Shown here: piece after piece, positions 1 to 64,000 of the stretch
Layout: every line of letters starts with the position of its first letter
Numbering within the stretch: the first letter of the stretch is position 1
Assembly (NCBI RefSeq): GCF_014203395.1
Contig: NZ_JACHIW010000001.1
Location: forward strand, 1 to 64,000
From: Saccharopolyspora phatthalungensis
GTDB lineage: Bacteria > Actinomycetota > Actinomycetes > Mycobacteriales > Pseudonocardiaceae
Direction: 5' to 3'
DNA length: 64,000 nt
Notes under the pieces: model-generated
Told to the model about the DNA's origin: nothing
Databases searched by the model: none
Seen by the model: only the letters and a program-made list of their open reading frames with translations
Position numbers and translations under genes: made by a program

Positions 1-3000
1 GCACCGCCTCACCACGACCAACCTCGTTGACCTTCGCCGCAACCAGGGTCACCACATCATCCAGCGACACATCCGCGTCCTCCCGCGCCAACGCCACCAC
101 ATCATGTGTGCCCTGGACAACCCGTACCGCCACATCGCGCGGCCCACCCACCAACCGAGCCCACTCAACCTCCATGCACAAATGCGATTCCGTCCAGCCC
201 GCCACACCTTTCGACTCAACACCCGATTGCGACACACCCGAATGTGACCGCCCAGTGAGATCCACCGGCGAGACACTCTGCGCCGGCACACTTCCCTCAG
301 AAACCTTGGCCGCACTGGGATCCAGATAACCCCCGCTAGCCGCCAGATCCGGAACACCGCCACCCGGCACCCCAGCATGACCCGAGGACCACGGCTCGAC
401 CCCCGGCAAGCCACCAACGGCCGCGCCGTCGCCCCAAACCCCCGGCAGATTTGCGAAATCCTGCGGACCCGAGGGCCTACGCCCCACACTCTCATCGACC
501 GAATCCATCCCCCCGAAGCCGAGATCAACCGCGTTCATATCGAAGTCCGCATCGAAAGCAAACAGCCCCGCGTCATCCGCCCCGAACACATCGGGCCACG
601 ACCAATCCTCAACCGCCGGGCCCAACTCAGCATCAACGGCCGGATCAAACCCCCACAACACCAGATCATCCGCCGGGTCGGCGGCCGTACCACCGACCTG
701 ACCGTTGCTCGCGGGAGCCTCGATCAGCGGAACAGCCGACCGCGAATCCGTTTCCTGCGTTGGCGAAGACAACCGAGTCGCATCACCTTCGTCCCTCATT
801 TCCGCAAGCAGACGCGAGCCCCACGATGTGCTCTTCCCGAACTTCTTTCCCAACGTCGCACCGCTGTAGGGCTCACCCGCGTCACGAGCGCGACGCACCT
901 CCACCCGCGCCGCCGCCCGCTCCCTCTCCCACTCGCGTCTCCGAGAAACCCGCTGCCCCGCACCACTCTTGGCCCTAGTTTCCGCACTGATTTCGACAAG
1001 CCGATGCGCACCCCATGCATCGCTCTTCCCGAACTTCGCCCCCAGCGTCGCAGCGGAATACGGCTCACCCGCGTCACGAGCACGACGCGCCTCCACCCGC
1101 GCCGCCTCCTGCGCCAGCGCCCAGTCGGCCCGCCGTGTCGCACCACCCGCATCGTTGATCTCCGCAAGCCGCGCCCGCCCCCACGCACCGCTCTTCCCGA
1201 ACTTCTTTCCCAACGTCGCACCGGTGCAGGGCTCGCCCGCGTCACGAGCGCGACGCGCCTCCACTCGCGCCTCCTCTCGTTCTCGCTCGTGCTTTTGGCC
1301 CTGTGCCGCCAAAACCCGCCCGATCAATTCCACCTCATCACTTATCTCCGCAAGACGGTGCTGTCCCCACGACGCGCTCATTCCGAACTTCTTCCCCAAC
1401 GTCGCACCGGTGTAGGGCTCGCCCGTGGCACTAGCACGACGCGCCTCCGCCCGCGCCTCCTCGCGCAACCGCTCCGCTTCCTGCGCCTGCATAACGGACC
1501 TAGTGACACCACCCTCACCCTTGATTTCTTCAAGCCGCGCCCAACCCCACCGCCTGCTCATGCCGAACTTCTCCGCCAACGAATCACCCGTGTAAGGCTC
1601 ACCCGCGTCACGAGCACGACGCGCCTCCGCCAGCACCTCTTCTCGCGACCACTCCTGTTCCTGCCTACGCATCTCGTGTTCTGTCAGACCACTCTCATCC
1701 CTGATTTCCAAAAGCCGCGCATACCCCCACTGCCGGCTCTTCCCGAACTTCCTCCCCAACGCAGGGCCGCTGTAGGGCTCACCCGCGTCACGAGCACGAC
1801 GCGCCTCCTGCCGCGCCGCCTCATTCACCGACGCCGCATTCACCGACTCCCACTCCCCATTCGGCGCCCCGGCCGCGTCCGCCTCAACCGGAGCGGGGTC
1901 CACCCTCACGTCATTGGGCCCCACCGACAAGCCCGAATCGGACGCACCCTGCCGTTCTGTCAGACCACCGTCGTCTCTGATTTCCGTAAGCCGCGTGTAC
2001 CCCCACTGCCGGCTCTTCCCGAACTTCCTCCCCAGCGCAGGGCCGCTGTAGGGCTTACCCGCATCCCGAGCACGACGCGCCTCTTGTCGCCCCGCTTCGT
2101 TCACCGACTCCCCATACTCCCCGTACGCCGCCCCGGCCGCGTCCACCGCAACCGGCGCCGAATCCACCCTCGCGCCCCCAGGCCCTAGCGACAACCCCGA
2201 ATCGGACGCATTGGTAACGCTAAACTCCGGCGTAATCGTGAAATCCCGCGGACCCAGGGGCCTGCGCGCCGCACCGTCATCGACCGAACCATCGTCACGT
2301 CCCCGCTTGCGGCCTCTGCTCTCACTCAGCGAGCCGGCACCGGCACGAACGCCCAACCCCGACCCCCGGGTACCAAGCCTGTCCGCCAACTCCCGGGAAA
2401 ACCGCACCGCCCCATCACGACCCATCTCACCAGCCCGCGCCGCCACCAGGGCCACCACATCATCCAGCGACACACCCGCATCACCCCGCGCCAGCGCCAC
2501 CACATCATGCGTACCCTGCACAATCCCCACCGCGACCGCACGCGGCCCACCCACCGACCGAGCCCACTCAACCTGCCTACGCAAGTCCTCTTCCGACGAC
2601 CCAGCCACAAAAGCCGAAGCCGGTCGTTCTTCGGCATGGCTCTGCATACCCGCCGACGACGTCGCCGCGCTACTCGCTTCGGCCGAACCCGCAACCACCG
2701 TTTCCCGTTCAGGGACAGCAGTCGACGAACTCGCCAAACCGCCCAGCCCGGCACGCGCACTGGTCTGCTGTGGACCCTGAAGCTGCCCCAGCGCGCCGAA
2801 CGGACGCGGACGAGACCCATCGGCCGCGAACCGCATCCACTCCGGACCACGCCGGCCACGCTCCGGCATCAAGGCGACAACATCACGCTCCAACCCCCGC
2901 GCCACCTCCGAAGCCTGACGCGAGGACACCACACCAGGACCCGCACCCTCCCCAGGCACCAACACCACCGGACCCGTACCGGCATCGCCCACCTGACCGC

Positions 3001-5140
3001 GCACGAACTCCGCAATCCCGGCACCCGAGGCCACCCCCGCCGGAACCGACACCCGCACCGCACCCGCAGGCAACCCCACCGGACCAGGCACCACGCCACC
3101 GGAAGACACCGCGCCCGACGACTCCGGCAGCACCGACGTGTCAGGAAGCACCGGCGACTGCGGCGCACCATCTCCCATCCGAACACTGTCCACTTGGGAC
3201 AGTTCGGCAGAGTGGTCGTCGTATGCCGACGAATCGGGACGGGAATCCACGAGCGCGGCGCTTCGGTCAGCCGGGTCTCCCGGGCTAGGCGAACCCGGCG
3301 CCGGCTCCGAAGCCGAACGCGCCTCCGAGCCGTCGGCAGCAGAAGGCAGAACACTCGCGTGGTCACCGCCGGCGACCGAGTTATGCACCGGCGGTGCACC
3401 GGCACGTGGGCTCCCCGCCGGGCCCGCTCCATCAGAAGGCGACCGATCGCCCCGGTACTCCGCTATACCAGCCGTTCCGAGGCCGTCACGCTGCGGCGAA
3501 TCGGCACGAGAAGCTCCGGCTGTGACACCACCGTCAGCGGCCAGCGGGCCGTTGCGGTACCCCGCAGCATTGTCCACACCAGACGGTGCGACATCGGCGC
3601 GGCCATCTCCGGTATCCGGACTGTAGGCAGGCGGCGGCATGCCAGCACGGGAGTCACCCACCCCTGCCGTACCGTCGGAACCCCGGGAATCGCCGCGAGA
3701 AAGGCTGGCGCCCTGCGGCAGGCTGTACGGCGGCGGCGGCGTGCCCGGTCTGTCGTGACCCCGTAGCGCACCAGATACCGTTGATTCGTCCCCATCCCGC
3801 GACACCGCCGCGATGTCCTGCTCGGGAACGGCGGTCTTGGCGTCCTGCCCCGCTGCGGCACCGGCATGCACATCACGGGGCACGCTGGGTGTGGCCGGAA
3901 TGTCATTGTTCACATCGGACGTTTCGGTCAGGTAGCCGGGCTTTTCGCGGTAGGCCTCCGGAAGACCGTTGATCTCCGCTAACCCGGGTTTCTCGCCCGT
4001 CTGCGAACCGGAATCCGCCCTCGACTCCTCGAACGTCTCCGCCTCGGTCTGCTTCTCGGCGCTGCCGGAATCCTTCTCCCAGGCGTCCCGGGCCCTCCCA
4101 GCCGGAAGCAATTCGCCACGCAGCGCCAGACCCGCGATGTTTCCGACACCCGAACCGATCGCCTCCGACACCCCAGCGGTAAACGAGAACGGATTCCACT
4201 GCGCACCCTGACCACTGATCGCCCCATACCCAGCCTCGCCCAGCATCTCGGTCAGGCCCTCTTCAAACGCCTCCCCCAACCCATGACCAAACCGCACCGC
4301 CCACATCGCCCGCACCGACATCCCCGTGAAATCATCAATATCCTTCGACACCACATCAGCAAACCTCGCCACCGAAGACACCGGATACCGCTCCGCATGC
4401 TCCTCCGCCGCATGCTTGGCCGCCGCCGCCAACACCTCAACATCGATCTTGTCACCCAAACCCCGCACCAACACCTTGCTGATCGCATTACCCACCACAT
4501 TGCCCAACGCCGACAGCGGCACCGCCAGCAACCCACTAAAGGAACCGACCCCCACCGCCATCTCCGACATCGCCGCATCCCACTTCTCCCGCGTCCCCAA
4601 CGCAAACTGCAACCCCTGCGCCCCGGCATCCATCACCACCTGCAACCCCACCCCCACCACCTGGCTCATCGCCAAACGCATGAACAACTGACCCCACCAC
4701 CGAGTCAGCAACAACCGCATCACCGCGAACCGCGCCGCCAACCACGCCATACTCGCCCCACCAGTAGGCCCCGCCATCGCCACCGCCCACGCGATCTCCG
4801 CCACCAACAGCAGCAAACCCCCCACCGTCACAAACTTCAAATACTGCACCTGCACCGCCAAATTCCGCACAAACCCCGCCAACTCCCGCAAACCCACACC
4901 ACCCGACTCCAACACCGGACCAAACGCCCCCAACCGCTCCGCGAACCGATCCGCCGCCTTCCCCGAAAACCCACCCCGCACCCGCCCCACCACCTCCCCC
5001 ACCACCGGACCCAACACCTCCACCGCCACCGCACCCGACTCCAACCGCTCCGCCACCGCGAACAACGCATCCTCATCCGCATCCGTCATATCCTCACCGG
5101 TCAAAACCTGAAAAAGCCGCCTCACCCCCTCCGGCACCAT
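1..5140 (-). CDS. Giant WXG100-like, polymorphic-toxin-type T7SS protein (3' end outside window)
   Basis: One minus-strand frame stays open from an ATG at 5140 to the left window edge (at least 1713 codons); three long antisense open frames lie in register with it. Residues 1 to about 260 match the actinobacterial WXG100-like N-terminal domain of very large T7SS substrates: start MVPEGVRRLFQVLTGEDM, an ADEDAL segment, then helices with MAWLAARF and WWGQLFMRLAMSQ. A disordered Pro/Ser/Asp-rich region follows. Seven HTH-like modules lie at residues ~1010-1440. A block near residues 850-915 recurs at the cut end. No toxin domain is visible, so the C-terminal effector, if present, lies outside the window. 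Proximity to an ESX locus suggests export by it (inference). The coding strand is strikingly G-rich compared with neighbours. Confidence 0.85.
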   Translation of the reverse strand, partial: MVPEGVRRLFQVLTGEDMTDADEDALFAVAERLESGAVAVEVLGPVVGEVVGRVRGGFSGKAADRFAERLGAFGPVLESGGVGLRELAGFVRNLAVQVQYLKFVTVGGLLLLVAEIAWAVAMAGPTGGASMAWLAARFAVMRLLLTRWWGQLFMRLAMSQVVGVGLQVVMDAGAQGLQFALGTREKWDAAMSEMAVGVGSFSGLLAVPLSALGNVVGNAISKVLVRGLGDKIDVEVLAAAAKHAAEEHAERYPVSSVARFADVVSKDIDDFTGMSVRAMWAVRFGHGLGEAFEEGLTEMLGEAGYGAISGQGAQWNPFSFTAGVSEAIGSGVGNIAGLALRGELLPAGRARDAWEKDSGSAEKQTEAETFEESRADSGSQTGEKPGLAEINGLPEAYREKPGYLTETSDVNNDIPATPSVPRDVHAGAAAGQDAKTAVPEQDIAAVSRDGDESTVSGALRGHDRPGTPPPPYSLPQGASLSRGDSRGSDGTAGVGDSRAGMPPPAYSPDTGDGRADVAPSGVDNAAGYRNGPLAADGGVTAGASRADSPQRDGLGTAGIAEYRGDRSPSDGAGPAGSPRAGAPPVHNSVAGGDHASVLPSAADGSEARSASEPAPGSPSPGDPADRSAALVDSRPDSSAYDDHSAELSQVDSVRMGDGAPQSPVLPDTSVLPESSGAVSSGGVVPGPVGLPAGAVRVSVPAGVASGAGIAEFVRGQVGDAGTGPVVLVPGEGAGPGVVSSRQASEVARGLERDVVALMPERGRRGPEWMRFAADGSRPRPFGALGQLQGPQQTSARAGLGGLASSSTAVPERETVVAGSAEASSAATSSAGMQSHAEERPASAFVAGSSEEDLRRQVEWARSVGGPRAVAVGIVQGTHDVVALARGDAGVSLDDVVALVAARAGEMGRDGAVRFSRELADRLGTRGSGLGVRAGAGSLSESRGRKRGRDDGSVDDGAARRPLGPRDFTITPEFSVTNASDSGLSLGPGGARVDSAPVAVDAAGAAYGEYGESVNEAGRQEARRARDAGKPYSGPALGRKFGKSRQWGYTRLTEIRDDGGLTERQGASDSGLSVGPNDVRVDPAPVEADAAGAPNGEWESVNAASVNEAARQEARRARDAGEPYSGPALGRKFGKSRQWGYARLLEIRDESGLTEHEMRRQEQEWSREEVLAEARRARDAGEPYTGDSLAEKFGMSRRWGWARLEEIKGEGGVTRSVMQAQEAERLREEARAEARRASATGEPYTGATLGKKFGMSASWGQHRLAEISDEVELIGRVLAAQGQKHEREREEARVEARRARDAGEPCTGATLGKKFGKSGAWGRARLAEINDAGGATRRADWALAQEAARVEARRARDAGEPYSAATLGAKFGKSDAWGAHRLVEISAETRAKSGAGQRVSRRREWERERAAARVEVRRARDAGEPYSGATLGKKFGKSTSWGSRLLAEMRDEGDATRLSSPTQETDSRSAVPLIEAPASNGQVGGTAADPADDLVLWGFDPAVDAELGPAVEDWSWPDVFGADDAGLFAFDADFDMNAVDLGFGGMDSVDESVGRRPSGPQDFANLPGVWGDGAAVGGLPGVEPWSSGHAGVPGGGVPDLAASGGYLDPSAAKVSEGSVPAQSVSPVDLTGRSHSGVSQSGVESKGVAGWTESHLCMEVEWARLVGGPRDVAVRVVQGTHDVVALAREDADVSLDDVVTLVAAKVNEVGRGEAV
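820..2110 (-). repeat. Seven tandem HTH-like modules inside the giant protein
   Basis: Seven copies, spaced about 170-280 bp, encode a ~45-residue unit: an Arg-rich helix (EARRARDAGEPYSG), then xxLGKKFGKS, two variable residues, WGxxRLxEI and an acidic tail. Copies lie near 830, 1020, 1190, 1380, 1560, 1735 and 2015. The LGKKFGKSxxWG core has the look of a helix-turn-helix recognition segment. Spacers differ in length and composition, so this is a diverging modular array rather than a simple tandem repeat. Confidence 0.75.
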
Positions 5141-5343
5141 CAAGGACACACAAACCACCCAATCAGATCACGCTCGACCCAAGTCACACGACCGCCGCGC
5201 CGGTAGTATGAACCAGCCCTCCCGCCCTTAACCCATTTGCCCCCATATGCGCAGGGGTTTTGCGCGTTCTGATAGCAAAACCACGCAAAAAAGGGCACGC
5301 GCGACCCGGAACCACGCGCACCCGATACCGACCGGATATCGCC

Positions 5344-5391
5344 GATCGGCGCCAGGGCGGATCCGATCAATCCCGCCCTGACGCCGATCCC
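5344..5391 (-). terminator. Probable terminator of the leftward ESX operon
   Basis: An imperfect inverted repeat pairs GATCGGCGCCAGGGCGG with CCCGCCCTGACGCCGATC. It lies just downstream of the last leftward ESX-operon gene (stop at 5473), in the 332-bp gap before the giant gene. The rest of that gap holds nothing I recognise. Confidence 0.45.
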
Positions 5392-5472
5392 GGTCAGCAA
5401 TGCTGCTATCGACTTTTAGCGCAGCCGCGTGACCGTGGCGCAGCGCCGAGACGGTCACAAACGGCAACGGGA

Positions 5473-5799
5473 CTACGTCCGCTTCGAAGCCGAGTTCGTC
5501 GCATCGGAGTTCATGTCGTCGTAGACCTTGCTGAGGTCGCCCAGATCCTGTTCCGATCCGCGCAGCACCTCACCGAACGATTCGAGAGCATGCAAGACCC
5601 CGTCGAGCACCGCCAACTGCTTCTCCACCGGATTCGCGATGGCCGGCGTCGTCCCCGCGGCTTCCTTGAGCTGCTCGCGGGTCACGCGGAGGCTGTGGAG
5701 CTTGGCCGTTACGGACCCCGCCAGATCCCCGACAGTGCCGGCGCCGGTCCGCATCCCCTGTATGTCGGCCCAGAAGGCCGAGTCGTCACTTGCTGCCAT
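5473..5799 (-). CDS. Small ESX-locus protein, 108 aa
   Basis: Last gene of the leftward ESX operon; its start overlaps the upstream YbaB-like gene by 14 bp, implying translational coupling. It is a mostly helical soluble protein without signal peptide or membrane segment. It begins MAASDDSAFWADIQGMR and has heptad-like spacing around KLHSLRVTREQLKEA and VLDGVLHALESFGEVLRGSE. Size and predicted helical hairpin resemble WXG100-superfamily proteins, but no W-x-G is present. A role as ESX substrate or chaperone partner is inferred only from position. Confidence 0.7.
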   Translation of the reverse strand: MAASDDSAFWADIQGMRTGAGTVGDLAGSVTAKLHSLRVTREQLKEAAGTTPAIANPVEKQLAVLDGVLHALESFGEVLRGSEQDLGDLSKVYDDMNSDATNSASKRT

Positions 5800-6244
5800 T
5801 GGTATCCGCCTCCTCGTTGTTGCCGCTCGGCTTCTTGTTATCCGGGAACAGCGGTGTTTCCGCGGTCTTGACGGCCTCTTCGAACATCTGCTTCAGGTCG
5901 AAGTCACCATTGAAGATCTCCCCGATCGGGAGACCGACGCCGGTCGGTGCCAGCTGGTTGAACACGTCCATGGACTTCTTCGCGGCCTCGTCCTGCGCCG
6001 TCTGCACCGCCTCGACGATGCGGCTGGCCAGCTCCGCGGGCGCCAGGCTGCGATAGCGCGAACCCGACAGCTTCAGCCCGGTCAGCCGCTGCCGGTGATC
6101 GACGGTGGCCGTGATCATGCGGTCCTTGGTACGGAAGGACGTGGTTTCCTTTTCGACCTGCTCCTGAGCCTCGCGAATGCGCTTCTGCTGACTCTGAAGC
6201 TCCTGGAGCGCCGTCTCCATCTCATTGAACATGGGCGATGACAT
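5786..6244 (-). CDS. YbaB/EbfC-like protein of the ESX operon
   Basis: 152 aa, start ATG 6244. The layout is YbaB/EbfC-like: an N-terminal coiled helix (MFNEMETALQELQSQQKRI), a central beta region (SFRTKDRMITATVDHRQRLTGLKLSG), then a helix (LAPAELASRIVEAVQTAQDEA). The C-terminal tail is acidic and disordered. YbaB-fold proteins are frequent in mycobacterial ESX loci (EspL-like, next to the EspB/EspK region), where they act as cytosolic accessory or chaperone factors; some family members bind DNA. Here the gene sits between the large repeat protein and the 108-residue protein, consistent with chaperoning a neighbouring substrate (inference). Confidence 0.7.
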   Translation of the reverse strand: MSSPMFNEMETALQELQSQQKRIREAQEQVEKETTSFRTKDRMITATVDHRQRLTGLKLSGSRYRSLAPAELASRIVEAVQTAQDEAAKKSMDVFNQLAPTGVGLPIGEIFNGDFDLKQMFEEAVKTAETPLFPDNKKPSGNNEEADTNGSK

Positions 6245-6285
6245 GGCACTTGTCCTTTCCTCGCTCGGGATTGGTGACTGTCGCG

Positions 6286-9200
6286 CTACGCGCTTCCGGT
6301 CGCGGTCTCCTCCTCGCGCTGGCCCTCGGTGGGCTGCTGCGCCGGCTGACGCGCACCGCGAACCGGCCCGGCGGCCACGATCTCCTCGTCCAGTTCGTAG
6401 CCTTCTTCATCGGGCCGACCGATCACGCTCAGCCCGCTGGCCTCATTGGCGCCCCACACCTCGTCGTCCTCCGACAACCAGGTTTCGCGCTCGCGTTCCT
6501 TCTGATCGCTGCCCTGGCCGCCCATGCCGCCCATGCCTGGCGGCATCATCGGGGGCATCATGCCGGGCGAACCCATGCCACCGGGCGAACCACCGGACAT
6601 CTGCGCGGGCGGCATCTGCATCGCGCCTGCGCCGCCGCCGAGCCCGGAGCCGCTGCCCGGACCGCCCAGGCCCGAACCGGCACCGGTGCTCAGGCCAGAG
6701 GAAGCGCCGCTGCCGAGTCCGGAGCCGGCACCGAGTCCGGAGCCGCCGCCGAGCCCGCCGCCAGGACTTGGCACCCCTGCGCCTGCACCCGCGCCTGCGC
6801 CGGACCCGAGGCCGCCCCCTGCAGGGTCGAAGCCGGGGAGCGGGTTGCCGTTGGAGTCGAAGCCAGGCAGCGGGTTGCCGTTCTGATCGAAGCCGGGCAG
6901 CGGGTTGCCGTTGGCATCCAGCCCAGGCGTAAAGCCGCCGCCAAGGCCACCATCGGCCGGGCTGCTTCCGGGCAGCGGGTTGCCGTTCTGGTCGAATCCA
7001 GGCAGCGGGTGGCCGCTGGAGTCGAACCCGGGCAACGGGTGGCCGTTCTGATCGAAGCCGGGCAGCGGGTTGCCGTTGGCATCCAGCCCAGGCGTAAAGC
7101 CGCCACCGAGACCGCCATCGGCCGGATTCTGTCCGGGCAGCGGGTTGCCGTTGGAATCGTGCCCAGGCAATGGATGACCGTTCTGGTCGAAACCGGGCAG
7201 CGGGTTGCCGTTGGCGTCCAAGCCAGGCGTAAAGCCGCCACCAAGACCGGCATCAGCCGGATCCATGCCGGGCAACGGCTGGCCGTTGGAGTCGTGCCCA
7301 GGCAACGGGTTGCCGTTTTGGTCGAAGCCGGGCAGCGGGTGGCCGTTGGCGTCCAAGCCAGGCACGAAGCCGCCACCAAGACCACCATCGGCCGGATTCC
7401 CCCCAGGCAACGGGTTGCCGTTCTGGTCGAAACCGGGCAGCGGCTTGCCGTTCTGGTCGAATCCAGGCAGCGGCTTACCGTTCTCATCGTGCCCAGGCAA
7501 CGGGTTGCCGTTCTGATCGAACCCGGGCAGCGGGTTGCCATTCGCATCCAACCCAGTGGATCCACCGCCGTTCGGATCCGGCACGTTCCGCCTGCTGCCC
7601 AAACCACCACCAGCGCCAGGGCCACCGCCGAGAATGGGCGGCGGAACGACGCCACCAGCCGCAGGGTCGCCGCCCAAGCCGCCACCAGCGCCAGGGCCAC
7701 CACCCAAGCCACCGCCAGCTCCAGGGCCGCCCAAACCATCGCCAGGCGCAGGCACGTCGCCACCCAAACCGCCACCAGGCGCAGGCACGTCGCCACCCAA
7801 GCCACCGCCAGGCGCAGGCACGTCGCCACCCAAGCCACCGCCAGGCGCAGGCACGTCACCACCCAAGCCACCGCCAGGGCCACCGCCCAAACCGCCACCG
7901 GCGCCAGGGCCACCACCCAAGCCGCCGCCAGGCGCAGGCACGCCGCCACCCAAACCGCCACCAGGCGGCGGAACAGTCGCCCCACCGCCGGCTCCAGGGC
8001 CACCACCCAAACCGCCACCGGCGCCAGGGCCACCACCCAAATCACCGCCAGGCGCAGGCACGTCACCACCCAAACCGCCACCGGCGCCAGGGCCACCACC
8101 CAAGCCACCGCCGGCGCCAGGGCCACCACCCAAATCACCGCCAGGCGCAGGCACGTCACCACCCAAACCGCCACCGGCGCCAGGGCCACCACCCAAGCCA
8201 CCGCCGGCGCCAGGGCCACCACCCAAATCACCGCCGGGCGGCGGGACATTCGAGCCAAGGTCACCACCGGGCGGCGGAACGGTCAAATCACCACCGGGCG
8301 GCAAGCCACCGTCAAGCGGCGGAAGGCTCGTATCGCCACCAGGCGGAACCTCCGAACCGGGGCCACCGCCCGAGTTGCTGGTCGACGGCTCCGTGAGCGC
8401 GGTCAGGGCAGTGGTCGCGGTGAGCATGGCCGGGTGCAGGTCCCGCATGGCGTCTCGCGCGGCGTTGTCCAGCTCGTCCATCATTTGCGAGATCCGGTTG
8501 TTGATCTCGTCGTTCATCTTGGTCCAGGTCTCGGCATTCGCGAGACTCCCCAGCCGGAACGTGTTCACCACTTCGGTAATGCGATTCTGCGCGCCCTTGC
8601 GCCCGTCCAGGGCGACCAGGATGTCCAACGAGTAGTTGGGCTGGCCGTGCACGATCGTGCCGTCGATGAGGTGTTGCACTACCTCTCGCGCGTGGTTCGC
8701 GGCCCCCGTTTCCGGCATCGAGCCGATACCCTCGCTGCTGATCCGAAACCACGTTTGCGCGAGCTTTTCCGCGGCCAACCGCAGCTGGGTCTCCATCTCG
8801 TACAATGCATCGGAGACCTTGACACCGTTATTGTTTGTGACCTGCTCGTGCAGGTCTTGGAGCGAATCGGCGTTGGTTTCCATCCGCTGCTGGATCACGT
8901 TCGCCGCTTGGCCCTTGACGTTCGAGTCCGGCGCCTCAAGGTTCTTGGCCCAGGCGCGGTAATCGTCAGAGGCTTGCTTCAGCCACTGCTCGTACTCCTC
9001 GACCTTCCGCCGCGCGTCCCGAACACTCGGGAGATCCAGCGAACCACGCCGAAGGGAATACAGATCCTGTGCGATCGTGTCCATCCTGCTGGACAGGTCT
9101 CGCCATGCCCGGTAGGCGTCGTAGTTGTAATTGGCGCCGAAGTACTGCTTGTCCCAGGCGTGGTAGCCGATCTGATCGGCCATGCCCGAGCCTTTGTCGT

Positions 9201-9363
9201 ACTCTTTCCCTGCCGTGTCGGCGGTGTACTTGAGCCACTGCTTGTCCGCAGCTCCAAAGTCGACTTTGTCACCGGTGAGAGCGAGGAGTACCTGCCCGAA
9301 GTTCCACTCTGTCCAGTGGGTGTTGCCGGGAACGTTCAGATTGCCTGATTCCTCTTCAGACAT
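6286..9363 (-). CDS. Large repeat-rich ESX protein (AAWKG-like)
   Basis: 1025 aa; ATG at 9363 preceded by GAGGAG. Residues 1 to ~340 are helical and aromatic-rich (GNTHWTEWNF, HAWDKQYFGANYNYDAYRAW) and resemble the N-terminal region of actinobacterial proteins annotated as AAWKG family; I hold that name loosely. Residues ~358-588 are Gly/Pro/Ala low-complexity repeats (GLGGGPGAGG, DVPAPGG). Residues ~600-845 are a decapeptide-type array (FDQNGNPLPG, LDANGNPLPG). A Gly/Met-rich stretch and an acidic tail containing EEIVAAGP finish the protein. There is no Sec signal or membrane segment. Placement directly after the WXG100 genes suggests an ESX-secreted, possibly surface-associated or Ca-binding protein; Asp/Asn-rich turns would fit ion binding, but that is speculative. 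Confidence 0.75.
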   Translation of the reverse strand: MSEEESGNLNVPGNTHWTEWNFGQVLLALTGDKVDFGAADKQWLKYTADTAGKEYDKGSGMADQIGYHAWDKQYFGANYNYDAYRAWRDLSSRMDTIAQDLYSLRRGSLDLPSVRDARRKVEEYEQWLKQASDDYRAWAKNLEAPDSNVKGQAANVIQQRMETNADSLQDLHEQVTNNNGVKVSDALYEMETQLRLAAEKLAQTWFRISSEGIGSMPETGAANHAREVVQHLIDGTIVHGQPNYSLDILVALDGRKGAQNRITEVVNTFRLGSLANAETWTKMNDEINNRISQMMDELDNAARDAMRDLHPAMLTATTALTALTEPSTSNSGGGPGSEVPPGGDTSLPPLDGGLPPGGDLTVPPPGGDLGSNVPPPGGDLGGGPGAGGGLGGGPGAGGGLGGDVPAPGGDLGGGPGAGGGLGGGPGAGGGLGGDVPAPGGDLGGGPGAGGGLGGGPGAGGGATVPPPGGGLGGGVPAPGGGLGGGPGAGGGLGGGPGGGLGGDVPAPGGGLGGDVPAPGGGLGGDVPAPGGGLGGDVPAPGDGLGGPGAGGGLGGGPGAGGGLGGDPAAGGVVPPPILGGGPGAGGGLGSRRNVPDPNGGGSTGLDANGNPLPGFDQNGNPLPGHDENGKPLPGFDQNGKPLPGFDQNGNPLPGGNPADGGLGGGFVPGLDANGHPLPGFDQNGNPLPGHDSNGQPLPGMDPADAGLGGGFTPGLDANGNPLPGFDQNGHPLPGHDSNGNPLPGQNPADGGLGGGFTPGLDANGNPLPGFDQNGHPLPGFDSSGHPLPGFDQNGNPLPGSSPADGGLGGGFTPGLDANGNPLPGFDQNGNPLPGFDSNGNPLPGFDPAGGGLGSGAGAGAGAGVPSPGGGLGGGSGLGAGSGLGSGASSGLSTGAGSGLGGPGSGSGLGGGAGAMQMPPAQMSGGSPGGMGSPGMMPPMMPPGMGGMGGQGSDQKERERETWLSEDDEVWGANEASGLSVIGRPDEEGYELDEEIVAAGPVRGARQPAQQPTEGQREEETATGSA
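6830..8290 (-). repeat. Coding repeat arrays in the AAWKG-like gene
   Basis: From 6830 to about 7560 the gene repeats 30-bp units encoding [FL]D.NGNPLPG, with longer inserted units of the type PADGGLGGGFTPG. From about 7600 to 8290 it repeats units encoding GLGGGPGAGG and VPAPGGGLGG. The arrays are in frame and protein-coding, probably prone to copy-number change. Confidence 0.85.
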
Positions 9364-9554
9364 TGATTCTCCTCGATCACAACGATGGCCCGTTCGGCTA
9401 GCTGGTTAAGAGTACTGCTTCACCGGAAAACGACGGCCCGCGCCGTGGGGCTCGAATACCGGCGCATCCGTGGTCGCCCGGGGACATCACGATGTGCCCG
9501 AGCACATCATTCCGGATCGGCCGCGGGGTCTTCGTGCCCCACAGACGGACTTGA

Positions 9555-10052
9555 TCAGGCACCGGCCGGGCCGCCGCCACCGCCGCCGGCACCGGTATCA
9601 CCGCCGCCGTAAGTGCTGCTGCCACCGCCGCCGGCACCACCGCCGTAGCTGCTGTACCCGCCGGCGCCCGCCGAGCCCGCGATGTCCGGGTACTCGTTCA
9701 CGAACTTGTCGGCACTGAAATTCGCGAGGTCGTTGGTCTCTTCGAAGACGTCCTTGGCCTTGTTGAGCGCATCGATGAAACCCCGCCAGTCGTTGCTGTA
9801 CTGGCGGTTGACCTTGTCGACCGACGAGCCGAACTCCTTGGCGGAGTTGATGAAGTCCGTCACCGCCGACCATGCCTGGTCGCCGACGTGCATCCGGCTG
9901 CCCAACGTGCCGTCGAGCCGGATGTCCACGCCGGGCTTCAGGAATTGCTGGGACAGCGAATGGTCGACGGAATCGATGGCTTTGATGAGCTTTTCGTACT
10001 GCCCCCGGTCGAACGCGGTAATCGGGGCACCTGGGACATTGGGATCCGGCAT
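9555..10052 (-). CDS. ESX-associated helical protein with Gly-rich tail, 165 aa
   Basis: ATG 10052 with AAGGAG upstream. The N-terminal ~110 residues are helical (EKLIKAIDSVDHSLSQQFLK; VNRQYSNDWRGFIDALNKAKDVF) and the last ~45 residues are nearly all Gly/Ser/Tyr. There is no signal peptide. It sits between a WXG100-size gene and the AAWKG-like gene, so it is most likely an ESX substrate or co-secreted partner. I do not recognise a named family; the helical half resembles WXG100/LXG-type N-termini. Confidence 0.7.
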   Translation of the reverse strand: MPDPNVPGAPITAFDRGQYEKLIKAIDSVDHSLSQQFLKPGVDIRLDGTLGSRMHVGDQAWSAVTDFINSAKEFGSSVDKVNRQYSNDWRGFIDALNKAKDVFEETNDLANFSADKFVNEYPDIAGSAGAGGYSSYGGGAGGGGSSTYGGGDTGAGGGGGGPAGA

Positions 10053-10099
10053 GGCTTTACTCCTTCGTTGCGCCGATGGTGGGTGGGTCAGGGCCTAGC

Positions 10100-10127
10100 C
10101 CGGGGCCTGCTGCGCCGCAGGCCCCGG
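10100..10127 (-). terminator. GC-rich hairpin between ESX genes
   Basis: A perfect 11-bp stem (CCGGGGCCTGC with its complement) and a 6-base loop lie between two leftward genes. It could attenuate transcription or stabilise the mRNA of the highly expressed WXG100 pair upstream. Confidence 0.5.
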
Positions 10128-10159
10128 ACCAAGCCCCTGCATTCACAAAGGGGAATGCA

Positions 10160-10447
10160 TCAGCCGAAGATGGCCGCCCCGCGACGGTCGCCATCCTGGA
10201 AAATCTGCTGAGCTTCGTTCGACGCCTTGTGACCCGTGTTCAGGCGGTGGTGCATGTCGGTGTAGGTCTTGTTCCACTGCACCTGCTGTTCCTGCCACAG
10301 GGGCGCGGCCTGACCTTGGGTCGCCTCGCCCATGCCCTTGAGGAACGTGTTCAGCTCCTCAAGGACGCTGCCCATGAAGCCGACGGCCTGGGCGAGAACC
10401 TGGTTGACGTCGCTGTACTGGCTGTGCCTAACGAAGAAATCAGACAA
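10160..10447 (-). CDS. WXG100-family protein (EsxA/EsxB-like) 1
   Basis: 95 aa, the standard WXG100 size. The start must be TTG at 10447 (AGAGGG eight bases upstream), because the next Met is too far in. The central turn reads LWQEQQVQW, so the W is kept but the G of W-x-G is replaced by E. Flanking helices (VNQVLAQAVGFMGSVLEELNTFLKG; YTDMHHRLNTGHKA) give the helix-turn-helix hairpin. With the adjacent 99-residue protein it probably forms the heterodimeric ESX substrate pair that EccC recognises. Confidence 0.8.
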   Translation of the reverse strand: MSDFFVRHSQYSDVNQVLAQAVGFMGSVLEELNTFLKGMGEATQGQAAPLWQEQQVQWNKTYTDMHHRLNTGHKASNEAQQIFQDGDRRGAAIFG

Positions 10448-10484
10448 GGTATTTCCCTCTCAACGTAGGGGGTTCGGAAAGATT

Positions 10485-10784
10485 TCAGTCGACCTTGCTG
10501 GCGATGCCCATGGCGTCGCCGGTGCTGGCGAGCTGGATGTTCAGCAGCGCCTTCGCCTTCTCGTTCAGGTTCTGCAGGTTGCCCGAAATCTGGGAGAAGT
10601 CCTGGGCCCAGATGTTGAACTTGTCCTGGAAGATGCGACCGGAGTCCGACTGGTTCGCCGAGGCCAGGGCGGCGCCCTGAGTCGTGACGTTGTTGTTCAG
10701 CTGGCGCATCTTGCCCAGCGCGTCCTCGGTGGCCCGGATGATCTTCGTCATCTGCTCGGCATTAAGGCCGTAGGCGTCTTGCAT
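10485..10784 (-). CDS. WXG100-family protein (EsxA/EsxB-like) 2
   Basis: 99 aa with an AAAAGGAG ribosome site. Two long helices flank a turn around SDSGRIFQDKFNIW, and no strict W-x-G is present. The end LASTGDAMGIASKVD could carry the YxxxD/E-type secretion region, but no clear YxxxD is seen. It is paired with the 95-residue protein 37 bp downstream and follows eccB; the expected function is co-secreted Esx dimer partner of this T7SS. Confidence 0.75.
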   Translation of the reverse strand: MQDAYGLNAEQMTKIIRATEDALGKMRQLNNNVTTQGAALASANQSDSGRIFQDKFNIWAQDFSQISGNLQNLNEKAKALLNIQLASTGDAMGIASKVD

Positions 10785-10876
10785 TCCTCTTGCTCCTTTT
10801 AACTGGGAATTGAAGAACCGGTGGGTCTGCGTCGCCCGACACCGGGCTGTTCAGTGTTCATCCTGATGTAGCGGCG

Positions 10877-12265
10877 TCACCCCCCACCCGTTCCGGAGAG
10901 CACTGGACCGGTGGGAAGCAGGTCCAGGAGGCTCGCGGGCACCCCGATGGCGGACGAGGCCGAGTAGCCGAGTGCTTCGGCCGATTTCTCGTCCGCCACG
11001 GGAAATTTCGCTCCGGGTTCGGCGATCAGGTACAGACCCGCGCCGTCCGTCCCGGGAGCGGGCATGGTGCGCACCAGCATGCCGCTACCCGGCTGCACCG
11101 CGATTCGGTCCGCGGTCAGCGCGGTGCGGGCGAGGCCGGGGCCGTCCACCGGTGCGGCATGCCACGACTTCGGCATCGCCACCAGGCTCTGGGAAATGTC
11201 ATGCCCGCTGGTGACGGCGCGAACGCACGGCTTGCGGTCGGTCATCAGGTCCGGCGGAGCGGGCGGCCACTCTGCCATCGTGTCGCCCGCGGGCAACACC
11301 GTGGCAGACGCCAGCGCCGCCGAGGTCAGCTTCTTCGCCGTCACCTTGCCACCACCGTAGGCGGCGGCGGTGGCCGGGTTGCCCAGCGCCATAGCCGCTC
11401 CGGTCTTGGTCACCGGGAGCAGCCCGTCCCGGGTCAGGACGAAATACCGGTCCTGCACACCGACACCGTCAACCACGAAGACCTGGCCGACCGACGACGG
11501 ATCGCCGTCCAGCACGGGTCCGGGTTGGCCCTGGCCCGGCACTTGGAGCGCACCGAGGTCCGGTCCGGCGGGCAGTGCGTTGACCCAGGCATCGCGAACG
11601 CGGATGGCCGCGTTGTCGCTGTAGCCGAGCGCCCGGCCCACCCAGGGGGCGGTCACTTTCAGGCGCCGACCGTGCCACGCCAGGTAATCCGTGCCGTCCG
11701 CAACGCGCACCAGGACCGCTCGGTCGTCCGGGATGGGCGGCGCGTCCGCCGGGGAACCGATGCCCAGGGACAGCACCGGCCGGGTCGAACCGGATTGGTC
11801 CATTGTGGATCCCGCGCAGACCAGCCAGCTACCGCCGGCGGACTGGGGGTCCGGCAGCGAGTCCGGTGCTCCGATGATGCCGATCGGCGTCCCACGCGGC
11901 ACACCGGCCAGCGAAGCCTGCGGCGTACTGGCGACGGTCATCTTCGCGCCAAGCAGCAGCCGGGCGGAAGCGAGGTTGTACACCGGGTGCAGCACGCCGT
12001 TGGCCAGCACGTACCTCGTGCCGGTTTCCTTCTCCACGACCAGCGTTCCCGGCTGCGTCCACTGGGTCGCGCCGCCGGGCCAGATCATCGAGACCACGGC
12101 GAACCCGGCCACGATCAGCACGGCCAGCATGAACCCGATCACCATGCCCACCGGGGTCCGGCGCAGCGGCGGGGTGGCCATGTCCGGTTCCGCGCGCACC
12201 AGCGCGGCAACCAGTCGCGCGGTCATGAACGAGTGCGCTTGGACTTGATCACTGCGCGAATGCAT
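10877..12265 (-). CDS. eccB: Type VII secretion protein EccB
   Basis: 462 aa, the family's usual length; ATG 12265 behind AAGGAGGTG. The EccB N-terminal signature is clear: RSDQVQAHSFMTARLVAALV, RRTPVGMVIGF, then one membrane helix (LAVLIVAGFAVVSMIWPGG), after which the protein is periplasmic (four R-type repeats, conserved Cys pair WLVC and RKPC). EccB is a core component of the ESX inner-membrane complex with EccC and EccD. It lies 51 bp downstream of eccD and directly upstream of the Esx pair. Confidence 0.95.
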   Translation of the reverse strand: MHSRSDQVQAHSFMTARLVAALVRAEPDMATPPLRRTPVGMVIGFMLAVLIVAGFAVVSMIWPGGATQWTQPGTLVVEKETGTRYVLANGVLHPVYNLASARLLLGAKMTVASTPQASLAGVPRGTPIGIIGAPDSLPDPQSAGGSWLVCAGSTMDQSGSTRPVLSLGIGSPADAPPIPDDRAVLVRVADGTDYLAWHGRRLKVTAPWVGRALGYSDNAAIRVRDAWVNALPAGPDLGALQVPGQGQPGPVLDGDPSSVGQVFVVDGVGVQDRYFVLTRDGLLPVTKTGAAMALGNPATAAAYGGGKVTAKKLTSAALASATVLPAGDTMAEWPPAPPDLMTDRKPCVRAVTSGHDISQSLVAMPKSWHAAPVDGPGLARTALTADRIAVQPGSGMLVRTMPAPGTDGAGLYLIAEPGAKFPVADEKSAEALGYSASSAIGVPASLLDLLPTGPVLSGTGGG

Positions 12266-12316
12266 GGCACACCTCCTTCACCGATTCGGGACACCTCGAT
12301 GTCTGGACCATCCGGG

Positions 12317-13735
12317 TCACGACCATCCGGCCCTCACCCGGGAGTAGAGATCCATCGCCGCCAGCGCGAGGGGGATGATCGAGATAGCCAGGACGGTGTG
12401 GCTCCAGTCGGCGGCGCGGCCCCAGTGCGGCAGCATCTTGCGTCCGGGCATCCGACGGGCAATCGCATACAGCAGCGCGGCGACCGCGATCAGCGCCCCG
12501 ATCACGGCGAGTCGCAGCACCAGGGTCCCCGACACGCAGAGCGCGGTCAGCACCATCGCGAGGCCGAGAACTCCGGGGATCAGCACGGCGAGACGTTGCC
12601 GGGCACTGAGCAGTTCACGGCAGTGCAACATCAGCAGTACCGATGCCACCGATGCCAGCGTCAGCGGCGCCCAGCCGGGACTCGACGCCAACACGGCGAG
12701 ACAGCCGACGCCGACGACTCCGAGGCCGATGTAGAGGGCCGTGACGAAATCATCGGCGCGGGCCGTGCGTGCCAGCAGTTCCCGGCTCGGTTCGGGGTCG
12801 ATGTCCTGCTGGAATTCCTCGGCCGTGTCGGGCAGCGGCGGTACTACCAAGCCCGCCATGCGGGCCGCGAGAACCGGGACGCGCATGCCGAGCGCCAGCG
12901 TCAAGGTGAGCACGATCGCCGCGGCACCCTTCGCCCCGACCACGTCCCACAGCGAGAGCCCGCCGGCGGTCGCCGCCAGCGCAGCGCACACCCCGGCGGA
13001 GAGGAACCCGGGGTCCGAACCGGGGCCCACCACAAGTCTTCCGAGCACGGCGACCACCGCCATGCAGCAACCGGCGGAAAGAATCGCAGGTGCGGTCAGC
13101 ACGCCTGGACCGTCGAACAACGACCGTCCGACCGCGGGCAATGCCAGTCCCGCCACGAGAGCGAAGCCGATAGCACCGGCCGACAGCAAGACGCTCCCGG
13201 TCTTGTCCCCCATCGCGCGGGAGGCACCCGCGGCGCCGAGCACCAGCACGAGCGCGATGACGCCGGCCGCGATAGCGACACCGCCACCGATCGCGATGAC
13301 CGGCAACAGCAGCGCGGCAAAGCCGAGGACCGCGCCGAGTAGTCCGAGGAACAACCGCCGGGTCAGCTCCGGCCGCCAGGCGTCCTTGCGCTCGGAGATA
13401 CCGGTCGCGATCCCGTCGGCTAGGTCGTCGAAGTCCGCCGGCGGCAACTGGTCGTTGCGGGGTCGCAGGTGAAGGGTGTCACCGTCGTAGAGGCCGAGCG
13501 CAGCGGTGCCGAGGTCCTCGTCCAGCGGCGGCTCGCCCAGCTTCTGGAGCACCCAGCCGCCGTGCTCCAGACCGGCGTTGCCCAACTCGTGGCCGAGGTG
13601 GCCGAGAAAGGTCGGCAGCAGGTCGGCCACCGGCACGTGCGCAGGTACCGCCAGCTCGATGCGCGATTTCGGGCCGTAGACCGTCAGCCGGCACACCTCG
13701 CCGGCGCCGACTGTGGGCTGCGTCGTTCCCGTCAT
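12317..13735 (-). CDS. eccD: Type VII secretion protein EccD
   Basis: I choose ATG 13735 (472 aa), since residues from there on align with EccD; an in-frame extension to 13843 adds 36 residues with no family character. Residues ~10-90 form the ubiquitin-like cytosolic domain (VCRLTVYGPKSRIELAVPAH ... DGDTLHLRP). Then a linker and about eleven hydrophobic helices (first LFLGLLGAVLGFAALLLPVIA) make the channel-lining part. EccD is the most hydrophobic ESX core subunit. It leads the leftward operon and is divergent from eccC. No strong ribosome site precedes 13735. Confidence 0.93.
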   Translation of the reverse strand: MTGTTQPTVGAGEVCRLTVYGPKSRIELAVPAHVPVADLLPTFLGHLGHELGNAGLEHGGWVLQKLGEPPLDEDLGTAALGLYDGDTLHLRPRNDQLPPADFDDLADGIATGISERKDAWRPELTRRLFLGLLGAVLGFAALLLPVIAIGGGVAIAAGVIALVLVLGAAGASRAMGDKTGSVLLSAGAIGFALVAGLALPAVGRSLFDGPGVLTAPAILSAGCCMAVVAVLGRLVVGPGSDPGFLSAGVCAALAATAGGLSLWDVVGAKGAAAIVLTLTLALGMRVPVLAARMAGLVVPPLPDTAEEFQQDIDPEPSRELLARTARADDFVTALYIGLGVVGVGCLAVLASSPGWAPLTLASVASVLLMLHCRELLSARQRLAVLIPGVLGLAMVLTALCVSGTLVLRLAVIGALIAVAALLYAIARRMPGRKMLPHWGRAADWSHTVLAISIIPLALAAMDLYSRVRAGWS

Positions 13736-13931
13736 GCCCAAAACACGAAGGCCGCTCGGCGCTAAGTTCACCCCAACGGCGCACGTAGTTGAAGACGGGT
13801 AGAAACGGGCAGATCCGCAGAGACCTCTATATCCGTGTCTCAAGTAACGGGTAACGAATACCGACTACCTGTCGCCGTTCTCCGCGGAGGTCCGCGAGCC
13901 CGCCGGCGGCGGAGAGAAAGGACCGATCGCG
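13736..13931. promoter_or_regulatory. Divergent eccD/eccC control region
   Basis: This 196-bp gap separates divergent eccD and eccC and must hold both promoters. An AGAGAAAGG ribosome site for eccC lies at its right end. I see no clear operator palindrome. Confidence 0.5.
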
Positions 13932-16900
13932 GTGAGCGTGACGCTGTTCCGCCGACCAGCTCGGCAGCGACCGCCGGACATGCCAAGCGGAGAACTCTCC
14001 CTGCAAGAACCCCCGACGCTTTCCGAATCGGCGGGCGGGGGCATCGGCGGCCTTCTCATGTATCTGCCGATGGCAATCGGCTCCGGCGCCATGATGCTGA
14101 TGTTCATGGGCAACCGCGGCGGCATCGCGCTGGTCGCGGTGGCCCTGATGTCGGTCGGCATGCTGGCCATGGGATTCGGGCAGATGGGCCGATCCGCGGG
14201 AGAACGCAAGCGGCGAATGCGCGGCGAGCGCCGCGATTACCTGCGTTACCTCGGACAAGTCCGCAAGCAGGTGCGCGACGCCGCCGCCGAGCAGCGCACC
14301 GCGATGGTGTGGCGGCACCCCGACCCGGCCGGCCTGTGGTCGGTGGCGATGAGCGGCCGGTTGTGGGAGCGCCGCATGTCGCACGCCGACTTCGCCGAGA
14401 TCCGGATCGGCCTGATCCCCCAGAAGCTGGCCATGACCATCACGCCGCCGCAGAGCAAGCCAGTGGAGGACCTCGAACCGCTCTCGGCCAAGGGGCTGCG
14501 CCGCTTCATCCGCGCGTACGGCACCGTCAACGACCTGCCGACCGCGGTCTTCCTGCGCGGGTTCGCGCAGGTGCAGCTGCGCGGGGACGCCGAGGCCGGC
14601 CGGAAGCTGATGCGCGCGATCCTGGCCCAGCTCGTCACCTTCCACTCCCCCGATGACCTGAAGGTCGCGGTCTGCACGAGCGACGACCAAGCCGAAAACT
14701 GGGACTGGGTGAAGTGGCTGCCGCACTCGCAGCACAGCACCGAACAGGACGGGGCGGGCAACGTGCGGCTCACCGCCCATTCGGCCGCGGACCTGGAGGC
14801 GCTGCTCGCCAGCGAACTGGGCGAGCGCGGGCGATTCGAGGCGGGAGCCGCGCCGTCCCGGGACGAGGCTTATGTCGTGGTGGTCGTCGACGGCGTGGAC
14901 CTACCCACCGAGTCGAGGCTGATGGGCGCCGGATACCGCAACGCCATCGTGATCAACCTGGTCGAGCGCTGGCCGACCGCCGCCAACCGGACCACGCTGC
15001 GGTTGGAGGTCAGCCCGGATTTGCTGGAGATGATCCGCAACGACCGATCCGGTGCCGAGGTCCGCACCAAGCTGGCCACACCCGACACGCTCAGCGTGCG
15101 CAAGGCGGAGGCCCTGGCGCGCCACATCTCGCCTTTCCGGTTGGGGGCGACCGCCGACATCGTCGAGCCGATGGTCACCGACTTCGACCTCGGCGCGCTG
15201 CTCGGTGTCGGCGAGATGGACCAGTTGGACCCGGCCAGGGTCTGGCCGCGGACCAACGGCCCGGACCGGCTGCGAGTGCCCATCGGCATCGCGGAGAACG
15301 GCTCCAAGATCGAGCTGGACATCAAGGAGTCCGCCCAGGGCGGAATGGGGCCGCACGGGCTGCTGATCGGTGCCACCGGCTCCGGTAAGAGCGAGTTGCT
15401 GCGCACGCTGGTGATGGCGATGGCGGTCACGCACTCCTCGGAGATCCTCAACTTCGTCCTGGTGGACTTCAAGGGTGGGGCGACGTTCCTCGGCCTGGAC
15501 GAGCTGCCGCACACCTCCGCGGTGATCACGAACCTGGCCGACGAAGCGCCCCTGGTCACGCGTATGCAGGACGCCTTGCAGGGCGAGATGGTGCGGCGGC
15601 AGGAACTGCTGCGCAGCGCGGGCAATTACAGCTCCCTGCTGGAGTACGAGAAGGCCCGCGCCGCAGGTACGCCGCTGGCGCCGATGCCCAGCCTGTTCCT
15701 GGTGGTCGACGAGTTCAGCGAGCTGCTGGCCTCGCACCCGGACTTCTCCGAGCTGTTCGTCATGATCGGCCGGCTGGGCCGCTCGCTCGGCGTGCACCTG
15801 CTGCTGGCCAGTCAGCGCATCGACGACAGCCGCATGCACAAGCTGGAAAGCCACCTGTCCTACCGGATCGGGCTTCGCACGTTCTCCGCGATGGAGAGCC
15901 GGTCGGTGATCGGTGTCCCGGACGCCTACCAGCTGCCCAGCGCGCCGGGCAACGGCTACCTGCGGTCGGACGTCGCCACGCTGATCCGGTTCAAGGCGGC
16001 ATACGTCTCCGCGCCGTTCAAGCGGCGCACGGTCGAACAGCGGCAGGAGGAGGTGCGCCGGCAGGTCGTGCCGTTCGGCGCGACCCGGCTGCCCGACCGG
16101 GAGGCCGCGCCGGAACCGGTCGAGGTGGAACCCGAGGCTTCCGGTGCCGAGGAGTCGTCGGAGACGCTTCTGCAGGTCGCGGTCGGCCGGCTGCGCGGCC
16201 AAGGCCCGCCGGCGCACCAGGTTTGGTTGCCGCCGCTGGACGAACCGCCGACGATGGACCAGCTGCTCCCGCCGTTGGCGCCCGACCCGGTGCTGGGGCA
16301 ATGCGCGGTCGGCTGGCCGGGACGCGGCCGGCTGTCGGTGCCCGTGGGCGTGGTGGACAAGCCGTTCGAGCAGGCTCGCGACCTGTACCTGGTGGACCTT
16401 TCCGGGTCCGGCGGGCACGTGGGCATCGCCGGCGGTACCCAGTCGGGCAAGAGCACGCTCCTGCGAGCGATGATCACCGGGCTCGCGCTCACCCACACCC
16501 CGGTGGAAGTGCAGTTCTACTGCCTCGATTTCGGCGGCGGGACGCTGCAAACACTCAGCGAGCTGCCCCACGTCGGGGGCGTGGCCGGCCGCATGGACAC
16601 CGAGCGGGTCAGCCGCACGGTGGCCGAGGTGCAGGGCGTTCTGGCGACGCGGGAGAAGCTGTTCGCCGAGCACCGCGTGGAAAACATGGCCGAGTACCGC
16701 GCGATGCGCCGCGACGGCCGGATCACCGAGGACCCGTTCGGCGACGTGTTCCTCATCGTCGACGGCTGGTCGACGGTGCGCTCCGACTTCGACGAGCACG
16801 ACGAGACCATCCGGCAGATAGCCGCGCGAGGCCTGACCTACGGGATCCACGTGGTGCTGACCACTGCCCGCTGGTCGGACATCCACAGCGCGCTTCGCGA

Positions 16901-17909
16901 CCAACTCGGCACCCGGCTGGAGCTGCGGTTGGGCGACGCGATCGACTCGGTGATCGACATGCGCGCGGCGGCCGGGGTGCCCAAGCAGCCCGGTCGCGGC
17001 CTCACCCCCGACAAGCTGCACTTCTTGGCCGCGGTGCCGCGCATCGACGGCCGGCAGCGCACCGACGATCTGGCCGAGGCCGCCCGCTCGCTGAGCGAGA
17101 CGGTCGCCGACAGCTGGGGCGGACCGCTCGCGCCGCCGGTGCGGATGTTGCCCGCCGTGCTTCCGGCGGTGGAAATGCCCGCGCCGGATGGCCAGTTGCG
17201 GGTGCCGCTGGGCCTGGGCGAATCCGACCTGCAGCCGGTGTGGCACGACTTCTCCAGCCAGCCGCACCTGACGGTGCTCGGCGACACCGCCAGCGGCAAG
17301 AGCGCCGTGCTGCGGCTGATCGCGCACGCGGTCACGCAGAATTACGCGCCCGGCGAGGCGCAGATGATCCTCATCGACTCCCGCCGGGCCCTGCTCGACG
17401 CCGTGCCGGACGAATACCGCCGCGGCTTCGCGTTCTCCGGCGCCGCGGCGTCCGAACTCGTCGGCCCGGTCGCGGCCGAACTGCGGGAGCGGCTGCCCGG
17501 TCCGGACGTCACACCGCAGCAGCTGAAACGCCGTGACTGGTGGTCGGGGCCGGAGGTCTACATCTTCGTCGATGACTACGACCTGCTCGCCAGTTCGATG
17601 GGCGGCCCGCTCGACTCCCTGCTGGACCTGCTGCCGCAGGCCGCCGACATCGGCCTGCACGTCATCCTGGCCCGCAGCGCCGCCGGTTCCGGCCGGTTGT
17701 CGATGGATTCGGTGGTGCGGCGCATGCAGGAGTCCAACACCCCGGATCTGGCGCTGTCCTGCCCGCCCACGGAAATGCCGCTGCTCAACGGGATGCGTCC
17801 GCGCACTCTTCCCGCGGGACGCGCGTACATGGTCACGCGGCGCAGTGCGACATTGCTGCAGACGGCCTGGCTGGAGCCGGCCGGAGCGGCGGACCGGAGC
17901 GCATCATGA
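13932..17909 (+). CDS. eccC: Type VII secretion ATPase EccC (fused EccCa-EccCb)
   Basis: 1325 aa; GTG 13932 after AGAGAAAGG. Two membrane helices lie near residues 40-80 (GGLLMYLPMAIGSGAMMLMF; GIALVAVALMSVGMLAMGF), then a DUF region, then three FtsK/SpoIIIE ATPase domains. Their Walker A motifs are GATGSGKSELL (~479), GGTQSGKSTLL (~834) and GDTASGKSAVL (~1117); all three keep the GKS. The first domain has a good Walker B ending in VVDEF. EccC powers ESX secretion and binds the Esx dimer through its last ATPase domain. The stop overlaps the mycP start (ATGA), so the two are translationally coupled. Confidence 0.96.
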   Translation: MSVTLFRRPARQRPPDMPSGELSLQEPPTLSESAGGGIGGLLMYLPMAIGSGAMMLMFMGNRGGIALVAVALMSVGMLAMGFGQMGRSAGERKRRMRGERRDYLRYLGQVRKQVRDAAAEQRTAMVWRHPDPAGLWSVAMSGRLWERRMSHADFAEIRIGLIPQKLAMTITPPQSKPVEDLEPLSAKGLRRFIRAYGTVNDLPTAVFLRGFAQVQLRGDAEAGRKLMRAILAQLVTFHSPDDLKVAVCTSDDQAENWDWVKWLPHSQHSTEQDGAGNVRLTAHSAADLEALLASELGERGRFEAGAAPSRDEAYVVVVVDGVDLPTESRLMGAGYRNAIVINLVERWPTAANRTTLRLEVSPDLLEMIRNDRSGAEVRTKLATPDTLSVRKAEALARHISPFRLGATADIVEPMVTDFDLGALLGVGEMDQLDPARVWPRTNGPDRLRVPIGIAENGSKIELDIKESAQGGMGPHGLLIGATGSGKSELLRTLVMAMAVTHSSEILNFVLVDFKGGATFLGLDELPHTSAVITNLADEAPLVTRMQDALQGEMVRRQELLRSAGNYSSLLEYEKARAAGTPLAPMPSLFLVVDEFSELLASHPDFSELFVMIGRLGRSLGVHLLLASQRIDDSRMHKLESHLSYRIGLRTFSAMESRSVIGVPDAYQLPSAPGNGYLRSDVATLIRFKAAYVSAPFKRRTVEQRQEEVRRQVVPFGATRLPDREAAPEPVEVEPEASGAEESSETLLQVAVGRLRGQGPPAHQVWLPPLDEPPTMDQLLPPLAPDPVLGQCAVGWPGRGRLSVPVGVVDKPFEQARDLYLVDLSGSGGHVGIAGGTQSGKSTLLRAMITGLALTHTPVEVQFYCLDFGGGTLQTLSELPHVGGVAGRMDTERVSRTVAEVQGVLATREKLFAEHRVENMAEYRAMRRDGRITEDPFGDVFLIVDGWSTVRSDFDEHDETIRQIAARGLTYGIHVVLTTARWSDIHSALRDQLGTRLELRLGDAIDSVIDMRAAAGVPKQPGRGLTPDKLHFLAAVPRIDGRQRTDDLAEAARSLSETVADSWGGPLAPPVRMLPAVLPAVEMPAPDGQLRVPLGLGESDLQPVWHDFSSQPHLTVLGDTASGKSAVLRLIAHAVTQNYAPGEAQMILIDSRRALLDAVPDEYRRGFAFSGAAASELVGPVAAELRERLPGPDVTPQQLKRRDWWSGPEVYIFVDDYDLLASSMGGPLDSLLDLLPQAADIGLHVILARSAAGSGRLSMDSVVRRMQESNTPDLALSCPPTEMPLLNGMRPRTLPAGRAYMVTRRSATLLQTAWLEPAGAADRSAS

Positions 17910-19099
17910 GGCGGCCGGGTCTAGTGGCGACCGCGCTGCTGATCCTCGCCGGGCTCGTCGCCGTGCCGTTTCCGGCCTCCGCACAGACCGGCTCTTGCGC
18001 CGCGCCGGCGAACAACGTCGTCCGCGAGTTGCCGTGGTCGCAAAAGCGGCTCGGGCCGCAACGGGCGTGGAACCTCAGCCGGGGCGGCTCGATCCTGGTA
18101 GCGGTCGTGGACACCGGAGTGAGCGCGACGGCGCCGACGCTGGCCGGCCGGGTGCAGTCGGGGGCGGACCTGCTCGGTTCCGGCCCGGCGAACAACGACT
18201 GCGCGGGCCGTGGCACGTTCATCGCGGGCCTGATCGCGGCCGCTCCGACCCCCGGTGTCGGTTTCGCCGGTATCGCGCCGGGATCCACCATTCTGCCGAT
18301 CCGGGTCGCCCAGAGTCCCAGCGAGGTCGATCCGTCGAAGCTGGCCGACGGAATCCGGCGCGGCGTGGATGGCGGCGCCAAAGTGATCGCGGTGTCAATG
18401 GGTACGCCCAGTCCGGCGCCGGCGCTGCGCTCGGCCGTGGATTATGCGGCCGCGCGTGACGTGCTCGTGATCGCCGCGGCCGACCTGGACATGGATGAAG
18501 GGCAAACCCCCTACCCGGCCGCTTTTCCCTCCGTGCTGGCGGTTTCCGGCATCGACGAGACCGGGGCGCCGCGGCACAGCGGCTCGAACACCGCACCCGC
18601 CATGACGCCCGGCTTGGCGGCGCCCGGGAACAACGTGGTGAGCATCGGCCCGAGCGGTCCCGGGCACATCACCGGCTCCGGCGGCGGGGTCGGCGTCGGA
18701 TTCGTCGCGGGTGCGGCGGCGCTGGTCCGCAGCTACCACCCGCGGCTGACCGCCGACCAGGTCCGGCACCGGATGGAGGCCACCGCCGACCACCCTGGCT
18801 CCGCCCTGCCGGACCCCGCGCTCGGTTTCGGCGTTGTCGACCCGTATGCGGCGGTGGCGCGGGTGCTGCCAGAGGAGTCCGGGGAAAAGCCGCTGGGCGA
18901 GCCGGCTCCGCCGGTCCGGGTGCCTCCGGTGCCGATCGTCGACCACACCCCGGAGTACATCGCGGTGGCGCTCGCCATCGTGGTGGTCACCGCAATGGTG
19001 CTCGGCGCTTCGACGGCCGCGGTCATCCGACGTGGCCGCAAACGGGGTTGGCGCTCTGCCTGGGCGGCCAGCAAGCCGGAGACCCCGGCCACCGACTAG
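17906..19099 (+). CDS. mycP: Mycosin MycP, catalytically degenerate
   Basis: 397 aa: signal peptide (LVATALLILAGLVAVPFPASA), subtilase fold, C-terminal membrane helix (YIAVALAIVVVTAMVLGASTA) and a basic tail, the full mycosin layout. Asp69 sits in VAVVDTGVS as in active enzymes. The expected DCxGHGT His motif is DCAGRGTFIAG (Arg102 at the His position). The SGTS Ser motif is replaced by GSGGGVGVGFVAG (Gly at the Ser position), and the oxyanion AAAGN reads AAADL. It should therefore be proteolytically dead. Mycosins are also known to stabilise the ESX membrane complex independently of proteolysis, which would explain its retention. It overlaps eccC by four bases. Confidence 0.9.
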   Translation: MRRPGLVATALLILAGLVAVPFPASAQTGSCAAPANNVVRELPWSQKRLGPQRAWNLSRGGSILVAVVDTGVSATAPTLAGRVQSGADLLGSGPANNDCAGRGTFIAGLIAAAPTPGVGFAGIAPGSTILPIRVAQSPSEVDPSKLADGIRRGVDGGAKVIAVSMGTPSPAPALRSAVDYAAARDVLVIAAADLDMDEGQTPYPAAFPSVLAVSGIDETGAPRHSGSNTAPAMTPGLAAPGNNVVSIGPSGPGHITGSGGGVGVGFVAGAAALVRSYHPRLTADQVRHRMEATADHPGSALPDPALGFGVVDPYAAVARVLPEESGEKPLGEPAPPVRVPPVPIVDHTPEYIAVALAIVVVTAMVLGASTAAVIRRGRKRGWRSAWAASKPETPATD

Positions 19100-19460
19100 A
19101 CGGACCGCAGGAACGACCGGTATTCACAGCGACTATTCACAGCGACCCTCGATAAGCGGCGGTGATTCCCGAAACGATCAGTGATCGTGCCCGTTGGGGC
19201 AGAGTGCGTGTACTAGATCCCGCCTGAGCTTGACTCCGCCGTGCCCGCGGCAGAATCTTGCGATGCAAAGTCATGGCCGGGACCTCAAAGCAGTGCCGCT
19301 GGGACCGGGCGTGTTTCGGGCTGCCTTCGTGGCCGGAAGACGCGCGGATTCAACGCCAGCGGGAACGACAGCGCCCGGCACGCGAAGCGATCGCCGACCT
19401 GGGTGGGTCTCGCCGCGCAGGCACTGGTCCTCTCACCCAGGTCGGAGCGAGGAGCGGGTC

Positions 19461-22298
19461 GTGGAGTCCTTCGCTGACGACAGCGTCCTAATCGGCCGCG
19501 ACGACGAAGTCCGGTCTCTCCAGGACGCCGTCCGGCAGGTCTCGCAAGGGCGCGGTGGATCGGTATGGATCGACGGCGAGCCCGGCATCGGCAAGTCGGC
19601 GCTGCTGGCGGCCGGTCTGGCCGACGCCGAGGAACTCGGCTGCCAGGTGTTCCGGGGCACCGCCGATGAGTTCGCGCAGCGGTATCCGCTGCGCGTCATG
19701 CTGGACTGCCTCGGTGTCGCGGCGAATTCGCCGGATCCCGACCGGCGGGCCATCAGCGAGATGCTGTCCGGTGCCTGCCCCGATCCGTCGGCGGTCGTCA
19801 GCGAACGATTGCTGGCACTGGTCGACCGCATGTGCACCACGTCACCCGTGATTCTGATGATCGACGACATCCAGTGGGCCGACGAGGCGGACCTGCAGGT
19901 CTGGCACCGCCTGGGCCGGATGATCGGGCACCTGCCGCTGCTGCTGATCGCCGCCGCCGGTCCGGCTCCCCGCCGCCCGGAACTGGCCTGCCTTCGGCGC
20001 GGGCAGATCGCCACGCACGCATCGGTCATCGTGCTGGATCCGCTCAGCGCCGCCGCGACGGCGGAGCTCGCCGGGCACCTGCTCGACACCGCGGCGGTAG
20101 GACCGGCCCTGCGGCAATTCCTGGAACGCGCGGCCGGAAACCCCAGGTATGTCCGCGAAATCGTCGACGCGCTCAACCGCGACGGCCACCTCACCCGGTC
20201 GGCGGACGACGTCGAGCTGACCTCCGAGTGGTCGACGCTGCCCGAACCGGTGGCGGCGCTGATCGCCGCCCGACTGCGCCTCCTCGGTGAAACCACGTGG
20301 GAAGTGCTGCGGGTGGCGGCACTGCTCGGCCCGGCGTTCTCGGTCACCGATCTGAGCACGGTGTCCGGCCGTCCCGTGGTGGAATTGGTCGGCGTCGTCG
20401 AGGAGGCCCTGGCCTGCGGCATCCTGCTCGAATCCGGTGCCCGGCTGGAGTTCCGCCACGGTGTGGTCCGGCAAGCCCTGTATGAAGGGATTCCGCACGC
20501 GCTTCGGCTCGCGCTGCACAACCAAGCCGCCCGAGCGCTGGACGCGACCGGCGCCCGGATCGAGTACATCGCGGAGCACTTGCTCGCCGCCCTGCCCGGC
20601 GAGGCTGCCCTCAGCATCGACGACCGGATCGTCGACTGGCTGGTGCGCAATGCGCGCAAGCTGGCCGACCGTGCCCCCGAAATCGCCGTCGACCTCCTTA
20701 CTTCGTGCTCTGCCGCGCTGGATCCCGACGACGCTCGCCTGGAACCGTTGCGACTCACGCTGGCCTCCGTGCTTCTCCTGCTCGGGCGCCCGGAGCAAGC
20801 CCAGGAACTGACCGAGCGGCTGCTGGCCGAAACCCAGGACCCCGCGACCGCCGCCGAGACGAGCTGGCACCTCGCGTGGTCGCTGACCACGCGGAACCGG
20901 CACGACCAGGCCCGGACCGTGCTCGAAAACGCCATCGGCGCGCCCGAACTGGGTAGTCGCTGGACCGCCCGCCTGCAAGGCTTGCTCGCCACCATCAGGT
21001 TTCGCCTCGGTCATGTCGAACCCGCGGCGGCGACGGCAGGCCAGGCGCTGGAGGCGGGGCGGCCGGGCGGCGATCGATTGGCGATCGGCTTGGCGCTGCA
21101 CGTGCGGGGCATGGTCTCGGCGGGGCGGTACGACCTGGCGGAGGCGGCTGCCGACTTCGATCGCGCCCTGACCGAATTGGGCAATGAGCCCGAATACGGC
21201 GGCCTGCGGTTGCAGATCCTCGCCGATCAGCGGCCCGTTCTCCTCGAACTCGGCAAGGTCGACGAGGCCGAGCAGGCCGTCCGGGAAATGCTGGTCGTCG
21301 CGGAGCGAAGCGCCGCCGCGCCCAGGCTCGGCGCGGCGCGGCTCGCAGTAGCCGAGCACTTCCACGCCACCGGGCGGTGGAACGATGCGGTCGCCGAACT
21401 GGAAGCGGCGATGCAGGTCTACGACCGGATGGCCACCACGCACCAGGCACGGTTGCGCGAGCTGATCGCGATCATCGCGAATCACCGCGGCGATCGCGCC
21501 GCTCCCGGGGCACAGCTGTCGCCCGGGAACCTCGCCGACGGGACCGATTTCGCGCTGTTGGCGCAAGCGATGCAGTCCGAGCGCAACGGCCACCCGGAGG
21601 ATGCCGTGGCGTGTCTGCGCACGGCGTTGGCGTCCGGGGCGCACCCGGGTACGCGGCACACCTGGCTGCCACGTCTGGTACGGCTCGCGTTGGCGGCCGA
21701 CGACCGCGACACCGCGGTCCGCGCCACCGATGCCTGCGAAGCCGATGCCGCCCGGGGCTCGGCTCCGGGAGTCGAAGCGGCGGCCCAGCATTGCCGAGGA
21801 CTGCTCAAGGGCGACCCCCTCCTGATCGAAACGGCCTACCGGCGGGTGGATCAGCCGCCCAGGCATGCCCAGGCGCTGGAAGACGCCGCCGTCCTGTTCG
21901 CCCGGCGCGGCGATCTCGGCGCCGCCCGCGCGGCATACGTCGAAGCGACCAGGATCTACACCGACCTGGGCGCCAACTGGGACCTGCTTCGCGCCGACGC
22001 CCGGCTGCGACCGCACGGCATGCGCCGGCTGCGCGCCCGGAGCCGCACCACGGCCACCGGCTGGGACGCCCTCACTCCCACCGAACTTGAGGTCGCCCGG
22101 CTCGTCGCGGACGGCCACGCCAACGCGGACATCGCGGCCATGCTGTTCTCGTCCAAACGGACCATCGAGGTGCACGTCTCGCGCATCCTGGCCAAGCTCG
22201 GGGTGCGTTCCCGGGTCGAGATCGCCATCGAGGCCACCCGGCACCCCCGTTCCGGGCAATCCGGACCGCTGCCGCAGAAGGACCGATATTGCGGTTGA
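19461..22298 (+). CDS. Large ATP-binding LuxR-family regulator (LAL-type)
   Basis: I choose GTG 19461 (945 aa), with GGAG eight bases upstream; an in-frame TTG at 19194 would add 89 residues of no family character. N-terminal AAA/STAND ATPase: Walker A GEPGIGKSALL near residue 38 and Walker B ILMIDDIQWADEADL near 131. A long helical TPR-like middle follows, and a C-terminal LuxR HTH (TPTELEVARLVADG, SSKRTIEVHVSRILAKLGV). LAL proteins are ATP-dependent transcriptional activators. It lies 361 bp after mycP in the same direction and shares architecture with the regulator at 23.8 kb, suggesting duplication. Control of the ESX locus is an inference. The 361-bp gap holds nothing else recognisable. 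Confidence 0.9.
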   Translation: MESFADDSVLIGRDDEVRSLQDAVRQVSQGRGGSVWIDGEPGIGKSALLAAGLADAEELGCQVFRGTADEFAQRYPLRVMLDCLGVAANSPDPDRRAISEMLSGACPDPSAVVSERLLALVDRMCTTSPVILMIDDIQWADEADLQVWHRLGRMIGHLPLLLIAAAGPAPRRPELACLRRGQIATHASVIVLDPLSAAATAELAGHLLDTAAVGPALRQFLERAAGNPRYVREIVDALNRDGHLTRSADDVELTSEWSTLPEPVAALIAARLRLLGETTWEVLRVAALLGPAFSVTDLSTVSGRPVVELVGVVEEALACGILLESGARLEFRHGVVRQALYEGIPHALRLALHNQAARALDATGARIEYIAEHLLAALPGEAALSIDDRIVDWLVRNARKLADRAPEIAVDLLTSCSAALDPDDARLEPLRLTLASVLLLLGRPEQAQELTERLLAETQDPATAAETSWHLAWSLTTRNRHDQARTVLENAIGAPELGSRWTARLQGLLATIRFRLGHVEPAAATAGQALEAGRPGGDRLAIGLALHVRGMVSAGRYDLAEAAADFDRALTELGNEPEYGGLRLQILADQRPVLLELGKVDEAEQAVREMLVVAERSAAAPRLGAARLAVAEHFHATGRWNDAVAELEAAMQVYDRMATTHQARLRELIAIIANHRGDRAAPGAQLSPGNLADGTDFALLAQAMQSERNGHPEDAVACLRTALASGAHPGTRHTWLPRLVRLALAADDRDTAVRATDACEADAARGSAPGVEAAAQHCRGLLKGDPLLIETAYRRVDQPPRHAQALEDAAVLFARRGDLGAARAAYVEATRIYTDLGANWDLLRADARLRPHGMRRLRARSRTTATGWDALTPTELEVARLVADGHANADIAAMLFSSKRTIEVHVSRILAKLGVRSRVEIAIEATRHPRSGQSGPLPQKDRYCG

Positions 22299-22343
22299 TT
22301 CGAAGCCGACCTCGTCCTGAACCGTTGACCGCTGCACGTTCCC

Positions 22344-22407
22344 GGAGGCGCTGCGCGTGACTGCCACCCTTGCCCAGGTCAGGGTGGCTGCGACGCGCAG
22401 CGCCTCC
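22344..22407 (+). terminator. Strong bipartite hairpin after the LAL regulator
   Basis: A perfect 15-bp outer stem (GGAGGCGCTGCGCGT with its complement) encloses a perfect 8-bp inner stem (GCCACCCT/AGGGTGGC). It starts 46 bp after the LAL stop and should terminate that transcript. The remaining ~300 bp before the sigma gene show no other element. Confidence 0.75.
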
Positions 22408-22715
22408 GTGCGGTGCTGCGGCCGGGGAGGAGGGCCGGTTAGGTGACCTCCGCACGCCAGGACCATCACATTCGGTATCACGGCGCGCACCCCGGCCAGG
22501 GTTCACGTTGCCCTTATCTACCCGATTTCGCGGTGTACGTGAGTCCACGGATTCCCCGGCGCACTACAAGAGGAAACCTGGTCATCAAGCAGACGGTGAT
22601 CGAGCGCGATCGGTCTCGCGGACAACTGCCACTGATCGGACCAGGGACGGTGAACACGGTGAATTCCCTCGCCCAGTACGGGAAGAGCGCGAACAAGAAG
22701 GGATGCGTCATCAGC

Positions 22716-23249
22716 GTGAGTGCGCCGAAGGAGCCTGCGTCCGACCCGCAGGCCGTGCTCCGCAAGCTCTACGCCGACTACTCACCGGCCCTGCACGCCT
22801 ACCTCTGCCGGTGGCTCTCCGATCCGCACCAGGCCGAAGACGTCGTCCAGGAGACGATGCTGCGCGCCTGGCGGCATGCCGACGCGTTGAGCCGTCCCGA
22901 ACTCGGCTCGGCGTGGGGCTGGCTGACGAAGGTGGCGCGCAACATCGCCATCGACAAGGTTCGCGCCCGCCGCGCGCGCCCCGCCGAGGTGGAGGAGTCC
23001 GCCGGCCTCGGAGTCGGCACGCTGGAAGACCACTCGAACGATGTGATCACCTCGATGTCGGTGGCCGATTTGCTGCAAACGCTGCTCCCCGAACACCGCA
23101 GCGTGCTCTACGAGGTCTATTTCGCCGACCGAACCGCCGCCGGTGCCGCCGACTCGCTCGGAATTCCGGTCGGTACGGTCAAATCCCGCGTGCACCACGC
23201 ACTCCGCAAGTTGCGCACGGCGATGGAGCCGAGCGAACTCGCGAGTTGA
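22716..23249 (+). CDS. ECF-type RNA polymerase sigma factor
   Basis: 177 aa from GTG 22716, with an AAGGGA ribosome site about 12 bases upstream; the frame is open further upstream (to 22443) but that part has no sigma-factor character. Region 2 is LYADYSPALHAYLCRW followed by DPHQAEDVVQETMLRAWRH. Region 4 is LPEHRSVLYEVYFADRT then AADSLGIPVGTVKSRVHHA, the usual ECF HTH. No anti-sigma gene follows, so it is either free-standing or controlled elsewhere. It sits between two LAL/SARP-type regulators, so this stretch is a regulatory cluster. Confidence 0.88.
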   Translation: MSAPKEPASDPQAVLRKLYADYSPALHAYLCRWLSDPHQAEDVVQETMLRAWRHADALSRPELGSAWGWLTKVARNIAIDKVRARRARPAEVEESAGLGVGTLEDHSNDVITSMSVADLLQTLLPEHRSVLYEVYFADRTAAGAADSLGIPVGTVKSRVHHALRKLRTAMEPSELAS

Positions 23250-23782
23250 GCCGTTCACCAAGCCGTGCGGCACAATGCCGATATTTCCGACAGCCCGAAC
23301 GGCGGCAGCGACGAACCCCCTCAGCGGCGAACGGCTAATGCAGCGAACGGCCGCAGTGCCGAACGGCTAATGGGCGGATCGTCCACAAGAGATATTTAGC
23401 CCGCCTTGAACATTTTCTGGCGCGTCTGAAGCCTGGAGCTTTGCGCGACGCCACCGCTACGCACCGGCGTGGACTACACCACGCCAGGCGTCGCGCACCT
23501 GAGCAACCCCCTGACAGGTCGGCACCTCCGCCGACGCAGCGCCCCGCCGACCCGAAGCCGGACTCCCGTGCGATCATCGCGGGAGGACGCCAGGTCGCCT
23601 TTGTCGCAATTAATCGTTTCAACGACGCTTGGTTCGGAAACGAAATTGAGAGCTTGGTCGCCCAACACGTGTACAGATGGGCAACTAACCGGACAATCAG
23701 CGAGCACGGGCCCAAAACGGTACCGGCGCTTGCACTACCCTGATAAGAGCGGGATTTCCTTGACTCTGGGAGAGAGGTGGCG
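23250..23782. other. Gene-poor stretch with small repeats
   Basis: 533 bp without a convincing gene. Near 23320-23370 the motif CGAACGGC recurs, twice as CGAACGGCTAATG, a short irregular repeat. The AT-richer part at 23600-23700 is a plausible promoter region for the downstream SARP/LuxR gene. Nothing else is recognisable. Confidence 0.5.
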
Positions 23783-26700
23783 ATGCCTGCGAGCGTGAGC
23801 GGCCCGCTTCAGGTCGAGTTGTTGGGACCGGCGCGCGCTTGGCTCGGGCAGGACGAGATCGCTCTCGGTCCGCCACGCCAACGAGCTTTGTTCGCCGTCC
23901 TGGCGTTGCACGCCAACCACGTTGTGTCCCGGCACGAACTCATCGATGCCCTGTGGGGCGAGTCGCCGCCGGCCAGCGCCGAAGGCAGTGTCTATACCTA
24001 TGTTTCGGGCCTGCGCCGCTGTCTGGAGCCGGAGCGGTCGCCCCGGTCGAACGACGGTGTCCTGATTTCGGAATCCACCGGTTACACCCTTCGGCTGCAG
24101 CCCCCGGAAGCCCTGGACGTCAGCGTCTTCAACCGGCTGCGTGAGCAGGGGCGCCAGCAGCTCGCCGCCGGCGACCACCAGGGCGCGGTGGAATCCCTGG
24201 ACGCGGCATTGGGCTTGTGGCGCGGCGAAGCGCTATCCGGGATTCCCGGCCCCTTCGCCCAGCTCCACCGGGAACGGCTCGCGGAGCTGCGCCTGGCCAC
24301 CATGGAACACCGGGCTTCAGCGGTGCTCGGGATGGGCGGCCACGTGGAACTGGTGGCCGAACTTTCCGGGCTCGTGGCGGAATTCCCGCTGCGCGAGTCC
24401 CTGCGCGCGGCGCTGATGATCGCCCTCTACCGCAGCGGCAGACCCGCGGAGGCGCTGGAGACGTTCCGGGACGCCCGCCGGGTGCTGGTCGAAGACCTCG
24501 GCATCGAACCCGGGCCCGAGCTGCGCGGCGTGCACGAGCAGATCCTGGCCAATGATCCCGCGTTGGACCCGACGCCGGCGAAGCCGCCGAAGTCCTCCGC
24601 GGGCACGGCACCGCTGTCGATCGTTCCGGCGCACATCGCCCGTGCGCTGCACCGAAGCGACGAGGACCGGTTCGTCGGACGCGCGTCGGAGGCCGCGCGA
24701 CTGCGGGAACTGGTCTCGGAGGTGCTCTCCGGCCGCGGCCGACCGGTGTGGATCGAGGGCGAAGCCGGCATCGGCAAGTCGGAACTGCTCGCGACCACCC
24801 TCGCCGACGCCGGCCGCCGCGGTTGCCAACTCGCGTGGGCGGTCGCCGACGAGTTGAGCCAGCGATTTCCGCTGCAGGTCATGACGGAATGCCTTGGCGT
24901 CGAGACGAAAGCCCCGGACACGCGGCGGGCACAGCTGGCCGCCGCCCTGCACGGGGAGCGTTCCACGGAATCGGTCAACCTACTGCTGGAACTCGTCGAC
25001 GAGTTGTGTGCGATCTCGCCGCTGATCCTGGTCATCGATGACCTGCAGTGGGCCGACGAAGCCAGCGTGCTGGTGTGGCATCGGCTTTGCGCGGCAACGC
25101 GCCAGTTGCCGCTGTTGCTGGTGGCGGCGACCCGCCCGGCACCGGACCGGGTCGAGGTGGGGCAGCTGCGTCGCGCCGTCGAATCGCGGGACGGCGAAGT
25201 GTTCCACCTCGGGCCGCTGACCGACCACGAGACCGAAGAGCTGCTCGGCGAGATGGTCGGGGCCAAACCGGGTCCGGTGTTGCGGGAGATAGCCGGGCGT
25301 GCGGCGGGCAACCCGCTGTACGTGCAGGAAATGACCGATGCCTTGATCCGCGCCGATGCCGTGGAGATCGCGGACGGCACCGCCGACGTCCCCGCGTCGT
25401 CGGTTTCCGACGCCCCCCGGTCACTCCTGGCCGCGGTCGGCAGGAGACTCGACCTGCTGTCCGCTTCGACGCGGGAAGTCATCCGCTGGGGCGCGCTGCT
25501 TGGTCTGGAATTCTCCGTCGCCGATGTCGCCGCCGCCACGGGCCGGCAAGCGTTCGAACTGCTGGAGGCATTCGAAGAGGCCGTCGTCGCCAACGTCCTC
25601 GTGGATGCCGAGTCCGAACTGGCGTTCCGCCACCCGCTGCTTCGGCAGGCCCTCTACGACGGAATCCCGAAGGCGGTGCGGGGCGCGCTGCACCGGCAGG
25701 TTGCCGAGGCACTAGCCCGTGGTGGCGCGCCGGTCAAGCAGGTCGCCGAACAGCTCCTGGCCGCGCCGAACGCCGACGACCGCTGGGTGCTGGAGTGGCT
25801 GGCGGAAAACAACGCCGCGGTGTCCAACCGCGCGCCGCTGATCGCCATCGACCTGTTCGAACGGGCGCTGGAAAGCTGCCCGATAGGCGACCCCAACCGG
25901 GAGTTGCTGCTCGTCGCGCTGGTGAAGGTGCTGTTCCGGGCGGGACGCGATCCGCTACAGCAGGCGCGGCAGGCTCTCGTCCTCGCGACCGACCCGCACC
26001 GGTCGGCGGAGATGCGCCAACTGCTGGCCGCGATGCTGCATCGAAGAGGGGAAACACCCGCGGCCATCGACACTCTCGGGGATGCGGCCGACAATCCCAC
26101 GGTGCCGGAGATCTGGCGTGCCCGGCACAGATCCCTGCTGGCGAACTTCCGGCGCGGCAACCTCAGCGATCTGGAGGCAACCGAGAAAAGCGCCGATGAG
26201 GCATACGAGGAGGCGGTGGCAACCGGCGACCGCTACCCCATCGCCCACGCGGTTCAGACCATGTGGCTGGTGGACACGGTGCGCCGGGACCATGCGCGAG
26301 CGCTCAAGCACATCGACAAGGCGCTCGACGTGGTCGGTGCTGACGCCGATCTCTCCGAGTTCCGCTTCGACCTGCTCGACAACCGCGCGTTCACGTTGCA
26401 GAACCTGGACCGCCTCACCGAGGCCGAAGAGACCATGCATACGGCGCGCGAAGTCGCGGCACAGCATCTTTCGTCCAGCGGCCTTCAGGTGACCGAAGCG
26501 GTGCACTACTACTGGGTGGGCCGCTGGGACGAAGCCGTGCTCGAATTGCAGACCTCGACCGAGGACGGTCCGGCGATTTCCTTCTACGGGTTGCGTGAGC
26601 CCGGTCCGGCCACACTGCTTTCGCACGGCGTCAGCGCGTTGATCGCCGGGCGTCGGGATGACGGGAAGACGGCCGCGCGTCATCTCGACGCGGCCGAGGA

Positions 26701-27472
26701 ATACTCGCCGTCCACCGGCGCCGAGCGGGAAAGCTGCGACTTCCTTTTGGTCGCGCAGGCGCTGGCGGCCGAGCAACGCGGCGAGCCGGACAAGTCGCTG
26801 TCCATTCTGGACCCGGTGCTCAATCCTGGCTTCGCGCCGTTGATGCTGCGCCACCAGTGGTTGCCGGATCTGGTGCGGTTGGCGGTTGAAATCGGTGACC
26901 TCGACCGGGCGAACCAGGCGCTGGAGGTGTGCCAGGAGGAAGCGGCCAAGGAAAGCCGGCCGGGCCGGGCCTTCACCGCGGTCGCGCGCTGCCAGGGGCT
27001 CATCTCGGGCGATCCGGAACCGATCATGGTCGCGGTGGAACACTACCGGGAAGTAGGCCGCGTGGTCGAACTCGCGGCAGCGTTGGAAGACGCCGCTTTG
27101 CTGCTGGCACAGCGGAATCTGCGCGAGGACGCGCAGTGCGCGCTGGACGAGGCGGTTCTGCACTTCGCCGAACTGTCGGCCCACTGGGACATCCGCCGGG
27201 CCGAGTCCCGGCTGCGCTCGTTCGACATTCGCCCGAGTGCGCAAACCTCGCTCGTCCGTCCCGCCGAGGGATGGGAGGCGTTGTCCCCGGAGGAAGTCCG
27301 GATCGCGACCCTGGTCGCCGAAGGCCGCTCCAACCCGGATATCGCGGCCGAACTGGCCGTGCCGAGACGCATCGTGCAAGGCCACGTCGCCCGCGTGCTG
27401 GCCAAGCTCAACGCGCACTCCCGGGTCGCCATCGTCGACGAAGTCCGCAGCCACGTCGCGGTCGGCTCGTAG
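23783..27472 (+). CDS. SARP/BTAD-type ATPase-LuxR regulator
   Basis: 1229 aa from ATG 23783 (GTG 23777 is possible; GGGAGAGAGG overlaps it, so the ATG is better). Residues ~5-100 are an OmpR/PhoB-like winged helix (VELLGPARAWLG, HELIDALWGE). Residues ~100-260 are a bacterial transcriptional activator (BTAD) domain ending FRDARRVLVEDLGIEPGPEL. An AAA/STAND ATPase follows (GEAGIGKSELL near residue 326, LVIDDLQWADEASV near 416), then TPR-like helices and a C-terminal LuxR HTH (LSPEEVRIATLVAEG ... RIVQGHVARVLAKLNAHS). SARPs with this full architecture commonly activate secondary-metabolite or secretion genes. The ATPase and C-terminal halves are close paralogues of the 19.5-kb LAL protein. Confidence 0.92.
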   Translation: MPASVSGPLQVELLGPARAWLGQDEIALGPPRQRALFAVLALHANHVVSRHELIDALWGESPPASAEGSVYTYVSGLRRCLEPERSPRSNDGVLISESTGYTLRLQPPEALDVSVFNRLREQGRQQLAAGDHQGAVESLDAALGLWRGEALSGIPGPFAQLHRERLAELRLATMEHRASAVLGMGGHVELVAELSGLVAEFPLRESLRAALMIALYRSGRPAEALETFRDARRVLVEDLGIEPGPELRGVHEQILANDPALDPTPAKPPKSSAGTAPLSIVPAHIARALHRSDEDRFVGRASEAARLRELVSEVLSGRGRPVWIEGEAGIGKSELLATTLADAGRRGCQLAWAVADELSQRFPLQVMTECLGVETKAPDTRRAQLAAALHGERSTESVNLLLELVDELCAISPLILVIDDLQWADEASVLVWHRLCAATRQLPLLLVAATRPAPDRVEVGQLRRAVESRDGEVFHLGPLTDHETEELLGEMVGAKPGPVLREIAGRAAGNPLYVQEMTDALIRADAVEIADGTADVPASSVSDAPRSLLAAVGRRLDLLSASTREVIRWGALLGLEFSVADVAAATGRQAFELLEAFEEAVVANVLVDAESELAFRHPLLRQALYDGIPKAVRGALHRQVAEALARGGAPVKQVAEQLLAAPNADDRWVLEWLAENNAAVSNRAPLIAIDLFERALESCPIGDPNRELLLVALVKVLFRAGRDPLQQARQALVLATDPHRSAEMRQLLAAMLHRRGETPAAIDTLGDAADNPTVPEIWRARHRSLLANFRRGNLSDLEATEKSADEAYEEAVATGDRYPIAHAVQTMWLVDTVRRDHARALKHIDKALDVVGADADLSEFRFDLLDNRAFTLQNLDRLTEAEETMHTAREVAAQHLSSSGLQVTEAVHYYWVGRWDEAVLELQTSTEDGPAISFYGLREPGPATLLSHGVSALIAGRRDDGKTAARHLDAAEEYSPSTGAERESCDFLLVAQALAAEQRGEPDKSLSILDPVLNPGFAPLMLRHQWLPDLVRLAVEIGDLDRANQALEVCQEEAAKESRPGRAFTAVARCQGLISGDPEPIMVAVEHYREVGRVVELAAALEDAALLLAQRNLREDAQCALDEAVLHFAELSAHWDIRRAESRLRSFDIRPSAQTSLVRPAEGWEALSPEEVRIATLVAEGRSNPDIAAELAVPRRIVQGHVARVLAKLNAHSRVAIVDEVRSHVAVGS

Positions 27473-27511
27473 CCCGACGCCACTGATGGTGGCTCGGTTC
27501 GATGCCCGGCA

Positions 27512-27603
27512 GCAGGTCGCGCGTAACCGTGCGACCTGCCGAGGAGTACTGGACCGCTTCGGTGTGCTCCGCGGCGGTCCAGCGATCGCCCGCGTGAACG
27601 CGG
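27512..27603 (+). terminator. Two hairpins between convergent regulators
   Basis: GCAGGTCGC/GCGACCTGC (27512-27539) and GCCCGCG/CGCGGGC (27586-27603) lie between the SARP gene and the convergent NarL-like gene; they probably form a bidirectional terminator zone. Confidence 0.55.
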
Positions 27604-27722
27604 GCGCCAGTTTCCGGTCGCGGCCGTGCTGACGTTCGTGCACGCGCCGGGAATCTGGAAGCGAGGCGACGTCCAGGGTCGCTGGTAGGCCGCCTGCACA
27701 CAACGTGGTCAACGGAATGCGA

Positions 27723-28346
27723 TCAGATCGCGCCGGCACGCATCGCGTATGCCACCGCGTGGGGCCGGTTGCGCAGGTTGAGGCGGCTGGTCACGCCGTA
27801 GATGACGTTCTTGACGGTCCGTTCGGAGTAGCACAGCTTCTGCGCGATCTCCGCGGTGTCCATGCCATCGGCCATCAACCGCAGCACGTCGACTTCCCGG
27901 TTGGTCAGCCCGGAAGCGCTCAAACCGCGCGGCGTCAGCACTTCCCGCTGCAAGTGGTCGATCTGCTTGAGTAACTCGCCCAGCAGATCCGGGGGCATCA
28001 CACCGCCGCCCTCGGCGGCGGCGACCACGCTGTTGATCAGGCGCGTCCCGGTCGCGGCCGTTCGCGGCAGCACCGCCACCACGCGGGATTCCACCGCGGC
28101 CAGCACGTCGGCGGGGTTGAGTTCATTGGTCACCAGCACCCGGGGCACTGACACCTGTTGTGCCGACTGGCGCAGTTCGGCCAGGACCTTGGCGTTGACG
28201 CGATCCACGGCGTACACGATCACGTCTGCGTCTGCCTCCGCGTTGCTCGGCAGCAAATACAGCTCCGATCGCGTGTTGAGGTAGCTCGTCAGACCGGCCA
28301 GGGTGATCGGATCTGCGGCTTGGACGGCCACTCGCACTCGGTCCAT
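27723..28346 (-). CDS. NarL/LuxR-type response regulator with atypical receiver
   Basis: 207 aa from ATG 28346 (GGGAG six bases upstream; ATG 28361 would add five residues). The C-terminal HTH is canonical: LTNREVDVLRLMADGMDTAE, then QKLCYSERTVKNVIYGVTSRL. The N-terminal half has receiver-like beta/alpha pattern (VRVAVQAADPITLAGL), but the acidic pocket reads QAADP and the phosphoacceptor strand reads DVIVYAVDRVN, with no Asp at the expected place. It therefore probably works without phosphorylation (orphan or ligand-responsive regulator). No histidine kinase gene is adjacent. Confidence 0.85.
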   Translation of the reverse strand: MDRVRVAVQAADPITLAGLTSYLNTRSELYLLPSNAEADADVIVYAVDRVNAKVLAELRQSAQQVSVPRVLVTNELNPADVLAAVESRVVAVLPRTAATGTRLINSVVAAAEGGGVMPPDLLGELLKQIDHLQREVLTPRGLSASGLTNREVDVLRLMADGMDTAEIAQKLCYSERTVKNVIYGVTSRLNLRNRPHAVAYAMRAGAI

Positions 28347-28441
28347 CAGGGTCTCCCACATGTTCCGTGATGTTGTGATCTCAGTGTGCGAAGACCGTCT
28401 TCATGGAATCTCTACGTCGCCTATACGCGCGTTTGCCCTGA

Positions 28442-28672
28442 TCAGGCCCCTCTGTCGGGCAGCGAGCAACGTTTCCACTCATCGAGCAGGAGGTCGATCC
28501 AGACGACGTGGAGCTGAGCCGCCTCATCGTTGCCCGAGGCACGGCACCATCGGACGTACTCGCGAGCGTCCGCCATCTCCGACTCCAACCGCCGCAGCGC
28601 GGGCCCGATTTCCTCGGACAGATCGGTCGTGACCAACAGGTACCTCCCTCTCCGATACTGTCGATTAACCAT
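28442..28672 (-). CDS. Small helical protein of unknown function
   Basis: Up to 76 aa. ATG 28672 lacks a ribosome site; a TTG at 28636 has GGGAGG at good spacing and would give about 64 aa. It is predicted helical and rich in Trp/Arg/Glu (ALRRLESEMADAREYVRWCR, HVVWIDLLLDEWKRC). I recognise no family. It stands alone between the NarL-like gene and the SSI gene. Confidence 0.5.
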   Translation of the reverse strand: MVNRQYRRGRYLLVTTDLSEEIGPALRRLESEMADAREYVRWCRASGNDEAAQLHVVWIDLLLDEWKRCSLPDRGA

Positions 28673-28842
28673 GCCTGATAGTCAGGAGCGAGAGAAGGTC
28701 CGGTGCCGAGCATTGACCTTTCGAGTAACCCATCTTGCCTCGTCGCGCGCGTGTGGACGCAGCGCGGAGATGCCGATCAGGCCTGTGGTCGCGCGGCCCG
28801 GCATGCCACGGGGATAGCCTGCCGAGCCGCGCACGGCGTGGG

Positions 28843-29241
28843 TCAGAAATCGAAGACCACGCCGAGTTCGGACTGCTTGATGCAGTCGTTGCCGAAGGTG
28901 TGCGAGTAGTTGACCGGCTTGCCGGCCCACCGGCCGGTGGCGGTCACATCCACCGGATGCCAGATCATCGGGCAAATGGCGTCCGGCGACTGCTTGGGGA
29001 TGTCGTTGAACTCCCCGGAAACCTCAGCGAGAACCGCGCAGGCGTCAGCCGGATTCGGGTGCGAGCCACCAGCGGGGTCGCAGGTGAGCGTGACGACGGA
29101 TGGCTTGCTCTGCCCCTCTTCGTGCGAGGACAGGATGATCCGGCTCGCCGGGCCAGGGGCCGCCGAAGCGGGAAGCTGACTGCCCCCGGATAACAACACA
29201 CCTGCCACCAACAAGCGACCTATGAACTGTAACGCGGCCAT
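28843..29241 (-). CDS. Subtilisin inhibitor-like (SSI) secreted protease inhibitor
   Basis: 132 aa; ATG 29241 behind AAGGAGGAAA. Signal peptide with a likely cut after PASA. The mature part carries the SSI signature: LTCDPAGGSHPNPADAC, then CPMIWHPVDVTATGRW, then HTFGNDC and a Phe-rich end. The four Cys would form the two conserved disulfides. The reactive-site region CPM-I keeps Met at P1 as in Streptomyces SSI, predicting inhibition of subtilisin-like serine proteases. It is monocistronic, as is usual for the family. Confidence 0.92.
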   Translation of the reverse strand: MAALQFIGRLLVAGVLLSGGSQLPASAAPGPASRIILSSHEEGQSKPSVVTLTCDPAGGSHPNPADACAVLAEVSGEFNDIPKQSPDAICPMIWHPVDVTATGRWAGKPVNYSHTFGNDCIKQSELGVVFDF

Positions 29242-29339
29242 CTGAGCGTTTCCTCCTTGTGGGTAAACAGATCCGCGGCGGAATTACCGCGGATCCGCAC
29301 GGCAAGCGACATCGATTCCCGGCAACCGGGCACCGCTGG

Positions 29340-30434
29340 TCAGCCGGTGATGCGTTGGGTGGTGTTGGGGTCGAAGGTGTGGATTTCGGTGGTGTTGCGG
29401 ATGGTGACGCGGATTTTCTGGTTGATTTGGGGTGGGGTGCGGCCGTCGACGCGGACGACGATTTTGTGGTCGGTGTCGCCGATGAGGCCGTGTAGGTAGG
29501 CGTCGGAGCCGAGTTCTTCGACCAGGCGGATGGTGAGGTCGAAGCCGTTTTCGGTGTCGGTGGCCGGTCGCAGGGATTCGGGGCGGATGCCGAAGGTGAC
29601 CTCGGCGAGTTGGTGGGTGGTGGCGTGGGTGAGCACGGTGCGGGGCAGGGGGATGCTCAGTCCGCCGATCTGCACGCCGGTGGCGTCGAGGGGCAGGGTG
29701 AGCAGGTTCATGGCGGGTGAGCCGATGAAGCCGGCGACGAAGGAGTTGGCGGGGTGGTCGTAGAGTTCGCGGGGGCTGGCGCATTGCTGGAGCACGCCGT
29801 CGGCGAGCACGGCGACGCGGTCGCCCATGGTCATGGCTTCGACCTGGTCGTGGGTGACGTAGAGGGTGGTGGTGCCCAGGCGTTGCTGGAGTGCGGCGAT
29901 GTTGGCGCGGGTTTCCACGCGGAGTTTGGCGTCGAGGTTGGACAGGGGTTCGTCCATGAGGAACACGCTGGGTTCGCGCACGATGGCCCGGCCCATGGCC
30001 ACTCGTTGGCGTTGGCCGCCGGAGAGGGCTTTGGGTTTGCGGTCGAGGTATTTGGTCAGATCCAGCATCGCGGCGGCTTCGGCGACTTTGTCTTTGATCT
30101 GGGCGGCGGGCATGCGGCGGAGTTTGAGGGCGAAGCCCATGTTCTCCCCGACACTCATGTGGGGGTAGAGGGCGTAGGACTGGAAGACCATCGCGATGTC
30201 GCGGTCTTTGGGTGCCAGGGTGCTCACCGCCCGGTGGCCGATGCGGATCTCTCCTTCGTCGACGGCTTCCAGCCCGGCCAGCATGCGCAGGGCGGTGGAT
30301 TTACCCGATCCTGAGGGGCCGACCAGGACCAGGAACTCGCCGTCGTCGATGGAGAGGTTGAGGCGGTCGACCGCGCGCACGGCGTGGGTGCCGCTGTAGA
30401 TGCGGGAAGCCTCCGCGTAGGCGACTTCTGCCAT
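29340..30434 (-). CDS. ABC importer ATPase, UgpC/MsmK/MalK type
   Basis: 364 aa. Walker A GPSGSGKST, Q-loop MVFQSYALYPHM, signature LSGGQRQRVA, Walker B VFLMDEPLSNLDAK and H-loop YVTHD, followed by a C-terminal TOBE/MalK-type regulatory domain (residues ~240-364). This group energises carbohydrate and polyol importers and often serves several transporters. It is the last gene of the dehydrogenase-binding protein-permease-permease-ATPase operon, 82 bp after the second permease. Confidence 0.95.
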   Translation of the reverse strand: MAEVAYAEASRIYSGTHAVRAVDRLNLSIDDGEFLVLVGPSGSGKSTALRMLAGLEAVDEGEIRIGHRAVSTLAPKDRDIAMVFQSYALYPHMSVGENMGFALKLRRMPAAQIKDKVAEAAAMLDLTKYLDRKPKALSGGQRQRVAMGRAIVREPSVFLMDEPLSNLDAKLRVETRANIAALQQRLGTTTLYVTHDQVEAMTMGDRVAVLADGVLQQCASPRELYDHPANSFVAGFIGSPAMNLLTLPLDATGVQIGGLSIPLPRTVLTHATTHQLAEVTFGIRPESLRPATDTENGFDLTIRLVEELGSDAYLHGLIGDTDHKIVVRVDGRTPPQINQKIRVTIRNTTEIHTFDPNTTQRITG

Positions 30435-30516
30435 GATGTGCTGCCTCCAAGTCTGTGCCCGGGACGTTCGGCTGTCCCCTGGGCGTCCGGGAAAAGGTGT
30501 GGGGTGTGTGGGGGGG

Positions 30517-31356
30517 TTATTTGACCGCGCCCATGGACAAGCCGCGCACGAGGTGGTTCTGGGCGATCCAGCCCACGATCATCACCGGCAGCGACGCCAG
30601 CAGCGCCGCCGCCGACAGTTGCGCCCAGTACAGGCCCTCGCTGGTGATGAACCCGACCAGAAACACCGGCACCGTGCCGGCCTGGGCGGCGGTGAGGTTG
30701 ACCGAGTAGAAAAACTCGGTCCAGGAAAAGATCACACAGATCAACGCGGTCGCGGCGATACCGGGCGCGACCACCGGCAGGATCACCCGGTAGAGCATCA
30801 CCGCCAGACCGGCCCCGTCGACCCGGGCGGCCTCGATGACTTCCCTGGGCATCTCCAGGAAAAACGACCGCATCATCCACACCGCCAGCGGCAGGTTCAT
30901 CGCCGTGTAGAGAATGACCAGGATCCACACATTGTCCAGCAACGCCAGATTCTGCGAGATCACATACAACGGGATGATCGCGGCCACCACCGGCAGCATC
31001 TTGGTGGACAGGAAAAACCCCAGCACGTTCGGGGTGCCCGGCACCGCCGCGATCGACAGCGCATACGCCGCCGGCACCGCCAGCAGCAGCACGAACACCG
31101 TCGAGACCACCGTGGTGAACGCCGAGTTGGCCAGATACGGCACGAACCCCCGCTCCAGCACCCCCGCCAACTGCGTCAACGTCGGGGAGAAGATCACCCG
31201 CGGCGGATCGGTGTAGGCATCGGCCTCCTGCTTGAACGCCGTGATCACCATCCACAGCAACGGGAACACGAACAGCACCGCCACCAGCCAGGTCACCCCG
31301 GTCACCAACCCCCGCCCACCCCGACCCCGGGCTCGGGCGATTGTTTGCGCGCTCAT
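30517..31356 (-). CDS. Carbohydrate ABC transporter permease (MalG type)
   Basis: 279 aa with six membrane helices (GLVTGVTWLVAVLFVFPLLW is the first). The cytoplasmic EAA loop reads EMPREVIEAARVDGAG, the site that contacts the ATPase. It belongs to the MalG/CUT1 branch. It starts two bases after the stop of the partner permease, so the pair is co-translated and forms the heterodimeric channel. Confidence 0.93.
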   Translation of the reverse strand: MSAQTIARARGRGGRGLVTGVTWLVAVLFVFPLLWMVITAFKQEADAYTDPPRVIFSPTLTQLAGVLERGFVPYLANSAFTTVVSTVFVLLLAVPAAYALSIAAVPGTPNVLGFFLSTKMLPVVAAIIPLYVISQNLALLDNVWILVILYTAMNLPLAVWMMRSFFLEMPREVIEAARVDGAGLAVMLYRVILPVVAPGIAATALICVIFSWTEFFYSVNLTAAQAGTVPVFLVGFITSEGLYWAQLSAAALLASLPVMIVGWIAQNHLVRGLSMGAVK

Positions 31357-31358
31357 CG

Positions 31359-32312
31359 CTATTTCCCCCCGTCACTGATATCAAAGGCCCTAAACATCAA
31401 CCGCAACGCGAACGTCGCCACCACCAGCGTGATCGCGACCACGATCACACCCATCGCCGAGGACTGCCCGACATCGAAACCCTCGAACGCCCGCTGATAG
31501 ATGTAATACGGCAGATTCGTACTCGCGATCCCCGGCCCGCCCTGGGTCATCAAAAAGATCGCATCAAAACTGTTGACGATGTAAATCGCCCCCAACAACA
31601 CCGCCAACTGCAGATACCGGGACAACTGCGGCAACGTGATCGAGACGAACGTCCGCCACCGCCCCGCACCATCGACCTGCGCGGCCTCCAGCACCTCCCG
31701 GGACTGACTCTGCAACCCGGCCAGCACCAGCAGCATCATAAACGGCGTCCACTGCCAGATCACCTGCGCCATCACCGAGGCCAGCGGGAACTCCGACAAC
31801 CAGTCCACCTCACCGGCCCCGAACGGCTCCAGCACGAAATTGAGCAACCCGAACGTCGGATCGAACATCGTGGTCTTCCACAACAGGGCCCCCGCCGCCG
31901 GCAGAATCAGAAACGGAGTGATCAACAACGTGCGCACCACACCCCGCCCGGGAAACGACCGGTCCAGCAACAACGCCAGACCCAACCCCAGCAGCAAGGC
32001 CACCAGCACACACACCACCGTCAACACCACCGTGTTGAGCATCGCGGTCCGGAACTGGGAATCGGCGAACACATCCAGATAGTTCCGCAACCACACGAAA
32101 TGCCGCGAACCCGGCCGCACCAGATTCCACGACTGGAACGAATAGAACACCGTCACCACGAACGGGACCTGCGTGACCGCGATCGTGAACACCAACGCCG
32201 GCAACAACGGAAGCCTGCGCCGCCACACCGACCCGCCACCACCACGCGAACCCGCCGGGCGGCCCACCACCTGCGCAGCCCCCGCCGAGGGGCCCGACAA
32301 CGTCGAAGTCAT
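31359..32312 (-). CDS. Carbohydrate ABC transporter permease (MalF type)
   Basis: 317 aa, six to seven helices (LPLLPALVFTIAVTQVPFVV first). The EAA loop is REVLEAAQVDGAGRWRTFVS. It is the MalF/UgpA-type partner of the next permease. Its start overlaps the stop of the substrate-binding protein gene by four bases. Confidence 0.93.
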   Translation of the reverse strand: MTSTLSGPSAGAAQVVGRPAGSRGGGGSVWRRRLPLLPALVFTIAVTQVPFVVTVFYSFQSWNLVRPGSRHFVWLRNYLDVFADSQFRTAMLNTVVLTVVCVLVALLLGLGLALLLDRSFPGRGVVRTLLITPFLILPAAGALLWKTTMFDPTFGLLNFVLEPFGAGEVDWLSEFPLASVMAQVIWQWTPFMMLLVLAGLQSQSREVLEAAQVDGAGRWRTFVSITLPQLSRYLQLAVLLGAIYIVNSFDAIFLMTQGGPGIASTNLPYYIYQRAFEGFDVGQSSAMGVIVVAITLVVATFALRLMFRAFDISDGGK

Positions 32313-33670
32313 CGCGTCTCCTGATACGACTTACCAACCGTCTGGGCATACTCCTGGGACCGTTCCAGCGCCTCATCCACCGAAATCTGCCCCGCGATCG
32401 CAGCCGAAAGCTGCTGAGAAACCCGGGTCCCCAAATCCTGGAACTCCGGAATCCCCACGAACTGAATCCCCGGATACGGCACCGGCCCGGTCATCGTCGC
32501 CCGCTGATTCGCCGAATCGATCCCCTCCAGCGTCGCCCGGGCATAACCACCCGCGGCCGCCTGATACTCCGGAATCCGATACGTCGACACCCGGGAACCC
32601 GGCGGAACCTGACTCCACCCCAAAGACCGGCCCACCGTGCGGACATACTCCTTATCCGTCATCCAGCGCATAAAACGCCACGCCGCCTGCTTATCCGGCG
32701 CCACCCTCGGCATCGCCAACGCCCACGTATACAACCAGCCACTGGCCGGAGTCGATTCCACCGGCGCCGGGACATAACCAGACTTACCCACCACCGCACT
32801 ATCCGACGGTTTCTCATTCGTGCTGGTCATCACCGTCGAGTCATACCACATCGCCGCCTGACCCTGCGCATACCGAGTGCCGCACTCCGAAAAACCCGCA
32901 CTCGAAGCACCCACCTCACCATGCGCCCGAACCAGATCAACATAAAAACGCGCGGCAGCCCGAAACTCCGGCGAGGTCAACCGCGCATTCCAATCCCGGT
33001 CGAACCACCGCCCACCAAACGTGTTCACCACCGTATCGAACACCGCCAGGCTCTCCCCCCACCCCGGCTTACCACGCAAACAAATCCCGGCAACCCCGGC
33101 CGCCGGATCATCCAACCGAGCCGCCAACTCGGCAACCTGCCGCCACGTCGGCCGCTCCGGCATCGTCACCCCCGCCTTAGCGAACAAATCCTTCCGATAC
33201 GCCAAAAACGACGACTCCCCATAAAACGGCACCGCATACATCGAACCCCGATACGACAACGAATCACGAATAGACGGAATAAAATCACCCGCATCATAAC
33301 CCGGACTCGCATCCATAAACGGCCGCAAATTCTCCAACCAACCATTCGCAGCCCACTGCGGAGCCTCAAAATTACTGATCATCACCACATCAAACTCACC
33401 CCCCTCCGTCGCCGTCGACGCCGTAATCTTCGCCCGCGCCTGATTCTCCGGCAACTGCACGAACTTCAACCGAATCCCCGGATTATCCCGCTCAAACCCC
33501 CGCGACAACGCAATAGCATCCTTCATCTGCGGATTCGCCACAATCCCAACCACCAACACCCGATCACCCCCACCCAAAGCACCAGCACCCGCACACCCAC
33601 TCAACCCAACCAACACCACCAACAACAACGACACCACACGCACACCACGCCTAAACATGCGCCTAAACAT
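32309..33670 (-). CDS. Extracellular solute-binding lipoprotein (sugar/polyol)
   Basis: 453 aa from ATG 33670, which has GGGGTGG just upstream; ATGs at 33688 and 33658 are in frame but less well placed. Lipoprotein signal SLLLVVLVGLSGCAG with the lipobox Cys. The family-1 binding-protein fold is indicated by VVGIVANPQMKDAIALSRGF, PAGVAGICLRGKPG and AAWRFMRWMTDKEYVRTVG. It delivers substrate to the two permeases downstream. Together with the upstream zinc dehydrogenase this suggests a polyol or sugar alcohol as substrate (inference). Confidence 0.93.
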   Translation of the reverse strand: MFRRMFRRGVRVVSLLLVVLVGLSGCAGAGALGGGDRVLVVGIVANPQMKDAIALSRGFERDNPGIRLKFVQLPENQARAKITASTATEGGEFDVVMISNFEAPQWAANGWLENLRPFMDASPGYDAGDFIPSIRDSLSYRGSMYAVPFYGESSFLAYRKDLFAKAGVTMPERPTWRQVAELAARLDDPAAGVAGICLRGKPGWGESLAVFDTVVNTFGGRWFDRDWNARLTSPEFRAAARFYVDLVRAHGEVGASSAGFSECGTRYAQGQAAMWYDSTVMTSTNEKPSDSAVVGKSGYVPAPVESTPASGWLYTWALAMPRVAPDKQAAWRFMRWMTDKEYVRTVGRSLGWSQVPPGSRVSTYRIPEYQAAAGGYARATLEGIDSANQRATMTGPVPYPGIQFVGIPEFQDLGTRVSQQLSAAIAGQISVDEALERSQEYAQTVGKSYQETR

Positions 33671-34706
33671 GCGACCACCCCACAACACCGGAGCGCACCG
33701 GCCCGAGCACCTCGAAGTCCGGCAGCACCTGGACCTTCGCCCCAGCCCCGCTACTGGTTAACATCAACGCCTCCCCAACACGTGCTAACGGAAAAGCATG
33801 GGACAGCAACGAATCAGTTCTCACCGAACCCGATGCGATCAGACCGGTGGCAACACCGAAGTCGTCAAGCACCGCCATCGAACCGTTCAACCTGACTTCC
33901 TCCTCATAAAAGGGAAACCGCGACAACTGACATCGCGCATCCGCATGCGGCGTGCCGAACATCAACAACCGGCCATCGGCCCGCACGGCTTCGAACGCCA
34001 CCTCGATCACGTCCGGATCGCCGGTGCAGTCGATCGCCGCATCGAACTTCTCGCCGGTGACGTCGGCCAGTTCCGCGGATACGTGATGGGCGCCGAGGTA
34101 CTTCGCGTGGTCGAGCCGAGCCGCGTCACGATCAACGATCGTCACCGTGATTCCGCTGAGTAGCAGCAATTGCTGCAACAGCAGCCCGGTCGTGCTCGCC
34201 CCCACCACGAGTGCACGCTGGCCTGCCGCGATGCCTAACCGGCGTACGGCGGTGAGCGCGCGAGAGGTGGGTTCGACCATGGCACCCTGCTCCCAGGTCA
34301 TCCGGTCCGGCAACTGGTAGCAGTTGGCAGCGGGCACCGCGACGTATTCCGCGAACGCGCCGTTCACGGAATCGCCGATGGCACCCCGCTTCTCGCACTC
34401 CGTCGCGCAACCCGAACAGCACTTCGGACACTGCCCGCAGGACAGGATCGGATCGACCGCCACGCGGTCCCCGAGTTGCCACTGTCCCGGCACATCCGGG
34501 CCCAGCTCGACGATCTCGCCGCTGAACTCATGGCCCGGCACGATGGGGTATCGAACCGGAAGGAACTCCCCGTCGGCGAGGTGCGCATCGATTCCGCAGA
34601 CCCCGCAGGCGCGGACTCGGACGACGACCTGCCCTGAACTCGGTTCCGGATCGGGGAGTTCTCTGACGCTGATCGATTGCGGCTGGCTGACGATCGCAGC
34701 CCGCAT
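33663..34706 (-). CDS. Zinc-dependent medium-chain alcohol/polyol dehydrogenase
   Basis: 347 aa from ATG 34706, which has GAGGAAGGTG upstream; an extension to 34781 is unlikely. The catalytic zinc site is seen in CGVCGIDAH and PGHEFSGEI, the structural zinc Cys cluster in CGQCPKCCSGCATEC. The Rossmann nucleotide-binding region is ALVVGASTTGLLLQQ, with VDRDAARLDHAK after beta-2. It fits the sorbitol/threonine dehydrogenase-like group. It is the first gene of the ABC importer operon and overlaps the binding-protein gene, so it probably oxidises the imported substrate. Confidence 0.88.
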   Translation of the reverse strand: MRAAIVSQPQSISVRELPDPEPSSGQVVVRVRACGVCGIDAHLADGEFLPVRYPIVPGHEFSGEIVELGPDVPGQWQLGDRVAVDPILSCGQCPKCCSGCATECEKRGAIGDSVNGAFAEYVAVPAANCYQLPDRMTWEQGAMVEPTSRALTAVRRLGIAAGQRALVVGASTTGLLLQQLLLLSGITVTIVDRDAARLDHAKYLGAHHVSAELADVTGEKFDAAIDCTGDPDVIEVAFEAVRADGRLLMFGTPHADARCQLSRFPFYEEEVRLNGSMAVLDDFGVATGLIASGSVRTDSLLSHAFPLARVGEALMLTSSGAGAKVQVLPDFEVLGPVRSGVVGWSHV

Positions 34707-34906
34707 ACGAAACGCACCTTCCTCAACACCGTTGTCGGTCCGGCACCATCCGGAATCGCGCTCACCTGAGCACCGGCGCACAACGTCGCCAACATGATTG
34801 CCGGGCCATTCAAGGCCCAGGCGAGTGCCGACGACAGTTCCGAGCGAGGTTTCAGGGACTGGGGCCCGGTTTCTTTGCCCATTCGCGCAAGGAACGTGCG
34901 AAGCAA

Positions 34907-34969
34907 TGATGCGAATGCGGATTTCGTTGATACGAACGCAGATTTCGTTAATGCGAATGCAGGGACCGT
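34907..34969. repeat. Three tandem 21-bp repeats
   Basis: Three consecutive 21-bp units with the pattern T(G/A)ATNCGAANGC, the first two continuing GGATTTCGT or AGATTTCGT. They lie upstream of the dehydrogenase-ABC operon, about 200 bp from its ATG. The rightward frame across them (34794-35123) would read NADFVDTNADFVNANAG, so they could be coding, but that frame has no ribosome site and no family character. Confidence 0.6.
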
Positions 34970-35147
34970 TCTAGTCACAGGGAATACGCGCTTCGGCCCA
35001 AGACGGATTGGTCGTCCCGGATTCAAGAGCCCGGAGATCGCCCGGGCGAAGCGGGCGCGGTTCGACCGCGAATCACTCGACCGGCCACGGGATACCCGTC
35101 TAGGCGACCACACTGCCGCCTAGCGGCCCCGACCGGGCCAGCAACGC

Positions 35148-35190
35148 CGCATACCCGGTCGGAGCGCACTGCGCCCCGACCGGGTATGCG
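35148..35190. terminator. Perfect 15-bp hairpin
   Basis: CGCATACCCGGTCGG pairs perfectly with its complement across a 13-base loop. It lies downstream of the leftward cold-shock gene and is likely its terminator. Confidence 0.7.
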
Positions 35191-35249
35191 GATCTACTTC
35201 AGCGCGATCAGCCGTGCTGATCAGCTCGAATGCGCCTTGACGGCCGTTG

Positions 35250-35675
35250 TCAGGCTTCCACCCAGCCGTGGCGCTGCGCGAACGTGACGAGTTGCTTGCG
35301 TACCTGGAGGATCTGACTGCCCGTCATGCTGGGCGCCGCCTCGATCAGTACATCCGTAATCTTCTGCGCGAACTCGGTCTCCCGAAGAACGTCGCACAGC
35401 TCATCGTCTTCGCGCCTCACGGGCCTTTCCGGACTCGGAGCCTGGACAGCCGTCGGAGCCGGCGAAGTCGCACCGAGCAGTTGCACGGCCAGGGCCTTGG
35501 TGCCTTGGCCACTGGGGGCCGACGCATACCCGACTCGCATGCCGCCCCGGAGCACCTGCTTCACCGCATCGTCCAGAATGGACGCGTGCAGGAAGACGTC
35601 CTCGCCACCGCTGTCCGGCTCGATGAACCCGTAACCCTTGATTCCATCAAAGCGAACTATCGTACCCGTTTCCAC
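35250..35675 (-). CDS. Cold-shock-domain protein with C-terminal extension
   Basis: 141 aa. Residues 1-68 form a CspA-like OB fold with RNP1 KGYGFI and RNP2 DVFLHAS. The following ~70 residues are an extra helical domain (REDDELCDVLRETEFAQKIT, ILQVRKQLVTFAQRHGWVEA) not found in short Csp proteins. The first part should bind single-stranded nucleic acid. This two-domain form occurs in actinobacteria with unknown role. It is a single-gene unit with a perfect hairpin 60 bp downstream. Confidence 0.85.
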   Translation of the reverse strand: METGTIVRFDGIKGYGFIEPDSGGEDVFLHASILDDAVKQVLRGGMRVGYASAPSGQGTKALAVQLLGATSPAPTAVQAPSPERPVRREDDELCDVLRETEFAQKITDVLIEAAPSMTGSQILQVRKQLVTFAQRHGWVEA

Positions 35676-35816
35676 CGCTTCAGCCCCTCAAACCCGCTGT
35701 GCCGCAACACCAATAATGACCCTGAAAGTATAGCACCCACCACTCAGCAGCCAAATAGGCACCCGCTCGGACCGGGGCCCGGTGGCCCGCACGCGGCCCC
35801 TGATCACCGCAAATGA

Positions 35817-35859
35817 GAACGCGATCACGAGTGGCAACGAGCCGATCGTGATCGCGTTC
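35817..35859 (-). terminator. Perfect 14-bp hairpin after ansP-like gene
   Basis: GAACGCGATCACGA and its exact complement flank a 15-base loop, 57 bp past the permease stop; a likely terminator for the leftward permease transcript. Confidence 0.7.
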
Positions 35860-35915
35860 CGTGCCGGTATTCTTCTGGGCGCGGTGAAGAATGCCGACGA
35901 TCTGGATGAATCCGG

Positions 35916-37370
35916 CTAGAAACGCTCGCCGGCTTCCTCCAGAGCCTTCGCCGTATCTACTCGCTTGCGGACGCCGAACCAGCCGATCACCAGAGCGGCC
36001 GCGATCAACGGGATGCAATACAGGGTGACGCGGCCGGCCGGGACGTCGAACCACATCAGGACCACGACGCCCAGCAGGAACGCGATCGTCACGATCTGGG
36101 TGACCGGCGATCCGGGAAGCCGGTAGGTCGGCCGCGACACCGCGCCCGTCTTCGACTTACGCACGAACAGCAGGTGGCACAGCATGATCATGCCCCAGGT
36201 CGAGATGATCGCGACCGCCGCGAAGTTCAGCACGATCTCGAACGCCCCGGCGGGCACCACGTAGTTCAGCCCCACCCCGAGCACGCAGACCGCGCCGGTC
36301 AACAGGATTCCGCCGTAGGGAACCTGGTTGCGGTTCATCAGGCCGGTGAACTTCGGCGCCGAACCGGCTGCCGCCATCGACCGCAGAATGCGACCTGTGG
36401 AGTACAGGCCCGAGTTCAGGCTGGACATCGCGGCGGTGAGCACGACCAGGTTCATCACGTCGCCGGCGGCGGGGATGCCGAGCTGGGACAGGACCGTGAC
36501 GAACGGACTCTCGCCCTTCTGGTAGGCGTTCCACGGCAGCAGCATCGACAGCAGGATCACGGAACCGACGTAGAAGATGCCGATTCGCCACATGATCGAG
36601 TTGATGGCCTTGGGCATGACCTTCGCCGGGTTCTCCGTCTCCCCCGCGGCGACACCGACCAGTTCGACGGCGGCGTAGGCGAAGACGATTCCCTGAATCA
36701 CCAGGATCAAGGGCACCAGGCCGTTGGGCAGCACCCCGCCGTGGTCGAAGATCAGCTGCGGTCCGGGAACGGTGCCGCCGATCGGATGCGACATGACCAG
36801 CAGGCCGATGCCGATCACCATGAAGACCACCAGTGCGCCGACCTTGATGATCGCGAACCAGAACTCCATCTCGCCGAACAGCTTCACCGAGACCAGGTTC
36901 AGCGCGAGCACCGCCACCAGGGCCACCAGCGCCAGCACCCACTGCGGAATCGGGCTGAAAAGGCTCCAGTAGTGCGCGTACAGCGAGATCGCGGTGATGT
37001 CGGCGATTCCGGTGGTCGCCCAGTTCAGGAAGTACATCCACCCGGCGACGAAAGCGCCCTTCTCGCCCATGAACTCCCGTGCGTAGGACACGAAGGCGCC
37101 GGACGAGGGCCGGTGCAGGATCAGCTCACCCAGCGCGCGCACCACGAAGAAGGCGAACAGGCCGCAGACGCCGTATGCGATCGCCAGCGCCGGACCAGCC
37201 TGCGCCAACCGCCCACCCGCTCCGAGGAAAAGCCCGGTGCCGATCGCACCGCCGATCGCGATCATGTTGATGTGCCGGGCTTTCAGGGACTTGCTGTATC
37301 CGATGTCGCCGACGTCGACATGTTCCCGCTGTTCTGATTGGGGTTCGCCCTGCACAGTTCGGTCAGTCAC
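35916..37370 (-). CDS. ansP: Amino-acid permease, probably L-asparagine (AnsP-like)
   Basis: 484 aa, twelve membrane helices, APC superfamily. The N-terminal family signature is LKARHINMIAIGGAIGTGLF, followed by LGAGGRLAQAGPA. Later conserved stretches are GIVFAYAAVELVGVAAGE and NQVPYGGILLTG. The overall pattern and length fit actinobacterial L-asparagine permeases (AnsP1/AnsP2); GABA or aromatic permeases are close relatives, so substrate is not certain. It is a single-gene unit. Confidence 0.85.
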   Translation of the reverse strand: MTDRTVQGEPQSEQREHVDVGDIGYSKSLKARHINMIAIGGAIGTGLFLGAGGRLAQAGPALAIAYGVCGLFAFFVVRALGELILHRPSSGAFVSYAREFMGEKGAFVAGWMYFLNWATTGIADITAISLYAHYWSLFSPIPQWVLALVALVAVLALNLVSVKLFGEMEFWFAIIKVGALVVFMVIGIGLLVMSHPIGGTVPGPQLIFDHGGVLPNGLVPLILVIQGIVFAYAAVELVGVAAGETENPAKVMPKAINSIMWRIGIFYVGSVILLSMLLPWNAYQKGESPFVTVLSQLGIPAAGDVMNLVVLTAAMSSLNSGLYSTGRILRSMAAAGSAPKFTGLMNRNQVPYGGILLTGAVCVLGVGLNYVVPAGAFEIVLNFAAVAIISTWGMIMLCHLLFVRKSKTGAVSRPTYRLPGSPVTQIVTIAFLLGVVVLMWFDVPAGRVTLYCIPLIAAALVIGWFGVRKRVDTAKALEEAGERF

Positions 37371-38022
37371 TGAAGTCCACTCGTTTCTGGTGTTATTTCC
37401 TCACGCACGAATGTGACGCACGGCGGATCGCCAGGATCATTTTCGCTCATGGCGGATGGAAAGCAATGCTGAGACTCACGTCGCACTCCGTCAAGAACCC
37501 CGCGCAAGGGCAGGACTTCCGGGCAATCCTACTAGCACGCGAAGGCACCGGAATGGGCAAACCCGGCATGCGTCCCCGCGCGGTTGCCCGGAAGAACATC
37601 GACAGTTGCCCTTGATTTACCTGTGCGCCGACGCCGCCCTAATCCCGGACGCCGACAAGCCCCTGATATATGCGCCTGACGTGGTCGCCTTGCCCTAGAT
37701 CTCCTGGGGCGGTCGGGTTTTTCGAGCAAACTCGCGGAGGTGATCTACGCCACGTCAGAGTACCCCATTTTTAACAAACCCGGAAACCACCGCCGCGGCG
37801 GCACCACAACCGGGTCATCTTGCGCGGTGTGAAAGTGCACATATGCTCCCAGCCGTCGCGAATCGTGCACCTGCTGCGTAGCGTCTGGCCCACGACCCTG
37901 TTTGCGCAAGGGTATCGGGAAAAAACTGGACAGACCTGAACCCCGCAACGGTGGCGTGTCGGCTCGTCTGGTACGGCCGGAAGACGTTGGCAGCGAAACA
38001 TTGACATGTGGAGGCGATCAGC
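37371..38022. other. Gene-poor stretch
   Basis: About 650 bp with only short overlapping frames of shadow-like composition on both strands. It holds the leftward ansP-like promoter at its left end and GGAGG before the small rightward gene at its right end. No repeat or RNA gene is recognised. Confidence 0.5.
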
Positions 38023-38250
38023 GTGAGTGATGTTCGGTGGCTGCCGGTGAATGGCGCGAGACATGCCATGCGCAAGGAGCAACACCAAAACGAGCTCGGT
38101 ACCAGGGTAGTCGCACTCTGCGGCGAGGCGATCGTGCTGGTTCGGCCGGACGAGACCGACTGGTTCTGGGACAGCTGCCCGGAATGCTGGTCGGCAGCCA
38201 AGATCATCAACAATGCCCCGAGCCTGGCCCGTACACTGCACCGCCGGTGA
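38023..38250 (+). CDS. Small Cys-containing protein, 75 aa
   Basis: GTG 38023 is chosen because GGAGG lies eight bases upstream; GTG 38008 would place the ribosome site inside the gene. The sequence RWLPVNGARHAMR, then RVVALCGEAIVLVRPDETDW and FWDSCPECWSAAKI looks like a zinc-ribbon (CxxC plus an upstream Cys). It shares the ALCG ... W-x-C-x-x-C-x-x-A plan with the 136-residue protein at 41.3 kb. Such small proteins are common in pseudonocardial accessory regions; function unknown. Confidence 0.7.
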   Translation: MSDVRWLPVNGARHAMRKEQHQNELGTRVVALCGEAIVLVRPDETDWFWDSCPECWSAAKIINNAPSLARTLHRR

Positions 38251-38263
38251 ACCCGGCGATCGC

Positions 38264-38689
38264 TCACAGGTCGTGCGGCAATAGCCGAACCAGCGCCTCG
38301 TCAACACTCATCCACTGGTGTTCGGCACCTGGCGCGACGAGTTCGTAGGTCTCGTTCACGAACTTCATCAGCCGCTCGGCGTCGGCTTCGAAGGTGGCCT
38401 GCCCGCTCGGCGACCGAAGCGAGATGTTGACCAGCGCGGGAGCATCCAAGCGAGGACCGATGCGCACATCGCCTTCACCGCTGTTGACCACCAAGCCGTC
38501 GGTCAGCAGGTCCCGGCCGAACACCCAGTCCACCCGGCCGCTCTTACCAGCGTTGAAGCTCAGGCACACCTCGTACGGGTTGCGGCTGTCATACCGCAGT
38601 TGCACGGCAACCGGCGCGACTGCCCCCTCCGCCGCCACCAGGCTGAACACCATGTCGGTACGGACGGTCCTGTGGTCGTGGGCAATCAT
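38264..38689 (-). CDS. SsgA-like sporulation/cell-division regulator (SALP)
   Basis: 141 aa. SsgA/SsgB family signs are VAVQLRYDSRNPYEVCLSFN, then VDWVFGRDLLTDGL and GDVRIGPR, ending LMKFVNETYELVAPGAE. SALPs localise the division machinery during sporulation septation in morphologically complex actinomycetes; SsgB recruits FtsZ. This one lies in an accessory stretch beside toxin-immunity genes and may be a paralogue rather than the main SsgB. Confidence 0.92.
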   Translation of the reverse strand: MIAHDHRTVRTDMVFSLVAAEGAVAPVAVQLRYDSRNPYEVCLSFNAGKSGRVDWVFGRDLLTDGLVVNSGEGDVRIGPRLDAPALVNISLRSPSGQATFEADAERLMKFVNETYELVAPGAEHQWMSVDEALVRLLPHDL

Positions 38690-38962
38690 GTCGCACGCTC
38701 CTCGGGCTTCGGCTCCTTGCCGAGCTCAAGCATGCCCACCTCGCATATATACCGCCTTCACGGCGTCTTCAGCCCGCCGACGCCCCATCCCGACGAAGGC
38801 GCGCCGCCACCCTCGGCCCTCGACCACAGCCCACCCCACCAGCAATAACAGCCCGCCGCAGCGCTCAGCACAGCGGGGCGGTCACAGCGGGATGTTGCCG
38901 TGTCGCAATTCGCCAACAGCGTCTCTCTTCATCGGGTGCGGGGCGCGTTCGTCGTATCCGGG

Positions 38963-39424
38963 TTAAGACCACGCGCCGGGCTGCCACTGCACGCACGTCG
39001 GCCGTGCACTGGTGCGGCAGTACTCGGCGACCGCTTCGCGCACCTTCTCCAGCGGCAGGGACGCCGAGGCCGGGAACCACAGGTCGCCCACCGGATCGAA
39101 CAACAGGGCCGGGGTGTGCTCGGTGGCGTCGGGATTGAGCGAGTCGACCAGGGCGCCGTACGGGGCTCCGGGATGCATGTAATTGAGCGCGCCCCACCCG
39201 GTGGTTCGGTTGGTCGTGATGCGCAGGCGACCTCGCGGGAACTCGTGCACGCTGCCGTCATCGGACTGACGGCAGGGACGATCCCACACATATACCTGCG
39301 AGTACCGCACGGGCGCCTCGGTGACGATCGCCTCGACCAGGTCCCGCACTTCCTCGGCAGCCTGCGCGTAGCGGAACTCGTAGCCAAGGATGCCCGTCAC
39401 CACAGGCAGCACCTGGGTTTTCAT
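38963..39424 (-). CDS. Imm1-family immunity protein
   Basis: 153 aa, start ATG 39424 overlapping the stop of the deaminase gene (ATGA). Imm1 features are ALNYMHPGAPYGALVDS, ALLFDPVGDLWFPASASLPL and the C-terminal AVAEYCRTSARPTCVQW. Imm1 proteins neutralise SCP1.201/DddA-type nucleic-acid deaminases, which is exactly the upstream neighbour. It is a cytosolic protein with no membrane segment. A related Imm1 gene lies at 55.5 kb. Confidence 0.88.
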   Translation of the reverse strand: MKTQVLPVVTGILGYEFRYAQAAEEVRDLVEAIVTEAPVRYSQVYVWDRPCRQSDDGSVHEFPRGRLRITTNRTTGWGALNYMHPGAPYGALVDSLNPDATEHTPALLFDPVGDLWFPASASLPLEKVREAVAEYCRTSARPTCVQWQPGAWS

Positions 39425-40167
39425 GGTCTCGCCTTTCCATGGATTTCGATCGGTCGATCACGGCCCGGCGTCCACACCACGAGAACCGAACCGCACGGCA
39501 GGATCGCGCGCACCGCCGCTTCGCAGCCCTGGTCACCAGGGCACATGCGATTGTTGACGACCACGACACCGTACGTCTGCCCCGATTCCTTCATCATTTG
39601 GGCGTATTTCGTTTCTACGTGGGTGAACACGGCGGGCGGGCCACGATCGTCGGTCGGCGGGAACACGTCGGAGTTATGCAGTGTCAACCGCACCCGCTCG
39701 GAGATGTCCTCCCGCCCACTGGCGATGCGGAACTCGGTGCCTTCCCGGTCATAGCCGAACCCGACGGTCTGACCGCCTTCCCACCGGGGTAGCCGTTGGC
39801 GCAGCTGCTCTACCCACCACCGGTCGTGGGCGGCGTCGGTGGGGATCCGGCCCGCGGTTGAGGGATGTGCGGCGCTGGGCGGGGTGGTGTCGATGGCGTG
39901 CTGTACTTCCAGACATCGGCGGTAGGTCACGATCAGCTCAATCACGTGGTGTGCCGCCTGGTAGGCGTGGATCAACTCATCGCTGGTTGGCTCCACCGCG
40001 GCGAGGACTTCCAGCGCTTCCGGGTCGGCGGTGCCGTCCAGTGCGAACCCCAGGACTTCACCGGCTTCATCGCACGCGTCCTGTGCGGTGACCAGAAGGC
40101 CGAGGACGGCAGTGATCCGATCAACCACCTGCGCCAATGCCTGATCGAGATCACCGACCGCCGACAT
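39421..40167 (-). CDS. DddA-like (SCP1.201) deaminase toxin
   Basis: 248 aa from ATG 40167 (GAGGGGG upstream); the open frame continues to 40419 but without coding character. The N-terminal ~85 residues are helical (LDQALAQVVDRITAVLGLLV ... DGTADPEALEVLAAV) and resemble those of the disrupted toxin at 58.6 kb. The C-terminal domain has the zinc/proton-shuttle motif HVETKYAQMMKESG, then VVVVNN, then CPGDQGC and AILPCGSVLVVW, matching the HVE and paired-Cys plan of DddA-type cytidine deaminases. The deaminase acts on nucleic acid; double-strand preference is inferred from family. There is no secretion signal, so delivery route is unclear; it may act intracellularly or in competition. Confidence 0.85.
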   Translation of the reverse strand: MSAVGDLDQALAQVVDRITAVLGLLVTAQDACDEAGEVLGFALDGTADPEALEVLAAVEPTSDELIHAYQAAHHVIELIVTYRRCLEVQHAIDTTPPSAAHPSTAGRIPTDAAHDRWWVEQLRQRLPRWEGGQTVGFGYDREGTEFRIASGREDISERVRLTLHNSDVFPPTDDRGPPAVFTHVETKYAQMMKESGQTYGVVVVNNRMCPGDQGCEAAVRAILPCGSVLVVWTPGRDRPIEIHGKARP

Positions 40168-40424
40168 GTCGCCCCCTCTTGCAATTCGCCGCGCCGGATA
40201 GCGTGGCAGCTGCCCCGGTGCGGTGGGGCCGGTTGCGGCGAATGCCGCTCGTCGACCCCGTGCCGCGCCGGAGATCGGGGGGATGACCGGACCGTGACCA
40301 GGTGATGGGAGCGGTCCGGTCATCCCGTACCCCCGCGCGCCGCTGGGGTCGGCGCCGCAAGGGCACATAGTGGTGAGAGCACGCGCCAGGAGTGAGCGAG
40401 TCGGCAGCGGTGCTCCCACCGGGT

Positions 40425-40700
40425 CTATTCCTCGGTCGGCAATCCCTTCAGCACACCGATCACCAGCTCGTCCGCCTTAACCTCATGCCGCAAAAGTCGC
40501 AGTCCGACGCGGCTTCCCACATCAAGGTGTGCCAGCAGGACATGACCTGCCACGGTGTTCGCGCCCGGTTCATCGCACATCACCGCCGCTACCTCCTGGC
40601 GGGCCCACTCATAGATCCGATGCAACTGCTCGGCGTGCTCAAGCACGCCCCTTAACGCCGCGTTCACTGCCATGAGCCTTTCCCGCGCATCGCTCATCAA
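40425..40700 (-). CDS. Small helical protein, 91 aa
   Basis: Last of four tightly packed leftward genes (41681 to 40425); it overlaps the upstream gene's stop, and either ATG 40700 or 40697 may be used. Sequence: RERLMAVNAALRGVLEHAEQ, then TVAGHVLLAHLDVGSRVGL. I do not recognise a family. Co-occurrence with a membrane-anchored and a zinc-ribbon protein suggests one conserved accessory module. Confidence 0.65.
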   Translation of the reverse strand: MMSDARERLMAVNAALRGVLEHAEQLHRIYEWARQEVAAVMCDEPGANTVAGHVLLAHLDVGSRVGLRLLRHEVKADELVIGVLKGLPTEE

Positions 40701-41053
40701 TCCACCTCAATACGGTCGAGCCCGACCAGCATTCGCCGCAACAGCCCCGGATGCCTGGCCAGCGCGGCATAGTCCTCAACCGGCAGACCGGACTCGGCCA
40801 GCGGCAAGATCCGGGTGGTCTCGTTCGCCAGCGCCTCGCCGAGATCACCGCGCAGCTGAAGCGTGCGCGGCTCGCGTTCACGGAGCCGGTGCCGGCCGCC
40901 GCCGGCTTCTGCCTCCGCCCGCTCGATCAGGTAGGAGACCGTCAACGCGCCTTCGCCGCTTCCGGAGTGACGGCGCGGGGCGTAGTAGAACCCCGCCCAC
41001 ACCCCGAGCGCACCGACAGCCAGTAGGCCGAGGGAGACGAGCGCGGCCGTCAC
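40697..41053 (-). CDS. Single-pass membrane protein, 118 aa
   Basis: GTG 41053 overlaps the upstream stop (GTGA), so it is preferred over the longer frame to 41104. One N-terminal helix (VTAALVSLGLLAVGALGVWA) is followed by FYYAPRRHSGSGEGALTVSY and a soluble part (LRGDLGEALANETTRILPLA, ARHPGLLRRMLVGLDRIEV). A decayed paralogue lies at 50.1-50.4 kb. Function unknown. Confidence 0.75.
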   Translation of the reverse strand: MTAALVSLGLLAVGALGVWAGFYYAPRRHSGSGEGALTVSYLIERAEAEAGGGRHRLREREPRTLQLRGDLGEALANETTRILPLAESGLPVEDYAALARHPGLLRRMLVGLDRIEVD

Positions 41054-41274
41054 CGCTCGCCCCGTTTCGAGTCGACCACACGCGGCGGCACATAGCTCTT
41101 GCACTGGTCCCTCAGCGTGTCGACCAACTCGGACAACAGCCGTTCGGTGTCCAGATAAGCGTCATCCGTCGCTCGTCCCATGAGGACGGACGTGGCCAAG
41201 CTGTTCAGCTCGACGGCCGCCTTAGTCAACAGCGTGGCGAGAGCAACCGCCCGGTCGGCATCCTCCGCACTCAT
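41050..41274 (-). CDS. Small helical protein, 74 aa
   Basis: Second gene of the four-gene operon; ATG 41274 overlaps the upstream stop and its own stop overlaps the downstream GTG. It is helical: ALATLLTKAAVELNSLATSV, then LLSELVDTLRDQCKSYV. No family is recognised. Start/stop overlaps on both sides are strong evidence that it is translated. Confidence 0.7.
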   Translation of the reverse strand: MSAEDADRAVALATLLTKAAVELNSLATSVLMGRATDDAYLDTERLLSELVDTLRDQCKSYVPPRVVDSKRGER

Positions 41275-41681
41275 CGCGCACTCGCCGCAGGCGGCGTCGA
41301 GGCCTTAGCAAGCGCGTGGGCCTTGTCGTCGCAGGTCCGGCACGTCTCCCACAACCACGCCGGATCGGTGTTTTCCGCTGCCAACTGGTGACCGCACAGG
41401 GTGCCCACCACGCAACCTGTCGGGTAGCCCATGCGGGGTTTGGGGTCGGTGCTGGCGTGCCGCTTCCCGTCTGCACGCACCCAGTGGAACGGATGGGGTT
41501 GGTACATCACGCCACCGTCCCGGTGGTACCAGCGCGCTGTGATGGGAACGAAGGAGCCGCGTCGCGTCAGAGCGAGGGCAGTCGCGCCAGGACGGCTAAC
41601 CAACCACCACGGCAGCAGCCCAGTGCCATGCATGGCGGCCCACAGAAGTACAGCGGCGAGGATCAACAGCCATTGCGACAT
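41271..41681 (-). CDS. Membrane-anchored zinc-ribbon-like protein, 136 aa
   Basis: First gene of the operon. An N-terminal hydrophobic segment (WLLILAAVLLWAAMHGTGLL) precedes a soluble part, HPFHWVRADGKRHASTD, then TLCGHQLAAENTDPAWLWET and CRTCDDKAHALAK. The LCG and CxxC pairs look like a zinc ribbon, similar to the 75-residue protein at 38.0 kb. Function unknown. Confidence 0.7.
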   Translation of the reverse strand: MSQWLLILAAVLLWAAMHGTGLLPWWLVSRPGATALALTRRGSFVPITARWYHRDGGVMYQPHPFHWVRADGKRHASTDPKPRMGYPTGCVVGTLCGHQLAAENTDPAWLWETCRTCDDKAHALAKASTPPAASAR

Positions 41682-41761
41682 GCCCTCAACGTCGTCACCG
41701 GATCACTGCCAGTGGAGGGGTTGCGGGCTATGCGCATAGGTGTGCATGGGCCGCGTGCTCG

Positions 41762-42892
41762 CTACGTCGTGCGCCGCGCGAGCGCGGTCAACATGCCTTC
41801 CAGCGTGGAGGGGGCGCCGCTGCGGTAAGCGGTGTCGGCTGCGGTACGGATACGGTGCATAGCGCGGGCTGATGACACTTCGCTGGCGAGGGTGTAGACC
41901 TCGGCGGCGATTCGCTCCGCTTCGGGCCAGTCGGCCACCTCGACCAACGCGTTGATCAGGTTCGCGCCAGTGATAAACCGCCCCCACCTGTACCTAGGCG
42001 CTATGGATTCCAGGGCAGCGCTGTAGCAGTCCACCGCCTGGGAACGTTCACCGATCGCACGCCACACTCCGCCCTCGTGACTTTGGACCTCGGTGGCATT
42101 GATCCACCATGCCCAACTCGGTTCGGTACGGTGCACGCTGCTGGATAGGTCGGATTGTGCGCGATGCAGCACCTCAAACGCGCGTTCGTCGCCTAGGTCA
42201 GCGGCAGCGCGGGCGCGGCGTATCCCGGTCATGATTCGCATTCGCGGCGACAGATTGAATGTCTCCATCAGTTGCACTGTGCGCAGCGTTTCTCGCGGTC
42301 GTCCGGTTTCCTGCGCCTGCATGGCCATGTTCCCGAGCAGGAACAGTTCCATGTCACGGTCTCCGGCGAGGCGGGCCAGGTGCAGCGACTCCAAGTTCAG
42401 GCTCCTGGCCTGCTCGTGCTGTAGGGCATCGAACGCCAGCCACCCCGCCACTTCGCCAAGCTCGGCAACCACTGCGGCGAAGTCGCGTTCGATTGCCTGG
42501 CTGTATTCGCCGGATGCCAAGCGGCCGGACGCGGTTCGGAACAGCCGTGCCGCCATCGGCGCGAGTTCGGCGCCGCCGTGCTGGCCATCGAGCGTAACCA
42601 AGTGGGTGATGCTGTGCCGCAACCAGTCGATGTAATCCGCAGTGACGGGCTCTGCGGTATCCGGCGGCGGATCGAGCACGGTTAGCGCGGCTGGTGCGCC
42701 GAAGCTGGCCAGTTGGCCGCGTGCGTTCAATAGCTGATCGAGTCGCTCCATGCTCGCCGAGTCGGGGATGATGCGCCCGTTTTCCCACCGAGACAGGGTG
42801 GATTGGTCTACAGGAACCTGCCGGGCCAGTCCGGGTTGGGACAAGCCGACCGACTTGCGCAACCTGCGCAGCGCCTGGCCGAACGTTTCCAT
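41762..42892 (-). CDS. XRE-family HTH regulator with TPR-like C-terminus
   Basis: 376 aa from ATG 42892; AGGTGG precedes it. N-terminal HTH: FGQALRRLRKSVGLSQPGLA, QSTLSRWENGR. The rest is helical-repeat (TPR-like) sequence. This layout is typical of actinobacterial regulators found beside accessory or developmental genes. It is transcribed toward the four-gene operon 80 bp downstream and could control it (inference). Confidence 0.88.
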   Translation of the reverse strand: METFGQALRRLRKSVGLSQPGLARQVPVDQSTLSRWENGRIIPDSASMERLDQLLNARGQLASFGAPAALTVLDPPPDTAEPVTADYIDWLRHSITHLVTLDGQHGGAELAPMAARLFRTASGRLASGEYSQAIERDFAAVVAELGEVAGWLAFDALQHEQARSLNLESLHLARLAGDRDMELFLLGNMAMQAQETGRPRETLRTVQLMETFNLSPRMRIMTGIRRARAAADLGDERAFEVLHRAQSDLSSSVHRTEPSWAWWINATEVQSHEGGVWRAIGERSQAVDCYSAALESIAPRYRWGRFITGANLINALVEVADWPEAERIAAEVYTLASEVSSARAMHRIRTAADTAYRSGAPSTLEGMLTALARRTT

Positions 42893-43104
42893 GAGCCACC
42901 TACTTCGCCGTGTGGTTCCCTTCGCCGCGCCCCCTGCGAGCTGCCTCAGGGGCTTCGGCCTCGGCGAAGAGAAGCGTATCGGCAACATGATCGAGTGGCG
43001 ACCGTCGCGGTCAAGAGCCCTGAGTTGGCTGGCCCCGTTCGGTCACCGCGGAGAAACGGTAAACCCCCTCGCGCGAGAGCACTGCCTGGTCGGCGTCTGG
43101 TGGG

Positions 43105-43341
43105 CTACACGATGAGCCCCAGGCGGGTCGCGAGACTGCGTGCGTCGCGCTCCACCAAGCGGCCACCTCTAGCGACCAGTTCGCCCGCGATACCCCTGCT
43201 CAGCGGGTGACAGCGCATGGATTCCTCGCTGATATCGGTGGCGCGCTGAAGGGTCTGCAATGCGGCCAAGCTGTCCTTTTTCTGATGGTAGGAGCGGGAC
43301 ATTTCCAGCCACAAGCGCGCACGTCTGTCCATTGAGGGCAC
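43105..43341 (-). pseudogene. C-terminal remnant of an XRE/TPR regulator
   Basis: 78 residues (SMDRRARLWLEMSRSYHQKK, then HPLSRGIAGELVARGG, ARSLATRLGL) match the C-terminal end of XRE/TPR-type regulators. The DNA-binding and most helical repeats are missing. It probably is a truncated paralogue of the neighbouring regulator. Confidence 0.65.
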
Positions 43342-43345
43342 CGAG

Positions 43346-43816
43346 TCAAGCCATCTGAGGCTCGTGCACGACGCGCACGCGGGGCAACATCCCCGCTACG
43401 GCACGGCTGATGGTCTCCTTGATGGCCGTTTCGGCGATCGGGTCGAGAATTCCGGCCATGCTGGGTAGGCCGAAGTCGAAGTCGGCCTCGAAAGCCACGG
43501 AAACGTCGTCGCCCACCTGGGACAAGGTCCACGCCCCGGAGAACTCGGCGAAGTCACCGTCGGTCAGCGTGAACCGGATCCTCGACTCCGGCCGCACGGA
43601 ACTGATCTCCTCGTTCCACCGCAGCGTTCCGGTGCGGAATTCGAGCCATCGTGGCCGGACTCCCGAAGTGATCTGCGGCGGCGGTGGCGATGCCGCGGAG
43701 CTCCACTCCCAGCTCGATCCGCCGTCCGGGTTGGGCGGCTCCCGGCGCAGAATCGCATCGAAGACGTCGCTGAGCTGCTCCCGCTCGAAGATTATCTGGA
43801 GTTCGACGTGCCTCAT
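43346..43816 (-). CDS. SRPBCC-family (START-like) protein
   Basis: 156 aa. Helix-grip pattern: RHVELQIIFEREQLSDVFDA, RWNEEISSVRPESRIRFTL, DDVSVAFEADFDFGLP, ending in a long C-terminal helix. Similar proteins are polyketide cyclases, lipid-binding or unknown-function SRPBCC members. Start overlaps the preceding gene by four bases, so the two are co-translated. Substrate unknown. Confidence 0.7.
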   Translation of the reverse strand: MRHVELQIIFEREQLSDVFDAILRREPPNPDGGSSWEWSSAASPPPPQITSGVRPRWLEFRTGTLRWNEEISSVRPESRIRFTLTDGDFAEFSGAWTLSQVGDDVSVAFEADFDFGLPSMAGILDPIAETAIKETISRAVAGMLPRVRVVHEPQMA

Positions 43817-44391
43817 CTCGCTCCTGCCTCGCTCTCCTGGATCAACCGGGGTGAATGCGGTCGGCCGAGCGGATTCTCCTCAGCCGGGTGGAACCGCTGC
43901 CGTACGAAGATCTCGTGCCTCGGGCTGACATCGGCGGCGATGCGGACGCCTTGCAAGTGCGAGGTTTTGAGAATCGGGTAGTACGCGCGCACCGGTGAGA
44001 CCGTCCAGCGCACGACCGTGGGCTGGACGAAGACAGGTGTTCCGTCCAGTTCGGTGCGCTCGCCGCCGCACACCAACCCACCCAAGCGATCCAGCGCCTG
44101 CTGCGGCAGCGCGACCCCGACCACGTACGGGTGCTCCGCCGCCGCTGATTCGTCGTCGCGCTCCAGCGCTTCGCGCAATTTTCCGCCCGCCTGGGGCGGA
44201 ATTTCGTCGGAGGTGCGCAGCCCGGGTGGAAGATCCTGACCCGTCAATCGCCACCCTTCTGGAACTTCAAGGCACCGGTGCGCAGCACGAAAGAAGTGAA
44301 GCAGATGGGTTTTTCGCAAATACCATCGAATTGTTTCAAGATAATTTGAATCCGCTCGCGGGTTCATTCTGAGCTGTCCGCGGAACGACAT
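43813..44391 (-). CDS. Unknown protein paired with the SRPBCC gene
   Basis: 192 aa from ATG 44391 (ATG 44427 would add 12 residues). The first ~60 codons are noticeably AT-richer than the surroundings (NYLETIRWYLRKTHLLHFF). The later part is polar (HPYVVGVALPQQALDRLGGL, VRWTVSPVRAYYPILKTSHL). There is no signal peptide. No family recognised; the overlap with the SRPBCC gene implies a shared role. Base composition hints at transfer or a chimeric 5' end. Confidence 0.6.
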   Translation of the reverse strand: MSFRGQLRMNPRADSNYLETIRWYLRKTHLLHFFRAAHRCLEVPEGWRLTGQDLPPGLRTSDEIPPQAGGKLREALERDDESAAAEHPYVVGVALPQQALDRLGGLVCGGERTELDGTPVFVQPTVVRWTVSPVRAYYPILKTSHLQGVRIAADVSPRHEIFVRQRFHPAEENPLGRPHSPRLIQESEAGAR

Positions 44392-44506
44392 GAAGGCCCC
44401 GCCGAGGAGCCTTGCCCAGAAGTACACGGCTCATTGCCCGCGTTTTCTCGTTAGTTTCGCGGTATTGCCACACCGGCCCCTTCGAGGAGGCCCTGCGGCA
44501 GAGTTG

Positions 44507-45364
44507 TCACCCGTCCCGTCGGTACAGCTCGGTCAGCAGCGCGACGACGTCGGGAATGGCCGGGTGGGGGTCATCACGCCACCAGATGAGCCGCACCGGT
44601 ACCGGCGCCGCATCGCGCACTGGCCGGAAGACGATGCCGGCGCGTCGATACTGGTTCACGGTGCTCTCGGTGGTGACACCGACACTGCGGCCGGTCGCGA
44701 TGACCGCCAGCCAATCATCGATCTCGTGGGTGTACTCCACGGCGGGTCTGCTGCCCGGCGGCCACAGCTCCGTGGTGGTCGTGCCGCTGCGCCGATCGAT
44801 GACCAGGGTGCGGTCACTGATCTCGGCCAACCGCACGGACCGCCGACGAGCCCACGAGTCGTCCGCGGCCATCGCGCAGAAGCGGCGTTCCAGTCCGATG
44901 ATGGCATTGTCGAAGCGTCGCTCGTCGGCAGGAGTGCGCACGACGGCGACGTCACAAGCGCCTTCGGCGAGCCCACCGGTCGCCGAATTCGTCCGCACCA
45001 ACTGCAACTCGACGTCGGGATGCAGGTCGGGCCAACGGCGTTGGAACGTCAAGGTATGACGCCCCAGCGCGGACCAGGCGTAACCGAGGCGCAGCCGGGC
45101 GTGGCCCGTGGTGGCCTCTCGCACCAGATCATCGGCCTCGGCGAGCAGTCTTCGGGCGCGGCCGAGGATCTGCACACCGACTGCGGTGGGAACGACCTCC
45201 CTGCTGGTGCGGCGCAGCAGCCGCACGCCGAGGGCGGTTTCCAGGGAAGCCAGTGTGCGCGAGACTGCCGCCTGCGAAATGCCCAGCTCGATGGCGGCGT
45301 CAGTGAAGGTGCCCGCATCGACGATCGCGACCAAGCAGCGCAGTTGCCGCAGTTCCACGCTCAT
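44507..45364 (-). CDS. LysR-family transcriptional regulator
   Basis: 285 aa. N-terminal winged HTH: ELRQLRCLVAIVDAGTFTDA, then LGISQAAVSRTLASLE; C-terminal periplasmic-binding-like effector domain. The start at 45364 faces a region with two TTTCGCGCGAAA palindromes, probably its own operator. Likely target genes are not obvious, since upstream (right) lies only the decayed permease gene. Confidence 0.9.
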   Translation of the reverse strand: MSVELRQLRCLVAIVDAGTFTDAAIELGISQAAVSRTLASLETALGVRLLRRTSREVVPTAVGVQILGRARRLLAEADDLVREATTGHARLRLGYAWSALGRHTLTFQRRWPDLHPDVELQLVRTNSATGGLAEGACDVAVVRTPADERRFDNAIIGLERRFCAMAADDSWARRRSVRLAEISDRTLVIDRRSGTTTTELWPPGSRPAVEYTHEIDDWLAVIATGRSVGVTTESTVNQYRRAGIVFRPVRDAAPVPVRLIWWRDDPHPAIPDVVALLTELYRRDG

Positions 45365-45416
45365 GCTGCCAGCCTATATTTATGCTGCGCAGGCTGCTCA
45401 TGCCCGGCAGGGTTGG

Positions 45417-45472
45417 CGTTTTCGCGCGAAAACGGCGGTCCTGGTGCGGAGCTGGCGCGATTTCGCGCGAAA
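45417..45472. promoter_or_regulatory. Two phased palindromes upstream of the LysR gene
   Basis: A perfect 18-bp palindrome CGTTTTCGCGCGAAAACG (45417-45434) and a second core TTTCGCGCGAAA (45461-45472) have centres 41 bp apart, about four helical turns. They lie 53-108 bp upstream of the LysR start and fit a LysR-type T-N11-A tandem operator. Confidence 0.65.
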
Positions 45473-45599
45473 ACGGCGTTCCCAGGGGCGACCCGGACAG
45501 TGCGGTGGGTTGCCGCCCGAGGTGATCGATACCCCAACCAAGGTTCCTAACCGATGCACTAAAGGCGGTTGCGGCCGGCACCGCGAACCGACCATCGCG

Positions 45600-46114
45600 G
45601 TCCCGCAGAGGATCATCACCGCCAGCGCGCAGATCGCTCGCCCTGCCGCGATGTTGTGCCCCAGCGCACGGGCCACGTCATCTCCCATCGAGAGTCCATT
45701 GAGTCCATTGAGGATTCTCGCGCACGCGAAGGCCAGACCGAAACCGGCCACGAGGAAGGGCAAAGCCTGCCAGACGATGCTCGCCTCCCGCCCCCAGAGC
45801 GAACCCACCTACCAGAACCGGAACTGCTCGAAGGTCGCATTGTCGGCGACGAGGATTGCGGTGGTCAGCGAACCGACCACGGCCGGCAGGCCCACCAATG
45901 TCCGGGGGATGCGCACTTGTCAGATGATCAGATCGTCCGGATTGCAAGTGCGTCCGTGGAACGACGCGTCCAATACGGCTGCCGGTGGGAGCGCCTTGGC
46001 CCCCACCGAGACGCTCGCCACGGCCGCCAGCACCAGAACCACCACGATCAGTCCCAGGAGGAGGTCCAGGCGAGTTAGCCGCCGCTCCGCAGTTCGGCTC
46101 TCCGCAGCGGTCAA
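45600..46114 (-). pseudogene. Decayed FecCD-type iron-siderophore permease
   Basis: A frame starting at ATG 46114 encodes a FecCD N-terminus (LLGLIVVVLVLAAVASVSVG). The same frame continues through a TGA (45920-45922) into VRIPRTLVG, loses roughly 200 residues, resumes as ATFEQFRFW, meets a TAG, and continues as VGSLWGREASIVW and ALPFLVAGFGLAFACARILN. Homology fades near 45600 and the C-terminal helices are missing. Two stops and two deletions make it non-functional. Its start overlaps the stop of the binding-protein gene, so it was once co-translated with it. Confidence 0.85.
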
Positions 46115-47118
46115 GCCAGGCTTTGCGCGATCAGCGGGACGACCTTGTCCACCGCGTAGGACATGCCCAGCGGAGTGCCGCTGGAAAAGGCCCGTGCGAT
46201 CTCCGGGTCGGACAGCACGACCGCGTGTCCGGCCTGGACCGCGGGCACCGACCGGAACAGCGGATCATCGCTGATCTCGTTGGGGCTCACGCCGATCGGG
46301 GACATCAGCACGAAATCCGCGTTGAACAGATCCATCCGCTCCCGCGAGATGGTGACCGAGAAACTGTTCCCGGCCAGGGACTCCACCTGCGGCGACGGCG
46401 AGAAACCGAGGCGCTTCATGAAATCGATGCGGGAGCCGCCGTTGACGTAGGCCCCGTAGGAACCGGGCATCTTGGAGCCGACGACCACCGTCTTGCCCGC
46501 GAACTCCGGGTGCGCGGCCGCCGCTTCGCGGAATGACGTCTCCACGTCGGCCCGGACCTGCTCGGCCTCGGCCGACTTGCCTAGCGCTTTGCCGATCATG
46601 GCCAGCTGGTCTTCCCAGCTCGTCCGGTACGCCTGCCCGTCGCGCGGAATGCTCACCACCGGCACGCCCAGCCTGGCCAGCAGGTCGTAGCGATCCCGCT
46701 CGCCACTGGCGCGGGTGTCCAGGATCAGATCGGGGTCGAGGGCGGCCACCGCCTCCATATCGACTTCCATCGTGCCGAGAATCTTGGGCGGGGTCGTGTA
46801 CTTCTTGTCCCCCGGCACCCACGCGGGAACACCATCACCGCCCACCGGGAGCCAGTCCGCCGCACCCACCGGCTGCACACCGAGCGTCAGCGCGACCTCC
46901 GCGTCTCCCCAACCAAGGGCGACCACTCGCTGTGGTCGCTTGGGCACGGTGACATCACCGAACGCGGTGGAAATGGTCACCGGGAACTGGCCGCCGGCGT
47001 CGGCGGCGCCCGCGTCCCGGTGCTCTGGTTCGGGTCCCCCGCAGCCGGCAAGCGCCAGCACCGCCCCCAACAAAGCCGACATGATCAACACTGGCACTCG
47101 CCGCCCGGAGAAACGCAT
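46111..47118 (-). CDS. Iron-siderophore ABC binding lipoprotein
   Basis: 335 aa from ATG 47118 (GGGGTG upstream; ATG 47130 possible). Lipoprotein signal ALLGAVLALAGCGG. FepB/FhuD-like features: VPKRPQRVVALGWGDAEVAL, LGTMEVDMEAVAALDPDLIL, ending with a long domain-linking helix. It should bind ferric siderophore outside the membrane. The permease gene that follows is decayed, so either another FecCD pair serves it or uptake is lost. An iron box lies immediately upstream. Confidence 0.9.
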   Translation of the reverse strand: MRFSGRRVPVLIMSALLGAVLALAGCGGPEPEHRDAGAADAGGQFPVTISTAFGDVTVPKRPQRVVALGWGDAEVALTLGVQPVGAADWLPVGGDGVPAWVPGDKKYTTPPKILGTMEVDMEAVAALDPDLILDTRASGERDRYDLLARLGVPVVSIPRDGQAYRTSWEDQLAMIGKALGKSAEAEQVRADVETSFREAAAAHPEFAGKTVVVGSKMPGSYGAYVNGGSRIDFMKRLGFSPSPQVESLAGNSFSVTISRERMDLFNADFVLMSPIGVSPNEISDDPLFRSVPAVQAGHAVVLSDPEIARAFSSGTPLGMSYAVDKVVPLIAQSLA

Positions 47119-47138
47119 CCAACACCCCATCGGAGAAG

Positions 47139-47157
47139 TTAAGTACGCCTAACCTAA
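47139..47157 (-). promoter_or_regulatory. IdeR/DtxR iron box
   Basis: On the minus strand the site reads TTAGGTTAGGCGTACTTAA, matching the DtxR/IdeR consensus TTAGGTTAGGCTAACCTAA at most positions. It lies about 20 bp before the binding-protein start, where iron-bound repressor would block transcription. Confidence 0.85.
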
Positions 47158-47219
47158 CTAAACCGTGCGGTCGAGTCCAGCACCATCCCGGCGGGTGCGG
47201 GCGGGGGTTGATGGCCGCG

Positions 47220-48542
47220 TCAGGCGCTCGGGCCGAGCGGGCCCGAGCTCGCCACCCTGCCGATCGCCGGCCCGGGCATCAGCAGCAGCGCGCCAAACGC
47301 CAGGACGCAGCACCCGACGATGTACCAGCTGATGCTGGTGCTGGAACCGGTGCTGGTCAGCAACGCCGCGGCGATCAGGGGCGCCGGGCCACCGGCGATG
47401 ACCGACGCGAGTTGGTAGCCGAGGCCCGCTCCGCTGTAGCGCACATTGGTTCCGAAGGCTTCGGCGATCAACGCCGCCTGCGGTCCGTACTGGATGTCGT
47501 GCACGATCAGCGAAACCACGATCCCGAGCAGCACCAGCGCGGGAATCCTGGTGTCCAGCAGCGCGAAGTACGGGAACGCGAATAGGGCCGTCAGCACGAT
47601 GCCCGCGCCGTAAACCCACTTGCGCCCGAGCCAGTCGGACAGGTGCCCGAAAAACGGGATGCTGATCAACCCGATGGCCGCGGCGATCAGCGTGTAGTTC
47701 AGGATCTGGCCGCGCGGCATCTGCAGTTCCACGGTCCCGTAGGTGAGCACGAAGGTCACGAACAGGTAGAACGGAGCCTGCTCGGACAGACGCACGAAAG
47801 CGGCCGTGAACACCTCCAACGGATGATCGCGGAGCGCGCGCCACACCGGCATTTTCACCACCGCGCGAGCCTGCTTGACCTCGCGGAAATCGGGACTTTC
47901 CAGTACCCGCAACCGCACGTAGAGGCCGATCAGGATGAGCACGAAGCTCGCCAGGAACGGGATGCGCCAACCCCAGGTCTCGAAGGCGCCACCGGTCGTG
48001 GCGCTAAACAACTGCACCGCGCCGGTCGACAGCACCAGGCCGATGGGCACGCCCATCTGCGGCCAGCTGGCCATCAGGCCCCGGCGCTTCTTCGCGCCCC
48101 ATTCCATGGCCAGCAGCACCGATCCGCCCCACTCACCGCCCACGCCGATTCCTTGCAGGACCCGGAGCACGACGAGCAACACTGGGGCGGCCAGCCCGAT
48201 GGTCGCGTAGCCCGGGACGGCGCCGATGAGCATGGTCGCCACGCCCATGAGGACCAGCGTGCTGATCAACGTGGCCTTGCGGCCGATGCGGTCGCCGAAG
48301 TGCCCGAACACCGCGGCGCCGACCGGCCGCGCGGCGAACCCCACGAACAGGGTGGCAAAGGATTCCAGGATCGCGGTGTTCTGATCGGAGTGCGGGAAAA
48401 ACACCCTCGGGAAGATCAGGGCCGCGGTCGTCCCGTAGAGAAAGAAGTCATACCACTCGATGGTCGTGCCGACGACGCTGGCGACCACCGCCCGGCGTCG
48501 CTGGGTACGCGTGGTCTGATCAACAGTGGACGCAGTCTCCAT
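47220..48542 (-). CDS. MHS-family MFS transporter (shikimate/dicarboxylate-like)
   Basis: 440 aa, twelve membrane helices. Start region RRAVVASVVGTTIEWYDFFL and the loop GHFGDRIGRKATL are the metabolite:proton symporter (MHS) signatures; a second is VLRVLQGIGVGGEWGGSVLL. Such proteins import organic acids such as shikimate, ketoglutarate or proline betaine. Substrate cannot be told from sequence. Upstream lies a tandem TTGTCCTGTCAAC element 56 bp from the start. Confidence 0.9.
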   Translation of the reverse strand: METASTVDQTTRTQRRRAVVASVVGTTIEWYDFFLYGTTAALIFPRVFFPHSDQNTAILESFATLFVGFAARPVGAAVFGHFGDRIGRKATLISTLVLMGVATMLIGAVPGYATIGLAAPVLLVVLRVLQGIGVGGEWGGSVLLAMEWGAKKRRGLMASWPQMGVPIGLVLSTGAVQLFSATTGGAFETWGWRIPFLASFVLILIGLYVRLRVLESPDFREVKQARAVVKMPVWRALRDHPLEVFTAAFVRLSEQAPFYLFVTFVLTYGTVELQMPRGQILNYTLIAAAIGLISIPFFGHLSDWLGRKWVYGAGIVLTALFAFPYFALLDTRIPALVLLGIVVSLIVHDIQYGPQAALIAEAFGTNVRYSGAGLGYQLASVIAGGPAPLIAAALLTSTGSSTSISWYIVGCCVLAFGALLLMPGPAIGRVASSGPLGPSA

Positions 48543-48597
48543 GAGATGCCTCCGTGGCTCGGCCAGTAGGGCCTGCCGAATTTTTGGCTCCGCGCAG

Positions 48598-48651
48598 TTG
48601 TCCTGTCAACTTGTCCTGTCAACTGCCAGGAACCGTCCTGTCCGCAGGGTC
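48598..48651. repeat. 54-bp direct repeat, left copy
   Basis: This 54-bp sequence recurs at 61611-61664 in the same orientation with three mismatches. It contains TTGTCCTGTCAAC twice in tandem, followed by a third partial GTCCTGTC. It could be an operator for a GntR-like or similar repressor upstream of the MFS gene, or the end of a mobile region. Confidence 0.85.
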
Positions 48652-49298
48652 ATGCACCCTCGCGAACACCTCGGGCCTCCTCATCGACGCCGAGCATCCT
48701 GACCAGGGAAAACGGCAGTCCACAAGTGAAGGGCTGGAGACAACGTGGCGTATGTGACGCGCGCGGTGCTGCTGGTGGTCGCCTAGCTAGCTCGGTTCAT
48801 TGCCCCTGGATCGGTCGTTTTGGAACCTGCCCTGCTGCTCTGCTTCCTGCTGCTCTGGTGCCTGGCTGCCCGTGCTGGCGGGGTCGGTGGTACTGCTCGC
48901 TGGCGCCCGTTGGCGGACAAAAATTTTCGGACGGCCACAACGATTCCCCTGGGTGGTCGGCGACAGTGGGCGACGAGAACCGGCGGCATGTGTGACCCAT
49001 GCCGGGCCGGTTCCCGCCGCGTGCCGACGCTGCGCCGGTACTGGGAGGGACGGGCGCGAGAAGCGGCGTCGGCGAGCCGCGCCGGTGTTCACCGATCCGA
49101 GAACCGTGACGCCACTGCCGCCGAGAACCAACACGGCAGGCGAACCATCGAGGGCCAGTGACCATTACGGCATGCCTTAAGCGTCCGCAATACCTCAGTT
49201 CTGACACCGTTATGACGATGGCAGGTGATCGGGCGCCATGCGTTACCCGTGGTCCGGTTTAGCTGCGAAACCGGTTGGTGTGCTCGATGGGCTGGGTC
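48652..49298. other. Gene-poor stretch
   Basis: About 650 bp with short overlapping frames only. A rightward frame near 48820 begins with a hydrophobic stretch (LLLCFLLLWCLAARAG) and looks like the start of a small membrane protein or its relic, but it lacks a ribosome site and any recognisable family. Confidence 0.4.
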
Positions 49299-49892
49299 TT
49301 ATTCGGTGCGCGGCAGCGGCGGCAGCGGCAACGGCAACCCCGGCAGGCCGTCGATGCTGGTCGCGACGTGCTCCTTCTTCTGGAAGTACACGTCGAGCGA
49401 CTCGTCGGTCTCGCGCCCGAAGCGCGACGCGTGCAGCGGGCGGTCCTCGTCATAGGTCATGAACGGGACCGCGTACCCGCACGTGTCGCGGATCTTGTCT
49501 GCGGTCACGACGATCACCGCGCGCAGGCCGTGCAGGGTCGGGTCGATGTCGGGGAAATACCCCATCAGCTCCGCCCAACGCGGATCGTCCCGGAAGACCG
49601 GTTCTCCGCGGCCGTGCACACGCACGATGTTGGGCGGACCATCGAAGGCGCACCACATAAGCGTGATGCGGCCGTTCTCACGCAAATGGGCGATTGTCTC
49701 GGCGTTGCTGCCAGCGAAATCGAGGTAAGCCACGGTGAGTTCGTCAAGCACGGCGAACGAGCCGTTCAAGCCTTTCGGCGAAAGGTTGACGGTGCCGTCG
49801 CCGTCCAGCGGCGCCGTCGCGGTGAAGAAGATGTGCTGCGCCTCGATGAAGGCACGCAGCCTGCCGTCTAACCGCTCGTAGCTTTTTCCCAT
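49299..49892 (-). CDS. Pyridoxamine 5'-phosphate oxidase family protein
   Basis: 197 aa. PNPOx-like split-barrel pattern: AFIEAQHIFFTATAPLDGDG, VNLSPKGLNGSFAVLDE, VAYLDFAGSNAETIAHLREN, RITLMWCAFDGPPNIVRVHG. Members bind FMN or F420 and act as oxidoreductases of various substrates. The C-terminal tail is Pro/Leu-rich (GLPLPLPPLP). It stands alone; the substrate is not known. Confidence 0.88.
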   Translation of the reverse strand: MGKSYERLDGRLRAFIEAQHIFFTATAPLDGDGTVNLSPKGLNGSFAVLDELTVAYLDFAGSNAETIAHLRENGRITLMWCAFDGPPNIVRVHGRGEPVFRDDPRWAELMGYFPDIDPTLHGLRAVIVVTADKIRDTCGYAVPFMTYDEDRPLHASRFGRETDESLDVYFQKKEHVATSIDGLPGLPLPLPPLPRTE

Positions 49893-50117
49893 AGGCCGAT
49901 TATGAGGGGACGATGACCGCGCTCACGAGGCACAGGCACGGATTGCTCCTGCCGACAAGGGTCGTCAGAGCTGGCTAAGGCGGGCCTTGAGCAGGCAGAA
50001 CTCGTTGCCTTCCGCAATACCCCAGCTGTGACATCTTTTCTTCCACTGGACCCCGTGGTCGAAAACCACTGTGCGGCAAGGGTTTCGCAGCGTTAAACAC
50101 GATCATAACGAACGGGC

Positions 50118-50410
50118 CACGATGCTCAGTGGCTGAGCATCTACGTCGAGAGGGGCAAGCACAGCGGGGCTGGCGAAGGCGCGCTGACGGTGCGCCACCT
50201 GCTGGACAGGCAGCTGCCGAGTCAGCGCGCAGACCCCGGCATCTACTTCGCGAACCGGTCACGCTTCGCGGCGACTTGGCTGACGACCTCGCCGTTGTGG
50301 ATACGAGGTTCCTGCCGCTGGTCGAAACCGGTCTGCCGCTGGGCGAAGCCGACTGCGCGCGCCATCCGGGCATGCTGCGCCGAGTCCTCACCGTCCTGGA
50401 GCAGATCTAA
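50118..50410 (+). pseudogene. Frameshifted paralogue of the 118-aa membrane protein
   Basis: One frame reads YVERGKHSGAGEGALTVRHL, matching HSGSGEGALTVSYL of the 40.7-kb gene. After about 50215-50245 the homology moves to another frame (LRGDLADDLAVVDTRFLPLV, then ARHPGMLRRVLTVLEQI). The N-terminal membrane helix is not found. It is a broken relic of the same operon type. Confidence 0.75.
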
Positions 50411-50438
50411 AGACCCAGAACGACGAAAGGCGGTGTGC

Positions 50439-50525
50439 ATGCCCGAAGACGAAGCCGAGGCCGAGTCCACGGCGGACGAGAAGCAGGACTTCGACCCCAG
50501 AGGGTGGCCCTACTACCAGGCGTAG
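50439..50525 (+). CDS. 28-aa acidic peptide
   Basis: ATG 50439 follows GAAAGGCGG. The peptide is mostly Glu/Asp/Ala and ends in FDPRGWPYYQA. It lies between the pseudogene and the 28-residue zinc-ribbon peptide, all rightward toward dnaE. It may be a real small gene of the accessory operon; no family recognised. Confidence 0.45.
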   Translation: MPEDEAEAESTADEKQDFDPRGWPYYQA

Positions 50526-50634
50526 CCGCGAGGGTGCCCAACAAGATCAGAGGGCATGGCATGTGGAGGTGCCAACACCTGCACATGTGGCCATAGCCTG
50601 ATCAACTCGATGCTGGGAAAGGAGGTGTGAACGA

Positions 50635-50721
50635 ATGGCGGACACGTGCCCGAACTGCGGCGGCAGCGGCCAGCAGGGCGACGACGACTGCAACACCTGC
50701 GGCGGCACTGGCGAGATCTAA
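50635..50721 (+). CDS. 28-aa zinc-ribbon mini-protein (DnaJ-like CxxCxGxG)
   Basis: ATG 50635 after a near-perfect AAAGGAGGTG. The peptide has two CxxCxGxG-type knuckles, CPNCGGSG and CNTCGGTG, separated by an acidic QQGDDD. This is the DnaJ central zinc-motif in isolation. Such stand-alone mini-proteins are widespread in actinomycetes; the function is unknown, perhaps zinc binding or protein-protein contact. A strong terminator follows 16 bp later. Confidence 0.75.
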   Translation: MADTCPNCGGSGQQGDDDCNTCGGTGEI

Positions 50722-50736
50722 CCGCCCGCCCACAGG

Positions 50737-50788
50737 CTCGGTGTAGCCGGGGAGCAACACGAGCCCGACGCTCCCCGGCTACACCGAG
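50737..50788 (+). terminator. Perfect 18-bp terminator hairpin
   Basis: CTCGGTGTAGCCGGGGAG and its perfect complement flank a 16-base loop, between the zinc-ribbon peptide and dnaE. It separates the two transcripts. Confidence 0.85.
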
Positions 50789-50858
50789 TAGGCCGACTAG
50801 AGTCGCGGGAACCGGCTACCCATCCCGCTCCCTATCTGATGCTTCCGGAGATGACGGC

Positions 50859-53800
50859 GTGTCTGATCGGTTCGTTCACCTGCACGTGCACACTGAGTTC
50901 TCGATGCTCGACGGTGCTGCCAAGCACGACGCGTTGTTCACCGAGGTCGCCCGGCTCGAACAACCCGCTGTGGCCATGACCGACCACGGCAACATGTTCG
51001 GCGCGCACAGCTTCTACTCGCACGCCAAGAAGGCCGGTGTCAAGCCGATCATCGGCATTGAGGCGTACCTCGCTCCGGAGAGCCGGTTCCACAAGAAGCC
51101 GGTGTTCTGGGGTGAGCGAGCTCGGACCGGGAAGCGGGAGGTAGACGAGTACGGCGAGAGCGGCGACGTCTCTGGCGCGGGTGCCTACACCCACATGACC
51201 ATGCTCGCCCAAAACTCGACCGGGCTGCGCAACCTGTTCAAGCTGTCTTCGCTGGCGTCCATGCAGGGCTTTTTCCGCAAGCCGCGCATGGACAAGGAAC
51301 TGCTCGCCGAGCACTCCGAGGGGATCATCGCGACGAGCGGGTGCTTGGCCGGTGAGATCCTGACTCGGCTTCGGCTCGGCCAGAAGCAAGAGGCGTTGCA
51401 GGCCGCCTCGGACTACAAAGACATCTTCGGCGCCGACCGCTTCTTCATCGAGGTCATGGACCACGGCATCCAGATGGAGCGCAACATCCGCGGCGAGCTG
51501 CTGGACCTGGCCACGCAGCTCGAACTGCGCACGGTGGCGACCAACGACAGCCACTACGTCACCGCGGATCAGGCCGGGCATCATGACGCGCTGCTGTGCC
51601 TTCAGACCCGGTCGATGCTGGCCGACACCGAGCGGTTCAAATTCAACGGTGACGGCTATCACATCAAGTCGTCGGCTGAGATGCGCGAATACTGGGACAC
51701 CGAGGTGCCCGGCGCGGCGGACAGCACGCTGCTGATCACCGAGATGGTTGAGGGCTACGAAGACGCGTTCGCGGCGACCAATCGCATGCCCCAGGCCAAG
51801 ATCAAGCCCGGTCGTACCGACGTCGAGGTGCTACGCGACGAGGTCGAGGAGTTCATCCCGACCCGGTTCCCCGGCGACAGCTTCACACAGGAGTACCGCG
51901 ACCAGCTGGAGTGGGAACTCAAGGTCATCACCGAGAAGGGTTACAGCTCGTACTTCCTGGTCGTCGGCGACATGATCCGGTGGGCCAAGAACAACGGCAT
52001 CCGCGTCGGCCCGGGTCGTGGCTCGGCGGCCGGTGCGCTGCTGTCGTACGTGCTGCACATCACCGACATCGATCCGCTCCAGCACGGGCTGCTGTTCGAG
52101 CGGTTCCTCAACCCCGAACGTGACTCGCCGCCGGACATCGACATCGACTTCGACGAGCGTCTGCGCGAACGAGTCATCCAGTACGCGAAGGAAAAGTACG
52201 GCACCGAGTACTTCGCCAAGGTCATCACCTACGGCACGATTAAGACCAAGGCGGCATTCAAGGACGCTGCCCGCGTGCACCTCGGCCAGCCCGGCTTCCA
52301 GCTCGCCGACCAGTTCAGCAAGGCCCTACCGGCACCGATCGCGGCGAAGGACATCCCGTTGTCCGGGATCGTCGACCCGCAACACGAGCGCTACTCAGAG
52401 GCCGCCGAGGTCCGCAGCCTGATCGAGAACGACCCGCAGATCGGCAAGATCTTCGACACCGCTCGCGGCCTTGAAGGACTGATCCGCAACGCCGGTGTAC
52501 ACGCATGCGCGCACATCATCTCTCGCGAGCCGCTGCTAGACGTGCTGCCGTTGTGGAAGCGGGACGACGGCGAGATCATCACCGGGTGGGACGGTCCGCA
52601 GTGTGAGGCGGTTGGCCTGCTCAAGATCGATATTCTTGGGCTGGTCAACATGACCACCATCGACGACACCGTGCGAATGGTGAAGGCCAATCACGGCGTC
52701 GAGGTCAAACCGCTCGATATCCCCCTGGACGATCTCAAGACGTACGAGATGTTGGGCCGCGGCGATAGCTTGGGCGTGTTCCAGCTTGAAGGCGGCGGAA
52801 TGCAGAGCTTGCTGAAACGCTTGCAGCCCACCGAGTTCCCGGACGTCGTGGCCGCAAACGCGCTGTACCGGCCGGGCCCGATGGACGTCAACGCGCACCT
52901 CGACTATGCCGACCGCAAGAACGGCAGGAAGCCGGTCGAGCCGATCCACCCCGAACTCGACGAACCTCTGAATGACATTCTCGGCGAGACCTACGGCCTG
53001 ATCGTCTACCAAGAGCAGATCATGGCCATCGCGCAGAAAGTCGCCGGATACACCCTCGGACAAGCCGACCTGCTGCGGCGCGCGATGGGTAAGAAGAAGA
53101 AAGAGGTGATGGACGAGCAGTTCGCCCGGTTCGAGGCCGGCATGAGCGAGCGCGGCTACTCGAAGGCAGCAGTCGATCAGCTGTGGGCGACGGTGCTGCC
53201 CTTCGCCGGATACGCGTTCAACAAGTCCCACGCCGCCGCCTATGGCCTGGTGACGTACTGGACCGCCTACCTCAAGGCGCACTACCCGGCCGAGTACATG
53301 GCCGCGCTGCTCACCGCCAACGCGAACAACAAGGACAAGACCGCTGTATACCTGTCCGAGTGCCGCCGGATGAACATCCGAGTGTTGCCGCCGGATGTGA
53401 ACGAATCCGTTGTCGAGCACACTGCGGTCGACGGCCGGATCCGGTTCGGGATGGGTGCGATCCGCAACGTCGGTTCGAACGTGGTCGAGTCGATCGTCAA
53501 GACCCGTGAGGACAAGGGACGCTACAGCTCGTTCACCGATTTCCTCGATAAGGCTGAGATCACCGCATGCAACAAGCGGGTCCTCGAATCCCTGGTCAAG
53601 GCGGGTGCGTTCGACTCGCTCGGGCACACTCGGATGGCGCTGGTCCAGCATCACGAGGCCGCGGTTGACGCTGTGATCGGTCTCAAGCGGCACGAGGCGA
53701 TGGGCCAGTTCGACTTGTTCGGCGGTGCCGACGACACCGCGCCAAGCGAGGACACCTCACCGCTCGCGCATCTGCAATTCACTGACGAGGAATGGCCGCG

Positions 53801-54449
53801 TAAGCAGCTACTCGCCTATGAGCGGGAAATGCTCGGCCTGTATGTCTCGGCTCACCCGTTGGACGGGGCCGAGCGGCTGTTGGCGCCGTATCAGGACACC
53901 AGCATTGCCGCGCTCGTTGGCGGGGAACGTGAGCCCGGCGGCGACGGCAAGGAACAGACCAAGATCGCGGGGATGATCTCGGGGATTCAGCGGCGCCTCA
54001 ACAAGAACGGGAAGCCGTGGGCGATCGTCACGCTTGAGGACTTCGACGCCAGCGTGGAGGTCTTGTTTTTCCCGCAGTCCTATGAGATGTTCTCCGACTG
54101 CCTGATCGAGGACAACGCGTTGGCTGTCAAGGGTCGGGTTAACGAGCGTGAGGGCGAGATCAGTGTGTTCGCTTCGGACGCTGTGCTGGTGGACATCGCC
54201 GCGGCCGAGCACGCGCCTGGGTCCGAGCCGCCGTTGGTGCTGCGCGCCGACGCCAAGAAACTCAGCAAGGACACGATCGCCGAGCTACGCAACACGCTGG
54301 GTGCCTATCGCGGCGCGACCCCGGTGCACGTCCACTTGGGAACAACACGACTCGAACTACCCGCGTGGCGGGTCAAGGTCTGCACCGAGCTCGTGTCCGA
54401 GCTCAAGTCCGTGCGGGGCATCGCGATCGAACGCGTGGGAGCAGCATGA
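50859..54449 (+). CDS. dnaE: DNA polymerase III alpha subunit (DnaE), accessory copy
   Basis: 1196 aa from GTG 50859 (CCGGAG nine bases upstream). PHP domain: FVHLHVHTEFSMLDGAAKHD, then VAMTDHGNMFGAHSF. Polymerase core: GPGRGSAAGALLSY (~385) and the catalytic PDIDIDF (~425-431), with KTKAAFKDAARV after it. Then thumb/fingers (YALYRPGPMD-like NALYRPGPMDVNAHLDYADR), HhH region and an OB fold (RRLNKNGKPWAIVTLEDFDA). All catalytic Asp are kept, so it should be active. The setting among small accessory genes, pseudogenes and IS elements suggests a horizontally acquired second copy rather than the housekeeping dnaE1. Confidence 0.93.
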   Translation: MSDRFVHLHVHTEFSMLDGAAKHDALFTEVARLEQPAVAMTDHGNMFGAHSFYSHAKKAGVKPIIGIEAYLAPESRFHKKPVFWGERARTGKREVDEYGESGDVSGAGAYTHMTMLAQNSTGLRNLFKLSSLASMQGFFRKPRMDKELLAEHSEGIIATSGCLAGEILTRLRLGQKQEALQAASDYKDIFGADRFFIEVMDHGIQMERNIRGELLDLATQLELRTVATNDSHYVTADQAGHHDALLCLQTRSMLADTERFKFNGDGYHIKSSAEMREYWDTEVPGAADSTLLITEMVEGYEDAFAATNRMPQAKIKPGRTDVEVLRDEVEEFIPTRFPGDSFTQEYRDQLEWELKVITEKGYSSYFLVVGDMIRWAKNNGIRVGPGRGSAAGALLSYVLHITDIDPLQHGLLFERFLNPERDSPPDIDIDFDERLRERVIQYAKEKYGTEYFAKVITYGTIKTKAAFKDAARVHLGQPGFQLADQFSKALPAPIAAKDIPLSGIVDPQHERYSEAAEVRSLIENDPQIGKIFDTARGLEGLIRNAGVHACAHIISREPLLDVLPLWKRDDGEIITGWDGPQCEAVGLLKIDILGLVNMTTIDDTVRMVKANHGVEVKPLDIPLDDLKTYEMLGRGDSLGVFQLEGGGMQSLLKRLQPTEFPDVVAANALYRPGPMDVNAHLDYADRKNGRKPVEPIHPELDEPLNDILGETYGLIVYQEQIMAIAQKVAGYTLGQADLLRRAMGKKKKEVMDEQFARFEAGMSERGYSKAAVDQLWATVLPFAGYAFNKSHAAAYGLVTYWTAYLKAHYPAEYMAALLTANANNKDKTAVYLSECRRMNIRVLPPDVNESVVEHTAVDGRIRFGMGAIRNVGSNVVESIVKTREDKGRYSSFTDFLDKAEITACNKRVLESLVKAGAFDSLGHTRMALVQHHEAAVDAVIGLKRHEAMGQFDLFGGADDTAPSEDTSPLAHLQFTDEEWPRKQLLAYEREMLGLYVSAHPLDGAERLLAPYQDTSIAALVGGEREPGGDGKEQTKIAGMISGIQRRLNKNGKPWAIVTLEDFDASVEVLFFPQSYEMFSDCLIEDNALAVKGRVNEREGEISVFASDAVLVDIAAAEHAPGSEPPLVLRADAKKLSKDTIAELRNTLGAYRGATPVHVHLGTTRLELPAWRVKVCTELVSELKSVRGIAIERVGAA

Positions 54450-54792
54450 CGAACGAGCCGAAGGTCGAGCGGACACACCGCAGCAACGGTGTGTGCGCTG
54501 CGGGTCGCCGATCCTGGCTGCCGTCACCGTGCCCGTGCGCGACACCGAGCACACCGCGCCGCACCGCGTCACGGCAACGGTGTGCCCGAACTGCGACCGT
54601 CACCACCCCGCGCCCGAGGTACAGGGCGTGAGCGCGTATTTCACGCTCAACGAGCGCATCACCGATGACGAGATCGAGGGCGCAGCGCAGGTGCTGTCGG
54701 ACTGGGCGCGGTACGTGGCGGCCCACCCGCCGACCTACACCACGGATGATCTCGACGACGAGATCAAGGCGTGGGAACGCGGCGAGATGTAA
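54446..54792 (+). CDS. Small zinc-ribbon protein after dnaE (start unclear)
   Basis: ATG 54446 overlaps the dnaE stop (ATGA) but its frame runs out of coding character after about 13 codons. The next frame carries clear coding sequence to 54792: RCVRCGSPILAAVTVPV, VCPNCDRHHPAPEVQG, then an acidic helical tail (DDEIEGAAQVLSDWARYVA, DDEIKAWERGEM). Two CxxC pairs make a zinc ribbon. Either a one-base frameshift sits near 54485, or a weak GTG at 54493 is used, which would lose the first Cys. Probably co-transcribed with dnaE. Confidence 0.6.
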
Positions 54793-54823
54793 TCAGCAAG
54801 CGGGCTGATCACCCCTGCACGCG

Positions 54824-54860
54824 ACGAACCCCCGGCGCGGCCCATGCGCCGGGGGTTCGT
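54824..54860 (+). terminator. Terminator of the dnaE operon
   Basis: A perfect 15-bp stem (ACGAACCCCCGGCGC) with a 7-base loop, followed by TCTT, lies 32 bp after the zinc-ribbon gene. Confidence 0.85.
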
Positions 54861-54881
54861 CTTGCCTGGTCTAGCTCGGCG

Positions 54882-55115
54882 TCACCGCTGGTAGAAGCGG
54901 TAATCGTCGTGGAAGTCCGGGTGGTCCTCGTACTCGGCGGCGAAGCCGAACACCACCCAGCGCAGATCCCAGAACCTCTGGTAGCCCGGCATGCCCTCGC
55001 ACGGGTCGGCCTCGATCAGCTTGTCGATCGCGTCGAGCACGCGCCGCTTGCTCTCCAGCGCCCGACGGTGCGCGCCGGCGTTCACTAACCCCGTGTCGAC
55101 ATCCTCCACCGACAT
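54882..55115 (-). CDS. DUF6221-like small protein with a borrowed 5' end
   Basis: 77 aa from ATG 55115. The C-terminal part (ALESKRRVLDAIDKLIEADP, then VVFGFAAEYEDHPDFHDDY) resembles the end of DUF6221 proteins, common in actinomycetes and of unknown function. Its first seven codons (MSVEDVD) and upstream sequence are nearly identical to the start of the deaminase gene at 58666, so this looks like a chimera of a duplicated toxin 5' end and a DUF6221 remainder. May be a relic. Confidence 0.55.
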   Translation of the reverse strand: MSVEDVDTGLVNAGAHRRALESKRRVLDAIDKLIEADPCEGMPGYQRFWDLRWVVFGFAAEYEDHPDFHDDYRFYQR

Positions 55116-55206
55116 CCGTACGCCCCGATCCTGTCGCCGTTGCAACCCAGCCATGCCTGTCCTTGTGAGATCAGGATGTTGTCCGGCATCCAGTCCGTGT
55201 GGGTAT
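55095..55206. other. Mosaic of two gene fragments
   Basis: 55095-55140 is almost identical to the deaminase 5' region at 58640-58690. 55153-55203 is almost identical to 59153-59205, inside the APH-type kinase gene (it encodes part of the WVPDNILISQGQAWLI segment). The two pieces sit side by side here although their sources are ~470 bp apart, so an internal deletion accompanied the duplication. Confidence 0.8.
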
Positions 55207-55400
55207 TGGTCGGGCTCGCCGTCGGCGCCGGGTGGATCACCGCCGGGCAGGCCAACACGTACACCGTCGGCGCGACCGTGCTCGGGCTCGTCGTGTCGGT
55301 CAGCCTGACGTGGTGGACCCGTACTCCGGCCGCCCGCCCACGCGACGCGGACGGGACGCCGCTCGTTCCGGCGCCGCCGCCTACCAGACTCGCCGAGTGA
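55176..55400 (+). CDS. Small membrane protein with chimeric start
   Basis: Up to 74 aa. Hydrophobic segments WVLVGLAVGAGWITAGQANT and TVGATVLGLVVSVSLTWWTR suggest two membrane helices with a Pro-rich tail. The first residues (MLSGIQSVWV) are the antisense of the duplicated kinase fragment, so the original start was replaced. Whether it is still expressed is unclear. Confidence 0.4.
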   Translation: MLSGIQSVWVLVGLAVGAGWITAGQANTYTVGATVLGLVVSVSLTWWTRTPAARPRDADGTPLVPAPPPTRLAE

Positions 55401-55444
55401 GGGACGCTCGGCGCCCGCCCGGTATGGCTGCACCGGGCACGAGA

Positions 55445-55500
55445 ACACCCCCACCTGCACCCGTGTTGTTGCTCGCTTCGCGGGGTGCGGGTGGGGGCGT
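55445..55500. terminator. Bidirectional terminator hairpin
   Basis: ACACCCCCACCTGCACCC pairs (two mismatches) with GGGTGCGGGTGGGGGCGT. It lies between the convergent small membrane-protein gene and the Imm1 gene. Confidence 0.7.
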
Positions 55501-55522
55501 TTCTGCGCGGCCGGGCGGCCGG

Positions 55523-55951
55523 TTACCGACCGGCGTCGGGCTCACCGAGCAACGCTTGCAGCGCCTCCGGCGTCATGGTCGTTTCCGTGACGGGCATCGC
55601 CTCGTGGTAGCTCGTCCAATCGACGCCCGTCGGCCGAGCCCCGGTCACCGCGAACTCCTCCGCCGCATTTATCACGGTCGCCGCGTCGATCTCCGAGCCC
55701 GGCGGGAACGGGATCTCGTTCCCGCCGTAGATGATCGTTTCGGCATTCGTTCCGCCGGTCGTGACCATGCCGTCGTCGCTCTCCCAGAGGCACACGCCCC
55801 GGTCGCCACGGAAGCCGACGACGAGTTCCGCTTCGTTGTCGTGGACGAGGTAGACGACCGCCCGGTCTCGCGTCGACTGGGAAATCAGCGTTTCCCGCAC
55901 GTCGGCCGCGTCGAGCGACGTCCCGTCGTCGAGTTCGAGTCTTGTCGTCAT
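55523..55951 (-). CDS. Imm1-family immunity protein (partner toxin disrupted)
   Basis: 142 aa from ATG 55951, overlapping the stop of the deaminase tail (ATGA) exactly as in the intact pair at 39.4 kb; longer frames upstream run into the insertion element. Sequence: VVYLVHDNEAELVVGFRGDR, EIPFPPGSEIDAATVINAAE, EFAVTGARPTGVDWTSYHEA fits Imm1. Because its toxin is now split by an IS element, it may lack its native promoter or be read from the element. Confidence 0.8.
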   Translation of the reverse strand: MTTRLELDDGTSLDAADVRETLISQSTRDRAVVYLVHDNEAELVVGFRGDRGVCLWESDDGMVTTGGTNAETIIYGGNEIPFPPGSEIDAATVINAAEEFAVTGARPTGVDWTSYHEAMPVTETTMTPEALQALLGEPDAGR

Positions 55952-56220
55952 CGCTTCGCCTTCCCCTGATAGGTCCGCCGGTACGGCCGCCCCTTGTTGT
56001 CCGTGCCCATCACGGTCACCTGTGAGCCTTCCGGAAGGAATGGCTCTAGGTGGCTGGTGTCGAACGGGGTTTTGAGGTGTTTGCTCTGGTCTTAGCGTGG
56101 CGGGCGGTGGGTGTGATTGCCGATCGTTTTCGAGTGTGGTCGGTGGGTTTGTGTGTCGCGTGTGCCGGTTATCGGTGGGGAGGACGTGTGGTGTTGGTGA
56201 TGGGCTGGGCGTTGGTCTGG

Positions 56221-57918
56221 TCAGGCGGTCGTCACGGCCCATCCGCCTGCCTTGCGGGTTATCCCGAGCACGCCCAGTCGAGCGAGGTTGACCGCGGCGG
56301 CCAGCAGCGAGAAATCAGCGGCCACTTTCCGCAGTCCTCGGACACGGGCCCGTCGTCCGCCGTGGCGGTGGCGCATCAGGTGGCCGATCTTGCGTTCGAC
56401 TTTGGGCCTGGTGGCGCGGTAGTCAGCCTTCCAGGCGGGGTCGGTCTGGCGGGCACGACCGGCGGCCAGTGCGGCTTCGTGGGGGCTGATGGTGATGGTG
56501 CGGCCGGTCTTGGCGGTGGTGCACTGTGCGGCCAGCGGGCAGGTGGCGCACACGACGCCGAAGTTGGCCGCCCCAGCGTGACGCTCACGGGCGCGAATGG
56601 GTGCGGTATGCCCGGCCGGGCAGGTCACGGTCTGCTGCTCAAGGTCGATATCGAAACGGTCCTTGGGAAAATGGCCTTTCACCGCAGCCGGCGGTTGCAC
56701 CTTGAGCCCATTGTGGATCCCATTCTCGTCCAGCCTTTCCAGCAATTCCCCCGCCCCATAGGCCGCATCCCCATATACCGCGGCCTGACCCTCATCCCCG
56801 GCTTCGGCTTCGGCTTCGGCTTCGGCTTCGGCTTCGGCTTCGGCTTCGGCTTCGGCTTCGGCTTCGGCTTCGGCTTCGGCTTCGGCTTCGGCTTCGGCTT
56901 CGGCTTCGGCTTCGGCTTCGGAGGGCAGGATGTCGGACAGGAGGGTCTCGGCGGTCTCGGCGTCGCCGCTGTTGCCGGGGGTGACTTCGGTGGCGGTGAC
57001 GATCTCACTGTCGGGGTCGATGGCGAGATGTCCTTTGTAGCCGTCGAAACCGCGGGCCTGCGTTTTGTGGCCATGGCGGGTTTCGGGATCGACGGTGGAG
57101 ATGACCCGGTCCGGGGCGACCCGGCGGGCGATCCGGAACACCCCGTCGCTGTCTTCGGTCAGGTCCTGGCCCAGCACCGTGGCCAGCAGGCGCGCGGCCT
57201 CATCCACGCACTTGGTCCACTTCTGGCCTTCCATCAGGGTCAGCATCGCGAACCCGTCCCGGGCCCGGGAGTCGATCAACGCCTCCCGGGCGGCCTGGTC
57301 GTCCCAGTCGATCAGGGGTTTGCCCGCTCCGGCGTAGTCATCTCCGGAGGTGAGCACCGCCCGCAACCGGGCGGCCAGTCCGGCCTCAGCGGTGGCCAGC
57401 AGACCACGGATCGCCGAGCGGATCAGGGTGATGGTGTCCATCGTCGCGACCGCGTCATACAACGGGGTCGAGTCCAGCACCCTCCTGCACCCGACCAGAC
57501 CCGCCTGACGCGCGACATCCAGCACCGTCTCGAAGATCCGGTCCGGCCGAGCCGAGCGGGCCAACCGGGCCCGCATGTCCACCAGCACGGTGTGCACGAA
57601 CCCCGGATAGTCGAAATCCAGGCCACCGGCGGCGTACTTCCAGCGCGTGTCAAATGCGAACCGCTCCACCGCCTCCCGATCCGACAGGCCCTCGACACGC
57701 TGCAACACCATCACCACCGCCACGATCATCGGCGGCACCGACCGGCGACCCACATCGGTGAACAGATCCGCGAACATCTCATCCGGGAACAGACTGAAGC
57801 ACTCCCGATGCAACACCCCATAAATCGAACCCGCCGCGACCCGGCCCTCACAGTAATCCACCGTCGATCGCAGCAGATCACCCTGCCGCGGCGCGCGTCC
57901 CAACGTCACCCCCGACAT
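56221..57918 (-). CDS. IS1182-family transposase
   Basis: 565 aa. N-terminal DUF772-type domain (FSLFPDEMFADLFTDVGRRS, VGLSDREAVERFAFD-like EGLSDREAVERFAFDTRWKY), then a DDE domain (VLDSTPLYDAVATMDTITL, AVYGDAAYGAGELL). A run of about 20 Glu-Ala pairs interrupts the linker before YGDAAYG. A C-terminal Cys cluster (CPAGHTAPI, CATCPLAAQC) is typical of the family. No stop or frameshift, so the element may be active. Confidence 0.93.
   Translation of the reverse strand: MSGVTLGRAPRQGDLLRSTVDYCEGRVAAGSIYGVLHRECFSLFPDEMFADLFTDVGRRSVPPMIVAVVMVLQRVEGLSDREAVERFAFDTRWKYAAGGLDFDYPGFVHTVLVDMRARLARSARPDRIFETVLDVARQAGLVGCRRVLDSTPLYDAVATMDTITLIRSAIRGLLATAEAGLAARLRAVLTSGDDYAGAGKPLIDWDDQAAREALIDSRARDGFAMLTLMEGQKWTKCVDEAARLLATVLGQDLTEDSDGVFRIARRVAPDRVISTVDPETRHGHKTQARGFDGYKGHLAIDPDSEIVTATEVTPGNSGDAETAETLLSDILPSEAEAEAEAEAEAEAEAEAEAEAEAEAEAEAEAEAEAEAEAGDEGQAAVYGDAAYGAGELLERLDENGIHNGLKVQPPAAVKGHFPKDRFDIDLEQQTVTCPAGHTAPIRARERHAGAANFGVVCATCPLAAQCTTAKTGRTITISPHEAALAAGRARQTDPAWKADYRATRPKVERKIGHLMRHRHGGRRARVRGLRKVAADFSLLAAAVNLARLGVLGITRKAGGWAVTTA
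56800..56921. repeat. GGCTTC hexanucleotide repeat (~20 units)
   Basis: About 20 uninterrupted copies of GGCTTC (plus strand) encode the (Glu-Ala)n run in the transposase. Hexamer slippage would keep the frame. Confidence 0.95.
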
Positions 57919-58814
57919 CCTGCCAAACGATCACCCCGACGGAACACCGACACACCCCGATCCTTAGCAACCCAAAACACCAGCCACCTAGCGTCTGGTG
58001 ACACCCTGGCGGGCGCGTCTGGTAGCCGCACGGCACATTGTTGATCACTACTTCGGCGGAGGTCACGTCGCTACGAACCATCATCGCAGCGGCGCGCATT
58101 TCGACGTGGTACGGCACGTACCGCGCCGTTCGGATGCCAAGATCGTTGATCCGTTGCCGCGCCTCGTCGGACCAGACGTCGCCTTGACCGGACTGGAACG
58201 AGCCGGGGAGCGGCTGATCGCCAATCTTGATCTTCGCGACCGTCCGATCTCCGCCCTGCTGAACCCTTGGCGGGAGTTCCGGCACCGCCCAAGCGGCTTC
58301 GGGCGGGTACCGCGACCCGTCGACGCCGACGGCGTCGGGCGGGCGCGCCGACGGCTTCGGGCGTTCTGGCTCTGGCGGCGAGCTCACGGCGGCTGAACTC
58401 GTCCCCGCGCCGATGCTCCGGCGGTACTGCTCGATCCGCTCCCGGATCGCCTTCACCTTCGCCCGCGTCTCGTCGAGCTGGTCGGCTGCCGTCTCCTGCA
58501 AGCCGAGTGCTTCGAGTGCTTCCGGATCGGTCGCACCCGTCAACGCGTACCCGAGAGCATCCTGGCCCTCCGAGCACAAGAGCGCCGCCGTCGTGATCTT
58601 CTCGGCGGCCTCGTCGAGCTTGCCGACGGCCGTCGCTAGCTTCCGGTCGACATCCTCCACCGACATCCGTGCGCCCCGATCCTGTCGCTGTCACGGTCGG
58701 ACGGTCGATCATGCCGGGGATCACCGACACCCGATTTCATGATCGGCCCCGCGGTTGCCGCCGGCATTAGGTCGCAACGGCTCTGAGCTGCGCATATCGA
58801 CCGGGCACACGAAA

Positions 58815-58857
58815 AGCCCCCAGATTTCCCGTGTGCTTCGCGGGGAGATCCGGGGGC
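58815..58857 (-). terminator. Terminator after the APH-type kinase gene
   Basis: AGCCCCCAGATTTCCC pairs with GGGGAGATCCGGGGGC (two imperfect pairs), about 20 bp after the leftward kinase stop. It resembles the hairpin at 55445. Confidence 0.7.
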
Positions 58858-58877
58858 GTTTCGACGTGGTGCTGCTG

Positions 58878-59684
58878 CTACGCCCTATGGTGCTCAGCCC
58901 AGGCACGGGCGGTCGCCGCCATCGTCGTTGCCCACGGACTGGGGTGATCCCGATCAATCTCGTTCCACATGTTCATGTTCGCGTGGGCGAACACGGCAAC
59001 ATGCTCAGGATCAGCGACGGCATAGGCGGGAAGTCGTGCCGCGATCGCTTCGGCCTGCGCAATGCTGTGTCCACGGGCCATGAGTCGCAGCAGCCAGAAT
59101 GCCGGGTCGGTCCAGGATTGCGCCGGGGTCGCCCATGCCCAGTCGATCAGCCACGCCTGTCCTTGTGAGATCAGGATGTTGTCCGGCACCCAGTCCGTGT
59201 GGGTAAGTGCCGACCCGGCAAAAATCTTCGCGTCGGCAGGATCATCGACGTAGGTCCGCATGCGCGTTTCTATGGGCTTCCACGGACCAGGACCAGCCGG
59301 GATCTCAATGGCGCTCAAAACGCCCATGAGATCAACCACCAGATCAATGTCAGGTGAGCCCGGCTGGTAGTGCGCCGACCGGCCGTCAATATGCTCGAAA
59401 CCGTTGACTTTCCAACCGTTTTCGTCGAACCAAAACAGCAGTTCCGGGGAAATCCCCTTGACCAGCGGCGCGGCGGCGGCCTCACGAGCCTGAGTGATGA
59501 CCATCCGGTGATCAGACGGCAAGCCCTTCGCGAATACCCGGCCGTTGCGGGTCTCCAGCACGGCGGCTAGCGGCGAGTTCTGCCCGTCAGTCACGGCGCG
59601 TCCCGCAATGATCGGCCCCGTCCGGGCACTGATCGACTCGATGAGAGAGCCGGGAAGGTCGGCCCACTGGATACGTTTTGCCAA
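58878..59684 (-). CDS. APH-fold phosphotransferase
   Basis: 268 aa; the start appears to be TTG 59684 (no better codon upstream). Kinase motifs: catalytic loop HTDWVPDNIL (the HxDxxxxN pattern) and the metal site LIDWAWATP. The N-lobe is short (PLAAVLETRNGRVFAKGLPS). APH-fold enzymes phosphorylate small molecules or, in some RiPP pathways (class V lanthipeptides, thioamitides), Ser/Thr of a precursor peptide. The neighbouring 47-residue Cys/Ser-rich peptide makes the second role attractive but unproved. A fragment of this gene is duplicated at 55.15 kb. Confidence 0.85.
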   Translation of the reverse strand: MAKRIQWADLPGSLIESISARTGPIIAGRAVTDGQNSPLAAVLETRNGRVFAKGLPSDHRMVITQAREAAAAPLVKGISPELLFWFDENGWKVNGFEHIDGRSAHYQPGSPDIDLVVDLMGVLSAIEIPAGPGPWKPIETRMRTYVDDPADAKIFAGSALTHTDWVPDNILISQGQAWLIDWAWATPAQSWTDPAFWLLRLMARGHSIAQAEAIAARLPAYAVADPEHVAVFAHANMNMWNEIDRDHPSPWATTMAATARAWAEHHRA

Positions 59685-59756
59685 CGGTGGTCCCTGCTGA
59701 ATAGGACGGGCGGCCCGGCATGATCACCGGGTCGCCAGCAGCGGTTGGTCACTCGA

Positions 59757-59900
59757 TCACTGGTAGGGGGCGTCGCTGGATGAGCTGCACGCGCACATCG
59801 TCATGAGACCATCGGTTTCCCCGGTGAGTTCCACGGCGTCCGGGTCCAGCATGTCGGACTCCGGCGGAGCCGGGAGCAGTTCGACGGCAACAGCGGTCAT
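59757..59900 (-). CDS. 47-aa Cys/Ser-rich peptide, possible RiPP precursor
   Basis: ATG 59900 behind a near-perfect TTAGGAGGTGAAT. An acidic leader-like part (ELLPAPPESDMLDPDAVELT) is followed by GETDGLMTMCACSSSSDAPYQ-type end: a C-terminal core with two Cys and four consecutive Ser. Size, acidic leader and Cys/Ser-rich tail are those of a ribosomally made, modified peptide. It lies 72 bp upstream of the APH-type kinase, same strand. No dehydratase, cyclase or protease is nearby. Confidence 0.75.
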   Translation of the reverse strand: MTAVAVELLPAPPESDMLDPDAVELTGETDGLMTMCACSSSSDAPYQ

Positions 59901-60168
59901 GATTCACCTCCTAATCAGTTCTGGGAGTGAGCCATCCGGCAAACTCCTGGTGGTAGCCGGCCGGCAGGTGAGCACTCTTGCCTCCTGGACTTCGAGTCCT
60001 GACGAAAGACAGTGCCCCTGCCGGTAGGCCGGGAGAGTTGATCGCTGCTGGGATGTCGTGCCCACCCGCTGGTGGTGTGAGCACTGCTTGATTAGGTCGC
60101 TGAGAGTTCTCCCGCTGGCTGCACGTAGGTGATCGACAGGGTGACCGGGTTCGAGAGCGGGAGGACCG

Positions 60169-61393
60169 TTGCGACTGTTCGTGGGTGATGACTGGGCCGA
60201 GGACCATCACGACATCGAGCTGATGGACACCTCGGGGCGGCGGCTGGCCAAAGCGCGGCCGCCCGAGGGCGTGGTCGGCATGGCCCGGCTGCACGCGATG
60301 ATCGGCAACCAGGTCGGCGAGGAACCCGACGAGGACGTGGAGGTGGTGATCGGGATCGAGACCGACCGGGGCCCCTGGGTCGCGGCGCTGGTCGCGGCCG
60401 GCTACACGGTGATGGCGGTCAATCCGTTGCAGGCAGCGGAATTCCGGCGCCGGCTGGGGGTCTCCGGGGCCAAAAGCGACGCCGGTGACGCACACGTGCC
60501 GGCCGACATGGTCCGCACCCACTCCCACGAGCTGCGCCCCGTCGCGGGCGACTCCGCCGAGGCCGAGGCGATCAAGGTCGTGGCCCGCACCCACAAAACC
60601 CTGATCTGGGAACGCACCCGGCACACCCAGCGGCTGCGCCACGCCCTGCGGGACTACTTCCCGGCCGCGTTGGTCGCGTTCGAGGACCTCGACGCCGCCG
60701 ACACCCTGGAGCTGCTGGCCAAAGCCCCGATCCCGGCGAAGGCCGCCCGGTTGACGCTTCCGCAGATCAACGCCGCGCTCAAGCGCGCTCGCCGCCGCGA
60801 CATCGCGGAGAAGGCGACCGCGATCCAGGCCGCGCTGCGCGCCGAGCATCTGGGCCAGCCCGAGGTCGTGGCCGACGCCTACGCCGCCTCCATCCAGGCG
60901 CTGATCGCCGTGTTGACCGTGCTCAACACCCAGATCACGGCCCTGCAAGGGCAGGTGCAGGTCCATTTTGGGCAGCACCCGGCCGCTCCAGATCATCCTC
61001 TCCCAGCCCGGACCGGGCGAGGTGTGCGGTGCCCGGGTGCTCGCCGAGTTCGGGGACGACCCCCACCGCTACGCCTGCGCCAAATCCCGCAAGAACTACG
61101 CGGGCACGTCCCCGATCACCCGCGCGTCGGGCAAGAAGAAAGTCGCCCTGGCCCGGTTCATCCACAACGACCGGCTCATCGACGCACTGATGACCCAGGC
61201 GTTCGCCGCGCTGAAAGCCTCGCCCGGAGCCCGGGCCTACTACGACCGACGAGCCCGCGGCTCCAGCCACAACGCCGCCCTGCGTCAACTCGCCAACCGA
61301 CTCGTCGGCATCCTCCACGGATGCCTCAAGACCGGCACCCTCTACGACGAGACGACTGCCTGGTCGCATCACGCCGAGAACGTTGCGGCTTGA
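60169..61393 (+). pseudogene. IS110-family transposase, frameshifted
   Basis: The first ~275 codons encode an IS110 N-terminal DEDD domain (LFVGDDWAEDHHDIELMDTS, VVIGIETDRGPWVAALVAAG). After QVHFGQHP (about 60985) the homology switches frame to IILSQPGPGEVCGARVLAEF and the transposase_20 domain (YAGTSPITRASGKKKVALAR), ending at 61393. A one-base indel near 60975-61010 separates the halves. IS110 elements lack inverted repeats, so the ends cannot be fixed here; the 268 bp upstream (59901-60168) probably include its left end. Confidence 0.85.
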
Positions 61394-61610
61394 CATTTCA
61401 GCTCCTGGGATGTCTTTCGCGCTCAGCGGGCCACTACTGCCGTGCTGGCAGTAGGTCTCTAGGGGTGCCTGTGCCTGCCGGTAGAGATTCGCCAGCGGCA
61501 TACACGTCCCGCAAGATTTTTGAACGGTGCAGCCCGAGCACCCGCCGTGACGGGTGGTGAGCCGGTCGCCGATCACGGCGAGCTTTCGGAGACCTTCGAC
61601 ACCCTCTTCG

Positions 61611-61664
61611 TTGTCCTGTCAACCTGTCCTGTCAACTGCCACGAACGGTCCTGTCCGCAGGGTC
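61611..61664. repeat. 54-bp direct repeat, right copy
   Basis: Same orientation and 51/54 identical to 48598-48651, including the tandem TGTCCTGTCAAC units. Here it lies between the IS110 relic and the pentapeptide-like gene, about 170 bp upstream of its ATG. The rest of 61394-61831 holds only a small CTACTGCC-type hairpin near 61427. Confidence 0.85.
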
Positions 61665-61831
61665 GCGCTTGTGCCTGCTGGCTGCGGTGGCCGCTGTGCG
61701 GGTGGCGGCTCGTCAGCCTGGTTCGTCGTTGCGTTGGCTGCGTCGGTGGTGTCGCATTCGGCATATGTTGCTGGCGAATTTCTGGCGTGTCCCGATGTTT
61801 GGCGATCAGCCGGCTCCGGTATGGTCCCGAT

Positions 61832-62494
61832 ATGGACTTCCGCAAACTGGGAAACGGTCTAACCGTTCAGCGCCCCTCGTTTGATCCCGATTATTTGAGC
61901 AACGCAACGTTCACCTTTCACGGAGAATTCGATGGCGACGAAATCCGTGTCGAGTCCGGCGAATTCACCGACCTCAGGGGCAAGGGGTCTCTCGCGCATA
62001 GCTTTGTGCGGTCCGTCGACTTGTCGGGTGCCCAGTTGTCGCCGTTGGAATTGTCGGACGTGCGGTTTGAAGATGTCGAACTTTCTAGCGCCTCTTGGCA
62101 GTCGGTGAAGGCTCGCCGAATCGAGATCATCCGTAGCCGTGCGATGGGGTTCCGGTTGTCGTTTGAGTCGGCGAGTGACGTCTACATTGATGGTTGCCGA
62201 CTGGACTACGCGAGCATTCATGTCGAGGCGGTCAAGGGTGCGCTTGCGTTCAATGAGTGCCTGTTCCGCGAGGCCACGATCAGCGGAGATCTGTCCAATG
62301 TGGTGTTTCAAGATTGCTCCCTCGACGGGGTCGAGTTCGAGTCGACCAAGGCTATGGGTTGCGACTTGACCACTTCGCAGATCACCGGTGCCCGTGGATT
62401 GATCGGCCTGCGGGGCGCACGGGTTACCGCAGAGCAAGCGACCTCGGTAGCAATTCAGCTTGCCGCCGAGGCCGGTCTCACGGTAAGCGATTAG
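61832..62494 (+). CDS. Pentapeptide-repeat-like beta-helix protein
   Basis: 220 aa from ATG 61832; a longer frame back to 61520 crosses the 54-bp repeat and is not coding-like. The protein has imperfect five-residue periodicity with central hydrophobics (VDLSGAQLSPLELSDVRFED, NVVFQDCSLDGVEFESTKAM, CDLTTSQITGARGLIGLRGA), as in quadrilateral beta-helix proteins such as gyrase-protecting McbG/MfpA. It is tail-to-tail with the RiPP precursor gene, overlapping by three bases. A self-protection role for the RiPP is possible. Confidence 0.8.
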   Translation: MDFRKLGNGLTVQRPSFDPDYLSNATFTFHGEFDGDEIRVESGEFTDLRGKGSLAHSFVRSVDLSGAQLSPLELSDVRFEDVELSSASWQSVKARRIEIIRSRAMGFRLSFESASDVYIDGCRLDYASIHVEAVKGALAFNECLFREATISGDLSNVVFQDCSLDGVEFESTKAMGCDLTTSQITGARGLIGLRGARVTAEQATSVAIQLAAEAGLTVSD

Positions 62495-62682
62495 CGCTTG
62501 TTCCAGTTGTCCCAGCCGGGGCGATTATCGAAACCGCCCCCACCCGTCTTGTTGTCCCACGAATCGCGGTTGTCCCAGTTGTAAACCGGGCTCGGGTGCG
62601 GGCGACGGCGAATCAGCCCCCGCAGCCCGGCTTCAGCTTCCCGCACTTTGCTAGCGAGTTCGACCGTTTCGCCCTGCAACAT
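62491..62682 (-). CDS. amcA: RiPP precursor with four aromatic-Asp-Asn motifs (AmcA-like)
   Basis: 63 aa from ATG 62682, preceded by GAAGGGG. Residues 1-~30 form a helical, charged leader (ETVELASKVREAEAGLRGLI then RRR). The core has WDNR at 36-39, WDNK at 42-45, a GGGG spacer, FDNR at 51-54 and WDN at 57-59, with WNK to the end. Aromatic-x-Asn triplets are the substrate pattern of three-residue cyclophane (triceptide) pathways, where a radical SAM enzyme joins the aromatic ring to the beta carbon of the third residue. Its 5' end overlaps the radical SAM gene by 32 bp. I recall an actinobacterial family named AmcA (multiple-cyclophane RiPP) with this look. Confidence 0.88.
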   Translation of the reverse strand: MLQGETVELASKVREAEAGLRGLIRRRPHPSPVYNWDNRDSWDNKTGGGGFDNRPGWDNWNKR

Positions 62683-63898
62683 CGAGGACCCCTTCGACTA
62701 ACGCGATTTTCCCGTTTCGACAATAGTTGGTTTCGGCGCCGTCAAGTCGACCGTGCTCGAAATATTTGTTTGCCGGGTGACCACCTCCACAGAACTCGAA
62801 ATAACGGCATATCGCGCGGCACCGATTGAGGCCACGCCGGTATTCCGTGACCCATGCGGAATTCAGGCCACGTTCGATCAGTGAATCGAGATCATGCGCA
62901 AGTACGTTGCCGCACTCGAAAGCCCCAAGCCTTTCCGAATGGAACCCCGCGAGTTCCGGTGAAATCAACGTCACGGCACCGTTCCATGCGACCGTCGGCA
63001 ACGGGTCAATGAGCGGTGATCGACTGTCCACGGTCGGGGCGTCTAGAACGGAAACGGCGTAGCCGAGCACACGGTCCACATCACGCAACCCCACTCGCCC
63101 GTCCTGCGACCACGCTTCTAGCAACGCTGACCAGAACGCACGGACGTGCGGTAAGTGGTGCGCATTACTGCGCTTGTTAACCCCCTCGCATTCTTCGATG
63201 TTCACACCGAGCCACCGTGCACCGAGGTCCGCAACGGTCGAGTACAGGCGTCGTGCTCGCTCCGGGGTCGGGTCGGACACGACAGCGATCACCGAGACCG
63301 AATGCCCGTCAGCAACCAGCCGACGAATGCCGCGTTCAATGCGCGGAAATGCGGGCCGGCGAGCGAGATCGACGCGGCCGGTGTTGTCGTGCTCTGCACC
63401 GTCCACGCTCACACCGACCCGTACTCTACGTTCCGCGAAGAACGCCGACCATGCCGCGTCGATCAGCACGGCGTTGGTCTGCACGCTGTGGAAGACCTCG
63501 ACCTCTTCGAACTGACCGAGCAGAGCGGCGAACCTTTCTCGCCCGGCGGCTAGCGGTTCGCCTCCGTGCCACACAATGTCTACTGCCCTGTCCTTCGTCC
63601 ACGGCCGGACGGACTTGGCGACCGCCCGCGCGACAGCAGGTGTCATTTGCCGATTCTGTTTGCGGTGCGGCAGGTAGCAGTAGCGGCAATCAAGGTTGCA
63701 CAACGTCGTAGGCTGCATGATGACGCTGTTGGGCTGGGCGACGGGAACGGTGTTGGTAACTCGTCCTTGTCCTGGCACGACGATGTCCTTCCCTTGCAGT
63801 TGCCAGGTTGGATACGGCTGGGCTGGTGCGTCGAAGGGCCACGCACCAGACCAGCCGTGCGACCCGGTGCCGAAGGTCGGGGCATCGACACCGAACAC
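62651..63898 (-). CDS. amcB: Radical SAM/SPASM cyclophane-forming peptide maturase (AmcB-like)
   Basis: 415 aa if GTG 63898 is used; the frame is open to GTG 63985 (444 aa), but that overlaps the upstream gene's end. Radical SAM cluster CNLDCRYC (Cys 67, 71, 74 from 63898), then GGEP-type VWHGGEPLAAG and VQTNAVLID. C-terminal SPASM-like Cys: FECGNVLA, CRAICRYFEFCGGG and NYCRNGK, for auxiliary Fe-S clusters. Such enzymes install cyclophanes by C-H activation. The adjacent precursor with four WDN/FDN motifs is its obvious substrate. The N-terminal GWSGAWPFDAPAQPYPTWQL may be family-specific. Confidence 0.9.
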   Translation of the reverse strand: MFGVDAPTFGTGSHGWSGAWPFDAPAQPYPTWQLQGKDIVVPGQGRVTNTVPVAQPNSVIMQPTTLCNLDCRYCYLPHRKQNRQMTPAVARAVAKSVRPWTKDRAVDIVWHGGEPLAAGRERFAALLGQFEEVEVFHSVQTNAVLIDAAWSAFFAERRVRVGVSVDGAEHDNTGRVDLARRPAFPRIERGIRRLVADGHSVSVIAVVSDPTPERARRLYSTVADLGARWLGVNIEECEGVNKRSNAHHLPHVRAFWSALLEAWSQDGRVGLRDVDRVLGYAVSVLDAPTVDSRSPLIDPLPTVAWNGAVTLISPELAGFHSERLGAFECGNVLAHDLDSLIERGLNSAWVTEYRRGLNRCRAICRYFEFCGGGHPANKYFEHGRLDGAETNYCRNGKIALVEGVLDVAGRNGRTR

Positions 63899-63906
63899 CG
63901 GGTCTA

Positions 63907-64000
63907 CTAGCGCCGCACGCCGGCGAGAACGCTCTGCAACACCAGCGGATTTCGTGCCATCTGTTCCGGCTCGGTCGGGCGGCACCAGTAACCCGAGCGG
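63907..64000 (-). CDS. C-terminal end of an upstream gene (partial)
   Basis: An open frame enters from the right edge and ends with a double TAG (63907-63909, then 63904-63906). The visible end is YWCRPTEPEQMARNPLVLQS, then VLAGVRR. It is in a different frame from the radical SAM gene and stops nine bases before its GTG 63898, suggesting one RiPP operon. I do not recognise the family from 30 residues. Confidence 0.5.
   Translation of the reverse strand, partial: RSGYWCRPTEPEQMARNPLVLQSVLAGVRR

What the first reader, a model, noticed from the sequence alone, without database searches (positions are those of the whole stretch)
62491..63898. Multi-cyclophane RiPP locus: WDN-repeat precursor plus radical SAM/SPASM enzyme
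Seen: a 63-residue peptide with WDNR, WDNK, FDNR and WDN in its last 28 residues, encoded in overlap with a radical SAM protein carrying CNLDCRYC and a SPASM-like Cys cluster. Established: three-residue cyclophane synthases join an aromatic ring to the beta carbon of the residue two positions on. Inference: four (perhaps five, with WNK) cyclophanes are formed in tandem. Mixed Trp and Phe sites in one core, with the precursor downstream of and overlapping its maturase, are unusual. It resembles the AmcA/AmcB families I recall, but the product is, as far as I know, not characterised.
Basis: partly seen in the sequence, partly recalled or inferred. Interest (0 to 1): 0.88.

Follow-up and report, generated by a model that had tools for sequence, protein, structure and literature searches.

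The report
Cyclophane peptide cassette with pentapeptide-repeat partner
A small bacterial gene set that very probably makes a ring-stapled peptide sits beside a gene resembling known protectors of DNA gyrase, which suggests that the still unknown peptide may attack DNA gyrase and that the extra gene protects its maker.

Summary
A 63-residue precursor (62491-62682, minus) ends in WDN/WDN/FDN/WDN and overlaps a radical SAM gene by 32 bases. NCBIfam already names both: AmcA (64.4 bits, cut-off 40) and AmcB (436.6, cut-off 425). The "unusual" mixed W/F sites are the norm: 45 of 50 cores.

Best explanation: AmcB makes a tandem cyclophane peptide; the pentapeptide-repeat protein is its immunity factor. 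Cyclophanes, toxicity and a topoisomerase target are inferred, not shown. In two genomes of another family, enzyme and precursor are fused.

The parts
62491..62682 (-). amcA: 63-residue precursor with leader and WDN/WDN/FDN/WDN core
   Evidence: NF041721 64.4 bits, cut-off 40; homologues
62651..63985 (-). amcB: radical SAM/SPASM maturase; start codon uncertain (frame open to 64294, outside the window)
   Evidence: NF041718 436.6 bits, cut-off 425; PF04055; frame
61832..62494 (+). pentapeptide-repeat protein, 220 residues, convergent with amcA; proposed immunity protein
   Evidence: Pfam pentapeptide models; adjacent in 51 of 51 WDN/FDN-type loci; model and fold matches

Best explanation
A three-gene cassette. 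AmcB joins the aromatic ring of each Trp or Phe to the beta carbon of the Asn two residues on, giving about four three-residue cyclophanes in tandem on AmcA (inferred from the family). The neighbouring acidic, Qnr/AlbG-like pentapeptide-repeat protein is the dedicated immunity protein: it protects the producer's type II topoisomerase from the peptide by acting as a DNA-mimic partner of gyrase. Shown here: membership of AmcA and AmcB, the obligate link of the third gene to the WDN/FDN precursor type, its retention without the peptide genes, and its fold. Inferred: the rings, a toxic product, and gyrase or topoisomerase IV as the target.
Confidence: 0.5

Rival explanations
1. Same cassette and same immunity role, but the target is not a topoisomerase: the pentapeptide-repeat protein shields or sequesters another protein, or the peptide itself.
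For: The linkage and asymmetry speak for immunity, not for a particular target; HetL-like folds score nearly as well as several Qnr proteins.
Against: The top matches with known roles, EfsQnr and AlbG, act on gyrase.
Confidence: 0.18
2. The peptide is not a toxin but an internal signal or modulator, and the pentapeptide-repeat protein is its receptor or the regulator that it controls, perhaps a gyrase modulator like MfpA.
For: No conserved transporter or protease; orphans are conserved; the AmcB-AmcA fusion suggests a peptide that may stay tethered.
Against: Retention of the protein after loss of the peptide is better explained by protection, though a receptor with a second role could also persist.
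Confidence: 0.17
3. The pentapeptide-repeat protein helps maturation, as a scaffold or chaperone for the precursor.
For: It follows the precursor type and is adjacent in 51 of 51 such loci.
Against: It is kept without amcAB in about 30 genomes; 29 of the 32 copies without AmcA still cover 85% or more of the profile.
Confidence: 0.07
4. An ordinary AmcA/AmcB locus whose pentapeptide neighbour is inherited by position, with no joint function.
For: Within the window's family the order is always the same.
Against: Two orientations in different families, 51 of 51, and absence from 18 other AmcB loci.
Confidence: 0.05

Closest known systems
AmcA/AmcB, multiple cyclophane-containing RiPP (NCBIfam NF041721, NF041718)
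   Same: Both models passed at their cut-offs; gene order and motif conserved.
   Different: The models name two genes; here a third gene is tied to the AmcA_1 type. No characterised product was found in the held library.
GrrM/OscB and XncB triceptide maturases (3-CyFEs)
   Same: Second-best enzyme model; reported Trp and Phe to Asn C-beta rings at i, i+2 (PMC11002830, passages).
   Different: Below the GrrM cut-off (223.8 against 310); different precursors.
McbG, AlbG, CysO and the speirobactin pentapeptide-repeat gene (immunity beside gyrase poisons)
   Different: Those clusters make microcin B17, albicidin, cystobactamid or speirobactin (PMC9886550 and PMC12406682, passages); here the partner would be a cyclophane RiPP, and no protection has been shown.
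Qnr and MfpA pentapeptide-repeat proteins
   Same: Fold and C-terminal helix; sequence profile finds EfsQnr, AlbG, QnrB1 and MfpA among 24 solved sequences.
   Different: Far below the Qnr and MfpA family cut-offs.

Membership tests
AmcA (NF041721) | Score over the curated cut-off | tested here: met
   64.4 bits against 40
AmcA (NF041721) | Repeated aromatic-D-N motifs in the C-terminal core | tested here: met
   four motifs; 0 of 200,000 shuffles reach four
AmcA (NF041721) | Multiple cyclophanes in the product | not testable with these tools
   needs mass spectrometry and NMR
AmcB (NF041718) | Score over the curated cut-off | tested here: met
   436.6 bits against 425
AmcB (NF041718) | Radical SAM CX3CX2C motif and C-terminal Cys cluster | tested here: met
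   CNLDCRYC and CRAICRYFEFC in the frame; Pfam Radical_SAM 53.2 bits; Pfam's SPASM model did not report a match
GrrM/OscB (TIGR04261) | Score over the curated cut-off | tested here: not met
   223.8 bits against 310
Qnr (NF033086) | Score over the curated cut-off | tested here: not met
   24.5 bits against 240
Gyrase-protecting pentapeptide-repeat proteins (as a kind) | Pentapeptide-repeat helix with C-terminal helix | tested here: met
Gyrase-protecting pentapeptide-repeat proteins (as a kind) | Binds gyrase and relieves a poison | not testable with these tools
   needs biochemistry

The most novel reading that the evidence does not exclude
WDN/FDN triceptides are a new chemical class of topoisomerase poison made by actinobacteria, each paired with its own DNA-mimic immunity protein, which species that have lost the peptide keep as a cross-immunity gene; in one family the peptide is built as the tail of its own maturase.
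Probability: 0.38. Interest if true: 0.85.

Novelty: new variant of a known kind. Interest (0 to 1): 0.6.

Why it matters
I found no described activity for AmcA/AmcB products in the held library. A pentapeptide-repeat gene tied to one precursor type turns 'function unknown' into one direct test: does the matured peptide act on DNA gyrase, and does the neighbouring protein stop it? If yes, a widespread actinobacterial peptide family becomes a source of gyrase inhibitors with rigid, unusual chemistry, and the orphan genes would mark species exposed to them. The fused enzyme-precursor would be a handy system for studying how such maturases handle a tethered substrate.

Tried and rejected
Chance or a miscalled ORF: rejected (shuffles; homologues). 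Mobile origin: no AmcB match in the phage collection at E 1e-20; the six plasmid matches are annotated GrrM/OscB at about 31% identity; no pentapeptide match in plasmids at E 1e-15. Defence system: no PADLOC match for the precursor or the pentapeptide protein; AmcB's match to viperin models I read as the shared radical SAM core. The f19-type pentapeptide protein has a weak match to the anti-phage HalA model, 31.5 bits against 250. Regulator as part of the cassette: XRE/TPR-type regulators were found near 12 of 24 f1 loci, with varied type and place, so not core.

Rows dropped before counting: two AmcA hits under the cut-off and without AmcB or pentapeptide gene, L057 (G310) and L202 (G520). 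L154 is the AmcB half of a locus split over contigs (L047) and was not counted apart. Three counted loci have AmcA under the cut-off: L056, L155 (25.1 bits) and L211. L055 has no core left. Left out of trees: five short pentapeptide rows and 11 short AmcB rows. L155 was left out of the core count. Limits of the 18-locus control: L143, L148 and L153 are short or at contig ends, L149 has a truncated AmcB, and several enzymes score under the AmcB cut-off. By a plain threshold of 85% profile coverage, one search gives 33 loci with both proteins long, 7 with only the pentapeptide protein long, 6 with neither and 5 with only AmcB long; in those five the pentapeptide frame is one piece and belongs to shorter subtypes, so I do not count it as broken.

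Full report
What is there. The minus strand carries a radical SAM gene and, starting 32 bases before its end, a 63-codon gene whose product ends in WDN, WDN, FDN and WDN. NCBIfam names both: AmcB 436.6 bits against a cut-off of 425, AmcA 64.4 against 40. None of 200,000 shuffles of the 32-residue core reached four [WF]DN motifs. On the plus strand, its stop codon overlapping the precursor's by 4 bases, ends a 220-residue pentapeptide-repeat gene, 61832-62494. The genome is probably a Saccharopolyspora: the same-genus genome G361 has a contig of 6,562,638 bases, the length listed for the contig of an S. rosea AmcB.

The family norm. AmcA_1 matches were found in 25 of 390 genomes of the window's family (f1), 2 of 35 in f20, 16 of 180 in f19 and 9 of 101 in f3. 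Dropping one spurious hit each in f1 and f19 and adding Yinghuangia soli (L008) leaves 51 loci: 24, 2, 15, 9 and 1. In the 50 cores that I tallied, 34 have four strict [WF][DN]N motifs, 1 has five, 8 have three, 6 have two and 1, a decayed copy, has none; 45 mix F and W. The features called unusual are typical. A Shine-Dalgarno-like string precedes amcA in 21 of 24 f1 loci.

The third gene. A pentapeptide-repeat gene is adjacent in 51 of 51 loci: convergent in 27 (f1, Yinghuangia, f20) and downstream on the same strand in 24 (f19, f3). In f1 the two stops lie between a 38-base overlap and a 15-base gap in 23 of 24; the other, the decayed L055, has 105 bases. Of 18 AmcB loci without a WDN/FDN precursor, none has it (limits under Tried and rejected). 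Genome-wide in f1, 13 genomes have AmcB at E 1e-40 but no AmcA_1; 12 of them lack the pentapeptide protein, and the 13th, G196, has it beside decayed remnants of AmcB and AmcA. On the AmcB tree the loci without it are scattered among those with it: at least 6 changes, 3 forced by starred branches. Its presence therefore follows the precursor type. No transporter or protease is shared by many loci.

Asymmetry. The pentapeptide protein has one match at E 1e-15 in each of 56 of 390 f1 genomes. All 24 f1 genomes with a genuine AmcA_1 are among them; 32 have it without AmcA_1. In 30 of the 32 no AmcB trace was found in the 13-18 kb fetched, and two keep AmcB remnants. Two of the 30 lie tail-to-tail with another radical SAM/SPASM protein with a Cys-rich tail. 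On the tree the orphan label needs at least 8 changes, 4 forced by starred branches, though 14 rows are one clade at one conserved chromosomal place (15 loci). Of the 32 copies, 29 cover 85% or more of the profile; the search reports an internal stop in two of the 32, G365 and G119. Among the 51 cassettes only L048 and L056 have an interrupted pentapeptide frame, and amcB is broken in both. Ten others have an AmcB frame covering under 85% of the profile beside an uninterrupted pentapeptide frame. None has a long AmcB with an interrupted pentapeptide frame. Losing the maker before the protector fits an immunity gene. Against it: draft errors may break frames, and the orphans may do something else.

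Mechanism. Step 1, inferred: AmcB forms Trp/Phe to Asn C-beta bonds at i and i+2, as reported for OscB and XncB (PMC11002830, passages). Step 2, inferred: the leader is removed by a protease encoded elsewhere. Step 3, inferred: the rigid peptide poisons a type II topoisomerase. Step 4, inferred: the pentapeptide-repeat protein, as a DNA mimic, frees or shields it. Shown: membership, linkage, asymmetry and fold.

A variant. In two f20 genomes (L162, L164) the AmcA core is fused to the C-terminus of AmcB in one frame; NCBIfam reports both domains in each protein. L162 covers nearly the whole AmcB profile (positions 7-359 of 362); in L164 the N-terminal part is in another frame. No fused form was seen among the other 49 loci, apart from L200, where a shortened AmcB and the pentapeptide protein share one frame and the SPASM end of AmcB is missing.

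Literature. Searches listed no paper that I could recognise as being on AmcA/AmcB or on a pentapeptide-repeat gene beside a cyclophane maturase. I saw titles and abstract starts, some lists were cut (20 of 32, 20 of 36), and most subscription papers are not held, so the association may be known to others.

Noticed in passing
own genome C1:72.2-72.6 kb (L006) and 81.7-82.2 kb (L007), outside the window: A decayed second copy of the system: the C-terminal part of amcB with a degenerate amcA at 82 kb and fragments of the pentapeptide gene at 72 kb.
   Followed up: partly
L162:3894-5207 and L164:1694-2533: AmcB and AmcA fused in one frame, next to a convergent pentapeptide-repeat gene.
   Followed up: partly
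L112 and L114, 3' side of the pentapeptide gene: The pentapeptide-repeat gene lies tail-to-tail with a different radical SAM/SPASM protein that ends in a Cys-rich tail; its substrate was not sought in depth.
   Followed up: partly
own genome C1:68684-70785 (L006), outside the window: An ATP-grasp peptide maturase (338.4 bits against 350) and a methyltransferase of ATP-grasp peptide systems (327.4 against 380): a second likely RiPP locus about 5 kb away.
   Followed up: no
56221-57918 (-): An IS1182-family transposase with a long Glu-Ala repeat run inside the protein.
   Followed up: no
60169-61560 (+): An IS110-like transposase frame beside the pentapeptide gene, under its family cut-off (94.6 against 140).
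   Followed up: no
five loci outside f1, for example L197 about 0.9 kb after the amcA hit: A further same-strand gene of unknown function (236 residues in L197) follows the pentapeptide gene.
   Followed up: no
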